From the NCBI RefSeq assembly GCF_013035425.1, contig NZ_WQHX01000001.1:62001-126000 (forward strand): DNA of 64,000 nt, in the 5' to 3' direction. The DNA is from Ruegeria arenilitoris. Lineage in GTDB: Bacteria; Pseudomonadota; Alphaproteobacteria; Rhodobacterales; Rhodobacteraceae. Shown here in pieces: positions 1 to 64,000 of this stretch. Position 1 is the stretch's first letter. Every line of letters begins with the position of its first letter. The translations under genes were made by a program, and so were the position numbers. The notes beneath the pieces were generated by a model that was not told the origin of the DNA, searched no databases, and saw only the letters and a program-made list of their open reading frames with translations.

Positions 1-148
1 AAGCCCTCTCGAGACTGCGGTGATGCAGGATACAGGCGTGAACCAGACCACCCATAAGTGGTTCCTTTTCCACGGCCGCCAGAGCCTCTGCCGTTATGCG
101 ATCCCAAACAGGATCGACGTTGGTGATTTGACTGCGCTTTTCGAACAT
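1..148 (-). CDS. cysE: Serine O-acetyltransferase CysE, N-terminal part (runs off the window start)
   Basis: Reading the minus strand from the ATG at 148 gives 49 codons that run off the window edge. They contain VWDRITAEA, ending in LHHRSLERA, which matches the N-terminal helical domain of serine acetyltransferases (E. coli CysE has VWNNIKAEA and the LLKHENLGSAL region at the same place). CysE acetylates serine with acetyl-CoA, the first committed step of cysteine synthesis. The catalytic left-handed beta-helix lies outside the window. In Rhodobacterales cysE is, as I recall, a common neighbour of the gene transfer agent cluster, which fits the genes that follow here. Confidence 0.85.
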   Translation of the reverse strand, partial: MFEKRSQITNVDPVWDRITAEALAAVEKEPLMGGLVHACILHHRSLERA

Positions 149-234
149 GGCTTTTGATCCTTTTCTGCGCCTAGAATAGCCATCTAAGGTCAAAATCACC
201 AAACGCAAACCCCTGATGTGTTATACAACAAAAA

Positions 235-573
235 ATGAACGAACATGATCACCGATATTTTGAACGACTTATCAAAGTTCGGTTGGCGTCTCTCGAGGCG
301 GAGTCAGCGTCAGGCCACGACGCACAAGCGATTGTCGAACTTGATCAGCAGGCCGTTGGACGCCTCAGCCGCATGGATGCGTTACAAAACCAGGCGATGG
401 CAAAGGCCCAGCAGGCCCGCAGGGATGTAGAAACGCGCCGGCTTCAGACCGCGCTCAGCCGAATTGCCGAAGGCGAGTACGGCTATTGCGAAGATTGCGG
501 AGACTTAATCGCTCGGGGGCGTCTGGAACTGGACCTTGCGGCAAGCAAGTGCGTCAGTTGTGCCTCTGACTGA
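235..573 (+). CDS. DksA/TraR-family C4 zinc-finger protein
   Basis: A 112-residue protein with a helical N-terminal two thirds and a C-terminal zinc finger: CEDCG near residue 83 and CVSC near residue 107. This is the C-x2-C-x17-20-C-x2-C arrangement of the DksA/TraR family. Family members enter the secondary channel of RNA polymerase and change promoter choice. It is shorter than DksA (about 150 residues) and closer in size to TraR/YbiI-type proteins. The ATG at 235 follows an A-rich stretch without a clear Shine-Dalgarno sequence. The 3' end overlaps the end of the convergent gene at 554-850 by 20 bases. Family assignment is good; a role in stringent control is inference. Confidence 0.8.
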   Translation: MNEHDHRYFERLIKVRLASLEAESASGHDAQAIVELDQQAVGRLSRMDALQNQAMAKAQQARRDVETRRLQTALSRIAEGEYGYCEDCGDLIARGRLELDLAASKCVSCASD

Positions 574-850
574 TATTAAACCGGATAAGATTACGTAGAA
601 CTATCTCGAAACACTCACAATATTGCAGGTCGTTGAAACTGGGCTCATCCGCCAATCGACGAATATACGCGACAGCCATCAGGGATCCGTTCCCGTATTT
701 AGGATGTAAACGGCCCATATCCGAAGTGTATTCGTGCGCCAATTGCGCCTCGTTAAACATTTGTAAGCATATGGATTCCCGCTCGGAAGGCGGCGCGGCC
801 AACAAGGCCCGCGCCGCTGCACTTACATCACCATGCAAAACAGTACGCAA
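554..850 (-). CDS. Small conserved protein downstream of the GTA locus (DUF7742-like)
   Basis: This 98-residue protein starts six bases after the stop of the g15 fragment on the same strand, so it probably belongs to the same transcript. It has MRTVLHGDVSAAARALL at the start, a central GRLHPKYGNGSLMAVA and a C-terminal YCECFEIVL. From memory this matches a small Rhodobacterales family (DUF7742) found beside GTA clusters. No catalytic or membrane segment is visible. Function unknown. Its intact frame, although the gene before it is truncated, suggests it is still expressed or only recently released from selection. Confidence 0.6.
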   Translation of the reverse strand: MRTVLHGDVSAAARALLAAPPSERESICLQMFNEAQLAHEYTSDMGRLHPKYGNGSLMAVAYIRRLADEPSFNDLQYCECFEIVLRNLIRFNISQRHN

Positions 851-856
851 GATGGA

Positions 857-2515
857 CTAACTTGCAGTGCAAGATGCGAAAAGGCCTGGGCCAAAGATCG
901 CTGAAACTTGAGCAACTTCGACAACGTAAGTCCCGCTTACACCATCTGCAGCCTTCGCTGTTTCCGAGTAAGACCAAATTGGAGTCGCGGTCGTCTCTTC
1001 GCGCAATAGTACCCCGTTTGAGCGAACTCGAACCAAATAAGCTTCGGTCTCTTCACCCAATGGAACATCCAAGCCGCCCCAGTCATCTCCATCCACCCGC
1101 GTGCGGCGCACCCACGAAAAGCTGTCAGCGTCGGTCTTTGACACGACTTTTAGATGAGCCGGCGCATATGGGCGCAAACCGTTGCCGTCAAATGCTTCGA
1201 CCTGGTGAACAAAAGCTGGATCCTCATACCCACGCGATGCGGGACCGATCCGATAATGTTTTGAAACGCGTCGTTCATTGCGGAGCAAGTTGAGTTGGCT
1301 GATACGATCATCGAGCAAAACGAAAACAGAGCCCTCAGGCCAAACTTCAGGCATAGCTGAATCTGTTCCCAATTGGCCGCGCAACCGACCTGAAAGGTTA
1401 AATATTCCGCCTTCTTCCAATGTTGCGTCAGAGAACTGGATTACTTCCCAATTATCGAGAGTGCCGTCACCAATGGCAGCCAAGTTGGCACCGTTCAGCA
1501 AAGCTTCTCGCGGTCGTGATTCCAGGAAGCCGTCGATCAAGTTGACCCGAAGTGGCCTGCCTTCATCCCAAATTCCGGAGCTGGCCCGCCAAAGCGGTGA
1601 CTCTGTGAAACCTATTACCGCCTGATCCGAAATAACTTGTCGCAGGGCATAATCTTCGTCCTGCGCAGCGACATAAATAGCTACATTGCCCGCCCACGGG
1701 TCTGCCGACAAAGCAAGATAGGGCGCATGTGCGGCCTCTGCCCCTGTAATGAGCGGTAGATCCATAAGTACCGGTAAAACGGGTGTCGGCGCGATAAAAG
1801 GTCTGGCGTTGACGCCATCGTCAGTGATCTCGGCGGGGGCATAAACGTCGGGTTCAATCCGAACCGCGTCGACCAGCTGCATTTCAGCCTGTTCAATCCG
1901 GTCAATACGAAAACTCGGGAAGTCCTGCTGATCCATGCCTTTCAAGCGAACAACGTCACCAGCGCCAAGATTCAGCTGAGACGGCGGCAAGGCGAAGCGC
2001 GCGGTTTCGCGCGACATCCGAGACTCGCTGAGCCACCGTTCGACAGTTTGACGTCCCTCGCCCCGGGTCATTGACAGAGCCATTTCGTTCACTGCAACTG
2101 CATGAGTACGATCATCCGGCAGCACCGCTTCTTCGGCAACGATATCGTGATCTGCGTCGGATTGAACAAAGCGTAGTCGGACCCGTCCGGCCATCTCTGC
2201 CTCGGCTTCACGCCGATACTCAACAGTGCCTTCGACATCAGAGTTGATCGCAAATCCGTCTGGGTTTACGTCAAAGGCCTTAAGACCACCACGCATCCGG
2301 AACACCAGCTTACCGTCGCGCTCAATAGCGTCGAACCCGTATCGCATCATCAGCGGCTGCAGAGCTTGGCGGCCATCCAGTACATCCTCAATCGCGTAAC
2401 CACGCACAACCCCATGCAGCCCAGACACGTCTATGTCCCGAACACCTGCTCGAAAACAGATTTCGGAAACAACAGATGCCAATGTTCGCGACCCTGACCG
2501 TCCCCTCCCTTCCAT
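857..2515 (-). pseudogene. GTA g15 host-specificity/tail protein, C-terminal remnant
   Basis: The 552-codon open frame begins inside the portal gene fragment, at an ATG (2515) that belongs to portal sequence read in another frame. From about codon 10 (position 2488) the sequence becomes typical of the C-terminal half of the large GTA tail protein g15: LASVVSEICFRAGV, GVVRGYAIEDV, LQPLMMRYGFDAIERDGKL, then the long beta-rich tail. Intact g15 proteins are about 1,300 residues with a TIM-barrel N-terminal half, which is absent. No internal stop is seen, so decay after the deletion is limited. A chimeric protein from the new ATG is possible but would have no tail-assembly partners here. Confidence 0.8.
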
Positions 2516-3165
2516 ACCAAGACCCCAGAGGGCCGGGCCGCATTGTCCAACAACGATTTTGACCAGCGAGAAGCACTGTTATGCACGTCAACCGCCATCG
2601 AAGCTGCCTGCATGGGCGAAAACCCGTAATGATCGTCCTGCGGGTGAAACGACTTGATGTGGCAGATGAACTCTGTCGGAAACCGATGTTTCCTACCGCC
2701 AACGGTATAATCATAGGCCTTAGGCCACCCGTCTGCTCCCGGTACCACACGCATCCGGTCCGAGCGCAGAACGTGTAGCTCGCTCGGTAGTCCCGCCTCG
2801 GCCTGAACGGCCTCGACATACGCATTCCCTGACAGCAGCAGCTGACCGAACAGGGCCTCCATCAATTCCGCGCGTCCCTGCGCCGCATTAGGTCGTTGCA
2901 TCAGGCTCAAGATTGGATGAACGTCATACCGTTGCGCTTGATCCTGCAACACCAGTGGCAACGCCGCCGCCGCCTCAGCCACCAGCTTTACCGACCGGAA
3001 CCCCACCGGGTTTCCCGAAAAACCCACCCGCGTCAACGAGACGGTGTCCCGGGGGCTCCATGACGCACGGCCACCAGTCTGCCATGCCACGACGGGACCT
3101 GCCGCGCTTGCCTTGGCTTCCGGTGCCTCGTTAGCCGTTCCACGACGCAAGAAATCGAATACCAT
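2431..3165 (-). pseudogene. GTA/phage portal protein g3, 3'-truncated
   Basis: The ATG at 3165 is preceded by AAGGAG at about ten bases and opens a protein MVFDFLRRG... typical of HK97-type GTA portal proteins (about 395 residues when intact). Portal features continue to LLDNAARPSGVLVWKGGDGQG at residue 225. After this the frame runs into unrelated sequence (19 residues) that is really g15 DNA read in the wrong frame, and stops at 2431. The C-terminal 40% of the portal, including the crown and stem regions, is missing. A portal ring cannot be expected. An upstream extension of the open frame to 3447 is not portal-like and was not used. Confidence 0.85.
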
Positions 3166-3308
3166 GTTCAGATGCTCCTTTCTGCCGCCGCTCTGCCCGG
3201 CTTGTTGAAAGGAGTTATGACTGAAAGAGGTTGACGGCTTCGGAATTAAGCGTTCGGCCGTTTTGCAACACGCTGTTGTACAAGATTTACCTGCTTTGCT
3301 GCAGCCCT

Positions 3309-3857
3309 TTAACCAGCGCTTAGCGATCTTCCGGTAACATAGTTGTAAGAAGCCAAAACCAACTGAAAAACAACATCCAATTCCTGTTGTGAGGAAGGTG
3401 TGTAGATCATCACAAATCCCTCCCAGCCTGGACGTTTTTTCGACCAAGGATGAGCAATTGCCCAGCCGGCCTTTATCGCTTGCCGCGCAATCTTGGGGTC
3501 GAGTGACGCATGCAGAGATCCATCAGGGTGCACATGCGCGAACTCTCGGCCACCAACTATTACCTCTGGATGTTTGAGCGGCAGTTCGTCTGCCAACCAG
3601 AAACCTTTTGCTCCTGGTAATGAAACAACTGTTTCGCGAATTTCCACATCTGGAATGTTTTCGACTCGGCTCAATAGGTCTTCGATCAATTCTGGAGCAG
3701 GCGAAACGCCAATCTGGACATGGGGCACTCCATCGGTTGTTTCCGGCCTTGGTGTCCTCCGCTCTGGCAAGTCTGTGGTTTGCGCCGCGACCGACGCAAC
3801 TGCGACAAAGAAAATTGCGGCAGTAATGTTGCCTAGCAAAACATACCTGACATTCAT
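3309..3857 (-). CDS. Secreted DUF5519 ('luciferase domain') family protein inserted in the GTA locus
   Basis: A 182-residue protein with an N-terminal signal peptide (hydrophobic residues 7-25, ending SVAAQ) and a conserved C-terminal region: LPGAKGFWL, EFAHVHPDGSLHASL, then GWAIAHPWSKKRPGWEGFV and a final helix. This pattern matches the small family called DUF5519 or luciferase domain; the name comes from annotation and says little about activity. It lies between the terminase and portal genes, which are adjacent in classical GTA clusters, so it looks like an addition to this locus. GGAGG lies about 12 bases before the ATG. Biochemical function unknown. Confidence 0.6.
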   Translation of the reverse strand: MNVRYVLLGNITAAIFFVAVASVAAQTTDLPERRTPRPETTDGVPHVQIGVSPAPELIEDLLSRVENIPDVEIRETVVSLPGAKGFWLADELPLKHPEVIVGGREFAHVHPDGSLHASLDPKIARQAIKAGWAIAHPWSKKRPGWEGFVMIYTPSSQQELDVVFQLVLASYNYVTGRSLSAG

Positions 3858-3993
3858 GGCGCGGCCTCCGTTTTCCGATGGTCGCGCAAAGACTGTTTGA
3901 TGGCAACCCTCCTGGAATCACGCTTGCAAACGGGTTTTCCGAACTTTTCGGATTTTAAACAGTCACAATTGGCCAACTCAAATACAAAAACGA

Positions 3994-5409
3994 TTATAAC
4001 ACCCTGACCCTTGGTCGCCGATATGCCGTCGCAGGCCCCACCACCAGCTCATGCAGCGCCCAGACCAGTGCGTCGACCCGGTCGGGCGAGCCCTTCCCTT
4101 CAAATCCCCGTGTGGTCATCTGGCACATCTGCTCTTCAAGCGCATCCAGCCCCGTCACGTGAACAACCCGCCCTTGCTCATACAACGCCGCTACGGGTTC
4201 TGACCTCGCGATCTTGCCGCGAGATGCCCGCACTGCTCGGAACGGGACCAGAGGATCTACTTGCCGAACGACCTCTTCAACCAAATCTCCGCCTTGATTG
4301 ATCTCGGCCACCAACCGTTCAGCCCCGAATTCATCCATCGCGTCAATCGCCGCCTGCGCCCATCCCGCTGGGCCAAGCCCTTTCACTGTTCTGTCCGCCA
4401 GTACGAATGCTCGCCAATCTTCCGGCGATCCTTCCATCTGGGCACCTACCACTACGATTCCGCAAGCATCCGCATCTGAACCCGCCGTAACTGCTGGATC
4501 CAGAGCGACCACGATGCGGTCCAAATTGGGCACATAGTCAGTTCGCGTTGAGTCCAGCATCGACACTGTCCATAGCGCGCCTTCGGCATCTGACAGCAAA
4601 ACGCCGTCCAATTCCTGGCGTCCTAACCGCGTACCCGCGTATCGTGACCTCACTTCCTCTAAAAACGATCCGGCCAGGTTAGCGCGGTTCGCCTCGGTTT
4701 TTGCATGCGTTTGTACCGTCGACGGTGACGCCAAAAGATCCTTCAAAACTTTAACATTCTTCGGTGTCGTCGTTACGCAGACGCGCGGTCGCTCGCCCAG
4801 CCGTAAGGCGAACTGTAACATATCCCAAGTTTCACCTGCCTTCTTCCATTTCGCCAGCTCATCCACCCAAGCCGCATCGAATTGTGGCCCTCGCAAACCT
4901 TCCGGGTCATACGCAGAAAACACCTGTGCTTCTGCTCCATTCGGCCAGATTAGTTTTCGCTCGGTAGCTTTCCACATTGGGCGGCGATCTGGCGGTGAAC
5001 ACCGCAAAATCCCGCTTTCGCCAAAGATCATCACATCGCGAACCTGATCGAAAGTTTCACCAACCAGCGCAACCCGTCTGGCTTCGCCGCAATCCATCGG
5101 GTTTGCACCCTCGACCATCGAGCGTACCCATTCGGCACCTGCTCGCGTCTTACCTGCACCGCGTCCGCCCATAATCACCCATGACCGCCAATCGCCTTCT
5201 GGTGGCAGCTGGTGTGGCATTGCCCAAAACTCGAATAGAAAAGGGAGGGCGCACAGCCCTCCCTCCCCAATCTCACTCAGGAATCTGTCCTGCACCGCAG
5301 CAGGCGCGGAGGCGAGCCAGCCTGCACCCAATCTCAGATCGCGCCCGTTCAAGGTCGAGCGCGTAACCTCCTTGGGCAATTCCGGCTTGCCTGTGATGTT
5401 GTTCGACAA
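3994..5409 (-). CDS. GTA terminase large subunit (g2, TerL)
   Basis: A 471-residue DNA-packaging motor protein. It shows a Walker A motif GGRGAGKT at residues 81-88, a Walker B region with AAWVDELAKW, VCVTTTPKN as the coupling motif, a nuclease domain beginning VVALDPAVTAG, and the C-terminal SPDRVDALVWALHEL typical of this family. The frame is complete and all core motifs are present, in contrast to the portal and g15 genes downstream. The chosen TTG start (5409) has GGAG about eight bases upstream and makes the gene overlap g1 by 137 bases; an internal start nearer GAGWLASAP (codons 28-36) is also possible. With capsid genes missing here, what DNA it could package is unclear. Confidence 0.88.
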   Translation of the reverse strand: MSNNITGKPELPKEVTRSTLNGRDLRLGAGWLASAPAAVQDRFLSEIGEGGLCALPFLFEFWAMPHQLPPEGDWRSWVIMGGRGAGKTRAGAEWVRSMVEGANPMDCGEARRVALVGETFDQVRDVMIFGESGILRCSPPDRRPMWKATERKLIWPNGAEAQVFSAYDPEGLRGPQFDAAWVDELAKWKKAGETWDMLQFALRLGERPRVCVTTTPKNVKVLKDLLASPSTVQTHAKTEANRANLAGSFLEEVRSRYAGTRLGRQELDGVLLSDAEGALWTVSMLDSTRTDYVPNLDRIVVALDPAVTAGSDADACGIVVVGAQMEGSPEDWRAFVLADRTVKGLGPAGWAQAAIDAMDEFGAERLVAEINQGGDLVEEVVRQVDPLVPFRAVRASRGKIARSEPVAALYEQGRVVHVTGLDALEEQMCQMTTRGFEGKGSPDRVDALVWALHELVVGPATAYRRPRVRVL

Positions 5410-5635
5410 AGCTTATCTCCACTTTCTGGCAACTTCGGATCAGCCCCTCTAGCTGACCAAGTTGTTTCGCTGAACCAGCAAAATCTGCATCCTCCCCGGC
5501 TCCAATCCGCCTGTGCAGTTCTTCCGCTGCTTGGCGCAGATTGCGAATGGACCTCTCGAGCGACTGCAAAAGATCTGCAGTCTGTGAAATCCGCTCTTCC
5601 GGGGTTATCAAAGTCATATTTGCCTGTGACCTCAT
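5273..5635 (-). CDS. GTA g1-like protein (terminase small subunit candidate)
   Basis: A 120-residue, mostly helical protein (LLQSLERSIRNLRQAAEEL) encoded immediately upstream of, and overlapping, the terminase large subunit. Position and size match g1 of the Rhodobacter capsulatus GTA, which has been described as the small terminase that recruits TerL to DNA. GGAG lies 11 bases before the ATG at 5635; a second ATG at 5617 (MTLITPEERISQ) is an alternative start. It is the first gene of the GTA transcript, so the region upstream, with two dyads at 5668 and 5717, should hold the promoter. The role is inferred mainly from position. Confidence 0.65.
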   Translation of the reverse strand: MRSQANMTLITPEERISQTADLLQSLERSIRNLRQAAEELHRRIGAGEDADFAGSAKQLGQLEGLIRSCQKVEISFVEQHHRQAGIAQGGYALDLERARSEIGCRLARLRACCGAGQIPE

Positions 5636-5667
5636 GCGTGAGTGATCTCCGTACGAGAGAAACGAAA

Positions 5668-5683
5668 GCGACCTCCAGGTCGC
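5668..5683. repeat. Inverted repeat upstream of GTA g1
   Basis: GCGACCT-CC-AGGTCGC is a perfect dyad with 7-bp arms, 33 bases before the g1 start. It could be a regulator site or a hairpin in the 5' leader of the GTA transcript. No known regulator motif was recognised. Confidence 0.45.
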
Positions 5684-5716
5684 CCCAGGGCCGCTTCACA
5701 CTTCTTCTAGCATGGC

Positions 5717-5731
5717 ACAATTTAAAATTGT
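5717..5731. repeat. AT-rich palindrome upstream of GTA g1
   Basis: ACAATTT-A-AAATTGT is a perfect 15-bp odd-centred palindrome 82 bases before g1 and 110 bases after the EamA gene stop. It may be an operator or part of the promoter of the GTA operon. No T-run follows it, so a terminator role for the EamA gene is less likely. Confidence 0.4.
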
Positions 5732-5840
5732 AAAGCGCGTGAAGTCAATATGTTACGCAACATGATCGCAACGACCATCGAACCTATCAAGCGCAACATC
5801 ATAGAAAAATCCATTTCAGCAGGCTCTGTTGAAACTAAAT

Positions 5841-6728
5841 CTATCCTCGCGCAATCTCCAAAAACGCCGCGCTTACGATAAGTGTAGCGCCAAAGAACTC
5901 TCGCATGCCGAACGGTTCTCCGGACAGCAATGCTGCAGACATTAGTCCAACCACAACCTCGCTCATCAACAACAGGCCGACTCGCGCTGGAGTGAGCTTT
6001 GTAGAAGGCCAAATCGTAAGATAAATCATCGGAAGAGTATAAAGAACGGAAAGGGCGGCGAATGGCAAAACGTCCATTAAGACGCCGTTGCTGCCATTCA
6101 ACCTCAAAGCTCCGGCCCCAAGGAATAAGCTAACAATTGACAGGATCAGTGCGCCGAATAGAAAAGCGAAAATTTGCCCCCCAACCGGCACCGACTTGGT
6201 TCGGTATAGTCCGAGCGTCCCAACGGCCCATGTCATGCCAGAAATCAGCGCTAACCAGTCGCCCACATTGCGCGGCCAAGGAATCGATTGTTCACCGCCT
6301 AGAACTACAAAAAGCCCGCAAACCCCGCACAATAGGCTAAGTAACCGGAGGGGACCCAATCTCTCGCCTAAGAACACAAATCCTAAGACAGTGCCCCAAA
6401 TTGGCGTCAAATAGAAAAGCAGGATAGATCGGGCGACTTCTGTGTAGGCCAAGCTGATCGAATACAGACTGAATGCTGCCCCTGTGAATACACCACTGAA
6501 AACTAGGCCGCGCCATTCTTGAGCCAAAGCCTGTCGACTTCTCCACAAAATCGGGATCAGAACGACAAGCGCAGTTGTATACATCGCGATCCCCGGCCAG
6601 GCGCCATCCAGACCCATTTCCAAAAAAAATCGGACTGGAATCCAATAAAGACCCCACAGCATTCCTCCACACACCAGCGCTATGCTGGCTGTTCGAATGT
6701 CGCGATTTTGTGTGATTCCTTGGGTCAT
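5841..6728 (-). CDS. EamA/DMT-superfamily transporter
   Basis: A 295-residue inner membrane protein with about ten hydrophobic helices in two repeated halves, as in the drug/metabolite transporter EamA family. The first half has GGMLWGLYWIPVRFF and the conserved loop LLFYLTPIWGTVLGFVFLGERLG; the second half repeats the pattern with MIYLTIWPSTKLTPARVG and MSEVVVGLMSAALLSGEPFG. Such proteins export or exchange small metabolites; the substrate cannot be told. It stands alone, upstream of the GTA operon on the same strand with about 200 bases between. Confidence 0.85.
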   Translation of the reverse strand: MTQGITQNRDIRTASIALVCGGMLWGLYWIPVRFFLEMGLDGAWPGIAMYTTALVVLIPILWRSRQALAQEWRGLVFSGVFTGAAFSLYSISLAYTEVARSILLFYLTPIWGTVLGFVFLGERLGPLRLLSLLCGVCGLFVVLGGEQSIPWPRNVGDWLALISGMTWAVGTLGLYRTKSVPVGGQIFAFLFGALILSIVSLFLGAGALRLNGSNGVLMDVLPFAALSVLYTLPMIYLTIWPSTKLTPARVGLLLMSEVVVGLMSAALLSGEPFGMREFFGATLIVSAAFLEIARG

Positions 6729-7220
6729 TACCGGTCCAATTTCTTAGGTCGTTACTTTGATGGATTGCACTCGTGCCCAATTACTTTTGGAATGCAACTC
6801 GGAACCAACAGCATTGAAAAAAAAGTTTTTAACAAATCGTTAACATCACAGGAAAATTGTTGCGTCCAAGCGTAACCATTAAAGCCAATTCCCGTCAGTG
6901 TAACACTCGCGATACAATATTATTCCGAAAATGATACTGACCATAGACAAGAAGTCCATTCCACCGAGCTCGGTCTTGACATTCTCTTCCTCAACACGCA
7001 TTTGCCTCGCAAAACAGCGCTAACGCGTGAGCAACAAAGGGCCAATTGAGCTGGTCCTGCAGCGCCCTATAACCTCCAGTTCCCCATCACGCAGGGTTCT
7101 TGAAGCGACGACCACATGTGGCGGGGTATTTCCGTTCTTCCCGAGGTCGCGCACAACCCCTGCTGACCACGCATACTGCGTGCTCTGCAATAACTCGTCT
7201 GTGGGACAATCCCGCAGAAA
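6729..7220. other. Intergenic region between divergent EamA and DEAD-box genes
   Basis: A 492-base stretch without a convincing gene. The first part is AT-rich (A8 run near 6820). A TTGACA hexamer occurs at 6976 but the matching -10 is weak. Short frames on both strands across 7020-7300 lack family resemblance and initiation signals. The second half could be a long 5' leader of the helicase mRNA, as seen for several cold-induced RNA helicases, but no specific structure was recognised. Confidence 0.4.
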
Positions 7221-8498
7221 ATGAAGGAATATTACTTGTTCGATTTCGACATGCTCGGGCTTGCGCCAGAACTGAACCAAGCACTAAAACGCGCAAAACT
7301 CACCCAGCCTACACCGATCCAAAATCAGGCAATTCCATTGGCGTTGGATGGCCAAGATATCTTAGGATTGGCACAGACCGGTACCGGAAAAACGCTGGCA
7401 TTTGGCCTGCCGTTGATTGACCACCTTCTAGCGCAACCCGGCAAGCCGGCGCCCAAGACGACCAAGTCGCTGGTCCTTGCCCCCACGCGCGAATTGGTCA
7501 ATCAGATCGCCGACAGTTTACGCGCCTTGACGCATAAGACAAAAATTCGGGTCGCAACCGTGGTTGGCGGCCAGTCCATCAACAAACAAGTCATGTTTCT
7601 TGCGCGCGGCACAGACATTCTGGTGGCCACTCCGGGCCGACTAATTGACCTTATGGATCGTGGCGCAGTCGATCTTAGCTCGGTCAAACATCTGGTAATG
7701 GACGAAGCTGATCAGATGCTGGACATGGGCTTTATTCACGCTTTGCGCCGCATCGCGCCAGAACTTGGCACACCACGGCAAACGATGCTGTTTTCAGCGA
7801 CAATGCCAAAACAAATGGAAGAACTGAGCCGGGCCTATCTCAGCAATCCCAAACGCGTGCAAGTTTCCCCTCCTGGTAAAGCCGCAGACAAGATCAGGCA
7901 GTCCGTACACTTTGTGGCTCGTTCCGAAAAGCCTGCCAAATTGCGCGAAATTTTGTCCAAGGACGCTGGCGCTCTGACGCTAGTGTTTTCACGCACAAAA
8001 CACGGCGCCGAAAAACTGATGAAAGGACTGGTGTCAGAAGGGTTCAATGCTGCCTCAATTCACGGCAACAAAACTCAGGGTCAACGTGATCGTGCGATCA
8101 AGGCATTCCGACAAGGCGAAATCAACGTTTTGGTTGCAACCGATGTCGCCGCGCGTGGTATCGATATTCCTGGCGTAGCCTACGTAATCAACTACGACCT
8201 GCCCACGGTACCAGACAATTACGTCCATCGCATCGGCCGTACAGCACGCGCAGGGCGCGAAGGAGAGGCTATCTCATTCTGCACCAAGGACGAAGTTGAT
8301 CAACTTCGGCAAATTCAAAAGTTGATGAAAGCCGAAATACCAGTTGCAAGCGGCTCGATGCCGGAAGCAGTAGAAAAAACAAAGCAGGCGCGACACCGAG
8401 GCAAAGGTCGCCGCGGTCCAAGCAGCAATCAGAACTTAGGCGGTGCTAAACCAGCGGCGCAAAAGAGACGCCGCCCAAGACGCAGAAAGGCTGCCTGA
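7221..8498 (+). CDS. DEAD-box ATP-dependent RNA helicase (RhlE/DbpA-like)
   Basis: A 425-residue protein with the full motif series: Q-motif (FDFDMLGL ... TQPTPIQNQAIP), motif I AQTGTGKT, PTRELVNQI, TPGRLIDL, motif II DEAD, motif III SAT, and in the second RecA domain ARGIDIPGVAYVINYDLP and HRIGRTARAG. The last 45 residues are rich in Lys and Arg (KTKQARHRGKGRRGPSS), a common nonspecific RNA-binding tail. It unwinds short RNA duplexes in ribosome assembly or mRNA turnover. The ATG at 7221 has no strong Shine-Dalgarno; MLGLAPEL (codon 11) is an alternative start. Confidence 0.92.
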   Translation: MKEYYLFDFDMLGLAPELNQALKRAKLTQPTPIQNQAIPLALDGQDILGLAQTGTGKTLAFGLPLIDHLLAQPGKPAPKTTKSLVLAPTRELVNQIADSLRALTHKTKIRVATVVGGQSINKQVMFLARGTDILVATPGRLIDLMDRGAVDLSSVKHLVMDEADQMLDMGFIHALRRIAPELGTPRQTMLFSATMPKQMEELSRAYLSNPKRVQVSPPGKAADKIRQSVHFVARSEKPAKLREILSKDAGALTLVFSRTKHGAEKLMKGLVSEGFNAASIHGNKTQGQRDRAIKAFRQGEINVLVATDVAARGIDIPGVAYVINYDLPTVPDNYVHRIGRTARAGREGEAISFCTKDEVDQLRQIQKLMKAEIPVASGSMPEAVEKTKQARHRGKGRRGPSSNQNLGGAKPAAQKRRRPRRRKAA

Positions 8499-8518
8499 CT
8501 TCGTCGGACATTAAAAAT

Positions 8519-8555
8519 ATTGTTTCCTGTCGCTATGACAGCGACGGGAAACAAT
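8519..8555 (-). terminator. Rho-independent terminator of mltG
   Basis: Arms ATTGTTTCCTGTCGC (8519-8533) and GCGACGGGAAACAAT (8541-8555) pair over 15 bp with one G-U. On the minus strand the hairpin is followed by ATTTTTAA, fitting termination of the fabF-mltG transcript; it also sits after the convergent helicase gene. Confidence 0.75.
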
Positions 8556-8589
8556 AAGATCCTTGCGCCGGCATTTGCCGAAACAAAGT

Positions 8590-9750
8590 TTAGTTGTTGG
8601 AGTTGTTTTGCTCCGCTTCTATCTCACGCCACTTCGCGACATTACGGTTGTGCTCCTGAAGCGTTTCAGCAAACGCGTGGCCGCCTGTTCCGTCAGCCAC
8701 GAAGAACACAAAATCCGTATCGTCCGGCGCTACAGCCGCCTCAAGACTAGCGAGTCCTGGGTTGGCAATCGGAGTCGGTGGCAACCCATCGATCTGGTAA
8801 GTATTCCAAGGGGTTGGTCGATTCAGTTCGCTGCGGCGCAAACCACGGCCCAGAACGCCGCGACCCTTAGTTACGCCGTAAATAACCGTCGGATCCGTTT
8901 GCAACTTCATACCCTGATTCAATCGGTTCACAAAAACGCTGGCCACCTGACCGCGCTCCTCTGGCACACCAGTTTCCTTTTCGATGATAGAAGCAAGGAT
9001 CAGCATTTCTTCTGGATTGCTCAAAGGCAAACCGTCCTGCCGTCTCTCCCAAGCGGCGTTGATCCTCAATTGCTGCTTCGCCTGCATATCGCTTAATACT
9101 TCATTTCGGTCTGTTCCTGACGTCACTTCATAGCTATCAGGTGCCAACATTCCTTCTGCCGGAATCTCCGCGACCTCACCACCAAGGAAATCGGCCGACT
9201 TCAGCGCCTCAACGACTTGCCAACTGGTAACCCCTTCCGCCAACGAAATACGATATCGAGTATCCGCGTCGTTGCGTTTTTCTCCGTAAATATCCGGCGT
9301 TTCATCTACGTCTGTCTCGAACATTGCGATTTCAACAAAGTCCAACGTAGCCGGGTCCAGTTCACGGACTCGCGTCTGCGTTCTGGTCACACCTATACGG
9401 TATTCGATCTCTGTCCCGCATGTACTGGCACCGCTTTTTGTGATGTCCTCCACGATCTGTTCCATGGATGAGCCTTCCCGAACCAGAAAACTCCCGGCTT
9501 TCAACTGCTGCGACTTGTCAGAGTAATCCGCTCCCATGCGAAAGATCGTTGCGTTGCTGATCGCGCCTTGATCTTCAAGTTCGCGGCTAACCCGTGTCAT
9601 ATTCGAACCGCTTTTCACCTGCAGGCAAATTGCCGTTTCCAACGGCCCATCCGCTCTGTATTGCGACTGACCCCACAATATCACGCCACCAATTAGAAAC
9701 ATGCCAACCACCAGAATGGTCAGCATGTTTGACGCAAGACCTCGCCACAT
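8590..9750 (-). CDS. mltG: Endolytic murein transglycosylase MltG (YceG-like)
   Basis: A 386-residue protein with one N-terminal membrane helix (MLTILVVGMFLIGGVILWG), a LysM-like region (GSNMTRVSRELEDQGAI) and the YceG catalytic domain with ILASIIEKETGVPEERG, where the central Glu is the catalytic residue, then LQTDPTVIYGVT and SLEAAVAPDDTDFVFFVADG. MltG cleaves nascent glycan strands at the inner membrane and helps set glycan length. It starts directly after the fabF stop codon (zero-base gap), the usual fabF-mltG pairing in alphaproteobacteria, so the two are co-transcribed. A terminator follows. Confidence 0.95.
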   Translation of the reverse strand: MWRGLASNMLTILVVGMFLIGGVILWGQSQYRADGPLETAICLQVKSGSNMTRVSRELEDQGAISNATIFRMGADYSDKSQQLKAGSFLVREGSSMEQIVEDITKSGASTCGTEIEYRIGVTRTQTRVRELDPATLDFVEIAMFETDVDETPDIYGEKRNDADTRYRISLAEGVTSWQVVEALKSADFLGGEVAEIPAEGMLAPDSYEVTSGTDRNEVLSDMQAKQQLRINAAWERRQDGLPLSNPEEMLILASIIEKETGVPEERGQVASVFVNRLNQGMKLQTDPTVIYGVTKGRGVLGRGLRRSELNRPTPWNTYQIDGLPPTPIANPGLASLEAAVAPDDTDFVFFVADGTGGHAFAETLQEHNRNVAKWREIEAEQNNSNN

Positions 9751-11016
9751 TTAGCTGACCTTTCCGAAGATCACACTTGCGTTGGTGCCGCCAAAACCGA
9801 ACGAGTTAGACAAAGCCACGTTGATTTCTCGTTCCCGCTTGGCATTTGGCGCCAGATCGATGGGTGTTTCCACTGCAGGATTATCCAGATTTATCGTCGG
9901 AGGCGCCACCTGGTCTCGAATAGCAAGAATCGAGAAAATTGCCTCAATAGCGCCAGCAGCGCCCAGTAAGTGACCTGTCGCGGACTTGGTCGACGTCATA
10001 GTCGCATTGCTTGCGTGGTCCCCCAACAGCCGCTCTACAGCGCCCAGTTCAATTGTATCCGCCATGGTCGAAGTTCCATGAGCATTGATGTAATCAAGAT
10101 CTTTTGGCTCTAGCCCAGCGCTACGCAATGCGGCTTTCATTGAGCGTTCTGCTCCGTCACCATCTTCGGAAGGGGCAGTAATGTGATAGGCGTCTCCGGA
10201 CATGCCATAGCCAAGAACTTCGGCATAAATCTTTGCGCCTCGCGCTATTGCATGGTCGTACTCCTCCAGCACGACGATACCTGCACCTTCCCCCATAACA
10301 AACCCGTCGCGGTCGACGTCATATGGTCGGCTGGCTGCCTTGGGATTATCGGCGTACTTGGTAGAAAGGGCCTTGCACGCGTTGAAACCAGCGATACCGA
10401 TTTCGCAAATACAGCCTTCGCCACCGCCAGCAATCATAACATCGGCATCACCTGATCGGATAATACGGCTGGCGTCGCCAATTGCGTGCGCGCCTGTTGA
10501 ACATGCCGTCACAACCGAATGGTTCGGGCCCTTGAAACCGAAGCGGATTGAAACCTGCCCAGACGCCAGGTTGATCAGTGCTCCGGGAATAAAGAACGGC
10601 GATACTCGGCGTGGTCCTTTATCCCTGATCAAGTTGGCTGTTTCGGCAATCGATCCCAAGCCACCGATACCTGATCCGATCAGCACCCCAGTGCGCAAGC
10701 GGTCCTCTTCGTCCTCGGGCGTCCAGTTGGCATCTTTACAAGCCATTTCAGCGGCAGCGATTGAATAAAGTATAAAATCCTCAATCTTGCGCTGCTCTTT
10801 CGGTGGCATCCAATCATCAGGGTTGAATGTTCCGTTCGTTCCGTCTCCACGTGGAACTTCACAAGCATAAGTCGTGGAAACTCCGCTTGCCTCGGCATCG
10901 AACAAGGTAATAGGTCCAGCGCCGGATTCTCCGTCCAAAAGCCGCGACCAGCTTTCCTCGACTCCGCTGGCCAAAGGAGTGACCAATCCTAGCCCGGTAA
11001 CAACGACTCTGCGCAT
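9751..11016 (-). CDS. fabF: Beta-ketoacyl-ACP synthase II
   Basis: A 421-residue condensing enzyme that elongates acyl-ACP with malonyl-ACP in fatty acid synthesis. The catalytic triad is visible: C172 in VTACSTGAHAIG, H313 in NAHGTST, H349 in KSATGHLLGAAGA, with the glycine-rich C-terminal SNSFGFGGTNAS. Length is normal. In most relatives it follows acpP directly; here two unrelated genes and two terminators separate it from acpP, so it needs its own promoter in 11017-11160. It is followed without gap by mltG. Confidence 0.96.
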   Translation of the reverse strand: MRRVVVTGLGLVTPLASGVEESWSRLLDGESGAGPITLFDAEASGVSTTYACEVPRGDGTNGTFNPDDWMPPKEQRKIEDFILYSIAAAEMACKDANWTPEDEEDRLRTGVLIGSGIGGLGSIAETANLIRDKGPRRVSPFFIPGALINLASGQVSIRFGFKGPNHSVVTACSTGAHAIGDASRIIRSGDADVMIAGGGEGCICEIGIAGFNACKALSTKYADNPKAASRPYDVDRDGFVMGEGAGIVVLEEYDHAIARGAKIYAEVLGYGMSGDAYHITAPSEDGDGAERSMKAALRSAGLEPKDLDYINAHGTSTMADTIELGAVERLLGDHASNATMTSTKSATGHLLGAAGAIEAIFSILAIRDQVAPPTINLDNPAVETPIDLAPNAKREREINVALSNSFGFGGTNASVIFGKVS

Positions 11017-11164
11017 GAAGTGCCTCTTGCCTGCTTCCTGTTATGCGAAACGTCCATACCCCGCTCCGCCCCCCGGGGGCAAGAGGAACGGCAAATTCCG
11101 CGCCAAGATACATTGACCATTTGATAAACGATCCAAGTTATCGGATGAAATCGCCAAAATAAAA

Positions 11165-11193
11165 CCCGCCCCTTTGTTTTCGTGAAAAGGGGC
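11165..11193 (-). terminator. Rho-independent terminator of the HisA-like gene
   Basis: GCCCCTTT (11168-11175) pairs with AAAGGGGC (11186-11193). On the minus strand the hairpin is followed by GGGTTTTATTTTGG. It separates the HisA-like gene from fabF. Confidence 0.75.
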
Positions 11194-11216
11194 AGGCAAA
11201 AGGTTAACGAATTCAC

Positions 11217-11960
11217 CTACTGGAACTGTGCGACGGGTTCGTGCGCAGCAGTTGCCACATTCAAAGCCTCCTCCAGATCGACCGTCTTACGGAACAATGC
11301 GCGCCCTACCAAAGCTCCGGCAATGTTGTGGATGTACGCCAACCTGGAAATGTCATCGACCTTGCGAACAACACCGCTGGCCACCACTGGCGTTCGGGAA
11401 TGCTGCGCCAGACCTGAAATCAAACCAAGCTGCGCCTCTACGTCTTCCATGTCACTATCGATGTCCGTGACCAATATGCTGGCGAAAGGCGTGTCTGCGA
11501 AGGCGTCAATGAATGCTTCGGGGGTAAACGCGCTCTGCGTGCGCCACCCTTCGGTCATAACGTATCCGCGCCAGACATCCACCGCCAAGACGATCTGATC
11601 AGGGTGAAGCTTAGCAAGTTCCTTGACGAGATTGGGGTCCCTGGCCGCCATTGTGCCGATTACGACCCGGCCTGCGCCCTTGTCGATCCAGTACTCGACA
11701 TTCTCGCGGGTTCGAATTCCACCGGCCAGTTGAACGGGGATTTCCGCGCTGCGAATTATTTCTTCCACCAAACCTGAGTTAGTATCGCGACCTTCAACCG
11801 CATCAAAATCAGTCAGGTGCATCCATTCAGCGCCCGTGGCGGCCCATCTACGGGCCGTTTCAACCGGGTCTACATGCCAGATCATTGCTTCGTCCAGGCG
11901 CCCTTTGTCTAATGTAACACAACGCCCGTTCTGCAATTCCATCGTAGGGTAAATCCTCAT
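11217..11960 (-). CDS. HisA-like TIM-barrel protein with altered active site
   Basis: A 247-residue protein related to phosphoribosylformimino-AICAR-phosphate isomerase (HisA). Phosphate-site elements are recognisable (VQLAGGIRTREN, GRVVIGTMA), as is VDVWRGYVMTEGW with the conserved catalytic Asp (D128). The first catalytic Asp of HisA (AIDL) is replaced by Glu8 (TMELQNG), and the second phosphate loop reads ASGVV rather than SGG. No other his gene is nearby. It is therefore more likely a paralogue with a changed substrate or a (beta/alpha)8 protein of unknown role than the histidine enzyme itself. It sits inside the fab cluster with its own terminator. Confidence 0.75.
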   Translation of the reverse strand: MRIYPTMELQNGRCVTLDKGRLDEAMIWHVDPVETARRWAATGAEWMHLTDFDAVEGRDTNSGLVEEIIRSAEIPVQLAGGIRTRENVEYWIDKGAGRVVIGTMAARDPNLVKELAKLHPDQIVLAVDVWRGYVMTEGWRTQSAFTPEAFIDAFADTPFASILVTDIDSDMEDVEAQLGLISGLAQHSRTPVVASGVVRKVDDISRLAYIHNIAGALVGRALFRKTVDLEEALNVATAAHEPVAQFQ

Positions 11961-12083
11961 GAGCTTGCTCCTCCGCCCATTCGCTCTGAAATCCTAGGAT
12001 AGCATACATGTCGCTGAAACCGGTGTTTCACCCAGTTTCGGCAAACGAAGCGCATTTTGCGTCATCGTGGCTGAACGAGCGTT

Positions 12084-12623
12084 TCAAACTTTTGAAGGAG
12101 GACCATTTCTGCGAAACAGATAAACCGGAGTTTCCCGGTATTCTGCTTCGCGCAGCATCGAGTATCCCAGCCTTACCGCTAAGTTTTGCGATGCTGAATT
12201 GTCCGCATCGATCAAAGCAACAAGCGGGCCTGGGATAACTCGGTCAAACCAATCATGCGCTGCCTGTGCTGCTTCGAAACCGTAACCTTGACCCTGACCT
12301 TCGGGCGCCAAAACCCATCCGGATTCGGGATACTGGTCAAAATCTGACCCAAGTGATCGATTCCCGAAAAAGAACCCGGCCTGGCCTATTAACTTGCGAT
12401 TCGATTGCAATACGACGGCCCACTGGCCGAATCCGGTCATTTGCCAGTGCCCAGCATTTCGCAGAAAAGAGTCCCAAGCCTCACCTCTGCTGCGCGGAGA
12501 ACCGCCAATGTGGCGTACCACGTTTGGGTCGCTCCATATTTCTGCGTACCGTTCAAAGTCCTCAGGTCGCAGTGCGCACAGCGTCAATCGCGCCGTGTTT
12601 ATCATCGGGGTGGATCTTATCAT
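12084..12623 (-). CDS. GNAT-family N-acetyltransferase (RimJ/RimL type)
   Basis: A 179-residue protein with the RimJ-like N-terminus TARLTLCALRPEDFERYAEIW, the central RKLIGQAGFFF strand, and the acetyl-CoA motif EGQGQGYGFEAAQAAHDWF (Q/R-x-x-G-x-G/A), followed by DADNSASQNLAVRLGY, the usual end of the family. Substrate unknown: ribosomal protein N-termini, amino acids and small molecules are all used by relatives. A start at codon 7 (MINTARLTL) is also possible. It lies between acpP and the HisA-like gene. Confidence 0.85.
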   Translation of the reverse strand: MIRSTPMINTARLTLCALRPEDFERYAEIWSDPNVVRHIGGSPRSRGEAWDSFLRNAGHWQMTGFGQWAVVLQSNRKLIGQAGFFFGNRSLGSDFDQYPESGWVLAPEGQGQGYGFEAAQAAHDWFDRVIPGPLVALIDADNSASQNLAVRLGYSMLREAEYRETPVYLFRRNGPPSKV

Positions 12624-12703
12624 GCCCTTGCCCGCTCGAATTATGCCTCGTCACCACAGTGCGAACACCTTTTACCTCTCGCAAGCTAGAATTGAACATA
12701 AAC

Positions 12704-12741
12704 GCAAAAAAACGGCGCCTCCGTTGCCCGGAAGCGCCGTT
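12704..12741 (-). terminator. Rho-independent terminator of acpP
   Basis: AACGGCGCCTCC (12711-12722) pairs with GGAAGCGCCGTT (12730-12741), with one mismatch. On the minus strand it is followed directly by a T7 run. It ends the fabD-fabG-acpP transcript before the GNAT gene. Confidence 0.85.
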
Positions 12742-12760
12742 TTCATCGGGATCAATGCGA

Positions 12761-12994
12761 TCAGGATGCTTCTGTGATGAATTTGACGGCGTCGCCAAAA
12801 GTTTGGATGGTTTCGGCGGCGTCATCGGGAATCTCGATGCCGAACTCTTCTTCGAAGGCCATAACCAGCTCAACTGTGTCCAAGCTGTCTGCACCCAGAT
12901 CGTCGATGAAGGAAGCGTTTTCAGCCACCTTGTCTTCTTCTACGCCCAGGTGCTCAACAACGATCTTTTTTACGCGATCTGCGACGTCGCTCAT
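12761..12994 (-). CDS. acpP: Acyl carrier protein
   Basis: A 77-residue acidic protein with the phosphopantetheine attachment site [12 protein letters not shown], Ser37 being the modified residue. Sequence ([18 protein letters not shown]) and length match bacterial ACP closely. It carries growing acyl chains for FabD, FabG and FabF encoded nearby. Third gene of the fabD-fabG-acpP group, 211 bases after fabG, and followed by a strong terminator that would let it be expressed at high level independently. Confidence 0.97.
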
Positions 12995-13205
12995 GTCTAT
13001 TCCTCATTCCTTATCAGGGCGGTGTGCCCGGTTCTGCCCATGCCCGCTCGGGGTGGCTCTGATTTGCCCTTTCCGGGCGGTTTGGGTCCCGGATGCCCGG
13101 GAAAGTAAGAAAACCGGCCAACCTGACCGGTCTCTGTGCATATGCGCCGCCTATAGCACAGACTACGCACAAGGCAAACGCTTTCGCATCGGCCGCGAGT
13201 TGCAG

Positions 13206-13943
13206 TTATAACATGGCCATACCGCCATTCACATGCAAGGTGCTTCCGGTGACATAGCCTGCCTCGGGGCTGGCAAGATAGAGTACAGCGGCGGCGATTT
13301 CATTAGGGTCACCCATCCGGCCCGCGGGAACCTGCTGCAGCAAACCTGCCTTTTGATCTTCTGTCAGTTTCTCGGTCATGGCAGTTGTAATGAAGCCTGG
13401 GGCAACGGCATTTACCGTTATGCCGCGTGTAGCGACCTCATGCGCAAGGGCTTTGGAAAATCCAACCATACCAGCCTTCGACGCAGCATAATTGGTCTGA
13501 CCCGGGTTTCCGATTGCACCGACAATGGAAGAGATATTCACTATACGACCCCATCGCGCCTTCATCATGCCTCGGATCACGCCTTTGCAAAGCTTCATTG
13601 TGGCAGTCATGTTAACGTCGATCACACTCTGCCAATCTTCGTCAGACATGCGCATAAACAAGTTGTCGCGCGTTATACCCGCGTTATTGACAAGTATGTC
13701 AACTGACCCCATCGCCTCTATCGCCTGTTTTGGCAACGCATCTACAGCTTCCGGATCGCTTAGATTACAGGGCAAAATATGAGCGCGCTCGCCCAATTCT
13801 TCGGCCAACGCCTTCAACGGTTCTACCCGCGTTCCGGACAAGCCGACCGTCGCGCCTGCGCCGTGCAAAGCTCGCGCGATGTCGCCGCCTATCCCACCCG
13901 AAGCTCCGGTGATCAGTGCATTCTTACCAGTCAAATCAAACAT
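13206..13943 (-). CDS. fabG: 3-oxoacyl-ACP reductase
   Basis: A 245-residue NADPH-dependent SDR enzyme that reduces 3-oxoacyl-ACP. It shows the nucleotide-binding GASGGIG (residues 13-19), NNAG (86-89), the catalytic Ser of NISSIVG (138/139) and Tyr152/Lys156 in NYAASKAG, and ends HVNGGMAML as FabG normally does. The start at 13943 (MFDLTGK) has GAGGA seven bases upstream and matches family N-termini; an in-frame ATG seven codons earlier was rejected. It is 45 bases after fabD. Confidence 0.97.
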   Translation of the reverse strand: MFDLTGKNALITGASGGIGGDIARALHGAGATVGLSGTRVEPLKALAEELGERAHILPCNLSDPEAVDALPKQAIEAMGSVDILVNNAGITRDNLFMRMSDEDWQSVIDVNMTATMKLCKGVIRGMMKARWGRIVNISSIVGAIGNPGQTNYAASKAGMVGFSKALAHEVATRGITVNAVAPGFITTAMTEKLTEDQKAGLLQQVPAGRMGDPNEIAAAVLYLASPEAGYVTGSTLHVNGGMAML

Positions 13944-13988
13944 TCTTTGTTCCTCGTCCAGCACCCGGAATGGGTTAGATTTTGTTTT

Positions 13989-14927
13989 TTAAGTTTCGGC
14001 TTGCAGGACCTTTTGCACATCTTCCGGAGTTCCGACGGCCTTGCCAACGATAGTTCTGTCAATTTTGCGGATCATACCCGTCAAAGCCTTGCCAGCACCG
14101 ATTTCCCATGTCTCGGTAACACCCTGCTTACCCATGTATTGAACGCTTTCACGCCACCGAACTGAACCAGTGACTTGTTCCACAAGCAACCGCCGGATCA
14201 GGTCAGGGTCGGTTATAGCTTCAGCGCGTACATTGGCCACAAGCGGAACTACGGGTTCCTGAATCTCAACTGCAGCTAACGCTTCGGCCATGGCGTCCGC
14301 AGCCGGTTGCATCAGCGCACAATGGAATGGGGCACTTACAGGAAGCATCACCGCACGTTTGGCGCCCTTTTCCTTAGCCATTTCGGCTGCACGCTCCACA
14401 GCAGATTTCGATCCGGAAACAACAACCTGAGTCGGGTCATTGTCATTTGCGGCCTGACAAATCTCGCCTTGCGCCGCCTCTTCAGCAACAGCGCGAACTG
14501 CATCAAGATCTAGGCCAAGAATTGCCGCCATCGCACCTTCACCGACGGGAACGGCACTTTGCATAGCCAGACCTCGCGTACGCAATAAACGAGCCGTATC
14601 TGCGACCGACAAAGCACCAGCTGCGGCAAGCGCTGAATACTCCCCCAGCGAATGCCCCGCAACGAAGGATGCCTTCGCAATCGAAACGCCCTCTGTCTCG
14701 AGGGCGCGCATCGCGGCAATCGAGGTCGCCATTAAGGCGGGCTGCGTGTTTTGTGTCAGTGTCAGTTCTTCTATTTCGCCATCCCAGATCAGATTGCTCA
14801 GCTTCTCGCCCAGCGCTTCGTCTACGTCGTCAAAAACCGCTTGAGCGGCAGGGTAGGCTTCGGCCAACGCCTTGCCCATTCCAATGGTTTGGGCGCCCTG
14901 CCCCGGAAAAACGAACGCGAGTGTCAT
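13989..14927 (-). CDS. fabD: Malonyl-CoA:ACP transacylase
   Basis: A 312-residue enzyme that loads malonyl onto ACP. Visible features: N-terminal FPGQGAQTIGMG, active-site GHSLGEYSAL with Ser93, and the PVSAPFHCALM segment with the catalytic His. The start at 14927 (MTLAFVFPGQ) has GAGG five bases upstream; an extension of 22 codons to 14993 is unlike the family. First gene of the fabD-fabG-acpP transcript. Confidence 0.97.
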   Translation of the reverse strand: MTLAFVFPGQGAQTIGMGKALAEAYPAAQAVFDDVDEALGEKLSNLIWDGEIEELTLTQNTQPALMATSIAAMRALETEGVSIAKASFVAGHSLGEYSALAAAGALSVADTARLLRTRGLAMQSAVPVGEGAMAAILGLDLDAVRAVAEEAAQGEICQAANDNDPTQVVVSGSKSAVERAAEMAKEKGAKRAVMLPVSAPFHCALMQPAADAMAEALAAVEIQEPVVPLVANVRAEAITDPDLIRRLLVEQVTGSVRWRESVQYMGKQGVTETWEIGAGKALTGMIRKIDRTIVGKAVGTPEDVQKVLQAET

Positions 14928-15101
14928 TGCAACCTCATGTGTAACATCAAGTTTCGGCGGGGTGTAAACCGACAAGCCACGCGGCACAAGCATTGCCTGC
15001 GATCTGCATCAGGGCACCGTCATTGTGCATAACCTGCTGTTGTGTCTGTGCGTGGGGTCCCTAGGTTGGGCACAGCCTATCAGTTCCGGAGCGTTTGACC
15101 T

Positions 15102-16331
15102 ATGGCCTCAAGCAACACTTTCGCCAGCTATGGCAGTGTCACAAAGACATTTCACTGGCTGACTGCTTTTCTAATTTTCACTGCCCTGCCATTAGGCTGG
15201 TTCGCGAACAACCTTGCCAAGGCCATCTATGACCCGTCCATCCCCTCTACCGAGGCGGACATCGCTCAGGCGGCAGGCATGTTTTCATTGCACAAGACGG
15301 TTGGGATCGCCGTTTTCTTTGTTGCGTTGGCCCGCATTCTTTGGGCAGCCACCCAGACGAAACCCGGTCTTTTGAACGCCGAAAACAAACCCGAGGCCTT
15401 TGCTGCCGAAACTGTGCACTGGCTTTTATATGGGTCGCTGGTTCTGGTCCCGCTGTCGGGCTGGGTGCACCACGCAGCAGCCGAAGGTTTCGCACCCATA
15501 TTGTGGCCTTTTGGCCAGAACCTGCCCTTGATTCCAAAATCGGCTACGTTGGCTGAAGTCACTGCAGGGCTGCACTGGTTATTTATTCTGATCTTGGCGG
15601 GGTCTCTGTTGATGCATATCGCGGGGGCGCTAAAGCACCACATCATTGATCGGGATGGGACACTGCGCCGAATGCTTCCCGGACGATCAGATGTAGCAGA
15701 GCCTCCTGCACAGCATCATTCTGCAACTCCAGCGTTTGCGGCCTTGGCGGTCTGGACTGCGGTCTTGACGGGTGGTTGGTATGCCGGCGCATTCACACAT
15801 CATTCAACAGCCGGAACTGAGACCACTGAACTGACCGAGGTGCAATCCGACTGGAATGTGCAGGAAGGCACATTGTCATTCACGATCACACAACTAGGCA
15901 GCCCAGTAACTGGCACCTTCGCGGACTGGACCGCTGCCATTACTTTTGATGACCCTCCCGAGCCAGGTCTTGCTGGATCCGTCGATGTTAATATCGCGAT
16001 AGGCTCGCTTAGCCTGGGGACAGTTACAGATCAGGCCATGGGCTCTGACTTTTTTGACAGCGCTCAATTTCCAACTGCAAATTTCGACGCTGATATTTAT
16101 AAAACGGACGTCGGTTATGAGGCACGTGGCCCCCTCACGATCCGCGGTGAAACTATCGACATTACTTTGCCGTTTGACTTGGCGGTGCAGGACGGCATCG
16201 CGACCGTTTCGGGTGTATTGGAAGTCAACCGCCTGGACTTTGGCATTGGGAAATCCATGCCCGCCGAAGACTCTCTGGCTTTCGGTGTCACAATCTCGGT
16301 CGAACTTACCGCCTCAAAGTCAGGGGGATAG
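15102..16331 (+). CDS. Cytochrome b561 fused to a periplasmic YceI domain
   Basis: A 409-residue two-domain protein. Residues 1-200 form a bacterial cytochrome b561 with four membrane helices and the haem-ligand histidines in TKTFHWLTAF, MFSLHKTVGI, LSGWVHHAAAEGF and LLMHIAGALKHH. A further membrane helix follows around residue 210 (AFAALAVWTAVLTGG). Residues 240-405 form a YceI-like lipocalin fold (VQSDWNVQEGTLSFTITQLGSP, FDSAQFPTANFDA, LTIRGETIDITLPF). YceI proteins bind isoprenoid lipids, so quinone-linked electron transfer at the periplasmic face is a reasonable inference. It converges with a separate yceI gene through a shared terminator. Confidence 0.85.
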   Translation: MASSNTFASYGSVTKTFHWLTAFLIFTALPLGWFANNLAKAIYDPSIPSTEADIAQAAGMFSLHKTVGIAVFFVALARILWAATQTKPGLLNAENKPEAFAAETVHWLLYGSLVLVPLSGWVHHAAAEGFAPILWPFGQNLPLIPKSATLAEVTAGLHWLFILILAGSLLMHIAGALKHHIIDRDGTLRRMLPGRSDVAEPPAQHHSATPAFAALAVWTAVLTGGWYAGAFTHHSTAGTETTELTEVQSDWNVQEGTLSFTITQLGSPVTGTFADWTAAITFDDPPEPGLAGSVDVNIAIGSLSLGTVTDQAMGSDFFDSAQFPTANFDADIYKTDVGYEARGPLTIRGETIDITLPFDLAVQDGIATVSGVLEVNRLDFGIGKSMPAEDSLAFGVTISVELTASKSGG

Positions 16332-16340
16332 CAAAAATAA

Positions 16341-16369
16341 AACCGCCGGGCTTAGAAATCCCGGCGGTT
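16341..16369. terminator. Bidirectional terminator between the b561-YceI and YceI genes
   Basis: AACCGCCGGG (16341-16350) and CCCGGCGGTT (16360-16369) form a perfect 10-bp stem with TTTC on the plus side and TTTTATTTT on the minus side. It serves both convergent genes. Confidence 0.85.
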
Positions 16370-16391
16370 TCTTAACGTAAGAGGTTTTGGT

Positions 16392-16964
16392 TCAGTCGGC
16401 TTTTTGTGCCTCGACGGAAATTTTGACCTCAACCTCATCACCAACGAATGGCGCAAACTGGCCAAGGTCGAACTCGCTGCGCACCAGAGTGGTGGTCGCA
16501 TCAAATCCCGCCCAAGGTTTTTTGGCCATCGGATGTTCGCCAAACTGGTTCAACTTGGCATCCAAAACAACCGACTTGGTCACTCCGTTCATTGTAAGAT
16601 CGCCAGTGATATTCGCAGTGTTCTCGCCTGTCACCTCAATGTTGGTGGAGTTGAACGTGATCAAGTCCTCCTCGGCAACACCAAAGAAGTCCTCGGTCAT
16701 AAAATGGTCTTCGCGAGGTTTCCAACCTGTGATCATCGCGACTACGGGCATCGAAACGCTGACGCTCGACGCGGCCGGGTCTTCTTGGTTAAACATAATC
16801 TCGCCCTCAAACCCCGAGAACATGCCGGTTGTAGTTGAATAACCCAGGTGGTTATAGCTGAATACGACCTGGCTGTGGCTGGGGTCCAGAACGTACCTCT
16901 CTGCGCTGGCGAACGCCGCACCTGCCGAAACAGCCAGAGCAGCAGCAAAAACGATGGATTTCAT
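16392..16964 (-). CDS. Periplasmic YceI-family protein
   Basis: A 190-residue exported protein: signal peptide in residues 1-20 (MKSIVFAAALAVSAGAAFAS), then a YceI domain with YVLDPSHSQVVFSYNHLGYS, EGEIMFNQEDP, and LTMNGVTKSVVLDAKLN. The fold is an extended lipocalin that binds polyprenyl chains. The ATG at 16964 follows GGAGC at about seven bases; an upstream extension to 17060 is not signal-peptide-like and was rejected. It faces the membrane-anchored b561-YceI fusion, which suggests a shared lipid or quinone-related role. Confidence 0.9.
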   Translation of the reverse strand: MKSIVFAAALAVSAGAAFASAERYVLDPSHSQVVFSYNHLGYSTTTGMFSGFEGEIMFNQEDPAASSVSVSMPVVAMITGWKPREDHFMTEDFFGVAEEDLITFNSTNIEVTGENTANITGDLTMNGVTKSVVLDAKLNQFGEHPMAKKPWAGFDATTTLVRSEFDLGQFAPFVGDEVEVKISVEAQKAD

Positions 16965-17020
16965 AAACAAGCTCCGCAAATGTTTGGATGCAGCCCGAAG
17001 GGGATGCCCGAAAATGAAAA

Positions 17021-17042
17021 TGTGCTGCCCGAAGGCAGCACA
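17021..17042 (-). terminator. Hairpin with UUCG loop after the 17.1-17.6 kb gene
   Basis: TGTGCTGCC (17021-17029) pairs with GGCAGCACA (17034-17042). On the minus strand the loop is TTCG, and ATTTTCATTTTC follows, so it probably ends the gene at 17092-17610 before yceI. Confidence 0.7.
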
Positions 17043-17091
17043 CAAGACCAAAGGATTCACAAACTCTGTTCTTTTTTGAACAGATCGAAGT

Positions 17092-17610
17092 TTAGCTGAA
17101 AATAGTGACGTTTTGGCTCAGCTGCCCTTTGAGAGCACGGCTGACGTCAGCCGATTCCAGCGGCAGTTTCATTAATAGGCTGCCGTCTACATCAAATAGT
17201 TCGACCTGATTATCCTCGAAACGCGCGCCACCCAACGAGTCATATTCGCGACGCAGAACCGTTTGGGGGCGGCCATTTTCGTTCTTTTGCAAAATCCGGA
17301 CTTCGCGGCGGATCGGGTCAAAATAAGCGTCTGGGCGACTGTCCATGACTTCGATGGTAAGAAGGCTGACACCCACGATAAGGAACATAAGTGAGGCAGC
17401 CAACTTGATCGGCCAAACTTCTGCGCCCATGACTGATCCCGGCATCAGCCACATCGAAAACGCCGATAAGACCAGAAAGGCGCCAATTACCCTCGATAAA
17501 ACCATTCGAGCCTTCCAGTTCGGCGCAAAGGTGATCAGTACTGGTACCGATTTTTCAAAGGCTGCTGCTGGCGCCGCCTGTTCGAAAGTATTTGTGTTCA
17601 TCACGGCCAT
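17092..17610 (-). CDS. Membrane protein of unknown function
   Basis: A 172-residue protein not recognised as a known family. Two hydrophobic helices are visible (RVIGAFLVLSAFSMWLMP around residue 40 and LAASLMFLIVGVSLLTI around residue 72), followed by a soluble C-terminal half rich in charged residues (DPIRREVRILQKNENGRPQ, RREYDSLGGARFEDNQVELF). That half looks like a small beta-strand domain facing the cytoplasm or periplasm. The start could be the ATG at 17610 or three codons later (MNTNTFEQ). It is monocistronic, with a UUCG hairpin after it, between yceI and rpsF. Confidence 0.6.
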   Translation of the reverse strand: MAVMNTNTFEQAAPAAAFEKSVPVLITFAPNWKARMVLSRVIGAFLVLSAFSMWLMPGSVMGAEVWPIKLAASLMFLIVGVSLLTIEVMDSRPDAYFDPIRREVRILQKNENGRPQTVLRREYDSLGGARFEDNQVELFDVDGSLLMKLPLESADVSRALKGQLSQNVTIFS

Positions 17611-17878
17611 TGTCTCGCCCTGTCAGTTTTTCCATCCCCCGGGGTTCTCCCGGCTTCATGAACAACCTCGGGGTGAAAAGCGACATGAATTGGGCGCCAC
17701 AAAGGAAATTGGGCGGCTTCTCAATGGCGCAAGCAGCAGGGCTTGCCCCGCGCGCGTAAACGTGTATACGGGGCCATCCTTCGCAAGATACATGAATCGC
17801 GCAGCCTCTCGTGGCAGGGTCGCGAAGGACAAAATGACCCCGCCTTTGAAATGCGCCTTGATAGAAACAGGAGTGCAC

Positions 17879-18232
17879 ATGCCACTTTATGAGCATGTAA
17901 TGATCGCGCGTCAGGACCTGTCCAACGCGCAGGCAGAAAGCCTTGTCGAACACTTCGGCACCGTTTTGGCTGACAATGGCGGCAACGTCGTCGACAGCGA
18001 ATACTGGGGCGTCAAGACGATGGCTTACAAGATCAACAAGAACCGCAAGGGCCACTATGCCTTCCTGAAAACCGACGCCCCTGCTGGTGCCGTTCAGGAA
18101 ATGGAGCGCCTGATGCGCCTGCACGAAGACGTTATGCGCGTACTGACCATCAAGGTCGACGAGCATGCCGAAGGACCCTCGGTCCAGATGCAGAAGCGCG
18201 ACGAGCGCGAAGGCCGCCGCGAGCGCCGCTGA
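17879..18232 (+). CDS. rpsF: 30S ribosomal protein S6
   Basis: A 117-residue protein, [18 protein letters not shown] at the start, with [16 protein letters not shown] and a basic C-terminal tail ([14 protein letters not shown]). S6 binds the central domain of 16S rRNA as a heterodimer with S18, encoded next. AGGAG lies five bases before the ATG. A much longer in-frame extension upstream to 17345 has no family similarity and was rejected. First gene of rpsF-rpsR-rplI. Confidence 0.97.
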
Positions 18233-18260
18233 TCAACGCCTGACGAAAGGACAAAAAACC

Positions 18261-18488
18261 ATGGCCGCAAAACCATTTTTCCGCCGCCGCAAGGTCTGCC
18301 CGTTCTCGGGTGAAAATGCGCCGAAAATCGACTACAAGGACACCCGCTTGCTACAGCGCTACATCTCTGAGCGTGGCAAGATCGTTCCTTCGCGCATTAC
18401 TGCCGTTTCGGCGAAGAAGCAGCGCGAACTCGCACGCGCGATCAAGCGCGCACGCTTTCTCGCCCTGCTGCCATACGCCGTGAAGTAA
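18261..18488 (+). CDS. rpsR: 30S ribosomal protein S18
   Basis: A 75-residue basic protein, [20 protein letters not shown] with [19 protein letters not shown] and [10 protein letters not shown], all typical of S18. It partners S6 on the platform of the small subunit. It is 28 bases after rpsF, with GAAAGGA upstream of the start, and 12 bases before rplI. Confidence 0.97.
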
Positions 18489-18500
18489 GGAGAGACTGAC

Positions 18501-19121
18501 ATGCAAGTTATCCTTTTGGAACGCGTTGCGAAACTGGGGCAGATGGGCGACGTCGTCGACGTCAAACCGGGATTTGCCCGCAACTTTCTGTTGCCCCAAG
18601 GCAAAGCGCTGAGTGCGTCTGAGGCAAACATCGCCTCATTCGAAGCCAGAAAAGCGCAACTCGAAGCTAATAACCTAGAAACCAAGAAAGAAGCTGAAGC
18701 TCTGGCCGAAAAGCTGGATGGTCAGCAATTTGTGGTCATTCGTTCCGCTTCTGATGCTGGCGCTCTCTACGGATCCGTTACGCCCCGGGACGCGGCCGAA
18801 GCCGCAACCGAGGCAGGTTTCACTGTCGACAAGAAACAAGTTGCTTTGGTCGCGCCGATCAAAGAACTGGGCCTTCATTCGGTTGCCGTCAGATTGCATC
18901 CCGAAGTCGAAGTCGAGATCAAGATGAACGTTGCCCGTTCGGAGGAAGAAGCCGAACTGCAAGCCTCTGGAAAATCGATTCAAGAATTGGCTGCCGAAGA
19001 AGAGGCCGCCGCTGAGTTCGAAATTGCAGAACTGTTTGACGACATCGGCTCAGCCGCCTCAGAGGACGAAGAGCTTATTGCTGAAGAAGCTCCGGCGGAG
19101 GAAGACGAAGCTAAAGCCTAA
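18501..19121 (+). CDS. rplI: 50S ribosomal protein L9 with acidic C-terminal extension
   Basis: A 206-residue protein. The N-terminal domain ([35 protein letters not shown]), the long connecting helix and the C-terminal RNA-binding domain ([34 protein letters not shown]) fill the usual 150 residues. A further 55 residues are very acidic and Ala-rich ([19 protein letters not shown]). Similar tails occur in other Rhodobacterales L9 proteins as I remember them; no function is assigned. GGAGAG lies ten bases before the start. Confidence 0.96.
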
Positions 19122-19142
19122 AGCTTTTGATTTTTAACACCC

Positions 19143-19173
19143 AAGGGTCGTGCGACTTGCGCGGCCCTTTTTC
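19143..19173 (+). terminator. Terminator of the rpsF-rpsR-rplI operon
   Basis: AAGGGTCG (19143-19150) pairs with CGGCCCTT (19162-19169) with one G-U, followed by TTTTT-rich sequence. Confidence 0.8.
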
Positions 19174-19274
19174 CGTCCTGATGTCAGCCAGCAAAATTTG
19201 GCCGCATTTCCAACGTAAGGTTGCAGTCCCTAATCCGATCAATATCATTCGCGCCTGAGTTTTGGAGCAATCAT

Positions 19275-19763
19275 ATGACAAATCTTCTGCGTCGTAATGT
19301 TCTTATCTTGCTGTCGGCCGCACCCCTGGCCGCCTGCGGTGGTCCGGATACGCCAACCCGCAACGCTGAATTTTATGAACCTCCACTTTACCCGAACGAG
19401 ACGCCAGAACTCCGTGCTTCCATCAACAAATGGGCTGATCATTACGAGATGCCAAGAGAACTGCTCCACAAACTCGCGATACGCGAAAGCACCCACCGGC
19501 CTTGGGCAGTGAACCGCCCCTATTACGGGTTACTGCAAATTCTGCCGGCAACGGCGCGTTCCATGGGCTACACAGGCAACGCCCAAGGGCTGTTGGACGC
19601 TGACACAAACCTTGAATTTGCCGGAAAGTATCTGCGAGGCGCTTGGCTTTTGTCTGATGGGGATCAGCAACGCGCGATTTTCTTATACGCCAAGGGATAC
19701 TACCCTGAGGCGAAAAAGAGAGGAATGCTTGTTGAAACTGGCCTTGTTCCCGAGGCAAATTAG
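19275..19763 (+). CDS. SLT-domain lytic transglycosylase lipoprotein
   Basis: A 162-residue lipoprotein: signal peptide with lipobox APLAAC at residues 16-21, then a compact lysozyme-like SLT domain with LAIRESTHRPWAVN (catalytic Glu in the RES motif), YYGLLQILPATARSMGYTG and LEFAGKYLRGAWLLS. These features match the minimal catalytic core of family 1 transglycosylases, which cleave peptidoglycan from the outer membrane side. GGAG lies seven bases before the ATG at 19275; an 18-codon extension upstream lacks the signal peptide. Monocistronic. Confidence 0.85.
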   Translation: MTNLLRRNVLILLSAAPLAACGGPDTPTRNAEFYEPPLYPNETPELRASINKWADHYEMPRELLHKLAIRESTHRPWAVNRPYYGLLQILPATARSMGYTGNAQGLLDADTNLEFAGKYLRGAWLLSDGDQQRAIFLYAKGYYPEAKKRGMLVETGLVPEAN

Positions 19764-19932
19764 TGCATTTCCAGCTCAGTTTCCATTTGGGCGCACAATA
19801 TCCTAGCCTCTGAATTTCGCAAAAACGGCATGAAATCGCTCAAAATTCTCGACTTCCACACCTAAAACCTGCGACATCCGCATTTTCCGCCCAAAATGAC
19901 ACACAATTGCCCCATCTTCTTGTCATAATTTG

Positions 19933-19950
19933 GCAAGCGTGAAGTCTTGC
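19933..19950. promoter_or_regulatory. 18-bp dyad upstream of luxR (lux-box candidate)
   Basis: GCAAG-N8-CTTGC has the length and symmetry of an acyl-homoserine-lactone regulator site and lies about 80 bases before the luxR-type gene. It does not closely match the classical lux box, so this is a candidate only. Confidence 0.3.
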
Positions 19951-20028
19951 ATGACGCTAGGCAAGTTAGGGGGCCTTTCAACCCTAAGGAGGTGGCCGCT
20001 GACGCGCGGGACGATGGGTCATTGATAC

Positions 20029-20730
20029 ATGGAAATAGTCGATCTCAGCACTCTGCCTGATGAGGACGCTCAGTACGATGAGTTTCTCAAACAGGTGTGC
20101 GAGAAATACGAAATGGATCATGCGGCGTATGCCGGTATCAATCCCGCAGCGGGTTCGATCCATGGCCACGTGACATACAGCGACGAATGGAAGGTTCACT
20201 ATCAGGAGCACGGCCTGCACTTGATAGACCCGACTCTCCACAGGGCGCAGCGAAGTATCGCACCCGTAGATTGGAGTCGTTTGGAAAGAGGCAAGGACTT
20301 TCAACGCGTTTTTAGCGACGCACATGACTTTGGAATACCTGATCAGGGGGTTACAATTCCCGTTCGGGGTCCTTACGGCGACATCGGCCTACTGAGTGCC
20401 ACGCGTAATTGCTCTCCGGAAGAATGGAAAAAACTGATTGGCAACGTGATAACGGATCTGCAATCCCTTGCAGTTCATATACACGACAACGTTATGTCGT
20501 CCGACACGGTAAGCCGGATGTTGTACCAGCCTTCTTTGTCCAATCGGGAACTTGAGATTCTTCAATGGTCAGCCGCTGGAAAATCCCAACAGGACATCGG
20601 CGATATCTTATCTATTTCTCATCGTACGGTTGAAGTTCACTTGCGTTCTGCACGGCGAAAGCTTAATGCGTTAACCACCCCGCAAGCGGTAGGTCGTGCC
20701 ATTGGAATCGGCTTAATCTACCCAGGATAA
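20029..20730 (+). CDS. LuxR-family quorum-sensing regulator
   Basis: A 233-residue autoinducer-binding transcription factor. Invariant ligand-pocket residues are present: W54 and Y58 (DEWKVHYQ), D67-P68 (LIDPTL), W82 (PVDWSRL) and the Gly of GLLSATRN. Residues 165-230 are the helix-turn-helix domain (LSNRELEILQWSAAGKSQQ, ISHRTVEVHLRSARRKL). It is followed after 98 bases by the luxI-type gene, so the two form one circuit. A near-perfect ribosome-binding sequence (AAGGAGGT, 19986-19993) lies 35 bases upstream, too far for this ATG; an in-frame stop at 20023 rules out an earlier start. Confidence 0.93.
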   Translation: MEIVDLSTLPDEDAQYDEFLKQVCEKYEMDHAAYAGINPAAGSIHGHVTYSDEWKVHYQEHGLHLIDPTLHRAQRSIAPVDWSRLERGKDFQRVFSDAHDFGIPDQGVTIPVRGPYGDIGLLSATRNCSPEEWKKLIGNVITDLQSLAVHIHDNVMSSDTVSRMLYQPSLSNRELEILQWSAAGKSQQDIGDILSISHRTVEVHLRSARRKLNALTTPQAVGRAIGIGLIYPG

Positions 20731-20759
20731 GCCCCCGAAATGCGGCAAACTACGGGAAA

Positions 20760-20823
20760 CCCCTAATAGATTCAGTGTGAGAAAGGGTGAACCATTGGTT
20801 ACCGACACACCACTCTTAGGGGG
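20760..20823 (+). promoter_or_regulatory. Structured luxI leader with candidate operator
   Basis: CCCCTAA (20760-20766) is complementary to TTAGGGG (20816-20822), which contains the purine-rich ribosome-binding region just before luxI. Inside lies GGTGAACCATTGGTTACC (20786-20803), whose arms GGT-AACCA and TGGTT-ACC pair if one G is bulged out. It could be a LuxR-type site, a hairpin that hides the ribosome site, or both. TTAGGGGG also occurs at 19966-19973 before the luxR-type gene. Confidence 0.35.
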
Positions 20824-20828
20824 AAACT

Positions 20829-21683
20829 ATGATCTTGGTAGTTGACGGGTTAAACCGACATCAGTTCAGAGATGTACTAGATGACATGTTCAGGCTACGA
20901 GCCCGAGTGTTTGGAGGGCGCCTTGGTTGGGATGTCAAAATCGAAAACGGCCGAGAAATTGACGAATTTGATCATTTGGACCCGGCATATGTAATAGGGC
21001 TGGACGACGGGGGAAATGTCGTCGCGGCTGTTCGAGCTCTTCAAACAACTGGCTCACACATGCTGGCAGATGTTTTTTCTGCGATCATGGACGGTCAGGC
21101 ACCCATTCGCAGCGCGACACTTTGGGAATCTACCCGCTTTTGCGTCGACACAAATCGATTGACCCGTAGCAAGGGTAAGAACTCGGTCTCATACGCAACG
21201 TGTGAATTGATGATCGGATCGCTTGAATATGCCCGCAGCGCGGGTATCAGCGACATCATTACGGTGATCGACCCGGTTATGGACCGCGTACTAAAACGTT
21301 CAAATTGCGCGCCCTACGATTACGTTGGCAGGACGGTTCCGATGGGCAAAGTTTCCGCCTTGGCGGCTTTGTTGGATTGCACCGAAGAAAGGATATCGGC
21401 AGTTCGCGAGTTTGCCGGTATTCACGGTGATGTTTTTATTGCGAAGCAAACCGCATTGGAGCTTTTAAATTCCAAAATCTCCACGAAACATTTACCGGCA
21501 AATCAAGATCGTAAACCAATTACCGATCTTGAAAGATACTTTCTGGAACAATTAAACGCGTCGAACACTGATAGTGAGCGTCAGGATGTTTTTAGGCTCG
21601 TAACAGCTTTGGCGACAGGATTTTCAGCCGAGCGAAAAACTGCTTTGCTTCGAAACCCTCGTGCTTTTGTTCATGAAGCTTGA
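20829..21683 (+). CDS. LuxI-type acyl-homoserine-lactone synthase with long C-terminal extension
   Basis: A 284-residue protein. The N-terminal 200 residues are a LuxI synthase with all usual invariant residues: R24, F28, W34, D45, D48, R69, E100 and R103 (ESTRFCVD), followed by YVGRTVPMGKVSALAALL. It makes an acyl-homoserine lactone from S-adenosylmethionine and acyl-ACP. The remaining 80 residues (after about 205) are an extra helical segment (TDLERYFLEQLNASN, QDVFRLVTALATGFS) not found in LuxI or TraI, which are 190-215 residues long. The acyl chain length cannot be read from sequence. GGGGGAAAC precedes the ATG. Confidence 0.92.
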   Translation: MILVVDGLNRHQFRDVLDDMFRLRARVFGGRLGWDVKIENGREIDEFDHLDPAYVIGLDDGGNVVAAVRALQTTGSHMLADVFSAIMDGQAPIRSATLWESTRFCVDTNRLTRSKGKNSVSYATCELMIGSLEYARSAGISDIITVIDPVMDRVLKRSNCAPYDYVGRTVPMGKVSALAALLDCTEERISAVREFAGIHGDVFIAKQTALELLNSKISTKHLPANQDRKPITDLERYFLEQLNASNTDSERQDVFRLVTALATGFSAERKTALLRNPRAFVHEA

Positions 21684-21715
21684 CTCACTTGCTTTCTTTG
21701 AACAAAAGCCCCCTC

Positions 21716-21745
21716 TCGGAGCCGCCTTTGTTAAGGCGGCTCCGA
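21716..21745. terminator. Terminator between convergent luxI and tig
   Basis: TCGGAGCCGCCTT (21716-21728), loop TGTT, AAGGCGGCTCCGA (21733-21745): a perfect 13-bp stem. On the minus strand TTTTG follows within 15 bases. Likely used by both genes. Confidence 0.75.
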
Positions 21746-21778
21746 ATTGAGATTTCTCAGGAAACGTAACGAAAAGGA

Positions 21779-23110
21779 CTATTCCTCTTCGAGCGCCTCG
21801 ACAGCTTTTTGCAAGTCGTCTTTGCTGACTTCTTTATCTTCGACGTTTGCCAGCTCAAAGACATAGTCGACAACCTTGTCCTCAAACAGTGGCGCGCGTA
21901 GCTGTTGCTGCATCTGAGCGTTCTGTTGCACGAACTCAAAAAACTGACGTTCTTGACCCGGGTACTGACGCGCTTGGTTCATGATCGCTTGCGTCATTTC
22001 AGCGTCGGTTACCTCAACTTCCGCTTTCTGGCCCAGTTCAGCCAACAACAGCCCCAGACGCACGCGGCGCTCGGCCAGTTTAGTGTGTTCGTCTGTTGGC
22101 TCGATTGGATCGTGATCGTGGCCTTCGACGTCGGGATTTTCCTCGTGCCAAAGCTGATGCGCGATTTGTTTGGCCTCTGCTTCGACTAATGACGGCGGCA
22201 AGTCGAACGCGACTTTGGTGTCCAGCGCATCCAGCAATGCACGCTTCATCACCGCACGCGATGCGCCAGCATATTCGGCCTCCAAACGCTCGGATATCTG
22301 AGTTTTCAGCGCAGCCAGGTCTTCGGCACCGAATTTCTTGGCTAACTCATCATTGACTTCGGCAGCAACCGGTTCTTTGACTTCTTTGATCGTGCAGGAA
22401 AAAACGGCATCCTTACCTGCCAGGTGCTCGGCTCCGTATTCGGCAGGGAAGGTGACATTTACCTCCTTCTCCTCTTCGGCTTTTACGCCGACCAGCTGCT
22501 CTTCGAAGCCAGGGATGAAACTGTTGGATCCCAGCACCAGCGGATAGTCTTCGGCTGATCCGCCTTCGAATTCTTCCCCATCAACCTTGCCAACAAAATC
22601 AAATACGATTTGATCGCCATCTTTGGCTTTCGAGCCTTTGCGTCGCGCTTTGAAATCCTGAGCAGTCTCGGCCAGATTGCTCAGCGCCTCTTCAACTGCC
22701 GCGTCATCTGCTTTGACCACCAACTTTTCCAGATCAACCGACTTCAGGTCCACATCAGGGATTTCCGGTAACGCTTCGTAGGACATTGCGACCTCGACAT
22801 CGTCGCCTTCTTTCCAGTCCTCGTTGGTCATTTTGACCTCGGGCTGCAACGCGGGGCGCTCGCCACTGTCTTCGAAGTGTTTGTTCATCGCTCCGTCAAT
22901 GGTTTCCTGCATTGCTTCGCCCAACAAGCGCTGACCAAACTGTTTTTTCAACAGCGCCATCGGCACCTTGCCTTTGCGGAAACCCTTCATCTCGATTTCC
23001 GGCTGCGCTTCAGTCAGTTTTTCGTTGACCTTATCGTCCAGCTCGGCTGCGGATACTACGATATTGTAGCCGCGTTTCAGACCATCGTTCAGCGTCTCGG
23101 TAACCTGCAT
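21779..23110 (-). CDS. tig: Trigger factor
   Basis: A 443-residue ribosome-associated chaperone and prolyl isomerase. The ribosome-docking signature GFRKGKVP is at residues 43-50 as in E. coli; the FKBP-like domain follows ([36 protein letters not shown]), then the helical C-terminal chaperone domain. The end is acidic. The ATG at 23110 ([16 protein letters not shown]) matches family N-termini; an extension of 34 codons upstream was rejected. Confidence 0.97.
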
Positions 23111-23293
23111 TATGGTATTCCCCATAGGATTCGGGGCGCGCAAAACGGCGCGCCAGGCAAATTTGACGCCTTCTATTTGCCATGCAGCCTGCGTGCAAGG
23201 GGCAAAGCCCAAATCAACCCATTTTTGCCCACGTAAAAGCCTATAAAAAGGTGCCTATTCACCTTCAATGCGGGGCATCACAAGCGAACCGGA

Positions 23294-24418
23294 CTAAAAA
23301 CGCCAACGCGCGCCCAAAACCCATGCTTCGTTTTTGTCAAAATCAACCGTGTCGTCAAAGTCATGGTTACGGTATTTCAGGTAGGCATCAGTGTTGATGC
23401 TGTCGATGCGTTGCACCACTGCGATACCCCACGACTTGGTGCTGGAACCGTCATTCTCGAAATCCGATCCATCGAAATAGTCGATACCAACGCCGGTTTT
23501 ACCCCACGAAACCCAGTCGCCTTCGTAAGCTAGCTTAGCGTACCAATAGTCCGGGTCGCTGGCTCCGTCGGCTGTATCATCGCGTGATCCCAAGGCAGCT
23601 GTAAAACTGAAGCCGCTTGGAAACAGAACCGATGCCGACCCGATCGTATCCTTTCGCTCGCCCGAACCATCGTCAAAGTCCCGCACGGCATAAGCCAAGG
23701 ACGCAGCAAACTCGACACCGCCGGAAAACGTGTTTTTGTACCTAACTGCGATGTCGTAATAGTCATCATCGTCGCTGCTGGACAGGATGTTCTGGCCATA
23801 GGCAATAGCGGCCGAAAAGCCATTAAAATCGGGAGTGTCATAACGAATTCGGCCTCGGCGCCCGCCGTCGAAGTTACTTGCCGAGTCGCCTACCGTAATG
23901 TCACTTAGCACGCCATCCGGTTCACGATAGAAGAAAGCACCGTTTTCATCGTTCGTGAAAGAATACAAAGCCGTGCCGACATAAGACAGGTCAACCTCAG
24001 CCGCCCCGTCAGAGGCCATGCTACCTTGACCGGCCGAAAACTTTCCGTATCCGCCCTTCAAAGCGAAATCTATGTGCCGAATATCTTCGCGTGTCCATCC
24101 GTTGGTGTTCGTTCCGTCCTGATTGGCCGTCGCAGTACTTGGCAAACCCAGACCGGATTCGAAACGGAAAGTAAACTCGTTGCTGCCGTAGGGCTGAAAT
24201 AAGAACAGCCCGACGCGGCTGTTCGACAAGTCATTGTCCAGCAAACGTGTTTCGGTTTCCTCGCCATCTTCGACCGAAACAATTGCTGGGTTGAATTGTC
24301 CATATAACTCAACATAGCCGCCACTATTGTTGTCGTACTTCAATTCAGCGGCGGCGGGGATCGCCGTACTAACGACTAGAAGCGCGGCAACCGAGGGTTT
24401 TCTCAATGTCACTGTCAT
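23294..24418 (-). CDS. Outer membrane porin (Rhodobacter-type)
   Basis: A 374-residue exported beta-barrel protein: signal peptide MTVTLRKPSVAALLVVSTA ending AAA-E, then many short alternating strands (GGYVELYGQFNPAIV, NSRVGLFLFQPYG, EFTFRFESGLG) and the C-terminal aromatic residue in GARWRF that is the outer-membrane insertion signal. Acidic loops (SSSDDDDYYD) are typical of porins from marine alphaproteobacteria. The start at 24418 has GGTGG five bases upstream; ATGs at 24430 and 24457 are possible alternatives. Solute preference unknown. Confidence 0.85.
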   Translation of the reverse strand: MTVTLRKPSVAALLVVSTAIPAAAELKYDNNSGGYVELYGQFNPAIVSVEDGEETETRLLDNDLSNSRVGLFLFQPYGSNEFTFRFESGLGLPSTATANQDGTNTNGWTREDIRHIDFALKGGYGKFSAGQGSMASDGAAEVDLSYVGTALYSFTNDENGAFFYREPDGVLSDITVGDSASNFDGGRRGRIRYDTPDFNGFSAAIAYGQNILSSSDDDDYYDIAVRYKNTFSGGVEFAASLAYAVRDFDDGSGERKDTIGSASVLFPSGFSFTAALGSRDDTADGASDPDYWYAKLAYEGDWVSWGKTGVGIDYFDGSDFENDGSSTKSWGIAVVQRIDSINTDAYLKYRNHDFDDTVDFDKNEAWVLGARWRF

Positions 24419-24730
24419 TTTAACCACCATTAACGTTTTGGTTTTGGATACTGACAATGTGCTGATTTTATGTGACAGCGCCTAAGCGAATTGATCCAAC
24501 CTGTTCAGATCCGGAAGTCCTGCTTTCAACCAAAAAATGAGCAGATAGAAAATAACAGTTATATCAACACCTTGTTCACACAGCCCCGCAGAACATCGGA
24601 ACTGCAAATCCAAGTCTGCCACTCAGCCCTGCGTCAATCAAAAGTTTGACATGCATATTTACGACTTTGCGACCAAGACCGGCTAAATTTCGCCGAAATT
24701 GGGTAAAAGCGGCCATTTTCCGCGCAAGCT
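24419..24730. other. Intergenic region upstream of the porin gene
   Basis: About 310 bases that should hold the porin promoter and the end of the nnr transcript. AT-rich stretches occur at 24525-24560. No convincing gene, repeat or strong terminator was seen. Confidence 0.4.
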
Positions 24731-26320
24731 TCAGGAGCTCAAATGCTGAAAGACCTTGGGCAAATGCTCGGGAAGGTCTTCGGCGATCAAACCCGGTCCG
24801 AAAAGGCGCGCGCACTCGACGTGCATCCACGCTGCTGTTTCTGCGGCTTTAAGCGGTTCGAAGCCTCTGGCCAACAAACCCGCTATGAACCCGGCCAACA
24901 CGTCGCCCGAACCCGCTGTCGCCAGCCAGGGCACGGATCGTTCGTAGTGGGCAGAGTTAACTGCACTCCGCCCATCCGGCGCGGCAATCACAGTGTCCGG
25001 TCCTTTGAACAGAACCACGCACCCCGCCCTTTTGGCAGCTTCGCATGTCGCATCTACTTTTGAATATGCTGGGCCGGTCACAGGTTTCGCCGCCAGCTTT
25101 TCCGCGATGTCCGGAAACAATCTGGCAAACTCTCCACCATGGGGGGTCAGCACGCAGCGTTCATGTAGCTGCTTGAACAAGTTCGACGGGTTTTCGACAA
25201 AAGCTGTGATGGCATCGGCGTCCAAGACGGTCGCACGTTTGGCAGCCAACGCAATTGGGACAAGATCATTCGCGCGTTGTATCCCCATGCCAGGACCCAG
25301 ACAGAAGGAATTAAGTCGCTTGTCCAAAAGTGTATCAGAAAAGTCACTGCCACCTTCGACCGAACTGAGCATTATGGATGTGATCTGCGCCGCAACCTCT
25401 GTCTGTGCCGCCAGAGGAGTGGCCAGCGTTACCAGCCCGGCACCAATACGCAATGCCCCCCTAGCGGCCAGACGCGCCGCCCCCGTTTTACCGGGCCCAC
25501 CCGAAAGAACAAGCGCGTGACCAAAGGAATACTTATTTAAATCAACACCTTTTCCAAGATCTCCCGCGGGGGCACTCACTAAAAGCGAAGCAGTGTTTTC
25601 GAAAGGCGCCTGCCCTTGCGTATCCAGCCCAATCCCTTTGACAACAAGGCACCCTGATCGTGAAGGGCCGCGCTCAAGATAATGGCCTCGTTTGCCCCGG
25701 TGAAATGATATAGTCAGGTCCGCAGTGACACACGCCCCAAGCGCTTTACCGCTGTCCGAACACAAGCCGGAAGGGATGTCGATCGCGACAACTCTGGATT
25801 TGCTTTGATTTCGTTGGTTATCGATGCAGGCAACGACATCCGCAAGCAAACCATCAATTGGCCGAACCAGCCCAGTTCCAAACAGCGCATCCAAAATTAA
25901 AGTCGGAGCGTCTGTCGGAATAGTCGCGGAGAATTCAGTAACATTCCTGACCGCACCATCTTCTGTCCACCGATCATAATTTGTTCGTGCATCTGGGGGT
26001 AACTTTCTTGGATCTCCAAAAAGATAAACGTCAACATCCCAACCAAGCTGACGCAAAATTCGGGCCACAACGAAACCATCGCCGCCATTATTCCCTGGAC
26101 CAGAAAGAACCACAGCGCGCGACGAACTAAGATGATCTGGTCCAGTTACTTCAGAGGCTAACAAAGTTGGCACCTGCTTCAGATCCGGCCACTTTTCAAA
26201 AATTGCGTCGACAACGCCCTGTCCGGCGCGCTCCATTAATTCAAGTCCCGAAACCTGACCTGAAGCAATTGCTGTCTGTTCGATGGTCCGCATCTGCCCC
26301 GCTGTCAGCAATTCAATCAT
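24731..26320 (-). CDS. nnr: Bifunctional NAD(P)H-hydrate epimerase / ADP-dependent dehydratase
   Basis: A 529-residue two-domain repair enzyme. The N-terminal YjeF domain (residues 1-215) epimerises damaged NAD(P)HX: LTAGQMRTIEQTAI, GPGNNGGDGFVVARIL, DALFGTGLVRPIDG, VAIDIPSGL. The C-terminal ribokinase-like domain dehydrates it with ADP: GGPGKTGAARLAARGAL, CLGPGMGIQ, LTPHGGEFARLFP, and SVPWLATAGSGDVLAGFIAGLLA. Length is normal for the fused form. It is divergent from glnB; in many Rhodobacterales this gene neighbours glnB-glnA. Confidence 0.95.
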   Translation of the reverse strand: MIELLTAGQMRTIEQTAIASGQVSGLELMERAGQGVVDAIFEKWPDLKQVPTLLASEVTGPDHLSSSRAVVLSGPGNNGGDGFVVARILRQLGWDVDVYLFGDPRKLPPDARTNYDRWTEDGAVRNVTEFSATIPTDAPTLILDALFGTGLVRPIDGLLADVVACIDNQRNQSKSRVVAIDIPSGLCSDSGKALGACVTADLTISFHRGKRGHYLERGPSRSGCLVVKGIGLDTQGQAPFENTASLLVSAPAGDLGKGVDLNKYSFGHALVLSGGPGKTGAARLAARGALRIGAGLVTLATPLAAQTEVAAQITSIMLSSVEGGSDFSDTLLDKRLNSFCLGPGMGIQRANDLVPIALAAKRATVLDADAITAFVENPSNLFKQLHERCVLTPHGGEFARLFPDIAEKLAAKPVTGPAYSKVDATCEAAKRAGCVVLFKGPDTVIAAPDGRSAVNSAHYERSVPWLATAGSGDVLAGFIAGLLARGFEPLKAAETAAWMHVECARLFGPGLIAEDLPEHLPKVFQHLSS

Positions 26321-26409
26321 CCTTCACCCTCGCGATTCAATTTCGATTACTTTTTGTGCAATTCGGTCAAAATTTAACCGACTACCCCTTTTTGCCCGTT
26401 CCGATTTAG

Positions 26410-26426
26410 CCGAATATTGCATTCGG
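26410..26426. promoter_or_regulatory. Inverted repeat upstream of glnB
   Basis: CCGAAT-ATTGC-ATTCGG, 6-bp arms, about 60 bases before the glnB start in the nnr-glnB divergent region. It does not match a known NtrC site. Candidate operator only. Confidence 0.3.
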
Positions 26427-26481
26427 ATTGCCGCCCGATCTTAGACGTGATCAGTCCACTTCTGACAACCATGCGAGGTAA

Positions 26482-26826
<345 letters not shown>

Positions 26827-26858
26827 AAGTCAAATCTGCAAATCAGAGGAATATTAGA

Positions 26859-28265
26859 ATGAGCAAGGACGCAGTTCTTCAGCTGATCAGGGATGAGGAT
26901 GCCGAATATGTCGACATCCGCTTTACCGATCCGCGCGGCAAGCTTCAGCACGTGACCGTCATGGCCGATCAGGTCGACGAAGACTTTCTGGAAGAAGGCT
27001 TTATGTTTGACGGCTCGTCCATCGCGGGCTGGAAGTCGATCGAAGCATCCGACATGAAATTGATGCCGGACACTGAAAGCGTATATGTCGATCCGTTCTA
27101 TGCTGAAAAAACAATCTGCCTTCATTGCTCGGTCGTGGAACCTGACACCGGCGAGGCTTATGAGCGTGACCCACGCGGCACAGCGGAAAAAGCCGAAGCC
27201 TACCTTAAATCTTCGGGTGTTGGTGACGTCGCATACTTTGGGCCTGAGGCCGAGTTCTTCTTGTTTGACGATGTTCGTTTCTCCAACAGTATCAATAAAG
27301 TATCATACGAAGTTGATGCAACTGACGCGTCATGGAACACCGACACCGAATACGAAATGGGCAACATGGGTCACCGTCCGGGCGTTAAGGGTGGTTACTT
27401 CCCTGTCAACCCCGTCGACGAGAGCCAGGACCTTCGCTCAGAAATGCTCAGCACCATGAAGCGTTTGGGCATGAAGGTTGACAAGCACCACCACGAGGTT
27501 GCGTCTTGTCAGCACGAACTCGGCCTGATTTTTGACAGTCTGACCCGTCAGGCAGACGAACTGCAGAAGTACAAATACGTCATTCACAACGTGGCGCACG
27601 CCTACGGCAAATCAGCCACTTTCATGCCGAAACCGATTGCTGGTGACAACGGAACCGGCATGCACTGCAACATGTCAATCTGGAAAGACGGTAAGCCGCT
27701 GTTCGCCGGCGACAAATACGCAGATCTTTCGGACGAGGCGCTGTGGTTCATTGGCGGCATTCTAAAGCACGCCAAAACCCTTAACGCCTTCACCAATCCC
27801 TCGACCAACAGCTATAAGCGTCTGATCCCTGGCTTTGAGGCACCCGTTCTGCGCGCTTACTCAGCCCGCAACCGCTCGGGCTGTGTTCGTATTCCATGGA
27901 CTGAAAGCCCTAAAGCCAAGCGCGTTGAGGCTCGCTTCCCTGATCCGGCGGCCAACCCTTATCTGGCGTTTTCCGCTCTGCTGATGGCTGGCCTGGACGG
28001 TATTAAGAACAAGATCGACCCGGGTGAAGCGATGGACAAAAACCTGTACGATCTTCCGGCAGAAGAACTGGCCGACATCCCAACAGTTTGCGGTTCGCTT
28101 CGCGAAGCTCTGGAAGCTCTTGCATCAGATCACGACTTCCTGCTTCAGGGCGACGTGTTCACAAAAGACCAGATCGATGGCTACATCGCTCTGAAGATGG
28201 AAGAAGTTGAGACCTACGAGCACACCCCGCATCCGGTTGAATACGGAATGTACTATAGCTGCTGA
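26859..28265 (+). CDS. glnA: Glutamine synthetase type I
   Basis: A 468-residue enzyme making glutamine from glutamate, ammonia and ATP. Seen: [12 protein letters not shown] (47-58), [10 protein letters not shown] (128-137), the ATP-binding [16 protein letters not shown] (258-273), and the adenylylation site KNLYDLP with Tyr397, exactly as in GSI-beta enzymes. So activity is expected to be controlled by GlnE under PII, encoded upstream. A strong terminator follows. Confidence 0.97.
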
Positions 28266-28287
28266 TCAGAGCGGTAATGTTATAATC

Positions 28288-28320
28288 GAAAGGGCGCCCG
28301 TGTCGGCGCCCTTTTTTTGT
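28288..28320 (+). terminator. Terminator of glnBA
   Basis: AAAGGGCGCC (28288-28297) pairs with GGCGCCCTTT (28304-28313), followed by a run of T. Confidence 0.9.
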
Positions 28321-28393
28321 TGAGCAAGCTGGGTTTGACCCATCGCGCCTAATCTTTCAGACTTTCACAATGGTTACCGGTCGGAGAAACAGC

Positions 28394-29041
28394 ATGCCAA
28401 CTAGCACTTCACCTTTTTCCGGATACTCAAATTTTGTGACTTCCGCAGACCAGTTGGAGAGCATTTGTGGCCAACCTTTGCCTCAAATTATCGCCAAAGA
28501 ATTGACTTCGCTGGATCAGATGTGCCGGGACTTCATTGCCGCATCGCCCTTTTGCCTGATCGCTTCAGCCAACCCATCCGGTTATCTGGATATCTCACCA
28601 CGTGGCGATCCGGCAGGATTTGTACACGTCCTAACGGACAATCTTATCGCCTTGCCTGACCGTCCGGGCAACAAGAGAGTGGACACATTTCACAATATTC
28701 TAAATGATCCACGAGTCAGCTTGATATTCATAGTTCCCGGCAAGATGGAAACACTGCGCATACGTGGAACCGCCAAACTGTGCACAGACAAAAAATTATT
28801 GAACGATATGTCAGTTGATGGACACATTCCCAAACTTGCCATGCTCGTACACGTGCAGACAGTGTTTGCACATTGTCCCAAATGTGTGATCCGTTCTCAC
28901 CTGTGGGAACCAGGCGAATGGCCGGACTCTTCGCATCTACCCAACATGAATGCAATGATGGTCAAACACGCCAAAATCAAAGCTACTCCGGATGAATGGT
29001 TCGAACACTTAAAAGAAACAGGTGAGTTGGATCTTTATTGA
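28394..29041 (+). CDS. FMN-binding pyridoxamine-phosphate-oxidase-like protein
   Basis: A 215-residue cytosolic protein of the split-barrel flavin family: FIAASPFCLIASANPSGYLD, SPRGDPAGFVHV, DRPGNKRVDTFHNIL (typical FMN-phosphate contact region), RVSLIFIVPGKMETLRIRGTA and HCPKCVIRSHLW. The last motif with two cysteines is common in the MSMEG_1061-type subgroup. Substrate unknown. The ATG at 28394 has GGAG seven bases upstream; an ATG eight codons earlier is less likely. Confidence 0.8.
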   Translation: MPTSTSPFSGYSNFVTSADQLESICGQPLPQIIAKELTSLDQMCRDFIAASPFCLIASANPSGYLDISPRGDPAGFVHVLTDNLIALPDRPGNKRVDTFHNILNDPRVSLIFIVPGKMETLRIRGTAKLCTDKKLLNDMSVDGHIPKLAMLVHVQTVFAHCPKCVIRSHLWEPGEWPDSSHLPNMNAMMVKHAKIKATPDEWFEHLKETGELDLY

Positions 29042-29116
29042 TAAGAGTTAAAGGAATTGCGGTTTTGATTTTGCGGCCTACTCTGAGCTCGTCAATTGTT
29101 GGACAGGTTTAACTTC

Positions 29117-29911
29117 ATGCTGCGCACTGTTCTTATAACAGCCATTGCATTATCACTGCCCGCGATAGGTCATACTGCACCTTGCGGAAACACAAGCGCC
29201 GGTTTCGAGGCGTGGAAAGCCGATTTTGCCAAAACCGCGAAACGTGCTGGAGTTAAGAAAAAAGGGTTACAAGCTCTGGCTCAAACTCAATACGCCAATC
29301 GCACAATTACTGCAGACCGAAACCAAAAGAGCTTCAAGTATTCTTTGGACAAATTCATGCAAGTGCGTGGCGCGAGCACAATTGTCGCCCAAGGACGTCA
29401 GCGCAAAGCACGCAATCCACAGTTCTACGCTGCGTTGGAACGGCAATATGGCGTCCCGGCTGGTGTACTTATCGCAATACACGGCATGGAAACCGGGTTT
29501 GGAAATTTCATGGGAGACAGTCAAGTCGTTTCCGCCATAACCACTTTGGCCTATGACTGCCGACGATCCGAGTTTTTCATTCCGCACGCTATCGGTGCCT
29601 TAAAGTTGGTCGACAATGGCAGCATCACGGTGGCGACAAAAGGGGCAAAACATGGCGAGTTGGGACACACCCAGTTCTTGCCTGGCAATGCGTTAACCTA
29701 CGGTGTGGACGCAACCGGCGATGGTAGGGTGGACTTTTACAATATGACTGACTCTCTGGCCTCGACCGCCAACTTCTTGCGCAAGAAAGGCTGGAAACCA
29801 GGCCGCGGCTACCAACCAGGAGAGCCGAATTTCGCCGTTATACAACAGTGGAACGCAGCTTCGGTTTATCAACAATCCATCGCGATAATGGGTTGGCGAA
29901 TCGACAACTGA
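29117..29911 (+). CDS. Lytic murein transglycosylase (MltB-like)
   Basis: A 264-residue exported enzyme: signal peptide ending GHTA-A/P, then an SLT_2 domain with VLIAIHGMETGFGNFMGDSQVV (catalytic Glu in MET), FFIPHAIGALKLVD, GHTQFLPGNALTYGVDATGDG and SLASTANFLRKKGWKPG. It cleaves peptidoglycan to 1,6-anhydro products. It lacks the C-terminal peptidoglycan-binding domain some relatives carry. A TTG seven codons upstream is a less likely start. Confidence 0.87.
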   Translation: MLRTVLITAIALSLPAIGHTAPCGNTSAGFEAWKADFAKTAKRAGVKKKGLQALAQTQYANRTITADRNQKSFKYSLDKFMQVRGASTIVAQGRQRKARNPQFYAALERQYGVPAGVLIAIHGMETGFGNFMGDSQVVSAITTLAYDCRRSEFFIPHAIGALKLVDNGSITVATKGAKHGELGHTQFLPGNALTYGVDATGDGRVDFYNMTDSLASTANFLRKKGWKPGRGYQPGEPNFAVIQQWNAASVYQQSIAIMGWRIDN

Positions 29912-30109
29912 CCTCAGAGGAACGGCGCGACTAAACAACCGAATTTTGGCCACATTCTCGCCACACAGATTTAATCGACCTCATAGCTGCTTGGTTTCCA
30001 AAGCGTAATCAATACTCCGGAATTCTTGGTTTTTTTCCGTTCCGTCAAAATTCATCCCAGATCAATGCGTAAAATTGATTTCGGAACCTGTACTTAAAAG
30101 GAACACGCT

Positions 30110-31009
30110 GTGACGGCAAAGCGCAGTTACCATGGTGGTCTTCAATTCAACGGCAAGCCGGATGGCGCGCTGGAGCGGTTCGGTCATATCGCGGCAACTA
30201 CGTTGCAGGATTACGGGCACCTTATTGAGCGCAAGAAGTTACTAAGCCCGCAAGAAGCGAGCATTGTAACCAGCCAGTATTTGGTTCGCTTGACTTTGGA
30301 GGTCAAAGAGGAAGTCGCATGCGACCGTTATGAAACTCTTGATAGAACTGTAGGCCTGAAAACGATCAGTCGAAAAAGCACGACACTGCCGCCAAACCGT
30401 TTGAAGATAACGATCTGTCCGGTTTCGGACCTGATGGATGACAGTGAAATTTCAGAGCTTATGCTGGTAGTGATACTATATCGCATGGTTGACATTTGTT
30501 CGACCTTGCGGATCGAATGGCTGTCACCCAATACAGTACTTACCGTCGAGCAATTCATGAGTGCCTTCGATTCCATCGCGCCGCGCAAGCCGCGGGATCG
30601 TAAGAAAGCTTTTGATGCTATCTCGGGACAGTTTACAGGTCTTGACCTATCTGACGATGGCGATATCGATCAATCCGAAACTACAGCACGCCCAATCAAA
30701 CTAACTGATGAGCAGTTACTAAGCCTCGCATTCCGAGAAGATACAAAACCGACAGCCGAGGCATACAGCGAAAACGCGGCCCCCGAGGCGGAAGAAACCC
30801 CAAGCGACATACTTAGATTGACTAGTTGGGGCATGACAGGGGCAATTGCCAGCATTTCGGGTCCAGTCGCCGTTTCGTTGGCGGCCGTGAACCTCATTCG
30901 CGGTGAAGACTTCCGTCTGAATACCCAGGTTCTGTCACTGACCGTTGCGATATTCGCTCTGAATGCCACAAATGCATTTGCTGGAGTAGCAAGCGCTATA
31001 GGAATGTAA
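30110..31009 (+). CDS. Protein of unknown function with C-terminal membrane segment
   Basis: A 299-residue protein not recognised. Residues 1-160 look globular and mixed alpha/beta (LQDYGHLIERKKLL, RLKITICPVSDLMDDSE, LMLVVILYRMVDIC). Residues 190-235 are acidic and probably disordered. Residues 245-299 hold two hydrophobic segments (WGMTGAIASISGPVAVSL and LSLTVAIFALNATNAFAGV). The GTG start has AAAAGGA seven bases upstream. The gene converges on the DUF3445 gene and their ends share a terminator hairpin. Membrane anchoring by the C-terminus is inference. Confidence 0.6.
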   Translation: MTAKRSYHGGLQFNGKPDGALERFGHIAATTLQDYGHLIERKKLLSPQEASIVTSQYLVRLTLEVKEEVACDRYETLDRTVGLKTISRKSTTLPPNRLKITICPVSDLMDDSEISELMLVVILYRMVDICSTLRIEWLSPNTVLTVEQFMSAFDSIAPRKPRDRKKAFDAISGQFTGLDLSDDGDIDQSETTARPIKLTDEQLLSLAFREDTKPTAEAYSENAAPEAEETPSDILRLTSWGMTGAIASISGPVAVSLAAVNLIRGEDFRLNTQVLSLTVAIFALNATNAFAGVASAIGM

Positions 31010-31037
31010 AACCCCACTAAAGACCCTCCTAGGAAGG

Positions 31038-31059
31038 CCCCGCTAATCGGCGGGGTTTT
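31038..31059. terminator. Terminator overlapping the 3' end of the DUF3445 gene
   Basis: CCCCGC (31038-31043) pairs with GCGGGG (31050-31055), followed on the plus strand by TTTTC. The loop and right arm encode the last residues and stop of the convergent minus-strand gene. Confidence 0.7.
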
Positions 31060-31798
31060 CCATTTCCAGCAGGCGTTCAACGGCCAAAACATAGGTGTGA
31101 ATAGAGAAAACAACCGCCCGTGAATTTGGCAAACGCAACAATGTCTGTCGTTCACTGCGTAAGTACTTCGCATTTCCACGATCACGAACTTTGCGCGGGT
31201 TCTGAATACTACTCGGTTGAAATAACTGAGCGTCGTCATACCAAAGAGCATTGAACCTCCACAAAGGGCGGTCAGCTTGTATACCATCAAACAACCTTTG
31301 GACACGACGTGCGACATTGGAATCATAGGGGGCAATGCGTTCATGAATGGCGACAAGCGGCCGCATGAATTTCTCGGATAACCTCCAACTCGCAGGAAAA
31401 CACAAAATGGCTCCGGTCAAGACGTGTTCATTTTCGACTTTTTGCAGTATGCACAAGTCCTCTTGCACAAGATTGCAAAGCGTTTCCAAAGGTCGCGAGC
31501 GATCAACATCAATTTTCAAGCCATCAGGCCTATAGACACGCTCGCTCTGGCCATTATAGGCCTGCTCCAACACTAGCTCCAAAAGCTCTTGTGCGGGGGC
31601 TAGTGCCATTTGATCCATTGCCAATACTTCGCCAGGTCTTTCCGCCAACAACCTGCTTCGATATGCCATTTGCGCGTCAAAGGCGTCATCTCGTTGCAGC
31701 CAGTCTTCCATGCTGGCAGGTTTGATCCCAGGCAGGGGGTTATGGACCAGTGGATCGTAGGGTATGTTTTCCTGCAAAATAATGTTCATTGGCTCCAT
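31043..31798 (-). CDS. DUF3445 protein (haem-dependent oxidative N-demethylase family)
   Basis: A 251-residue protein with the DUF3445 hallmarks: PLPGIKPASMEDWLQRDD, YRPDGLKIDVDRSRPLETL, LVQEDLCILQKVENEHVL, GAILCFPASWRLSEKFMRPL, IAPYDSNVARRVQRLFDGI, LWRFNALWYDD, YLRSERQTLLRLPNSRAVV and SIHTYV. Characterised relatives are haem enzymes that oxidatively demethylate secondary amines, so a role in methylamine-type metabolism is plausible; the family name alone does not fix the substrate. It is transcribed divergently from dddP, with an 18-bp dyad in the shared promoter region. A start three codons later (MNIILQEN, with GGAG close by) is possible. Confidence 0.85.
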   Translation of the reverse strand: MEPMNIILQENIPYDPLVHNPLPGIKPASMEDWLQRDDAFDAQMAYRSRLLAERPGEVLAMDQMALAPAQELLELVLEQAYNGQSERVYRPDGLKIDVDRSRPLETLCNLVQEDLCILQKVENEHVLTGAILCFPASWRLSEKFMRPLVAIHERIAPYDSNVARRVQRLFDGIQADRPLWRFNALWYDDAQLFQPSSIQNPRKVRDRGNAKYLRSERQTLLRLPNSRAVVFSIHTYVLAVERLLEMENPAD

Positions 31799-31845
31799 GT
31801 ATCACCCGGGTCAGGATATGTCGGTCCAAAAGCGACGTGACGACA

Positions 31846-31863
31846 GTCGCAAATCATTGCGAC
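31846..31863. promoter_or_regulatory. 18-bp dyad between DUF3445 and dddP
   Basis: GTCGCAA-ATCA-TTGCGAC has perfect 7-bp arms and lies 48 bases before the DUF3445 gene and 50 bases before dddP. Position and symmetry suggest a repressor or activator site acting on both. Regulator unknown. Confidence 0.45.
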
Positions 31864-31912
31864 GCAACGTTTTGGGCGCATCAATCTGAAATTTAAAGCA
31901 GGGAGGCAAAAC

Positions 31913-33256
31913 GTGAATATACCCTATCGTGAAAGCCGTAAGATTGACCCGACGCGCGGAGCCACACTGGGCGACGGCTCCCCCAATGACAATGACCGGA
32001 TAGAGATCGGCCCAACCCAACTTGCGTTTGACGAATGGGCGGGGGCAGGACTGAGTTTGCCTAACCTAGAAAGAATGCGCCAATTTCGCTGGACGCGTCT
32101 AACCAAAGCGATTGTGGATCGCGGCTATGGTGGGCTTTTACTGTTTGATCCGCTGAACATCCGGTATGCCACCGACAGCACTAATATGCAGCTTTGGAAC
32201 ACCCATAACCCATTCCGGGCTGTTCTGTTGTGTGCAGACGGTCACATGGTGATTTGGGACTACAAAAACTCTCCGTTCCTGACGACCTTCAACCCGCTGG
32301 TGCGCGAACAGCGTTCAGGTGCGGACCTGTTTTATTTCGACCGTGGTGACAAAATTGATGTGGCTGCAGACGTGTTCTCAAACGAAGTGCGCGTTCTTAT
32401 TGAAGAACATGCCGGCGGTAATAAAAGGTTGGCTGTGGACAAGATAATGTTGCACGGCCTTCGCGCTCTTGAGGCCCAAGATTTTGAAATTATGGATGGC
32501 GAGGAGGTCACCGAAAAGACCCGCGCCATAAAGGGCGCAGACGAAATACTCGCAATGCGCTGTGCGAGCCACGCTTGCGAGTCGGCAGTTGCAGCGATGG
32601 AAAATTTTGCCCGAGCAAATGTGGGTGACGGCAAAACGTCTGAGGATGACATCTGGGCCGTCCTGCATGCCGAAAATATACGCCGCGGCGGTGAATGGAT
32701 CGAGACCCGGTTGTTGGCATCGGGACAGCGCACAAACCCTTGGTTTCAAGAATGCGGCCCACGCATCACGCAGCGGAACGAGATTGTAGCGTTCGATACC
32801 GATTTGATCGGCTGTTATGGTATTTGTGTAGATATTTCTAGGACTTGGTGGATTGGAAATCAGAAGCCACGCCCAGATATGATTTATGCCATGCAGCATG
32901 CGCATGAACACATCATGACCAACATGGAAATGCTCAAACCCGGAGTAACAATCCCCGAGTTGACGGCCAACGCGCACAAGCTTGACGACAAATATCAGGC
33001 CCAAAAATATGGCTGCCTGATGCACGGCGTCGGATTGTGTGACGAGTGGCCGCTGGTGGCTTACCCAGACAAAGCGGTCGAAGGTGCTTATGATTACCCA
33101 TTGGAACCCGGGATGGTATTGTGCGTCGAGGCAGCTGTTGGTGAAGTAGGCGGGGATTTTTCGATCAAGTTGGAAGATCAGGTTTTGATTACCGAGTACG
33201 GCTATGAAAACCTGACCAAATACCCGTTTGATAGTGCCCTGATGGGATTAGCTTGA
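31913..33256 (+). CDS. dddP: DMSP lyase DddP
   Basis: A 447-residue member of the M24 'pita-bread' fold that cleaves dimethylsulfoniopropionate into dimethyl sulfide and acrylate. Length and residue numbers agree with the Ruegeria DddP enzymes: metal ligands D295, D297 (FDTDLIG), D307 (VDISR), H371 (MHGVGLCDEW), E406 (LCVEAAVG), E421 (KLEDQ), the catalytic base D377, and W95 (MQLWNTHNPFR) in the substrate site. These residues separate DddP from prolidases. The start is GTG at 31913 with GGGAGG six bases before. No other ddd or dmd gene is adjacent; a BCCT carrier lies 12 kb downstream. Confidence 0.95.
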   Translation: MNIPYRESRKIDPTRGATLGDGSPNDNDRIEIGPTQLAFDEWAGAGLSLPNLERMRQFRWTRLTKAIVDRGYGGLLLFDPLNIRYATDSTNMQLWNTHNPFRAVLLCADGHMVIWDYKNSPFLTTFNPLVREQRSGADLFYFDRGDKIDVAADVFSNEVRVLIEEHAGGNKRLAVDKIMLHGLRALEAQDFEIMDGEEVTEKTRAIKGADEILAMRCASHACESAVAAMENFARANVGDGKTSEDDIWAVLHAENIRRGGEWIETRLLASGQRTNPWFQECGPRITQRNEIVAFDTDLIGCYGICVDISRTWWIGNQKPRPDMIYAMQHAHEHIMTNMEMLKPGVTIPELTANAHKLDDKYQAQKYGCLMHGVGLCDEWPLVAYPDKAVEGAYDYPLEPGMVLCVEAAVGEVGGDFSIKLEDQVLITEYGYENLTKYPFDSALMGLA

Positions 33257-33565
33257 ATTATCAGCTCAGCGCGACGACCCGGACTGCATCACATTGCCGT
33301 GCCAGCCCTCAGTCGCGGATTCGGCATGTTCGACGCCGGTGACTTCACTCTTTGGCCTATGCTGATCAAAATGCACTTCTGAGAAACCGAAAATAAAGAA
33401 AATAATTGGAACATCCGCGATTACATTGTTTTCGCTTGAGCGATTTGAAGCATGTTCCACTTTCACTCACATGCTCACCTTACCGTGACGCTTCTGACAC
33501 ATGGGTTGAGACAGAACGTTGATGCACACAGTATTGGAGGACCCTAAGTAGCTGAAGGAGCCGCC
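33257..33565. other. Intergenic region after dddP
   Basis: About 310 bases. AAGGAG precedes the next gene at 33566. No obvious hairpin ends dddP. No gene or repeat was seen. Confidence 0.4.
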
Positions 33566-34786
33566 ATGCCCACGGAACGCATCACCTTTGCCGGACATGA
33601 CGGCAGCCAACTTGCAGCGCGACTTGATTTGCCTGATGGGCCCGTACTGGCAACCGCTCTATTCGCTCATTGCTTTACCTGTTCCAAAGACATTCCGGCC
33701 GCAAGGCGAATTTCCGCGCGGCTTGCGGCAATGGGAATTGCGGTTTTGCGCTTTGACTTCACCGGCCTTGGCCATTCGGCTGGAGAATTCGCCAATACAA
33801 CCTTTACCTCGAACGTCGAGGATTTGATCGCAGCAGCGAAATACTTAACCGGGAGGAAAATGGCACCTGCCTTGCTGATCGGCCACTCGCTCGGCGGTGC
33901 TGCCGTTCTTAGGGCTCGCGCGGACATCCCGTCAGTCAAGGCGGTCGTTACATTGGGCGCTCCGGCTGATCCCAGTCATGTCTCGCACCATTTCGAAGAT
34001 GCGCTGCCCGATATTCAACGACAAGGGGCAGCAGAGGTGACACTTGGCGGTCGTCCGTTTCGTATCGGCAAAGCATTTGTTGACGATATTTCAGAAACAG
34101 CCCTAATTCCCGCAATCGCCGACCTTCGTGCCGCGTTGCTGATCCTCCACGCACCACGGGACGAAACCGTCAGTATCAACAACGCCAGCACGATTTATCT
34201 GGCGGCCAAACATCCGAAGAGTTTTGTAACGCTAGATGACGCCGATCACCTGATCACTCGCGCGGCGGACGCGGAATACGCTGCTGATGTCATCGCTGCA
34301 TGGGTCTCACGATACGTTGAACTGAACCCTCCGGCCCCGCCTCCTGGCGCACCCGAAGGAGTAGTACGCGTGACTGAGGCAGACCCAGAAGGATTCCTGC
34401 AAGATATTCAATCCGGTCCGCGACATCATGCGGTGGCCGATGAACCGATCTCTTACGGCGGAACAGACCGAGGAATGTCGCCTTATGGCTTTGTATCTTC
34501 GGGGTTGGGGGCATGCACGTCGATGACGATCCGAATGTATGCGCGTCGCAAGGGTTGGCCTCTGAACGGAATAACCGTCGATGTCTGCCACAACAAAGTT
34601 CACGCTCAGGACGCAGGGCTGGCCAGCGAAGGCAAAGTGGATCACTTCCGCCGCAAAATCAGGCTTTCCGGGCCATTATCCAAGGACCAACAAGCCAAAT
34701 TGCGGGAAATCGCCGACAAATGCCCTGTCCACCGCACACTGGAAGGTTCCGCTCACATCACGACCGAGCTTTTGCCTTCTGGGTAA
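33566..34786 (+). CDS. Alpha/beta hydrolase fused to an OsmC-like domain
   Basis: A 406-residue fusion. Residues 1-250 are an alpha/beta hydrolase with nucleophile elbow GHSLGGAAV, DFTGLGHSAG and the late HAPRDETV/DDADHLI segments holding the acid and His. Residues 265-406 are OsmC-like: GGTDRGMSPYGFVSSGLGACTSMTIRMYARRKGW with the first redox Cys and ADKCPVHRTLEGS with the second. OsmC domains reduce organic peroxides; the pairing with a hydrolase recurs widely, but the joint substrate is not known. AAGGAG precedes the ATG. Confidence 0.9.
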   Translation: MPTERITFAGHDGSQLAARLDLPDGPVLATALFAHCFTCSKDIPAARRISARLAAMGIAVLRFDFTGLGHSAGEFANTTFTSNVEDLIAAAKYLTGRKMAPALLIGHSLGGAAVLRARADIPSVKAVVTLGAPADPSHVSHHFEDALPDIQRQGAAEVTLGGRPFRIGKAFVDDISETALIPAIADLRAALLILHAPRDETVSINNASTIYLAAKHPKSFVTLDDADHLITRAADAEYAADVIAAWVSRYVELNPPAPPPGAPEGVVRVTEADPEGFLQDIQSGPRHHAVADEPISYGGTDRGMSPYGFVSSGLGACTSMTIRMYARRKGWPLNGITVDVCHNKVHAQDAGLASEGKVDHFRRKIRLSGPLSKDQQAKLREIADKCPVHRTLEGSAHITTELLPSG

Positions 34787-34798
34787 GCACCCGAGTAT

Positions 34799-35137
34799 TC
34801 AACGTCGCGGTGCGGGACGGTGTATCGGTGGTCTGGCTGTCGGCGGTCTTGCAGCAGGTGGGCGCGGACGCGATGGCGGTTTACCAGCCGGAGGTTTAGG
34901 GCGGTCTGGTCTGGTCGGCCTATCAGGCCGGTCGGGTCTATCCGGACGGTCCGGTCGGTCGACATCAATGTCGACATCGACATCGCGCCGATAGTAGTCA
35001 TTCCAAAGCATTGAGTCATAATACGGATCGTACCCGTACCCCACTCCAACCGTTACACCGTCGCATGCCGACAGGGTAAGTGCCGTTGCCCCAAGGCCAA
35101 ATGCCAGCAAAGTCCGCTTAACAATCTTAAATGTCAT
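34799..35137 (-). CDS. Small lipoprotein with Arg-Pro-Asp repeats
   Basis: A 112-residue lipoprotein: lipobox LTLSAC (Cys25), a short Tyr/Asp-rich region (GYGYDPYYDSMLWNDYY), a DVDVDIDVD stretch, then about five RPD repeats and a Pro/Arg/Ala-rich tail (KPPAGKPPSRPRPPAARPPT). The tail is low complexity and probably extended, as in proteins that contact peptidoglycan. Not matched to a known family. It ends 12 bases from the convergent hydrolase-OsmC gene and follows the gene at 35148 by 10 bases. Confidence 0.7.
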   Translation of the reverse strand: MTFKIVKRTLLAFGLGATALTLSACDGVTVGVGYGYDPYYDSMLWNDYYRRDVDVDIDVDRPDRPDRPDRPDRPTRPDRPKPPAGKPPSRPRPPAARPPTARPPIHRPAPRR

Positions 35138-35147
35138 AAACTTATCC

Positions 35148-35708
35148 TCACTGCATCGCTCGGAAAGAGTCGAATATCGCGTTCAGGTCTTCGACGTAGG
35201 CAGGATCAGCGCCATCCTGCAAAACCGCTACCGCTACGGCTACACGGCCTCGTGGAAGGTCAATTACAGTTGCTGTAAAGTTCACCCCGCGCCCATCCCT
35301 ACGACCGGTTCCGCGAAACACATGCGCCGGCAATCCTCCAATCGATTGCCTGACGCTTTCAGTTAGCTTCGCGTCCTTGACCAGAAATTTGTCAATGTCC
35401 TGCAAGTATTGAACACCGTCCTCAATTGTCTCTACCCCTTCGGGTGAGACGAAGCCCATCCAGACCGCATCATCCGTAACTGGGCGCATACCCATCACAC
35501 GCGCAACCGCTCGAGGATCGCCAACATTCGTATCCTCAATACTCCGAGGTCCGCCGACACGAAGAGCCCAGAAATCGGGAACAACAAATCGGAACAACTT
35601 TTGACCACGATCAGTATACGTGACGGGGGTATCTGAAGCCGCGGGAAGCGCACAGCCAAACCAAACCGCGAGACAGATGAAAAATATCTTTGAAAACAAA
35701 ACGCGCAT
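35148..35708 (-). CDS. Exported protein of unknown function
   Basis: A 186-residue protein with a signal peptide (MRVLFSKIFFICLAVWFG, cleavage near PAAS-D). The mature part has VTYTDRGQKLFRFVVPDFW, DDAVWMGFVSPEGVETI, and VNFTATVIDLPRGRVAVAVAVL. It looks like a small alpha/beta periplasmic domain; no family was recognised with confidence. The ATG at 35708 was chosen because it opens the signal peptide; an extension to 35837 would run into the bioY terminator. Probably co-transcribed with the small lipoprotein downstream. Confidence 0.7.
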   Translation of the reverse strand: MRVLFSKIFFICLAVWFGCALPAASDTPVTYTDRGQKLFRFVVPDFWALRVGGPRSIEDTNVGDPRAVARVMGMRPVTDDAVWMGFVSPEGVETIEDGVQYLQDIDKFLVKDAKLTESVRQSIGGLPAHVFRGTGRRDGRGVNFTATVIDLPRGRVAVAVAVLQDGADPAYVEDLNAIFDSFRAMQ

Positions 35709-35793
35709 ATCAAAATAACCTGATGATTTCTTCCATATCAGGTTGGCCTGTACGAACTGGGTTTGTCCAGCTTCGCTTTGGCCAAAAACGACA

Positions 35794-35825
35794 AACCCGC
35801 GCCGGGGTTCCTCCTGACGCGGGTT
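35794..35825 (-). terminator. Terminator of bioY
   Basis: AACCCGCG (35794-35801) pairs with CGCGGGTT (35818-35825). On the minus strand TTTGTCGTTTTTGG follows. Confidence 0.8.
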
Positions 35826-35848
35826 GAAGTTTCGCAAAACTTGGCTGG

Positions 35849-36442
35849 TTAAGTGCGGGCGCTACCCACAAGTTTCCAGAGGGCGGGCACCAACAACGCC
35901 GCCATAGCCAGTTTGATCGCATCCCCAATAAGGAAAGGTGTCAAACCCCATTCCAGAATCGGTTTGTCCCAGCCGTAAAGCTGGCCAAGCCAAAAGAGGC
36001 CCGGTACATAAATGACCACATTTGCCAAAAACAGTGCTAATGCCAGCTTCCCAACCGAGCGGTCCCAACCACGTGCGGCCAACGCGCCCAGCAGGATTGT
36101 CGCAAGAAGGTACCCAACCAGGTAACCGCCAGTGCCACCCATCATATAGGTCAGGCCAAATTTTTCAGCCGAAGAACCGGCAAAAACATCAAAGCCAAGC
36201 GCACCAATCAGCAGATAACCTACCATGGTGATCAGACCCAAACGGGCGCCATACGCGGTACCAATGGTCAGAACGGCAAAAGTGCCCATTGTTATCGGAA
36301 CCGGCCACATGGGAACCTTGATTTTTGCGGCAATGGCAAGCGCCAAAATACCCAGGGCAACCAAGGCAACTTGTTTGAGACGCAGCGCAGTTCCCTCACG
36401 CGGGCCGATTGCTTCGACCAGAACATTCGCACTCATTTTCAT
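35849..36442 (-). CDS. bioY: Biotin transporter substrate-binding subunit BioY
   Basis: A 197-residue protein with six hydrophobic helices and the BioY pattern KIKVPMWPVPITMGTFAVLT, LTYMMGGTGGYLVGYLLA and WGLTPFLIGDAIKLAMAALL. BioY is the biotin-binding S component of an energy-coupling factor transporter and can work with or without BioM/BioN; none is adjacent. GGAG lies four bases before the ATG at 36442 and ten before the ATG at 36436, so either may be used. A dyad TTACG-CTAT-CGTAA (36509-36522) lies upstream; a BioR-type TTATMKATAA box was not found. Confidence 0.93.
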   Translation of the reverse strand: MKMSANVLVEAIGPREGTALRLKQVALVALGILALAIAAKIKVPMWPVPITMGTFAVLTIGTAYGARLGLITMVGYLLIGALGFDVFAGSSAEKFGLTYMMGGTGGYLVGYLLATILLGALAARGWDRSVGKLALALFLANVVIYVPGLFWLGQLYGWDKPILEWGLTPFLIGDAIKLAMAALLVPALWKLVGSART

Positions 36443-36513
36443 TTTTCTCCGTGTTCGGACTTTTTGCGGCTGCAGAAATGCCCGTTTCGGGCCTCGGCTG
36501 CAAGATGATTACG

Positions 36514-36936
36514 CTATCGTAACCTATATTTGGTGTCCATCTCATAGGATTTTCGTGGTCCGGAAACAATCCATCTAACTGACCACACTGGCCAAGCCGA
36601 AAAATCATAAGCCGCATCATAGCTGTCAGGCGGACAATCATGATGGTCAGAGGCATTTGGCAGACCTAAGTTCAGCGAATGAAAATACCGACCGTCGTCA
36701 AATTGGATTTCGATGTTATCCCCAATTGCTCGCCAAAGATATCGCCGGGTTCCTTTCATTTCCTTCTGACCGGGGATTCGCAGGATAACCTCTTCATCAT
36801 AGATTAGCCCGTTACCATCGGGGCGCAGGCGTGCGGTTCCATCTGCCTCGACGACCTGCCCAGCCTTTGCGTCGCGTATGGTGCGGAACAGTATCCATTC
36901 ACCAGCAAAATCGGAAATTTTACCTGGCAAAATCAC
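36514..36936 (-). CDS. DUF6314-family protein
   Basis: A 140-residue protein with the DUF6314 pattern: FAGEWILFRTIRDAKAG, NGLIYDEEVILRIPG, RYLWRAIGDNIEIQFDDGR, a His-x-Cys site (SDHHDCPPDSYDAAYDF) and RWIVSGPRKSYEMDTKYR. The fold is predicted to be a small beta-barrel; role unknown. It starts with GTG, overlapping the stop of the upstream gene by one base (TAGTG), so the two are translationally linked. Confidence 0.8.
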   Translation of the reverse strand: MILPGKISDFAGEWILFRTIRDAKAGQVVEADGTARLRPDGNGLIYDEEVILRIPGQKEMKGTRRYLWRAIGDNIEIQFDDGRYFHSLNLGLPNASDHHDCPPDSYDAAYDFSAWPVWSVRWIVSGPRKSYEMDTKYRLR

Positions 36937-37265
36937 TATTCGAAGACTCCGTCGGTGGCGCCACCCCGGTCATCAACAAATCGTATGGTCTGGCCGGCTT
37001 GGAGCACATCGTAACAAACCCACAAATCCGATGGTGGCAACAATGAACAATATTGATCCTCGCGCACTGTCCAACGACCAGAGGACGGCTGCCCAAAAAA
37101 ATATTGGGTCAACATCGTGTCATCAAAAGTCTGCCAGGCTCCCTCACCGTAATTTAGCTTTTGTCCGGAAAGCACTAACAGAATCTCGTCACCTGTTAGA
37201 GTTTTAAATTCTTCTGCCCCCAACCAACTGGGCACAAGACCCAAAATCAGGGCAAACCGTCTCAT
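36936..37265 (-). CDS. Exported protein of unknown function
   Basis: A 109-residue protein: signal peptide MRRFALILGLVPSWLG-AEE, then FKTLTGDEILLVLSGQKLNY, GAWQTFDDTML, WTVREDQYCSLLPPSDLWVCY with two cysteines, and TIRFVDDRGGATDG. The same layout occurs in short secreted proteins of other Rhodobacteraceae as far as I recall, without known role. ATG at 37265 was preferred to a GTG four codons earlier. Coupled to the DUF6314 gene. Confidence 0.7.
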   Translation of the reverse strand: MRRFALILGLVPSWLGAEEFKTLTGDEILLVLSGQKLNYGEGAWQTFDDTMLTQYFFGQPSSGRWTVREDQYCSLLPPSDLWVCYDVLQAGQTIRFVDDRGGATDGVFE

Positions 37266-37354
37266 CTTTGCACTCACGCCTTGTTCCTTTGGCTGAGCGG
37301 GTTTAAACCCCGCCGCATCGCCTCATGCCAAAACACAATAAGGTGCCGCTGCCA

Positions 37355-38659
37355 ATGATTCCACGTTATTCCCGCCCCGATATGGTTGCCATTTGGTCGC
37401 CGGAAACCAAGTTCCGGATTTGGTACGAAATCGAGGCTCACGCATGTGACGCCATGGCAGATTTGGGTGTTATTCCGCGCGAAAACGCCGAAGCAGTGTG
37501 GAAGGCAAAGGATGTTGATTTCGACGTCGCCCGCATTGACGAGATCGAGGCTGTGACCAAACACGACGTCATCGCTTTTCTTACCCACTTAGCCGAACAC
37601 ATCGGCAGCGAAGAAGCCCGTTTCGTGCATCAGGGTATGACCAGTTCCGATGTTTTGGACACATGCTTCAACGTGCAATTGACCCGTGCCGCAGACATAC
37701 TCATTGCAGATCTTGAAGGATTATTGACCGCCCTGAAACGTCGTGCTTACGAACACAAGGAAACTGTTCGCATTGGCCGCAGCCATGGTATCCACGCCGA
37801 ACCCACAACAATGGGTCTGACCTTCGCCCGGTTTTACGCCGAGATGGACCGCAACTTGTCCCGCATGCGCGATGCTCGTGCCGAGATCGCCACCGGCGCA
37901 ATCAGCGGCGCGGTTGGCACGTTTGCCAATATCGATCCGCGTGTCGAAGAGCATGTCTGCGACCAGCTAGGTCTGGTGCCCGAGCCAATCAGTACTCAGG
38001 TAATCCCGCGCGACCGCCACGCTGCCTTCTTTGCCACACTAGGCGTCATCGCCAGCAGCATCGAGAACATCGCCATCGAAATCCGCCATATGCAGCGAAC
38101 CGAGGTACTCGAGGCCGAAGAGTTCTTCTCAAAGGGTCAAAAAGGTTCGTCCGCGATGCCGCACAAACGCAACCCGGTTCTGACCGAAAACCTGACCGGT
38201 CTGGCGCGACTGGTACGTATGGCTGTGGTTCCCGCCATGGAAAACGTGGCGTTGTGGCATGAACGCGATATCAGCCATAGCTCGGTCGAGCGAAACATCG
38301 GCCCCGATGCCACCATCACGCTGGATTTCGCACTGTCGCGGCTGACTAGCGTCGTAGACAAGCTGGTTATCTATCCTGAGAACATGATGGCCAACATGAA
38401 CAAGTTTCGTGGTTTGGTCATGAGCCAGCGTGTTCTATTGGCCCTTACCCAAGCCGGCGTCAGCAGAGAAGATGCTTATCGCCTTGTCCAGCGTAACGCC
38501 ATGAAGGTTTGGGAAGAAGGCAAGGACTTCAAAACCGAATTGCTGGGCGATGCCGAAGTCACTGCTGCGCTCACCAAAGAAGAGATCGAAGAAAAGTTCG
38601 ATTTGGGTTACCACACCAAACACGTCGATACGATATTCGAACGCGTTTTCGGAGAATAA
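37355..38659 (+). CDS. purB: Adenylosuccinate lyase
   Basis: A 434-residue fumarase-superfamily enzyme acting twice in purine synthesis (SAICAR to AICAR, adenylosuccinate to AMP). Visible: N-terminal MIPRYSRPDMVAIWS, HQGMTSSDVLDTC, GRSHGIHAEPTTMG with the catalytic His, and the signature loop KGSSAMPHKRNPVLTE. Start at 37355 matches the family; ten extra codons upstream were not used. Alone on the plus strand, followed by two small exported genes. Confidence 0.97.
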   Translation: MIPRYSRPDMVAIWSPETKFRIWYEIEAHACDAMADLGVIPRENAEAVWKAKDVDFDVARIDEIEAVTKHDVIAFLTHLAEHIGSEEARFVHQGMTSSDVLDTCFNVQLTRAADILIADLEGLLTALKRRAYEHKETVRIGRSHGIHAEPTTMGLTFARFYAEMDRNLSRMRDARAEIATGAISGAVGTFANIDPRVEEHVCDQLGLVPEPISTQVIPRDRHAAFFATLGVIASSIENIAIEIRHMQRTEVLEAEEFFSKGQKGSSAMPHKRNPVLTENLTGLARLVRMAVVPAMENVALWHERDISHSSVERNIGPDATITLDFALSRLTSVVDKLVIYPENMMANMNKFRGLVMSQRVLLALTQAGVSREDAYRLVQRNAMKVWEEGKDFKTELLGDAEVTAALTKEEIEEKFDLGYHTKHVDTIFERVFGE

Positions 38660-38780
38660 CTTCTGAATTCAATTTGTTCTGGAAAGGCTCTGCCCGTGTT
38701 TCGGACCCGGGTTGAGTTTCTTTGCCTGAATCGCTGTTTTCAGCTATGGTGCTCATGGATTTCCTAATGGGAGAAACGCA

Positions 38781-38933
38781 ATGATCCGCGCCCTACTCTG
38801 CAGCTTCGCGCTGCTTATGACAGCATCAGCCGGATTGGCATGCACTGGCCATGCAAGTCAAAATCAGTCCTGCGCACCCGGTACAATTTGGGACAGCGAA
38901 GCTCAAACTTGCGTGAAACTGGTCAATAGCTGA
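38781..38933 (+). CDS. Small exported Cys-rich protein (CBM14-like)
   Basis: A 50-residue protein, MIRALLCSFALLMTASAGLA as signal peptide, then a 30-residue mature part with CTGHASQNQSC and CAPGTIWDSEAQTCVK. The C-x2-G-x2-W-D-x5-C pattern resembles half of a peritrophin-type chitin-binding module (CBM14); such tiny proteins are seen after purB in related genomes. GGGAG lies seven bases before the ATG. Carbohydrate binding is a guess. The next gene carries the same motif with identical spacing. Confidence 0.7.
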   Translation: MIRALLCSFALLMTASAGLACTGHASQNQSCAPGTIWDSEAQTCVKLVNS

Positions 38934-38940
38934 CGAAAAG

Positions 38941-39036
38941 TTTCCTACTCGTGAATAATATGGGGCGGTTCGACGTTAGATTTTTCGTAGACCGCACTAT
39001 TGTTATGTCGAGCAGCCTAGAAAACGGAGTAGGAAA
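38941..39036 (+). promoter_or_regulatory. Leader with inverted repeat covering the ribosome-binding site of the TPR gene
   Basis: TTTCCTACTC (38941-38950) is perfectly complementary to GAGTAGGAAA (39027-39036). The right arm contains the Shine-Dalgarno region (GGAGTAGGAAA) and touches the ATG at 39037. If both arms are in one mRNA, pairing would hide the start. Confidence 0.4.
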
Positions 39037-39576
39037 ATGCGTCTCGTACTAGCTTCTGCAATCGCATTCCAAGCGTTTGCCTTTGCCCCAATCGTGCATG
39101 CCGCGGGTGGCGACAGTAACCCTCCAAAACCCACCAATACGACAAAGAAATGCCTATTTGGTCGAGTCTACGACGAAGCCGCGGGACGGTGCGTAAAGCC
39201 AAACAGAACAAACTTTACAGATGATCAACTATACGACGCGGTTCGGGAATTGGCCTACGACGGTCAGTTCGAGCACGCGCAGGAAATTCTTCGCATAATG
39301 GATCAGGATGACGACCGCGTTCTAACCTATTGGGGCTTTACCTACCGAAAATTAGGTGAACTTGAGCTTGCGAACGTCTTTTACGAAAACGCAATCTCAA
39401 CCAACCCCAATAACATTCTGGCGCGCAGCTACATGGGCCAGGGGTTTGTTACCGAAGGAAAGACAGATCAGGCCATTGAACAGTGGCGCGAAATCAAGGC
39501 TCGTGGTGGTGAAGGAACCTGGGCTGAGGTTTCACTACGCGAAGCGATTAGCACCGGCTTGACTTACAATTACTAG
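39037..39576 (+). CDS. Exported TPR protein
   Basis: A 179-residue protein: signal peptide (MRLVLASAIAFQAFAFAPIV, cleavage after VHA), a Cys pair in CLFGRVYDEAAGRCVK, then tetratricopeptide helices (DQLYDAVRELAYDGQFEHA, YWGFTYRKLGELELANVFYENAISTNPNN, ARSYMGQGFVTEGKTDQAIEQW). TPRs mediate protein contacts, here in the periplasm. The Cys motif has the same residues and spacing as in the 50-residue protein just upstream. GGAG is at about nine bases, inside an inverted repeat arm. Confidence 0.85.
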   Translation: MRLVLASAIAFQAFAFAPIVHAAGGDSNPPKPTNTTKKCLFGRVYDEAAGRCVKPNRTNFTDDQLYDAVRELAYDGQFEHAQEILRIMDQDDDRVLTYWGFTYRKLGELELANVFYENAISTNPNNILARSYMGQGFVTEGKTDQAIEQWREIKARGGEGTWAEVSLREAISTGLTYNY

Positions 39577-39644
39577 GCTTCAGGGTTTCTTTACCCGACT
39601 CTCCTTATTCTGCCTGGGACTTAAGATATTGGCATGGCAGGCAT

Positions 39645-40742
39645 ATGCAGGACCCTCAGGCACTGATACAGATGACGCCTGGCGCGCAAGCGCCAGTCGT
39701 AGACACAATTGATGAACCGGCACGGGTTGTCCCGCGCGCATTGTCCAATAAAGAAAAGGCCGCAGTTATCGTTCGGCTTCTACTGAACGAAGGGGCAGAC
39801 ATCCCGCTCGAAGAACTGCCGGATGCATTACAAGAAAAACTCACGCATCAATTGGGCCGAATGGGGCTTGTTGACCGTGTGACTTTGGCGGCTGTAGCCG
39901 GCGAATTTGCAGACGCACTTGACAGCGTTGGGTTGTCTTTTCCACATGGATTGGCCGGTGCTCTGGATGCCGTGAACGGTAAAATAGCGCCCTCAACAGC
40001 GGCCCGTTTACGCAAGGTGGCCGGTGTCAGGCAGGTCGGCGACCCTTGGGAGCGTTTGCGCGAAGTTCCGGCCCAAGACCTAGCAAAAATGGCCCAAGCC
40101 GAAAGTACCGAGGTGGCTGCGGTAATGCTTTCCAAATTGGAGACTGCGAAGGCTGCTCAACTGTTGGGCAATTTACCTGGCCCAGTCGCGCGCAGGATTA
40201 CTTACGCAGTATCAAAAACGGCGAATGTCACCCCCGAAGCCGTCGAACGCATCGGATGGTCACTGGCGGCCCAACTGGATCAACGTCCGATCCCAGCATT
40301 TCAGGACGAACCCGGCGAACGTATTGGGGCGATTCTGAACCGATCGGCAGCCACGACCAGAGACGGACTATTGACGGCACTTGACGAAGAAGACGCAGAC
40401 TTCGCAACGGTTGTCCGCCAGTCGATCTTTACATTTGCTCATATCCCAGAGCGTATTATGTCCCGCGACGTTCAGGCCATTTTGCGTGAAGTGGAACAAC
40501 CCGTTCTTGTGAACGCCCTTGCCGGTGCGACAAGTGGTGAAGATCGAGCAGCCGCAGATTTCATTTTGAGAAGTATTTCCTCGCGAATGGCTGACAGCTT
40601 GCGCGACGAAATGGAAGAGCGCGGACGCGTTAAACAACCTGAAGCGGAAGAAGCAATGTCCCAGATCGTCGGAGCGATCCGGACTTTGCAGGACGCAGGC
40701 GCATTAACCCTGGTCGAACAGGAAGATAGCGACGAACCGTAA
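39645..40742 (+). CDS. fliG: FliG-type flagellar motor switch protein
   Basis: A 365-residue protein. The C-terminal domain fits FliG: VRQSIFTFAHIPERIMSRD, AILREVEQPVLVNALAG, FILRSISSRMADSLRDEMEERG, AEEAMSQIVGAIRTLQDAG. The N-terminal part (LSNKEKAAVIVRLLLNEG) also follows the family. FliG forms the rotor ring that meets MotA. No other flagellar gene is near; Rhodobacterales often carry a fliG copy apart from the main cluster. N-terminal half is more divergent than in E. coli. Confidence 0.85.
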   Translation: MQDPQALIQMTPGAQAPVVDTIDEPARVVPRALSNKEKAAVIVRLLLNEGADIPLEELPDALQEKLTHQLGRMGLVDRVTLAAVAGEFADALDSVGLSFPHGLAGALDAVNGKIAPSTAARLRKVAGVRQVGDPWERLREVPAQDLAKMAQAESTEVAAVMLSKLETAKAAQLLGNLPGPVARRITYAVSKTANVTPEAVERIGWSLAAQLDQRPIPAFQDEPGERIGAILNRSAATTRDGLLTALDEEDADFATVVRQSIFTFAHIPERIMSRDVQAILREVEQPVLVNALAGATSGEDRAAADFILRSISSRMADSLRDEMEERGRVKQPEAEEAMSQIVGAIRTLQDAGALTLVEQEDSDEP

Positions 40743-40853
40743 CGTATAAGGTTGAAATTTCTGTGCATTCATCTGGCTTGGGCAGGTACTTGAGATCGAA
40801 AGGTCGCAGTAGTATGAGTGATCCGGCATCTCACAGATTCCGGTTAGACGTCC

Positions 40854-41777
40854 ATGCCAGCCAAAAAGTCCAAGCTAAGTCGTTTCGAGCTTGGGAAATA
40901 CTATCTTGCTAATCTTTTTCTTAGGGGCGTCATTGGTGGAATGCGTCTGCTACCTTACGAGCGACGGATCGCCACGATGGGCGCGATCGTGCGCGGGCTC
41001 GCTCCGATTGTCGGATTCCGCGCCCGCGTGCGTCGTAATCTAAAACTCACGCGCCCCGATCTTCCCGAGAACGAGATCAACCGTATTTGCCGTGCGGTTC
41101 CAGACAACGCTGGGCGCGCAATTATGGAGCATTTTTCACCAGAGGATTTCATTGCTCGGCAGAGCACGGCTAAGGTTTCAGGCGAAGGGGTCGCGTCATT
41201 TGATACCGCCGTCGCTGAGGGAAAGCCGGTAATGATGATAACGGCTCATTTTGGACATTACCTTGCGGCTCGCATTGCCCTGCAACACAGAAGCGGTCAG
41301 CCAATTGGTTGTCTGTATCGCCGTATGGCCAATCCGTATTTCAACGACATGTACGTCGAAGCTTTCTATGAAACCGGTTCGCCCATGTTTGAACAGGGAC
41401 GCAGAGGTATGGTCGAAATGGTCCGCACCTTGAAGAGCGGCGGAATTATCGCCATTGTGTCCGATCTGCACGCAATAGGCGGTGAAGAGCTGACTTTTTT
41501 CGGCAAACCGGCGGTGACATCCGTTCTGAACGCGGAACTGGCTTTAAAGTACAAAGCCGTAATGATCCCTTGCTATGCTGTGCGTCAACCCAACGGAATC
41601 GATTTCGAAATCGTACTACACGAGCCGGTCCCACATTCTGATCCCAAGACAATGACACAATATACCAACGACGATCTTGAGGTCATGGTGCGCAAACATA
41701 TGGGACAATGGTTCTGGATACACCGTCGCTGGAAAGCCTGGAAAGGTCTTGGCGTTCAACCAGAGGATATGCCCTGA
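40854..41777 (+). CDS. LpxL/HtrB-type acyltransferase with altered HX4E motif
   Basis: A 307-residue peripheral membrane protein of the LpxL/LpxM lysophospholipid acyltransferase family: N-terminal hydrophobic helix (FLRGVIGGMRLLPY), RVRRNLKLTRPDLPENEI, ITAHFGHYLAAR, GCLYRRMANPYFND, a DLHAIGGEELTFFGKPA block and QWFWIHRRWK near the end. In the family the catalytic motif is H-x4-D/E (HFGNWE); here the sixth position is Leu (HFGHYL). The remaining conserved blocks are intact. Lipid A or ornithine-lipid acylation are possible roles; catalysis needs testing. Confidence 0.85.
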   Translation: MPAKKSKLSRFELGKYYLANLFLRGVIGGMRLLPYERRIATMGAIVRGLAPIVGFRARVRRNLKLTRPDLPENEINRICRAVPDNAGRAIMEHFSPEDFIARQSTAKVSGEGVASFDTAVAEGKPVMMITAHFGHYLAARIALQHRSGQPIGCLYRRMANPYFNDMYVEAFYETGSPMFEQGRRGMVEMVRTLKSGGIIAIVSDLHAIGGEELTFFGKPAVTSVLNAELALKYKAVMIPCYAVRQPNGIDFEIVLHEPVPHSDPKTMTQYTNDDLEVMVRKHMGQWFWIHRRWKAWKGLGVQPEDMP

Positions 41778-41801
41778 TCGAAGGCTTGCGATCGCAATAG
41801 T

Positions 41802-42503
41802 TTATTTGACACGAGTTGCCGCGACTATCGGGCCATGACCAGCCTTCTGCACCAGCACAACGGCCGGTAGGTCAAGTGGCAATGATACTCGGAAATTTTC
41901 AGGTGTTCTGCCGTTCCATTGACCGGCAAATTGCCAGTTTTCGACTACATTTGCGTAATCCAGTTCGTGACCCGCCAATTCTCCGCGGCGGATAGACGCG
42001 TGTCGCAGAGGGGAATATTGAACAACAAGTATGTCGTACGCTTCGCCTTCGGGCAATTCGATCGGGTTTACTTCCACATCTATTTCGTTGCCAGAACGAT
42101 TGGCTTTGACTTGGGCTTCGGGCTCAGAGGTCAAATGCAAGTCAATGATCCTATCCAAATCCCTCGATTTAGCGCCGACAACATCATGCTGCCCATTAAT
42201 CACCATCTGAGGAGTGTAGATCATTGATCGCCCGCCTTGGCGCGCGTAGGCTCTCTGGCGCAGTGCGTGGTCTGGATTAGCGTATTCGTCCTTCCACCCA
42301 ATGTAGTCCCAGTAGTCCACGTGCAAGGCCAGACCAATTACATCTTCACGCTTGGCTAATTCGTGCATGATGCGATCAGCCGGAGGACAGGACGAACATC
42401 CCTGCGACGTAAACAATTCGACCACGACCGGATCATCGTCAGCAATGGCCAAAGCGGCGATGGACACAGAAAGAGCAGTTCCTAATAAGGAAGATTTGAA
42501 CAT
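41802..42503 (-). CDS. DUF1223 thioredoxin-like exported protein
   Basis: A 233-residue exported protein: signal peptide MFKSSLLGTALSVSIAALA, then VVELFTSQGCSSCPPADRIMHEL with a C-x2-C site, ALHVDYWDYIGWKDEYANP, YARQGGRSMIYTPQMVINGQ and the C-terminal beta domain (DILVVQYSP, VVENWQFAGQWNG). This is the DUF1223 family, a thioredoxin-fold protein with unknown redox partner. ATG at 42503 opens the signal peptide. Divergent from acnA. Confidence 0.88.
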   Translation of the reverse strand: MFKSSLLGTALSVSIAALAIADDDPVVVELFTSQGCSSCPPADRIMHELAKREDVIGLALHVDYWDYIGWKDEYANPDHALRQRAYARQGGRSMIYTPQMVINGQHDVVGAKSRDLDRIIDLHLTSEPEAQVKANRSGNEIDVEVNPIELPEGEAYDILVVQYSPLRHASIRRGELAGHELDYANVVENWQFAGQWNGRTPENFRVSLPLDLPAVVLVQKAGHGPIVAATRVK

Positions 42504-42729
42504 TGAATCATCTCTAACTGACAGAGTGTCCTGAGTGTTTAGTCCGGAAATATTCAAATCACCAATCAAGGTTTCTTGAGACCTTGTTCGTTCAAATCGG
42601 CAAAAATGTGTGCAATGGTATACAAAAATTGCCGCACCCTGCCTCTTGGACCTTGAACCAAAGCCGCTGGTAATGCAGATAGCCCTCAGCGAATCCCAAA
42701 ATCCACGTCATTTGAGAGGGAGGCCACAG

Positions 42730-45420
42730 ATGCCCATCAAAGTCGGACAGGATACCGCCAAGACACGCCGCAGCCTGAGCGTGAATGGTAAGTCCATTTC
42801 CTATTACTCGATCCCCGCCGCGCAAGAGGCCGGTCTGGGCGATTTCTCGAAGTTGCCAGCAGCGCTTAAAGTGGTGCTGGAAAACATGCTTCGGTTCGAA
42901 GACAACGGCTTTTCAGTCTCGATTGATGACATAAAAGCCTTTGGTGAATGGGGAGCGAACGGTGGCAAGAACCCACGCGAGATTGCGTATCGCCCTGCCC
43001 GTGTTCTTATGCAGGATTTTACAGGTGTGCCTGCAGTGGTCGATTTGGCAGCCATGCGTGACGGCATCAAAGGGCTAGGCGGCGATGCGCAAAAGATCAA
43101 CCCGCTGAACCCGGTTGATCTTGTTATCGACCATTCAGTCATGATCGATGAGTTTGGTAACCCGCGCGCTTTTCAGATGAACGTCGACCGTGAGTACGAA
43201 CGTAATATGGAGCGCTATCAGTTCCTCAAATGGGGCCAAAACGCATTCAATAATTTCCGCGTTGTGCCCCCCGGAACTGGAATTTGCCACCAGGTGAACC
43301 TTGAGTATTTGGCGCAGACTGTCTGGACTGATACTGACCAGCGTGGAGAAGAAGTCGCCTACCCCGACACGCTTGTCGGCACCGACAGCCATACCACTAT
43401 GGTCAACGGTATGGCCGTTCTGGGTTGGGGTGTTGGCGGCATCGAGGCCGAAGCCGCGATGTTGGGTCAACCGATCTCGATGCTGATCCCGGAAGTTATC
43501 GGCTTTGAACTGACTGGCGAACTGGTCGAAGGCACAACAGGCACCGACTTGGTTCTCAAAGTTGTCGAGATGTTGCGAGAAAAAGGCGTCGTGGGCAAAT
43601 TCGTCGAATTCTATGGCGAAGGTCTCGATCGCCTCCCATTGGCAGATCGCGCAACCATCGCCAACATGGCACCTGAATACGGCGCAACCTGCGGCTTTTT
43701 CCCGATCGATAATGAAACGCTGCGCTATCTGCGCAATACTGGTCGAGACGAAGACCGCATTGCGCTGGTCGAGGCGTATGCGAAAGAAAACGGTTTCTGG
43801 CGCGGCGCTGACTATGCACCTGTCTACACCGACACACTGTCGCTGGACATGGGTTCAATTGTTCCCGCGATCTCTGGCCCGAAACGTCCTCAGGACTATG
43901 TTGCCCTGACAGATGCCAAAGCTGCATTTACGCGTGAGATGGAGCAGACCTTCAAACGTCCGATGGGCAAAGAAGTCGCCGTCAAAGGCGAAGATTACAC
44001 CATGGAATCGGGCAAGGTCGTGATCGCCTCGATCACATCATGCACAAACACATCGAACCCTTACGTAATGATCGGCGCGGGCCTTGTGGCGCGTAAGGCC
44101 GCCGAACTGGGTCTGAACCGCAAGCCTTGGGTTAAGACCTCGCTGGCGCCGGGTTCGCAGGTTGTGTCCGCTTATCTTGAGGCCGCCGGCCTGCAAGAAG
44201 ATCTGGACAAAATTGGCTTCAACCTGGTGGGCTATGGATGCACAACATGCATTGGTAACTCGGGCCCGATACAGCAGGAAATCTCGGAGGCAATTGCCGA
44301 AGGCGATTTGGTCGCCACCTCGGTTCTGTCGGGCAACCGAAACTTCGAAGGCCGTATTTCACCGGATGTTCGGGCAAACTATCTTGCCTCGCCGCCTCTG
44401 GTCGTGGTTTACGCTCTGGCCGGAACCCTCGATATTGACTTGACTTCAGAACCGATCGGTCAGGACAAAGACGGCAACGATGTTTACATGAAAGACATTT
44501 GGCCCTCGAGCCAGGAAGTCGCCGAGCTGGTCGAACAGACTGTGACACGCGAAGCGTTCCAATCGAAATATGCCGACGTATTTAAAGGCGACGAGAAGTG
44601 GCAAGACGTCGAGGTGCCTCAGCAGGAGACCTATGATTGGCCTCCAACATCGACTTACATTCAGAACCCGCCTTACTTCCAAGGTATGGGTGCGGAACCC
44701 GGTACAATCTCAAACATCGAAGGCGCGAAGGTTCTGCTTATCCTTGGTGATATGATCACAACCGACCACATCTCGCCTGCTGGATCGTTTGCGACAACAA
44801 CCCCCGCGGGTAAGTATCTGACTGATCGACAGGTTCAGCCGCGTGAGTTCAACTCGTATGGCTCTCGCAGAGGTAATCACGAGATCATGATGCGCGGCAC
44901 CTTCGCAAATATCCGCGTAAAGAACGAGATGCTGGACGGCGTTGAAGGTGGCTATACAAAAGGCCCAGATGGACAACAAACATCGGTGTACGAAGCGTCG
45001 ATGGCCTATCAGGAACAAGGCACCCCGCTGGTCGTGTTTGGTGGTGAGCAGTACGGCGCAGGCTCCTCGCGTGACTGGGCCGCCAAAGGTACCGCTTTGC
45101 TAGGTGTAAAAGCCGTTATCGCCGAAAGTTTTGAACGTATCCACCGTTCGAATCTGGTTGGCATGGGCGTTATCCCCTTCGAGTTCACCGGAGGCGATAC
45201 CCGTAAGACATTGGGTTTGAAAGGGGACGAAACCGTATCGATCGACGGTCTGGACTCGGTTGAACCGCTTCAGGAAGTACCCTGCACAATCGTCTACGGT
45301 GACGGAACTGAAAAGACCATCACATTGAAATGCCGCATCGATACAGCGCCCGAGATCGAGTACATCGAGAATGGCGGCGTTCTTCAATACGTTCTGCGGA
45401 ACTTGGCAAAAGCATCGTAA
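42730..45420 (+). CDS. acnA: Aconitate hydratase A
   Basis: An 896-residue TCA-cycle enzyme converting citrate to isocitrate. Iron-sulfur ligands are in [11 protein letters not shown] and [12 protein letters not shown]; active-site blocks [22 protein letters not shown] and, in the C-terminal swivel domain, TDHISPAG and [13 protein letters not shown] are intact. GGGAGG precedes the ATG at 42730; 40 further codons upstream in frame are unlike the family. A strong terminator follows. Confidence 0.97.
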
Positions 45421-45444
45421 ATCGAACGCAAAACAAGCTGATAG

Positions 45445-45475
45445 AACCCCCGGCCAAACGGCCGGGGGTTTTTTG
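45445..45475 (+). terminator. Terminator of acnA
   Basis: AACCCCCGGCC (45445-45455), loop AAAC, GGCCGGGGGTT (45460-45470), followed by TTTTG: an 11-bp perfect stem. Confidence 0.92.
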
Positions 45476-45541
45476 TTTTCTGGCCATTCATTCGAAATTC
45501 TGAAACTGTTTGGTTCAGGCTCAGTGCGAAAGAACAAAGTC

Positions 45542-47044
45542 ATGAAACAACCCAACGCCCTGCTTGTTTGTTCGTTGAGTGTGATCGCGGTAATCGGGAT
45601 TTGGGGCGTTGTTGATATTCAGAGTTTGGTGATCTGGGCAAATGGCATAGTTCAGCAAACCTTCCACAGCAGAGGTTGGTTTGTGATGCTCGCAGCCTCG
45701 GGTATGCTGATTGGCTGCCTTGTTCTGGCCTTTTCTCCCTATGGCAACATTCGCCTTGGTCGGGATGATGAAGAACCAGAGTTCTCAACCGTCACTTGGA
45801 TTTCGATGCTGTTTTCTGCTGGCATGGGTGTCGGATTGTTGTTTTGGGCCGTGGCAGAGCCTTTGACCCACTTCAATTTCATTTCGGGCATGGCGCCGGA
45901 CTTTCTGGCCGCTCAGCAGGCAATGCTTGCAACGAATTTTCACTGGGGGTTGCATGCTTGGGCTATATACGGCTCTACCGCATTGACGATCGCTTACTTC
46001 AGCTTTCGTCGCGGCACCGGAATGATGGTCAGCGCACCTATTAAAAGCTTGTTTCCCGGTGAGCGATGGGCCGAGCGTGTCGGATGGCTGTCCGACTTCA
46101 TGGCCATCGTGGCAATTGCGATCGGTGTCGGTGGTTCGATGGCCATGGGCGTTTTCCAGGTAGCAGACGGTATCGCTGTACTAGGTGGAAGCGACACGGT
46201 CGGGGCCCTACTGATTGGCTTGGTTTTCGCAGCCATGGTCGCAGCCTACATACCGGCGCTTCTCATCGATCTGGGTCAGGGTATGGCACGCCTTTCAAAC
46301 GCTGCAATGTTAATTGCCATCAGCCTTGTGGCATACACGGTGGTCCTTGGCCCGACAGAATATTTATTGAACACGGTGGTCCAGGGGTTTGGTGATTACG
46401 TTACAAATGTCATTCCAAGGGGCTTTCAAACCTTCACCTTCTTTGGCGACGATGTTGCCAAGTGGTTCAGCGATTGGACCCTAACGTATATGGTCTGGTG
46501 GATAGCGTGGGGTCCATTTGTTGGCGTATTCGTCGCCCGCATCTCTCGGGGCAGGACCATCCGTGAGTTCGTTATTGGGGTGCTGTTCGCCCCTACTTTA
46601 TTTTCTATTCTATGGTTTGGAGCATTCGGCGGCATTGGACTGTTCGAGGCCCTTAACGGCGCGGGTGAGCTTTTGTTACTGACCCAATCAAATATCGAAC
46701 GTGTCACGTTCGCGCTTCTCGAACGGTTGCCACTTTCCCTGATCACCACGTTGGCGACGGTACTTGCCGCGTTTCTTTTCATAGTGACAAGCGTTGTAAG
46801 CGCAGCCTTCGTTCTAGGGACTTTCTCTTCGGGAGGGAACGAAAACCCGCCTCCAAGGGTTCGCCTGATATGGGGGGCACTGCTAGGACTATTGAGTGTT
46901 GCAATGATCCTTTCAGGCTCAGTCGACTCGGTAAAAATTTTAATCTCGCTTGGGGCTTTGCCCTTTGTGTTCATCTCGGTACTGCTGATGGTTTGCCTTT
47001 TCCGAGCATTAAGGGAGGAAGGAAAAAGCAATGCTAATCGGTGA
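45542..47044 (+). CDS. BCCT-family betaine/carnitine/choline-type transporter
   Basis: A 500-residue sodium- or proton-coupled carrier with about 12 membrane helices. Family marks: SAGMGVGLLFWAVAEPLTHF (Gly-rich helix and EP, residues 92-110), HWGLHAWAIYGSTALTIAYF, and the aromatic box helix TYMVWWIAWGPFVGVFVARISRGRTIREF. Substrates are quaternary ammonium or sulfonium compounds (glycine betaine, choline, carnitine, DMSP). It lacks the long charged tails of osmosensing BetP. With dddP in the same region DMSP import is attractive but unproven. Its end overlaps a 29-codon frame by 14 bases. Confidence 0.9.
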   Translation: MKQPNALLVCSLSVIAVIGIWGVVDIQSLVIWANGIVQQTFHSRGWFVMLAASGMLIGCLVLAFSPYGNIRLGRDDEEPEFSTVTWISMLFSAGMGVGLLFWAVAEPLTHFNFISGMAPDFLAAQQAMLATNFHWGLHAWAIYGSTALTIAYFSFRRGTGMMVSAPIKSLFPGERWAERVGWLSDFMAIVAIAIGVGGSMAMGVFQVADGIAVLGGSDTVGALLIGLVFAAMVAAYIPALLIDLGQGMARLSNAAMLIAISLVAYTVVLGPTEYLLNTVVQGFGDYVTNVIPRGFQTFTFFGDDVAKWFSDWTLTYMVWWIAWGPFVGVFVARISRGRTIREFVIGVLFAPTLFSILWFGAFGGIGLFEALNGAGELLLLTQSNIERVTFALLERLPLSLITTLATVLAAFLFIVTSVVSAAFVLGTFSSGGNENPPPRVRLIWGALLGLLSVAMILSGSVDSVKILISLGALPFVFISVLLMVCLFRALREEGKSNANR

Positions 47045-47120
47045 TCTTACCGACACTTTGATGAATCTGGTCACTTTTGCTTTCATCGCAGCAATGATTT
47101 GGATTTTGGTGCGCAGATAA
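47031..47120 (+). CDS. 29-residue single-helix membrane peptide overlapping the BCCT gene
   Basis: ATG at 47031 opens a 29-codon frame ending TAA at 47120. It encodes a short polar N-terminus (MLIGDLTDTLMN) and one hydrophobic helix (LVTFAFIAAMIWILVRR) ending in two Arg, a positive-inside stop-transfer pattern. An unusually strong ribosome site (GGGAGGAAGG) lies eight bases upstream, inside the BCCT gene, whose last 14 bases overlap this frame. The tight coupling suggests a small accessory subunit of the transporter, as known for some other carriers. Not a recognised family. Confidence 0.6.
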   Translation: MLIGDLTDTLMNLVTFAFIAAMIWILVRR

Positions 47121-47202
47121 CGAACAGCAAGCGCCTACACAGTGCTGCCTTTCAACAAAATCAGCATTGAACAACGCTGAAATTGCCGATCTTGTGAGCG
47201 CC

Positions 47203-47903
47203 ATGGATAAAGTAGCATTGATAACTGGCGGCGCGCGTGGGATCGGGCGCGCGATTGTAGAGAACCTGAGGCGAGATCACCAAATTGCGTTTACTTGGCT
47301 GGCAACTGAACCGTCAGCAGAGTTGAAGCAATGCAGCACCCTATCGGTTCAATCTGACCTAAGAGAAAACGGCGAACCGGCACGCGTCATTCAAAAAGTC
47401 ATTTCCCGTTTTGGGCGTCTGGACGCGATTGTGAATAATGCTGGCCTTGTACGCTCGACACCCAAAGACACATTCGTTGCGGAGGATCACACAGCGATAT
47501 TGAATCTCAACCTTTTGGCACCAGCAGCACTGCTGGCGGCGGCCCTGCCCCATCTGAACACTGGGGCATCAATTGTCAGCATCTCTTCCATGAATGCAAC
47601 GTGCCCCCTCGGGACGCAGCTACGTACGGCGCCAGCAAAGCCGCGCTCAATCTGTGGACCCGCGCAATGGCCAAAGAATTGGGCCCTGCGGGCATAAGGG
47701 TCAACGCCGTCGCACCCGGCGCGATAAACATCCCGGAAGCACCGCGTTCCGACGACCTGACGGAGATTTTCGTCAAAGACACTGCCCTGGGCCGCATAGG
47801 CACTCCCGAAGAAATAGCCAAAGTGGTGCGATTCTTGGTCTCTGATGACGCGGGATTTATTACTGGGGAAGTTTTGGGCGTGACAGGTGGTTATAGACTA
47901 TGA
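47203..47903 (+). pseudogene. Short-chain dehydrogenase gene with a frameshift
   Basis: Two overlapping frames together make one SDR protein. The first, from ATG 47203, has MDKVALITGGARGIGRAIV, AIVNNAGLV and SIVSISSMNAT; the second picks up at about 47601 with PPRDAATYGASKAALNLWTR (the Tyr-x3-Lys site), NAVAPGAINIPEAP and DAGFITGEVLGVTGGYRL. The break is near 47600-47605 at ACGTGCCCCC: adding one base restores the frame. Either a recent loss or a sequencing error in a C run. An upstream TTG (47167) is a less likely start. NAD(P)-dependent oxidoreductase, substrate unknown. Confidence 0.8.
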
Positions 47904-47970
47904 AAGTCTTTTTTTGGACGAGAGCGCATTGCGGCACTAAATTTCAAAAAGGGTCGAACAGGAAGGTGTT

Positions 47971-48771
47971 GTGGACAGTTTTTCGTTAAGCAAATTCAAG
48001 GGCCACTCGGTCGACGCTGACACCCGCGCATATATAGCGGCGCTTGAGGCCTTTGATAGTGCTGTCCAAATTCAGGAACTAAAACAACTCGAACAAAAAA
48101 GCCTCGTGCTGCCGCAGGCCCCAAAAGTTCTGGATGTAGGCTGTGGATTTGGGTTGGAAACACTCAGAATTGCACGACGCCTTGCATCCTCAGCTAAAGT
48201 TTGCGGGCTTGATGTCAGCGCCAATTTCTTGGCGGAAGCTAAGCGGCGATCCAATGAGGCCGGCTTAAAAATCGCTTTTGAAAAGGGTGATGCGCAGCGG
48301 TTGCCGTTTGCTGACAACTCCTTTGATTATGTGCGAGCGGAGCGCGTCCTGATTTACCTTAAAGATCCCGAATTGGCGTTGCGTGAAATTCAACGAGTCG
48401 CCTCCGACGGTGCCTGTCTCGCGGTAATCGAACCCGATTTTTCCTCTACAAACATCAACCATCCCGATCGCAAATTGGCCCGAAAGATTTTAACATATGA
48501 GGTCGAGACCGCCGTTGAACACAATGCCTTACCCGGAACAATTGATGCTTCACTACGGAACCTGCCGGATTATTCCATTGCAACCCGCGTTGTGGTCATG
48601 CCGCAAGAATTGGCGTACGGATATTTCGACAGTGTCGGAAAAAGAGCGTACACGGCAGGAGCCGTAACGGATACAGAATTGAGCAGTTGGTCAGACGGAT
48701 TGGAAGCTCTCGCCCGCGATCGAAGTGTTTTTGGAACAGTTGGTTATTTCTTATTCACTGCGCGTGCTTAG
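47971..48771 (+). CDS. Class I SAM-dependent methyltransferase
   Basis: A 266-residue protein with methyltransferase motif I VLDVGCGFGLETLRIAR (near residue 53), VCGLDVSANFLAEAKRR, motif II GDAQRLPFADNSFDYVRAERVLIYL and ALREIQRVASDGACLAVIEPDF. This fits the UbiE/Methyltransf_11 type that methylates small molecules. The GTG start has AGGAAGG four to ten bases upstream. The end overlaps the stop of the convergent ccmG by four bases. Substrate unknown. Confidence 0.85.
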   Translation: MDSFSLSKFKGHSVDADTRAYIAALEAFDSAVQIQELKQLEQKSLVLPQAPKVLDVGCGFGLETLRIARRLASSAKVCGLDVSANFLAEAKRRSNEAGLKIAFEKGDAQRLPFADNSFDYVRAERVLIYLKDPELALREIQRVASDGACLAVIEPDFSSTNINHPDRKLARKILTYEVETAVEHNALPGTIDASLRNLPDYSIATRVVVMPQELAYGYFDSVGKRAYTAGAVTDTELSSWSDGLEALARDRSVFGTVGYFLFTARA

Positions 48772-49307
48772 TTTTCTGCTGCCTTTTCCAACGCAGGCCG
48801 GATAGTGCTTTCGATTACACGCTGAGTGATTGGCCCTGCAAAGCGCAAAACAATTGTGCCTTCACCGTCAACTACATAGGTTTCCGGGACGCCATAAAGG
48901 CCCCAGTCCAACGCCATGCGACCCTGCTCGTCCCGTCCTATGGCTTGATATGGGTCGCCCAGCTCGGTCAGGAAAGCCTCGGCATTGGTTAAATTATCCT
49001 TGTAGTTGATCCCATAGACTGGAACGCCTTCCTCAGACAGTGCTTCGAGGTTTGGGTGCTCAGCGCGACATGGCGCGCACCAGCTGGCCCAATAGTTGAC
49101 CAGCTTTACCTCCCCGTCACGCAAAGTCGCATCGTCGAACAGCGGCTTTCCGGGAAATTCGACCAGAGCAACGGGCGGAGCAGGCTGGCCTTCGCGCGCA
49201 GATGGCAAAGCATCTGGGTCATCGCGGAACATTCCAATTCCAGCCAATACAGCAAAGGCAGCAAAGATTAGAGGCGGCGCAATCATCAAAGGAGAGATTT
49301 TAGCCAT
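48768..49307 (-). CDS. ccmG: Thiol:disulfide interchange protein CcmG/DsbE
   Basis: A 179-residue thioredoxin-like protein anchored by an N-terminal helix (PLMIAPPLIFAAFAVLAGI), with the redox site NYWASWCAPCRAEHP (C77, C80), GINYKDNLTNAEAFL and YGVPETYVVDGEG. It reduces apocytochrome c cysteines for haem attachment in the periplasm. Its ATG lies inside the end of ccmD (ATGGCTAA). The last gene of the ccmABCDG operon. Confidence 0.95.
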   Translation of the reverse strand: MAKISPLMIAPPLIFAAFAVLAGIGMFRDDPDALPSAREGQPAPPVALVEFPGKPLFDDATLRDGEVKLVNYWASWCAPCRAEHPNLEALSEEGVPVYGINYKDNLTNAEAFLTELGDPYQAIGRDEQGRMALDWGLYGVPETYVVDGEGTIVLRFAGPITQRVIESTIRPALEKAAEN

Positions 49308-49458
49308 CGCGCGACATCCTTTGCTCGACACTCTTCAATTCAGTCCGCACCCTTCGACCGCGCATCACACTCAACACAACCAACGCGACCAAAAGGACGA
49401 TAGAAATCCCATAAGCCGAAAGAACGGTTTCAGTGTACTTGCCTAAATCAGGGATCAT
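49300..49458 (-). CDS. ccmD: Haem exporter protein CcmD
   Basis: A 52-residue membrane peptide: MIPDLGKYTETVLSAYGISI leading into one helix (VLLVALVVLSVM) and a basic tail (RGRRVRTELKSVEQRMSRDG). It overlaps the end of ccmC by four bases (ATGA) and the start of ccmG by eight. CcmD stabilises the CcmABC complex and releases haem-loaded CcmE. Order and overlap fit the alphaproteobacterial system I operon. Confidence 0.9.
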   Translation of the reverse strand: MIPDLGKYTETVLSAYGISIVLLVALVVLSVMRGRRVRTELKSVEQRMSRDG

Positions 49459-50228
49459 GCATTTGCCCTTTCCCGCGCCAACAACGCCTTGATCCGGCGC
49501 GCGCGAATTTCAGTACACGTGCGATATAAGACCAACGCGATGAATAGCAAAACGAACCCGACAATACACAACATCAAAGGGAAAAAGTAGATGTTGCTTA
49601 CTTTCTCTTCAGTATCCGATCCTGTAACGGCAGCGACCCGCATAACTGACGCGCCCTGATGCAGGCCTTGGTTCCAAAAATTCACCGCATAACGGCTTAG
49701 GATAGCGAAAACAGATCCCACCAGACACAAAACCGAAGTCAGGTCGGCTGCTGTGTCCGGATCTTCTATCGCCTCCCATAAGGCCACATATCCAAGGTAA
49801 AATAAAAACAGGATTAGAAACGACGTCAGACGCGGATCCCAAGCCCACCAGCTACCCCACATGGGTTGCCCCCAGATTGCGCCGGTTACCAAGGCCACAA
49901 GCGTAAAAACTATTCCTACCGGAGCCGCAGCACGAGCCGCCAAAGCACTTACATGATGGCGCCGTACAAGCCAAATGAGCGAGGCCGCCAACATCATTAG
50001 CCAGCAGTTGATTGCCATCAACGCCGAAGGCACATGCAAATAGATGATCTTTACGGTTGAGCCTTGTTTGTAGTCATCCGGTGTGAAAAAGAACCCCCAG
50101 ACCAACCCCACGACCAAACACGTTGTTGAAGCCAACCAAAAAAAAGGCAGCAATCGCTCGCTTGTTGCAAGAAACTTGCGCGGGTTAGCGTATTCCCACA
50201 GTGAATTGGCTTTGGCTGTGATCGTCAT
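49455..50228 (-). CDS. ccmC: Haem export/ligation protein CcmC
   Basis: A 257-residue protein with six membrane helices and the tryptophan-rich haem-handling motif WGSWWAWDPRLTS between helices, plus conserved His in IIYLHVPSALMA and the later periplasmic loop (NFWNQGLHQGASV). CcmC places haem onto CcmE. Transcribed after ccmB with a 61-base gap. Confidence 0.96.
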   Translation of the reverse strand: MTITAKANSLWEYANPRKFLATSERLLPFFWLASTTCLVVGLVWGFFFTPDDYKQGSTVKIIYLHVPSALMAINCWLMMLAASLIWLVRRHHVSALAARAAAPVGIVFTLVALVTGAIWGQPMWGSWWAWDPRLTSFLILFLFYLGYVALWEAIEDPDTAADLTSVLCLVGSVFAILSRYAVNFWNQGLHQGASVMRVAAVTGSDTEEKVSNIYFFPLMLCIVGFVLLFIALVLYRTCTEIRARRIKALLARERANA

Positions 50229-50289
50229 GGGGCTTATTTAGTCCGTATCAGAGTCGTTCTCAATTGACCTCAGTCAAAGTTGTGGCGCT

Positions 50290-50946
50290 TCATCGCAGGT
50301 TGATCTTTAATACTGCTGCGCTGGCAAAAGGCAGCAACGCAATTGTGGCCGTTGTAATTCCTGCCAGCAATAATAGCGGCGTCTCTAATTCCGTCCCAGT
50401 CGCTCCTCGTCGGGCAACCTCGGCACCGAAAATAAGCGTTGGGACGTATAGCGGCAAAACCAAAAGAGACAAAAGCAGTCCGCCTCGTTTCAGTCCAACT
50501 GTGATGGCTGCACCAAATGTCCCGATCACACTCAAGGCCGGAGTACCAATCAGCAATGATACAACTAACCAAGTAAAACCAGTTTCCGGCAAATTGAGCA
50601 TTACACCAAGCAATGGCGCCACCAAGACTAAGGGTAAACCGGTCGTCAGCCAATGCGCCAATGATTTGACTGCCACAACTGCCTCCAAGGGAAGAGGCGC
50701 AGTAGCCAATAGATCTAACGAGCCATCTTCCCAGTCTAGCGCCAGCAGTCGATCAAGCGACAACAGGCACGCAAGTAACGCCCCTAGCCACAATACGCCG
50801 GGAGCGATAATGGACAACAAGGACGACTGCGGACCGACCGAAAATGGAACAAGTACCGTGACTATAAGAAAGAAAGCTAACCCAAGGCCAAATCCACCGC
50901 CAGCGCGAAACGCCAGTTTCAAATCTCGGAGCAACAAGGCAATCAT
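50290..50946 (-). CDS. ccmB: Haem exporter membrane subunit CcmB
   Basis: A 218-residue protein with six hydrophobic helices; [42 protein letters not shown] and [19 protein letters not shown] follow the CcmB family. It forms the ABC-type complex with CcmA. Start overlaps the ccmA stop by four bases (ATGA), so the two are coupled. Confidence 0.95.
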
Positions 50947-51557
50947 AGAAAGGCCCCGTCAAAGTCTTCGATTGGTCTCGGTTTGACTTTGTTCGAGCTT
51001 ATGTCCAAAACTTTGGCTTCCAAGCCCAGGTCGATGTGTGTGGCAATTAGCGCCGAACCTCCATACTTCAGGTGGTCTTCAACAGCTTCAGCGAACATAG
51101 TCACGGCATTGCGGTCTAATGAGACTGTGGGTTCATCGAGCATCCAGATAGGACGCCCTGTAACCAACAGCCGTGCAAGTCCCGCACGGCGTTTTTGCCC
51201 AGCCGACAAGTTGCCAGCTTGGCGATCTGCCAGCTCATTTAGGTCATATCTATCCAACGCAGGTTGGATGCTGTGCGTTCCGAATACAGACATCCAGAAC
51301 GAAAGGTTCTCCGCCACAGTCAGGGTCGGCTTTAGCCCGTCGGCATGCGCAGCATAGGCAATCCGGTCCTCGGCGCCTTGAATTTGGCCAGCCAACGGCG
51401 CTTGAAGACCCGCAAGCGTACGCAACAGAGTTGTCTTGCCAATCCCGTTGGGGCCACGCAGAATCAGCGCTTTACCGGGTTCCAAAACAAAGTTCAGCCT
51501 TTCCAACAGGGCAAGCCCCCCTCGGGCAATGGCAAGGTCGGTCACGGTTAGAGTCAT
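50943..51557 (-). CDS. ccmA: Haem exporter ATP-binding subunit CcmA
   Basis: A 204-residue ABC ATPase with Walker [17 protein letters not shown], signature [16 protein letters not shown], Walker [13 protein letters not shown] and the switch His in [11 protein letters not shown]. It powers release of haem-CcmE from CcmC. First gene of ccmABCDG. Confidence 0.96.
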
Positions 51558-51688
51558 GACGTCCGATTATCCCATTGCGGTCAGTGGCAAAAGGAGGGAT
51601 TTGCCGCAGGGCATTTAGACGAGCCATCATGAATGATTTTTGACCCAAACAAAATCTACAATTCTTAACGGCGAACAAAGACGTTCAG

Positions 51689-52042
51689 TCATGTCGGGAT
51701 CAAGGCCAGCGCGATGCGACGTCCTTCGGATAGTAGTACGTTGTATGTTCGACAGGCAGCTGGCGAGTTCATGATCTCGACTCCTATGCCAGCGGTTTCC
51801 AACGCATGGCGCAAGTCAGCAGGAATATGCGTCAACTCTGCCCCTGTTCCTATCAGTAAAACGTCTACAATTTCGGAAAGGGCCAGCAGCGGGTCCATGT
51901 CAGAATAACCACCCCAACCTATAGTGCCCTCAGCGCTGGTCAAAATTGATCCCTCGTGGACCTGGCCGCCTATTCGGAAGAAGCCATGTCCGTAACCGTC
52001 AACCGGGGTTGCGTTGTTATAGATGATTTCATTGAGACGCAT
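51689..52042 (-). CDS. Mth938-like (NDUFAF3/DUF498) protein
   Basis: A 117-residue protein with YGHGFFRIGGQVHEGSIL, DVLLIGTGAELTHIPADLR, and GIGVEIMNSPAACRTYNVLLSEGRRIALALIP. This pattern belongs to the Mth938 family, whose mitochondrial member NDUFAF3 helps assemble complex I. It is downstream of the secDF genes and a TauE-type permease; in alphaproteobacteria it is a regular neighbour of secF. Confidence 0.88.
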   Translation of the reverse strand: MRLNEIIYNNATPVDGYGHGFFRIGGQVHEGSILTSAEGTIGWGGYSDMDPLLALSEIVDVLLIGTGAELTHIPADLRHALETAGIGVEIMNSPAACRTYNVLLSEGRRIALALIPT

Positions 52043-52051
52043 GCAAGTCTT

Positions 52052-52804
52052 CTAGCCCCAAAGCGGCAGACCGAACAAGGCGGTAAACGCAATGACTACG
52101 TACGCTGCCATTCTATAAAGCTTTTCTTTTTCCGGATTGAACATCCTGCCGCCTAACCAATTCCCCAACAGGTTCGGGACTGCCAAAACCAACCCTAACA
52201 AAAAGACATGCGAGGAGACGCGGCCCATACCGGACAAATATCCGAAAAGAAGGAAATCGAACCCGAATAGAAACAGCAGGATGGTCGCGCGTATTACTTC
52301 AACTGGTAAAGGACGGGACATATAGAACAAAATCACGGCCGGACCCGGCAATCCAGCCACACCGCCCAACAAACCTGCAGCGCCACCAATAGCCGCCACC
52401 ATTGTACGCCCAACCCGACCTGTGAACCGCAGACCAAGCGTCAGGATCACCAACATAGATAGCGACAGAAAACATACGGCATAGCGAAATACTTCGGGTT
52501 CGACCCTAGTCAGCAGCCAAAGCCCTAACGGCAACACCGCTGCGCAGCCGAGCAGCAGCCGCGCCAAATCACCCTTATCGACAACTTTCCACGCGCGGCG
52601 AAGATTGGGTAAAGGGCCAAAGACGTCCATAATCGTTAAAGCAAGCAACGCGCCAAACGGACCGAGAAGCGGGGCCGCGAGGGGTAAAAAGACAAGCGCC
52701 GTGCCAAAGCCAGAAAACCCCCGCACAATGCCGGCCATAAATGCTGCAATTAGTAGAATAGCCAGCCCACCGGGGGACTGGCCGAGAAAGTCAGGCGTCG
52801 ACAT
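52052..52804 (-). CDS. TSUP/TauE-SafE family permease
   Basis: A 250-residue protein with about eight hydrophobic helices: FMAGIVRGFSGFGTALVFLP with the family's Gly-rich first repeat, and GGAAGLLGGVAGLPGPAVIL in the second. Members export sulfite, sulfoacetate or other small anions. The ATG at 52804 lies inside the end of secF (14-base overlap); a longer start at 52912 would overlap secF much more. Substrate unknown. Confidence 0.85.
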   Translation of the reverse strand: MSTPDFLGQSPGGLAILLIAAFMAGIVRGFSGFGTALVFLPLAAPLLGPFGALLALTIMDVFGPLPNLRRAWKVVDKGDLARLLLGCAAVLPLGLWLLTRVEPEVFRYAVCFLSLSMLVILTLGLRFTGRVGRTMVAAIGGAAGLLGGVAGLPGPAVILFYMSRPLPVEVIRATILLFLFGFDFLLFGYLSGMGRVSSHVFLLGLVLAVPNLLGNWLGGRMFNPEKEKLYRMAAYVVIAFTALFGLPLWG

Positions 52805-53759
52805 TCGCGAACTGGTTGCCTGCCGTGTTCGACGGTTTGGACCAGTCGCGCTTAACGCCCAGCCACAACAAGATGGTCGAAGCGACGAATACCGACGAAT
52901 AGGTGCCCACAATCACGCCCCAGATCATCGCAAAAACAAACCCACGGATCACATCACCACCCAATACGTACAGCGAAATCAAAGCCAGCAGCGTAGTTAC
53001 CGACGTCATAACCGTCCGACTCAGCGTTTCGTTTATCGAGATGTTCAGAACCTCTTTGAGGTCCTTCTTTTTGTATTTTCGCAGGTTTTCACGAACACGG
53101 TCGAACACGACCACGGTATCGTTGAGCGAGTATCCAACAATGGTCAGCAGCGCGGCGATAATTGCGAGGTCGAAACGTATCTGCAGTTCGGAAAAGATAC
53201 CGATGGTCAAGATCACGTCATGCACCAAGGCTGCAACCGCGCCCAGCGCAAATTGCCATTCAAAGCGTAGCCAGATGTAAACAAGCACCGCCGCGATAGC
53301 CAATGCCACGGCAATGACGGCTGTTTGGATCAATTCGCCTGATACCTTGGGGCCGACGGATTCAACAGATACGAATTGTACGTCCGGCACTGCCCCCCTC
53401 AGCGCCTCTTCAACCGCAGTTACAATGGCTGCTGAAACCGCCTCCGCATCCGCTTGCGCCTGAATCCGGATCATGGCCACATTTTCATCCGGCCCAAAAG
53501 TCGGGTCGAAAATTTCAGTAATCGTTACGTCGCCAAGTTCCAACGGAGCAATTGCCTCGCGGTAAACGCCGACATTAACTTCCTCGGCGCTTTGCGTCCG
53601 GATGGTTGTGCCGCCCCGGAAATCGATACCAAAATTCAGCCCCTGTAGAAGGAAAGATGTAAACGCAATGACCATCATCAGGCCCGATATGCCCAGCCAG
53701 ATTTTCCAGCGGCTAAAGAAATCGAACGAGGTATTTTGGGGTACGAGTTTCAGTCTCAT
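52791..53759 (-). CDS. secF: Protein translocase subunit SecF
   Basis: A 322-residue protein with six membrane helices and the motifs LNFGIDFRGGTTI, GPKVSGELIQTAVIAVALA, LTIVGYSLNDTVVVFDRVREN and DVIRGFVFAMIWGVIVGTYSSVFVAS. With SecD it uses the proton gradient to pull exported proteins through SecYEG. It begins one base after the secD stop. Confidence 0.97.
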   Translation of the reverse strand: MRLKLVPQNTSFDFFSRWKIWLGISGLMMVIAFTSFLLQGLNFGIDFRGGTTIRTQSAEEVNVGVYREAIAPLELGDVTITEIFDPTFGPDENVAMIRIQAQADAEAVSAAIVTAVEEALRGAVPDVQFVSVESVGPKVSGELIQTAVIAVALAIAAVLVYIWLRFEWQFALGAVAALVHDVILTIGIFSELQIRFDLAIIAALLTIVGYSLNDTVVVFDRVRENLRKYKKKDLKEVLNISINETLSRTVMTSVTTLLALISLYVLGGDVIRGFVFAMIWGVIVGTYSSVFVASTILLWLGVKRDWSKPSNTAGNQFANVDA

Positions 53760-53760
53760 G

Positions 53761-55422
53761 TCAAACCTCGATCATTTTCGGACGGCGCCGTTCGAACCAC
53801 ATTACGATCATCAGGCGGGTTACAAATATCGCCGTAAAGACCGAAGTCAGAATGCCCAATCCAAGAGTTATTGAGAACCCACGCACCGGACCACTGCCCA
53901 TCGCAAACAGGATCACAGCCGTGATAAAAGTCGTTACGTTCGCGTCCAGAATTGCAGACAAAGCCTTTTCATAACCCAACTCGATGGCACGTGCTGGACC
54001 TTTGGCGGACTTCAACTCTTCTCGGATGCGTTCAAAGATGAGGACATTTGCATCCACCGCCATACCAACCGTCAAAACGATACCTGCAATACCGGGAAGG
54101 GTCAGTGTCGCCCCTATCAGAGACAATAAACCAAAGAGCAAGCCGACGTTGATGATCAACGCTATGTTGGCAAAGATACCGAATAAGCCATAGCTAAGCG
54201 CCATGAAAACCAGAACGGCAACAAATGCCACAACGGTGGCCACCTTGCCCGCATCTATGCTGTCCTGCCCCAGTTCGGGGCCAATTGTGCGCTCTTCAAG
54301 AAACTCTAATCCGGCTGGCAAAGCGCCTGCCCGTAACAGAACTGCCAAGTTTGTGCTTTCCTCGACCGTAAAGTTTCCGGTGATGATACCCGAGCCGCCC
54401 GGAATATGGCTTTGGATCACCGGGGCTGAAATCACCTCTTCATCCAGTACGATTGCAAAGGGGGCACCGATGTTTTCTAGAGTATAGTCGCCGAACTTGC
54501 GTGCTCCGGACGTATTGAAGCGGAAGCTTACCGCGGGTCGGCCGTTTTGGTCGAATGACGGTTGCGCGTCTACAAGTTCTTCGCCGGTAACGACAGGTGC
54601 AGCATCGATTACGTAAAAACGTCCCTCCTCGTCCAACGATGGAACGACCTTTTCCCCGGGACTTACAGTATCTTCCAGACTGTTTGCGGGTCCCACCACC
54701 GGGTTGAACGTCAACTGCGCGGTGGTTCCGATGATCTCCTTTAGCTCACCCGCGCTGCCAATGCCCGGCACTTGGATAAGAATTCGATCAGCCCCTTGGC
54801 GTTGGATGGTCGGTTCACGTGTTCCGACCTCATCGATCCGGCGGCGCACAATCTCAAGCGATTGACGCACGGTTCGGTCATCCGAAGCAAGTCGTTCAGC
54901 TTCGGACAGCTGCACGACGACAATGTCGCCCTCGGCGCGGGCTTCAATATCGGTCGCGCCAACCCCCGTAAGCGTCTGAACTTGCCGAGCAAGTCCGCGC
55001 ACGACTTCCAGAGCGCGTGGCATTCCATCGGGCTGGCTGATACGTACGCGAATCTCGTCCGGGGCAGATGGTTGTTTGCGGATCGTTCCCACGGTTGCGC
55101 GCTCCTCGCGCAGAGCATCCCTAATGTCGGGCCACATTGAATCCATTCGGGATTCGTAAACATCACCCACCTGGACTTCGGCAAGCAAATGCGCACCGCC
55201 GCGCAAATCCAAGCCCAGATTGACCAGCGATGAAGGCATCCAATTCGGCCATAGCGCAGCTTCGGCCTGCATCTCAGGCGTATCGACGCCAAGGTCGATC
55301 GCTGTCTTTGCGTCGTTTGATTGTTCGACGCGGGTGTAAAACGCATTTGGCAAGGCCAATATCAAGCCGATTACACAAACCAGCCAGATCAGAACCCGCT
55401 TCCAGGTATCAATTTGCAGCAT
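53761..55422 (-). CDS. secD: Protein translocase subunit SecD
   Basis: A 553-residue protein: N-terminal membrane helix, the LGLDLRGGAHLLAEV motif, a large periplasmic domain with RRRIDEVGTREPTIQRQG and RILIQVPGIG, and the membrane part with AVDANVLIFERIREE and GSGPVRGFSITLGLGILTS. Size is normal. Part of yajC-secD-secF. Confidence 0.97.
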   Translation of the reverse strand: MLQIDTWKRVLIWLVCVIGLILALPNAFYTRVEQSNDAKTAIDLGVDTPEMQAEAALWPNWMPSSLVNLGLDLRGGAHLLAEVQVGDVYESRMDSMWPDIRDALREERATVGTIRKQPSAPDEIRVRISQPDGMPRALEVVRGLARQVQTLTGVGATDIEARAEGDIVVVQLSEAERLASDDRTVRQSLEIVRRRIDEVGTREPTIQRQGADRILIQVPGIGSAGELKEIIGTTAQLTFNPVVGPANSLEDTVSPGEKVVPSLDEEGRFYVIDAAPVVTGEELVDAQPSFDQNGRPAVSFRFNTSGARKFGDYTLENIGAPFAIVLDEEVISAPVIQSHIPGGSGIITGNFTVEESTNLAVLLRAGALPAGLEFLEERTIGPELGQDSIDAGKVATVVAFVAVLVFMALSYGLFGIFANIALIINVGLLFGLLSLIGATLTLPGIAGIVLTVGMAVDANVLIFERIREELKSAKGPARAIELGYEKALSAILDANVTTFITAVILFAMGSGPVRGFSITLGLGILTSVFTAIFVTRLMIVMWFERRRPKMIEV

Positions 55423-55455
55423 TACCCTGCCTTTTTAAGGATTTATCGCGCGAAG

Positions 55456-55740
55456 TTATTTTGCCGGTTCTGTCTTGTTCAGCACCTGCGCTACAGTTGA
55501 TTGGACCACGCGCACCTTTACACCCTCGGCAATCTCGACCTCAAGCTCTCCATCATCTTTGACCTTGGCGACCTTGCCGATCAAACCTCCTTGGGTCACG
55601 ATCTGATCTCCACGACGCAAGGCATCAACCATCGCCTTGTGCTCCTTGATTTTCTTCTGCTGCGGCCGGATCAGCAGAAAGTACATTATGCCGAAAATCA
55701 GGATCAGCGGGAGAAACTGGGCGATTGCGCCACCTTCCAT
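55456..55740 (-). CDS. yajC: Preprotein translocase subunit YajC
   Basis: A 94-residue protein with one membrane helix (FLPLILIFGIMYFLLIRPQQKKIKEH) and the KOW-like tail LRRGDQIVTQGGLIGKVAKV. It associates with SecDF. It starts the yajC-secD-secF transcript; the promoter should be between it and the divergent MscS gene. Confidence 0.96.
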   Translation of the reverse strand: MEGGAIAQFLPLILIFGIMYFLLIRPQQKKIKEHKAMVDALRRGDQIVTQGGLIGKVAKVKDDGELEVEIAEGVKVRVVQSTVAQVLNKTEPAK

Positions 55741-55942
55741 GGGATATTCCTTTGTTCAGACGATGCGGAACCCTCTCCGCAAATTTGGCGGGAACCTATG
55801 CTTTGAATGGGCTGTTTGCAAGCAAAGGCGGCATAGCGTTTTAACAAGACCACCCCACAATACCACAGGATACCGCAAACCGTTGCAGATATGTCCTAGG
55901 CACGTCCGCGAACTTAGGTATAGTCTTTGCATGGGGGGACCA

Positions 55943-57604
55943 ATGCCAAAGTCGATCAAACCTTTCGTTTTACTATCAAATTTCCTGACTTTGATCGCTT
56001 TGGTTTTATGGCTGTGCGCACCGGTTTCGGCGCAGGAAACACCCGTGGTAACCGACGAAGCCGAAGCGACCGAGCTGAACGATTTTATGGCTCCGGTCAT
56101 TATTGATGGGGAAATCCTTTTTCAACTACGCGGATCAAGCGCCCTACCAGCGTCCGAACGCGCAGAGGGCGTTCAGCAAAAAATCATAGAAGTAGCCGAA
56201 GCCTCTGATGCAGCAACGGTAAATATTACTTACGACGAAACCGAGCTCGGCATCTGGATCCTAGTGGATGGCGTCAATGTGTCGATCGTGACCGACGCCG
56301 ACTCAGACCTGGACCAGATGGAACTCAGTGTTCTCAGCATATTACACGGCAATGCTATCAAAGAATCTATTGAGGCGTATCGCGCCAACAGAACTGAAAA
56401 GGCGCGCGTATCTGGCGCTATCGAAGCTATTGGATGGACGATCGGTTTTGCCTTATTCGTAGTGGCAATCCTATGGCTCCACCGTCGGATTAAACGACGC
56501 ACCCTACGTTTTGTTCGACGCTATTTAAAAGACGTCGAAACAGCGACAGCCGAAACGGTACAGGCCGAAGCAATGGCCGCACTGATCCGATATGGTCTGA
56601 ACTTCGTTTTACTGGCGATTTTCTTTTTCGGATTCTATTACTACCTGTCGTTCATTCTGCTGGCCTTCGCTGAAACCAGGTACTTTGCACAGCTTTTGCT
56701 GACCTATCTGACAGAACCGGTTCTGCAAATCGTAAAAGGTATCATCAGCTATGTTCCCAACCTGATCATGTTGGCACTTATCACTTGGGTAACATTGTAT
56801 ATTATCAGAGGCTTGCGCGTGTTCTTTGACACAGTCGAAGCCGGGACTTTTGACCTAGGTGACTTTGAAAAACATTGGATAAATCCGACTTTTAACATCA
56901 CCCGAGTTGTGGTGATTTTAATCGCGTTAGTTTTTGCTGTTCCCTATATTCCCGGCTCGGACTCTGCCGCTTTTCAGGGATTGACGATCTTGGTTGGCGC
57001 GATGCTTTCGTTGGGCGCAAACTCGGTCGTTTCAAATATGCTTGCCGGGTTATTCGTTATTTATCGCCGCTCAACATCGATAGGAGACCGAATTCAAATA
57101 GGAGATCACATTGGCGACGTTGTGCAGATCAAGTTGATGGAAACCCATCTGAAATCGATCAAGAATGAACTGATTTCGATTCCCAATGCGCAGCTAATGA
57201 ATTCAGATGTCGTCAATTTCTCGAAAAAGACGGACGGTAACGGCCTTTTGCTCCACACAACTGTCGGGATAGGTTATGAAGAGCAGCCTGAAAAAGTCGA
57301 AGCCATGTTGGTCGAAGCCGCAAACCGTACCAAGGGGATCAAGGCCAAACCGGAACCGTTTGTGTTATGGACAGCTTTGGCCGACTACGCGATCAACTAT
57401 CAGATAAACGGGTACACTACTCGTGGCAGTATTATTCCGAAAATCAAATCGGACCTGCATCGCAATATCGTAGCCGTTTTCAATGAAAATAATGTTCAGA
57501 TCATGACACCATCCTATATTGCAGATCCGCAAGAACCGAAGATTCCAACAGACGAGTGGGACGGTCACCTGGTCCACAAGGGCCGCGAGGAAGCTGAGAA
57601 GTAA
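55943..57604 (+). CDS. Mechanosensitive ion channel of the MscS family (large form)
   Basis: A 553-residue membrane protein: signal peptide ending PVSAQ-E, a periplasmic N-terminal domain of about 130 residues, several helices, then the MscS pore helix (GLTILVGAMLSLGANSVVSNMLAG), the beta domain (IGDRIQIGDHIGDVVQIKLMET) and the C-terminal domain (GIGYEEQPEKVEAMLVEA). It opens under membrane tension to relieve osmotic shock. GGGGGGA lies just before the ATG at 55943; an in-frame ATG at 55931 is an alternative. Confidence 0.9.
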   Translation: MPKSIKPFVLLSNFLTLIALVLWLCAPVSAQETPVVTDEAEATELNDFMAPVIIDGEILFQLRGSSALPASERAEGVQQKIIEVAEASDAATVNITYDETELGIWILVDGVNVSIVTDADSDLDQMELSVLSILHGNAIKESIEAYRANRTEKARVSGAIEAIGWTIGFALFVVAILWLHRRIKRRTLRFVRRYLKDVETATAETVQAEAMAALIRYGLNFVLLAIFFFGFYYYLSFILLAFAETRYFAQLLLTYLTEPVLQIVKGIISYVPNLIMLALITWVTLYIIRGLRVFFDTVEAGTFDLGDFEKHWINPTFNITRVVVILIALVFAVPYIPGSDSAAFQGLTILVGAMLSLGANSVVSNMLAGLFVIYRRSTSIGDRIQIGDHIGDVVQIKLMETHLKSIKNELISIPNAQLMNSDVVNFSKKTDGNGLLLHTTVGIGYEEQPEKVEAMLVEAANRTKGIKAKPEPFVLWTALADYAINYQINGYTTRGSIIPKIKSDLHRNIVAVFNENNVQIMTPSYIADPQEPKIPTDEWDGHLVHKGREEAEK

Positions 57605-57690
57605 GCAAGAATTGCCGTGACGGTGCTACACCCTGCCCACCATTTGGTGCATAAGCAGCAGCAGTGATTCACGCATCAAGGATCTAACCA

Positions 57691-58983
57691 ATGCACGACA
57701 TCCGGGCAATTCGCGAAAACCCAGCCGCATTCGACACCGCTTTAGCGCGCCGCGGGGATGCGCCTATGTCGTCAGACCTACTGCGGCTCGATGAAAGTCG
57801 GCGGGCTAAGATACTGGCAGCAGAAACTGCTCAGGCCGATCAGAACAAAGCCAGTAAAGAGGTTGGCGCTGCCAAAGGCCGAGGTGATGAAGCCGAATTC
57901 GAACGCCTGCGCACGTTGGTCGCGGAGAAAAAGGCCGAAGTTGCCCAGATGCAAACCGAGGCCAAGGATCTCGACGCATTGCTGGTCGATCAACTGGCGC
58001 GCATCGCCAACTTGCCTGCTGATGACGTGCCGGAAGGTGCGGACGAAGATGACAATGTCGAGGTCAACCGCTGGGGCACCCCGCGTACATTCGATTTCAC
58101 ACCCAAAGAGCACTATGAAATCCCTTCAGTTGCAGCGGCAATGGACTTTGAAACAGCTGCCAAAACCAGCGGCAGCCGGTTTGTAAACCTGTCCAAAGGC
58201 GTGGCACGCGTCCATCGCGCGTTGGCCCAATTCATGCTGGACACGCACATTGACAAAAACGGCCTTACCGAAATGCAAACGCCGGTGCTGGTTCGCGATG
58301 AGGCCATGTACGGCACTGACAAATTACCGAAATTTGGTGAAGACAGCTATCAGACGACCAACGGCTGGTGGTTGATCCCTACGTCAGAGGTCACCCTGAC
58401 ATACTCTGTTTCAGGCGACATTCTTGAGGAACGCGACTTGCCCATTCGCATGACGGCTCATACGGTCTGTTTTCGTTCCGAGGCAGGCAGCGCTGGAAAG
58501 GACACCGCCGGAATGTTGCGACAGCACCAGTTCGAAAAGGTCGAAATGGTCTCTATCACACATCCCGAGAAATCGGATGACGAACAAAAGCGCATGTTGC
58601 GCTGTGCCGAAGGCATTCTGGAACAATTGGGTATTCCGTACCGTACGGTCGTTTTGTGCACTGGGGATATGGGATTTGGTGCACGCCGCACCTTTGATAT
58701 CGAAGCTTGGCTGCCCGGCCAGGGTACCTATCGCGAGATCAGTTCGGTTTCGACCACCGGAGATTTTCAAGCACGTCGCATGAATGCTCGCTTCCGTCCC
58801 GAGGGAGGCGGTAAGCCAGAATACGTCCATACACTAAATGGATCGGGCCTCGCGGTCGGTCGTTGCTTGATTGCCGTTTTGGAAAACGGTCAAAACTCAG
58901 ACGGCACCGTCACCCTTCCTGACGTCCTTGCGCCCTATCTCGGCGGTAAGCTGACGCTTTTGAATAACGGTTCGCTGTCATAG
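57691..58983 (+). CDS. serS: Seryl-tRNA synthetase
   Basis: A 430-residue class II synthetase: [21 protein letters not shown], the long coiled-coil arm (residues 30-105), motif 2 [26 protein letters not shown] and motif 3 [18 protein letters not shown]. It charges tRNA-Ser. Normal length. A clear terminator follows. Confidence 0.97.
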
Positions 58984-59014
58984 AAAACCAGCGCATTTGC
59001 GACGCGCTGGTTTT
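58984..59014. terminator. Terminator after serS
   Basis: AAAACCAGCGC (58984-58994) pairs with GCGCTGGTTTT (59004-59014). The symmetric A and T runs allow use from both sides, by serS and by the convergent helix-hairpin-helix gene. Confidence 0.85.
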
Positions 59015-59036
59015 GGAGTAAAAACGCGGAGAAGAA

Positions 59037-59591
59037 CTACTTCTTCGCTTTTTTCTTGCCGGACTTTTTGTCTGATTTTTTGTCAGACTTTTTCTTTTCA
59101 TCCTTTTTTGATTTCTTGTCCTTTTTGGACTTTTTCTTGACCTTTTCCTTGGCCTTTTTAAAGGCGGCTTCCATCTCAGACTTCTTTTTTGCGGCTTTTT
59201 CTGCCTTGGCTTTTGCTTTGGCCTTTTTCTTGGCCTTAGCCTCTGCTGCCGCCAACTCTGCAGCCGCGCGTTCCTCGGCCGCTTTGCGCTCAGATTCCGC
59301 CTTTTTAGCGGCGGCAGTCGAGCGTGCAGCTGTCGGTCGCGTCGACGGTTTCCGGGTCGTCGTTTTGCGAGCCGGCGCACGGCGGGCAGGAGCCTTAGCT
59401 GCGGGTTTTGACGCAGCGGCCTGTTTTGCGGCAGCTATCAGTATCGGAGCGCGCGAAGCACCGATGCGTGGGACTTTCAGCAAGTCTTCAGGCTTGGCCT
59501 TTGCCAAGTCTTCGGCAGTTTTGAAGCCATTCGCGCTCAGAGCTTGCGCCAGAGCGGGTCCTACGCCTCGCACTTCGGTAACAGCGGTCAT
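59037..59591 (-). CDS. Helix-hairpin-helix protein with a lysine/alanine-rich tail
   Basis: A 184-residue protein. Residues 1-60 form a helix-hairpin-helix pair like the DNA-binding fold of DNA repair proteins and 50S L21-associated domains (VRGVGPALAQALSANGFKTAEDLAKAKPEDLLKVPRIG). Residues 60-100 are Ala/Arg/Thr-rich, and residues 100-184 are almost only Lys, Ala, Glu, Ser and Asp (KKAKAKAKAEKAAKKK, KSKKDKKSKKDEKKKSDKK). The tail recalls histone H1-like bacterial proteins. A nucleoid or RNA-binding role is inference. Two open frames opposite or overlapping it are artefacts of the biased codons. Confidence 0.75.
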   Translation of the reverse strand: MTAVTEVRGVGPALAQALSANGFKTAEDLAKAKPEDLLKVPRIGASRAPILIAAAKQAAASKPAAKAPARRAPARKTTTRKPSTRPTAARSTAAAKKAESERKAAEERAAAELAAAEAKAKKKAKAKAKAEKAAKKKSEMEAAFKKAKEKVKKKSKKDKKSKKDEKKKSDKKSDKKSGKKKAKK

Positions 59592-59687
59592 TTGAGGTCC
59601 TTTCTTTCTCTCCCTGCAGATTTATGTATATACTTTAAATATACATTTTAACAAGAGCGCACTACCTAAGCAAAGCCCAACGTATTC

Positions 59688-60674
59688 TCAACCATTTTGT
59701 ATAACTTGCGAACCCGATATTTTCCCCGGGAATGGGACCAACCTGTTCGTTTCTTCATCCCATAGTTTTAGGTTCAAGGCAGCAACGGCCTCGGGGAACT
59801 TGATCCGGCGGGGCGTAAATTCTGGCGGTAGGTTGTAGTGGCAAGCTCGTAACCGATAAGATGGAATGCGCGCATTGAAATGGTGAATGTCGTGTAGGGT
59901 GATACACGCGACGGCATTGTCGAACCACCAGCCAAAATCCAACGCTGATGACCCTTGCAAGGCAGCCAATTGCGGATCCAAATCCGGTCGCCGATCCCAA
60001 TAAGTGTCTTCAAAATTATGCTGAAGATAAACAAGAAAGACGCCCAACATACCGCCCAGAAACGAAAATACCAGCCAGACTAAGATCCCCGTGGTACCTG
60101 AAACAAGGTATAAAAGCCCAAGGAAGACAACGATAGAAACGTTGTGCAAAAGCACGCCTTTAGCGCCAAAACGCATGGTATTCTTGGGCCAACGATAGCG
60201 GATGAAATAAGTAAACAACGCGCCAGCAGGAACCAGAATGAACGGGTTTCTATACAGACGATAAAACAAACGTGTTTTCCAGTCGGCCGCGTTCCATTCC
60301 CGCAGGGTCATTGTGTGGATTTCACCAGTCTCCCGGTGATCGAGATTGCCAATGCCAGCATGATGCAGGTTATGGTTCTGTTTCATCACCTCAAACGGTG
60401 CAAAGGTGAAAGGTGAAAGGCCATGGCCCGCCCATTCATTCTGCTGTCTCGTTTCAAACAACGAATGGTGGCCGCAGTCGTGCTGCAGTACATAAAGTCG
60501 AACGGCAGAAAACGCAAAAACTACACCGGCCGGGACCATGACATACCATTTTTCGACATAAACAATCGCCAAAGCCAGCGACGCGAAATAAACCGCAAAA
60601 GTCCCGAAATAGCTTAGCGCGGCCAACCGGTTGTCCTGCACCGCGTATTGCCGCGTGTATTCCCTCAAATCCAT
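59688..60674 (-). CDS. Fatty acid desaturase (membrane di-iron)
   Basis: A 328-residue membrane protein with the three His boxes HDCGHH (65-70), HNLHH (101-105) and HDIHH (about 262), and four hydrophobic helices. It introduces a double bond into acyl lipids, using di-iron and O2. The box spacing fits the DesA/omega-type family; beta-carotene-type hydroxylases are less likely. The ATG at 60674 has GGGAG eight bases upstream; a GTG at 60689 was not used. Confidence 0.9.
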   Translation of the reverse strand: MDLREYTRQYAVQDNRLAALSYFGTFAVYFASLALAIVYVEKWYVMVPAGVVFAFSAVRLYVLQHDCGHHSLFETRQQNEWAGHGLSPFTFAPFEVMKQNHNLHHAGIGNLDHRETGEIHTMTLREWNAADWKTRLFYRLYRNPFILVPAGALFTYFIRYRWPKNTMRFGAKGVLLHNVSIVVFLGLLYLVSGTTGILVWLVFSFLGGMLGVFLVYLQHNFEDTYWDRRPDLDPQLAALQGSSALDFGWWFDNAVACITLHDIHHFNARIPSYRLRACHYNLPPEFTPRRIKFPEAVAALNLKLWDEETNRLVPFPGKISGSQVIQNG

Positions 60675-60831
60675 CAAGACCGCTCCCACGATGCCCGGCC
60701 GAAATCTAATTCAAAGCTAAGGCGGAATTCCCGCAAATCATGGTACGAGAACAAATTCTCGCAATCAAATGCTAATGCGCCGCAGCTGGGCTGTCACGCC
60801 TTCAACTTGAAAATGTAAGAATTGGGCAGGG

Positions 60832-62295
60832 TTATGCCCTGCCCTTAAGATGTTTAGCCAATGCACCAGCGTTCTTTTTTCGGCGCCCTTTGTAGGGGTT
60901 CTTGTCACCTTGCCCGCGTAATGTCAGGCGAATTGGGGTCCCCGGCATGTCAAAGTCCTCGCGCAGGCCGTTAATCAGATAACGCGAATAGCTGTCCGGC
61001 ATTTTGTCAGGATGCGAGCACATAACGACAAATCCTGGCGGGCGCGTCTTGGCCTGGGTCATATAGCGCAGTTTGATTCTGCGACCTTGAGGCGCTGGAG
61101 GCGGGTGTTGTTCCAACATAGCCGTCAACCAACGGTTCAAGGCGGCGGTTGGCACTCGGCGGTTCCAAACTTCGTGTGCCTTTAAGATAGCTACGCGAAG
61201 ACGCTCTAACCCCCGTCCTGTTTTGGCTGAAACCGTAATCAGCGGTGCGCCTCGCAACTGGGGAAGCAGTCGTTCAAACGATTCTTTCAAGTCGCGCAGT
61301 TTTTGCTGCTTTTCGTCTTCAATATCCCATTTGTTGACAGCGACAACCACGGCGCGGCCTTCCCGCTCGGCAAGATCAGCGATCCGCAGATCCTGCTGTT
61401 CAAATGGAATGGCTGCATCCAATAGCACTACGACGACTTCGGCAAATTTCACTGCTCTCAGGCCGTCAGAGACTGATAGCTTTTCAAGTTTTTCCTGAAC
61501 CTTGGCCTTTTTGCGCATGCCAGCGGTATCAAATATCCGCATTGGAGTGCTGTCACCGTCAGGCCCGGCCCAATCGACCCTCAGGCTAATTGCATCTCGG
61601 GTAATGCCGGCCTCGGGACCGGTCAACAGACGATCTTCGCCAATTATCTTGTTGATCAGAGTGGATTTTCCAGCATTGGGACGCCCTACAACCGCCACCT
61701 GAAGCGGTTTCGCATCAGATATAATGGGCTCTTCGCCCTCGCCCTCTTCATTCAATTCTATGTCGGTCGCTGGCGCATCGTTTGTTTGTTGCGCTTCTGC
61801 TGCGTCGGCCAATGGCATTAGCTGCGCATATAGGTCCGTCATCCCTTCGCCATGTTCGCCCGACATCCGTACAGGCTCGCCGAGGCCCAAATTATAAGCT
61901 TCAAGCACACCAGCTTCCGCCGCGGAACCCTCAGCCTTATTGGCTGCTAAGATCACATGTTTTGCCCGTTTTCGCAGGATTTCAGCAAACATCTCATCAG
62001 TTGGAGTAAGGCCGGTTCGCGCATCGATCATGAACAGGCAAACGTCTGCCATATCAACTGCGCGTTCAGTCAGGCGACGCATCCGCCCTTGCAAACTGTC
62101 GTCCGTCGCGTCCTCAAGACCTGCGGTGTCGATCACAGTAAATCGAAGATCGCCCAGCCGACCTTCGCCTTCACGCAGGTCCCGCGTTACCCCCGGTTGA
62201 TCGTCAACCAAGGCCAATCGTTTGCCGACAAGGCGATTGAACAGAGTGGATTTACCCACATTGGGGCGCCCCACAATTGCGAGGGTCAGCGACAT
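60832..62295 (-). CDS. der: GTPase Der (EngA), ribosome assembly
   Basis: A 487-residue protein with two tandem GTPase domains and a KH-like C-terminal domain: [24 protein letters not shown] and, in the second, [31 protein letters not shown]. The end has [16 protein letters not shown] and [19 protein letters not shown]. It helps 50S subunit maturation. ATG at 62295 matches the family; a TTG three codons earlier was not used. Confidence 0.97.
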
Positions 62296-62344
62296 GATAC
62301 TCAACTTTCAAAACTCAAGAAGCGCCCTTTAGCGCATCTTTCCG

Positions 62345-63667
62345 TCAACGGAAAGCGTGCAGTTCGCCCTTGGTCGAAACGACGTATAGCGTTTGCCCTG
62401 CTACGACAGGGGCGGTAGTCGCGCCGTTCGGAACCTCGACTTGGTGCACCCGCGACCCATCGACCGGGCTAAAAAAGCGCAAGAATCCGTCATTTGAGGC
62501 GACAACAACTCGGCCTCCGGCAACAATTGGGCCGTAATGGGCAAAGATTGGTCCCCGACGCCCTGGCCTGTCCTTGACAAAACCTGGCAGGTCTTGGGCC
62601 CAGACTATCGATCCGTCAGAAGCATCCAGGCGGACCAACTGACTGCGATCGCTGATCAGAAAGACGCTGTTACCTGCAGGCCAGACCGTATCAACTGCGC
62701 CTTCAGGCGCGGTCCAGCGGCGCTCACCCGTGGCGGCATCAAAGGCGACAGTGCGACCAGAATGGTTTCCGATATAGATCGTGCCGCCTGAGACCATGGG
62801 ACCTCCGGTTACGTCTACGACACGCGCAGCAGCGCGCCCGCGACGTCCACCGGCAACAGAAGCGTTCCAGCGCCGGATACCTCCTTTGCGAAAGGTCGCC
62901 GCGACATCGCCGGACCCAAATGCGAAAACCGCTAAGTCCGAGGTCACAACCGGAGCTGGAGCCCCAAGCACGTTGCCAACACTTGGAGTGCCTTGAACCT
63001 GCCAAGCAATGCGCCCATCCTTGGTGTTGACTGCCCAACCAGTATCGTCACCAGCAACAAGATACAGCAGCCCGTCGCTAACCAATGGCGCACCACTGCC
63101 TGTAGCATTCAAACGCTTTTGCCAACGCTGAACTCCAGTTTTGGCATCCAAAGCCGTCAGCCGACCAAATCCGGACGAGACGTATAGAACCCCGTTCGCA
63201 TATGCTATGCCACCGCCGGTCGCATCAATTTCTTTTTCGGTGGCAGGGATAACATTAGTGCTCCACGCGACTGCCCCCTGAGGAGTAACAGCTGAAACTG
63301 TTGCCGCTGCATCGAGCGTGTAAATCAATCCCCCAGCAACAACCGGATCAGCAGTTATGCGCTGTTTGCGCGCGTCGCCCGCTCCGATCGAGGTTGACCA
63401 AATCCGCTGAGGCGTAGCGCGAAGAGCGGCATTTGTTGTCCGAAATGCAGCTGTACCTGGGCTTTGCGGCCAGCTGGCATTCGCAGACTGCCCGGGCAAA
63501 CTGATCGGTTTTGATCCCCGCGTCTCAACTGTTTCATTGTCTATCGCAGGACGAATGTCTTCACGCTCGCCAGGTAAAATAACCTCAGGCTCCTGACAGG
63601 CGCTGAGAGTCATTAGGGTCAGCGCAGAAACCACTAGTCCAAAATGAGAAATATATTTTGCTGCCAT
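62345..63667 (-). CDS. bamB: Outer membrane assembly lipoprotein BamB
   Basis: A 440-residue lipoprotein: signal with lipobox LMTLSAC (Cys24), then an eight-bladed PQQ-like beta-propeller, with repeats such as GLIYTLDAAATVSAVTPQGAV, GRLTALDAKTGVQRWQKRL and FDAATGERRW. BamB serves the BAM complex that inserts outer membrane proteins. It precedes der, and follows a YfgM-like gene, the order yfgM-bamB-der common to proteobacteria. ATG at 63667 opens the signal. Confidence 0.93.
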   Translation of the reverse strand: MAAKYISHFGLVVSALTLMTLSACQEPEVILPGEREDIRPAIDNETVETRGSKPISLPGQSANASWPQSPGTAAFRTTNAALRATPQRIWSTSIGAGDARKQRITADPVVAGGLIYTLDAAATVSAVTPQGAVAWSTNVIPATEKEIDATGGGIAYANGVLYVSSGFGRLTALDAKTGVQRWQKRLNATGSGAPLVSDGLLYLVAGDDTGWAVNTKDGRIAWQVQGTPSVGNVLGAPAPVVTSDLAVFAFGSGDVAATFRKGGIRRWNASVAGGRRGRAAARVVDVTGGPMVSGGTIYIGNHSGRTVAFDAATGERRWTAPEGAVDTVWPAGNSVFLISDRSQLVRLDASDGSIVWAQDLPGFVKDRPGRRGPIFAHYGPIVAGGRVVVASNDGFLRFFSPVDGSRVHQVEVPNGATTAPVVAGQTLYVVSTKGELHAFR

Positions 63668-63714
63668 GATCTCTTGCACCAGCCTGTCACATCCCGTTTT
63701 GCCGACCCGAAGAA

Positions 63715-64000
63715 TCAACCTTGCTGCGCCACAAGTGGTTCCGGCTCACCGCCGAGTGCCACAATCAGCTGACCAGCACGTTGTTGAAGGTCAAAGCTGG
63801 CCTCTGCGTCCTGGCGAAGAGCCTGCAGGCGTTCAATCGCGGCCTGTATCTCTCCCTCTGAAATCTCGATAAGAGCGAGCTGCTCTTCGGCCAGCAGCCG
63901 CAAAGGTGCACCAGGTGCTGCCAGGGCCTCAAATTGCTGACGCCGATCAGCGGCCGGCAAAGAATCAGTTTGCAGTAACAACGCTTTGAAACTGGCGATA
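63715..64000 (-). CDS. YfgM-like TPR-type protein, C-terminal part (runs off the window end)
   Basis: The frame is open to the window edge and begins IASFKALLLQTDSLPAADRR in the part seen; the last part includes LRLLAEEQLALIEISEGEI and AIERLQALRQDAEASFDLQQ. The helical-repeat pattern, and its place directly before bamB and der, fit YfgM, an inner membrane protein with TPR-like periplasmic domain working with the Sec translocon. The membrane anchor lies outside the window. Confidence 0.75.
   Translation of the reverse strand, partial: IASFKALLLQTDSLPAADRRQQFEALAAPGAPLRLLAEEQLALIEISEGEIQAAIERLQALRQDAEASFDLQQRAGQLIVALGGEPEPLVAQQG

Follow-up and report, generated by a model that had tools for sequence, protein, structure and literature searches.

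Gene content of the locus

The window analysed in this study is a stretch of 64,000 nucleotides from the genome of Ruegeria arenilitoris. Its minus strand carries, at positions 857-5635, an RcGTA-type head-tail operon with a large internal loss. From position 5635 downwards, the order is g1, g2, a luciferase-domain gene, the start of g3, the end of g15, g16, a gene on the other strand that we take to be of the DksA type, and cysE. The small-terminase-like g1 (5273-5635, minus strand, 120 aa), which was matched upstream of g2 in related loci, is intact, as is the large terminase g2 (3994-5409, minus strand, 471 aa), with Terminase_6N and Terminase_6C matched over nearly the full model length. 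The terminase is 86-90% identical within Ruegeria, the genus of its best named matches.

As for g3, the truncated portal frame (2431-3165, minus strand) matches positions 2-167 only of the 321 in Phage_portal (PF04860), short of a whole-domain match. The 3' part of g15, the megatron gene (857-2515, minus strand, open frame of 552 aa), covers positions 754-1298 only of the 1299 in the GTA megatron model NF048004, with 551 bits against a curated cut-off of 800, and is 74% identical to the g15 of the complete relative G018 over codons 780-1320. The g16-like gene (DUF7742; 554-850, minus strand), the presumed DksA-type gene (235-573, plus strand) and the 5' end of cysE (2-208, minus strand), cut by the window edge and 90% identical to that of G018 (L120), follow in the same order as in relatives. 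On the whole, g1, g2, the 5' part of g3, the 3' part of g15, g16 and cysE are homologous to those of a GTA cluster and its flanks and lie in the same order, but the complete, ordered g2-g15 set of a functional RcGTA-type cluster is not present, g4-g14 being absent from the locus.

Upstream of g1, the interval 5841-9750 holds genes that are presumably an EamA-like transporter and a DEAD-box helicase-like gene, up to and including a presumed MltG/YceG-like gene (8590-9750). Among 80 related loci, the EamA-like transporter had a match in L020 and L021, besides the window's own locus. In R. capsulatus, yceG lies directly before g1 (PMC9552610).

Between g2 and g3, a gene for a 182-aa protein with a luciferase domain (PF17648, by domain match) is found at 3309-3857 on the minus strand. 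The earlier note had called it a foreign gene between terminase and portal; the gene is indeed there, but it is not part of the deletion event, because an ORF of at least 80 aa (22 families in all) occupies the same gap in 36 of the 37 Ruegeria loci where g2 is complete and g3 has its start. To judge from this gene content, the g2-g3 gap is a cargo slot, and the luciferase-domain gene is unrelated to the deletion. Across all 37 loci (Ruegeria loci among L120-L173) the gap measures 558-2972 bp, and among the ten of these proteins that were scanned are a short-chain dehydrogenase, a SUKH protein, a cation efflux protein, a methyltransferase and an adenylate cyclase.

The deletion junction and the missing genes

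Alignment to the intact clusters of relatives, a check proposed in the earlier note, mapped the join to positions 2503-2492. There, the stretch GGACGGTCAGGG (2492-2503, minus strand) fits both genes, reading G-D-G-Q-G as portal and G-R-S-G as g15 in different frames. Portal sequence continues to about position 2491 and is followed by out-of-frame codons up to a stop at 2433-2431. About 225 portal codons are kept, as are the last 545 or so of g15 in a different frame; the join thus runs out of frame from g3 codon ~225 to g15 codon ~780, leaving a truncated portal and a separate, overlapping g15 C-terminal ORF. In the intact G018, the two breakpoints are 9,919 bp apart, i.e. ~9.9 kb are missing. 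One deletion would have taken the end of g3, the whole of g4-g14 and roughly the first 60% of g15, the join probably lying at a short stretch common to both genes.

These results bear out most of what the earlier note had read from the letters: the minus-strand order and frames (g1, intact terminase, a further gene, 5' portal, 3' g15), a portal that runs to G-D-G-Q-G near 2491 and then changes frame, and the absence of g4-g14 through a single large deletion of about 10 kb. The switch from portal to g15 in another frame likewise stands, with g15 homology beginning at about 2503 and not at the proposed 2488. A single large internal deletion of the GTA operon, joined out of frame, is therefore supported as the right reading of the sequence.

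Relocation of g4-g14 to another place, for which the earlier note had advised a search of the rest of the genome, was ruled out by a DNA search and a capsid search of the strain's own genome. A 9,180-bp query from an intact relative, which starts at g3 and, by the G018 spacing, extends beyond the g15 start, matched the portal piece only (next best E 1.7), and no match to the GTA capsid was obtained at E 0.001. When 33 genomes were searched, the GTA capsid (at least 90% identical) was recovered from both controls and from G032 and G048. It was absent from the window's genome (G000), the remaining five deleted genomes, the 10 Ruegeria genomes with the fusion described below and 13 fusion genomes of other genera; in four fusion genomes, this search gave matches of 28-35% identity only. 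The deleted operons of G032 and G048 (L122, L123) keep g1-g5, with the capsid, and lose the tail genes.

Operon losses in the genus

The intact gene set was mapped onto the GTA loci of all 54 retrieved genomes of the genus. Every gene from g2 to g15 was present in one piece and over more than 85% of its length in 32 genomes, one or two genes were absent, split or truncated at the end of a contig in four (G014, G035, G036 and G046), and 18 had a large internal deletion of the operon. Such losses are common in the genus, and that of the window's operon is one among many. All 18 deleted genomes keep g16 and cysE, and 17 keep the start of g1 or of g2, the exception, within the stretch fetched, being G004. 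The right-hand breakpoints all fall in g14 or g15. The window's two breakpoints are private (0/53 other genomes), as are those of certain other deletions of this operon in related genomes.

In G036 (L137), g3-g15 is complete but no g1 or g2 was found ahead of it, which may represent a different type of GTA loss. With an rpoB G+C of 0.556, the window's lineage ranks lowest among the 54 genomes (median 0.588), and its branches are long in several trees.

A g2-g15 fusion shared among genera

Ten of the 18 deleted Ruegeria operons have the same in-frame join, from about g2 codon 184 to g15 codon 671, which links the terminase Walker B motif W-x-D-E to x-G-C of g15; the window is without this exact junction (W-x-D-E-x/G-C). 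Directly behind the E, the residue is that of g15 (L, Y, F, M or I) and not that of g2 (L in 72/76), which places the switch at the E codon.

The exact junction was found in at least 14 of 296 genomes of the family (approximately one per genus), at least 13 of them outside Ruegeria, and all 14 read W-x-D-E-x-G-C at the join. With the g15 remnant, devoid of terminase, as the query against 5.8 billion proteins, 648 matches were obtained; among the best 120 of these, 59 carry the terminase motif and 59/59 have the exact junction. Querying with the fusion itself, a choice biased towards fusions, gave the exact junction in 122/122, with Walker A (G-x-R-x-x-G-K-T) in 120 of them. In another genus, both genomes (G265 and G403) carry the fusion, and the genus of G262 consists of a single genome. 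Carriage of the fusion by viral contigs was discarded: IMG/VR yielded 108 loci, and the junction motif is absent from all 80 that were retained. A literature search, including the available portions of PMC9836097 and PMC10883770, returned no report of the junction.

Origin and maintenance of the fusion

The fusions do not form a clade in g15 (p 7e-57), in g1-g2 (p 1e-4), in the 150 bp that flank the join on either side (p 6e-4) or in rpoB (p 8e-80, the row of G036 apparently having been read on the wrong strand). Another genus has four fusions among 56 genomes, fusion G381 being sister to the complete G382 at 100/100. The three of them tested are not a clade either (p 3e-87, although the first 300 bp alone are not decisive, p 0.06), in a tree that leaves out seven loci of 30, including one fusion, for lack of a match to the motif pattern. 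The clade of G038, G039, G042 and G051 possibly reflects a single shared event. As for exchange, the complete loci of G010 and G034 (L134, L160) have a lower pS in g15 (0.17) than in rpoB (0.24), pointing to recent transfer of the GTA region between species. Either many separate events produced the fusion at a single codon, or the fusion is a functional allele of old date that has been passed between lineages.

The reading frame of the fusion is open over at least 845 codons in nine of the ten Ruegeria copies, G037 being broken, and over at least 827 codons in 10 of 13 from other genera (G102 and G331 are shorter, and G178 runs off its contig). Clear secondary lesions were seen in 4/8 non-fusion deleted loci (G003, G004, G007 and G048) vs. 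1/10 fusions (G037); a Fisher test (p 0.043) that had counted 5/8 non-fusion loci was set aside when inspection gave 4/8. Between the sister fusions G038 and G039, dN/dS is 0.067 for the g2-derived and 0.055 for the g15-derived portion (g15 pS 0.64), the median g15 value for 193 pairs of complete loci of like divergence being 0.113. Between G265 and G403, it is 0.17 in the g2 part, with g15 synonymous sites saturated. If the fusion predates these species splits, purifying selection acts on it; the alternative is two identical events each time. Decay of g1 while the fusion is kept was ruled out, as 15 of the 16 fusion loci from other genera have an open g1 core; in a control of 54 related loci (a few from Ruegeria, taken irrespective of completeness), this core is open in 49 of 53 matches.

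From these sequence comparisons, the fusion gene seems to be kept intact. Counted against a kept role are the broken fusions, the 2.5 times expected nonsynonymous change in the g2 part of G028 and the poorly predicted link in the AlphaFold model. This model (50 sequences; mean pLDDT 75, pTM 0.48) is predicted as separate modules with a poorly predicted link, residues 180 to 290 including blocks at 34-64, and a fold search with it returned mainly phage baseplate and tail-tip proteins. G028 also has a split g1, and G039 a changed Walker A.

That the shared fusion merely records repeated independent deletions at one codon, with no function kept, is a possible though somewhat doubtful account. It agrees with the lack of a single clade, with the existence of broken copies and with flanks as similar to those of intact sisters near the join as far away (e.g. 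fusion G006 and its complete sister G002), but it has to contend with the single codon used in 122/122, the low dN/dS between sister fusions and the absence of a repeat at the site. In 32 complete Ruegeria loci, the fusion site offers a match of 2-8 bp, vs. best repeats of 12-17 bp elsewhere, and it is among the gapped local alignments in 2/34; a direct-repeat deletion hot spot was rejected on these grounds. No distant homology between g2 and g15 was detected around the join (BLASTP E 0.64).

The other reading, which we consider close to an even bet while leaning slightly against it, is that the GTA locus of Rhodobacteraceae has a second maintained state, made of g1, a gene in which the ATPase half of the terminase (Walker A and B) is joined codon-exactly to the g15 C-terminal part, and g16. 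The fusion would be a functional gene built from the two ends of the operon, in non-producers that keep recipient functions, and would have spread as a GTA-removing allele short enough for GTA packing or formed repeatedly at one site. The private, out-of-frame deletion of the window would then represent a third state.

State of the window's operon

Concerning the window itself, its locus is best explained, with a probability of about 0.88, as a dead RcGTA-type head-tail operon resulting from one ~9.9 kb deletion. In RcGTA biology, no particle forms without portal, capsid, tail and complete baseplate protein. The window's lineage would be unable to make particles, because the missing DNA and the GTA capsid are found nowhere else in its genome; it would be a GTA non-producer keeping the 5' end of the operon together with g16 and cysE as intact neighbours, and the open frames left over are most likely the remains of a recent loss.

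Mean pN/pS between the window and intact relatives vs. among intact relatives is 0.116 vs. 0.111 for the terminase, 0.110 vs. 0.092 for the portal piece and 0.255 vs. 0.242 for the g15 piece, a comparison weakened by the far diverged synonymous sites of the window's lineage (pS 0.61-0.78). The observed/expected ratio of 2.27 for the window's terminase extrapolates past the fitted range and was set aside. Since the pN/pS values are near those among intact relatives, the remnant genes appear to have undergone little or no decay so far. For the terminase, pN/pS fits both a recent loss and a gene still selected, and its intact, stop-free 471 aa could mean selection for another role. A recent loss is more likely than continued use of the piece, because the join is out of frame and private.

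It is improbable that g1, g2 or the g15 C-terminal part has been kept for some other function in the cell, as seems to be the case for the exact g2-g15 fusion: all remaining frames are open, pN/pS is not raised and relatives keep the same two operon ends as a single open frame, but here the frame is lost at the join, the portal is truncated and the breakpoints occur in none of 53 other genomes, hence no lineage shows retention. An assembly or binning error, by which g4-g14 exist in the strain and were lost at the join, can practically be dismissed. In its favour, the genome is a draft (4.79 Mb, 26 contigs), and a single contig carries the junction protein (90% protein cluster of the g15 remnant). 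Against it, the junction is embedded in a contig of 1.14 Mb, neither g4-g14 DNA nor a GTA capsid gene is found on other contigs of this genome, which is 99.69% complete, and large deletions affect this operon in 17 further genomes of the genus.

Relation to known GTA systems and significance

The window's locus resembles the RcGTA head-tail cluster of Rhodobacter capsulatus (g1-g15, PDB 6TBA) in the order and homology of g2, g3 and g15, followed by g16 and cysE, and differs from it by the lack of g4-g14, of the end of g3 and of about the first 60% of g15, and by a cargo gene between g2 and g3. Compared with the megatron g15/Rcc01698 (NF048004; Bardy et al. 2020, PMC7296036), as far as the consulted part of that source describes it, the C-terminal part is kept, and the iris, adhesin-like and peripheral parts are gone. 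By the domain limits given there in RcGTA residue numbers, which are approximate here, the retained part is the central and fibre-binding one.

Pseudogenisation and loss of GTAs in several lineages, with possible cheaters, were described by Kogay et al. 2024 (PMC10883770, consulted in part). Like those clusters, that of the window is non-functional while relatives have complete ones, and a non-producer keeping receipt functions fits the cheater idea. In contrast, the lesions were mapped here within one genus (18/54), and ten of them share a codon-exact in-frame junction that the consulted part of PMC10883770 does not mention.

A genus in which one third of the sampled species have lost producer genes, all 18 keeping g16 and cysE, offers a natural experiment on producers vs. 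non-producers. GTA release kills the producer cell, and such a genus bears on why bacteria keep GTAs. Should the exact fusion prove to be a maintained gene, the loss of GTAs would be more than decay: it would yield a new allele, with possible roles in protection against GTAs, in DNA receipt or in competition with producers.
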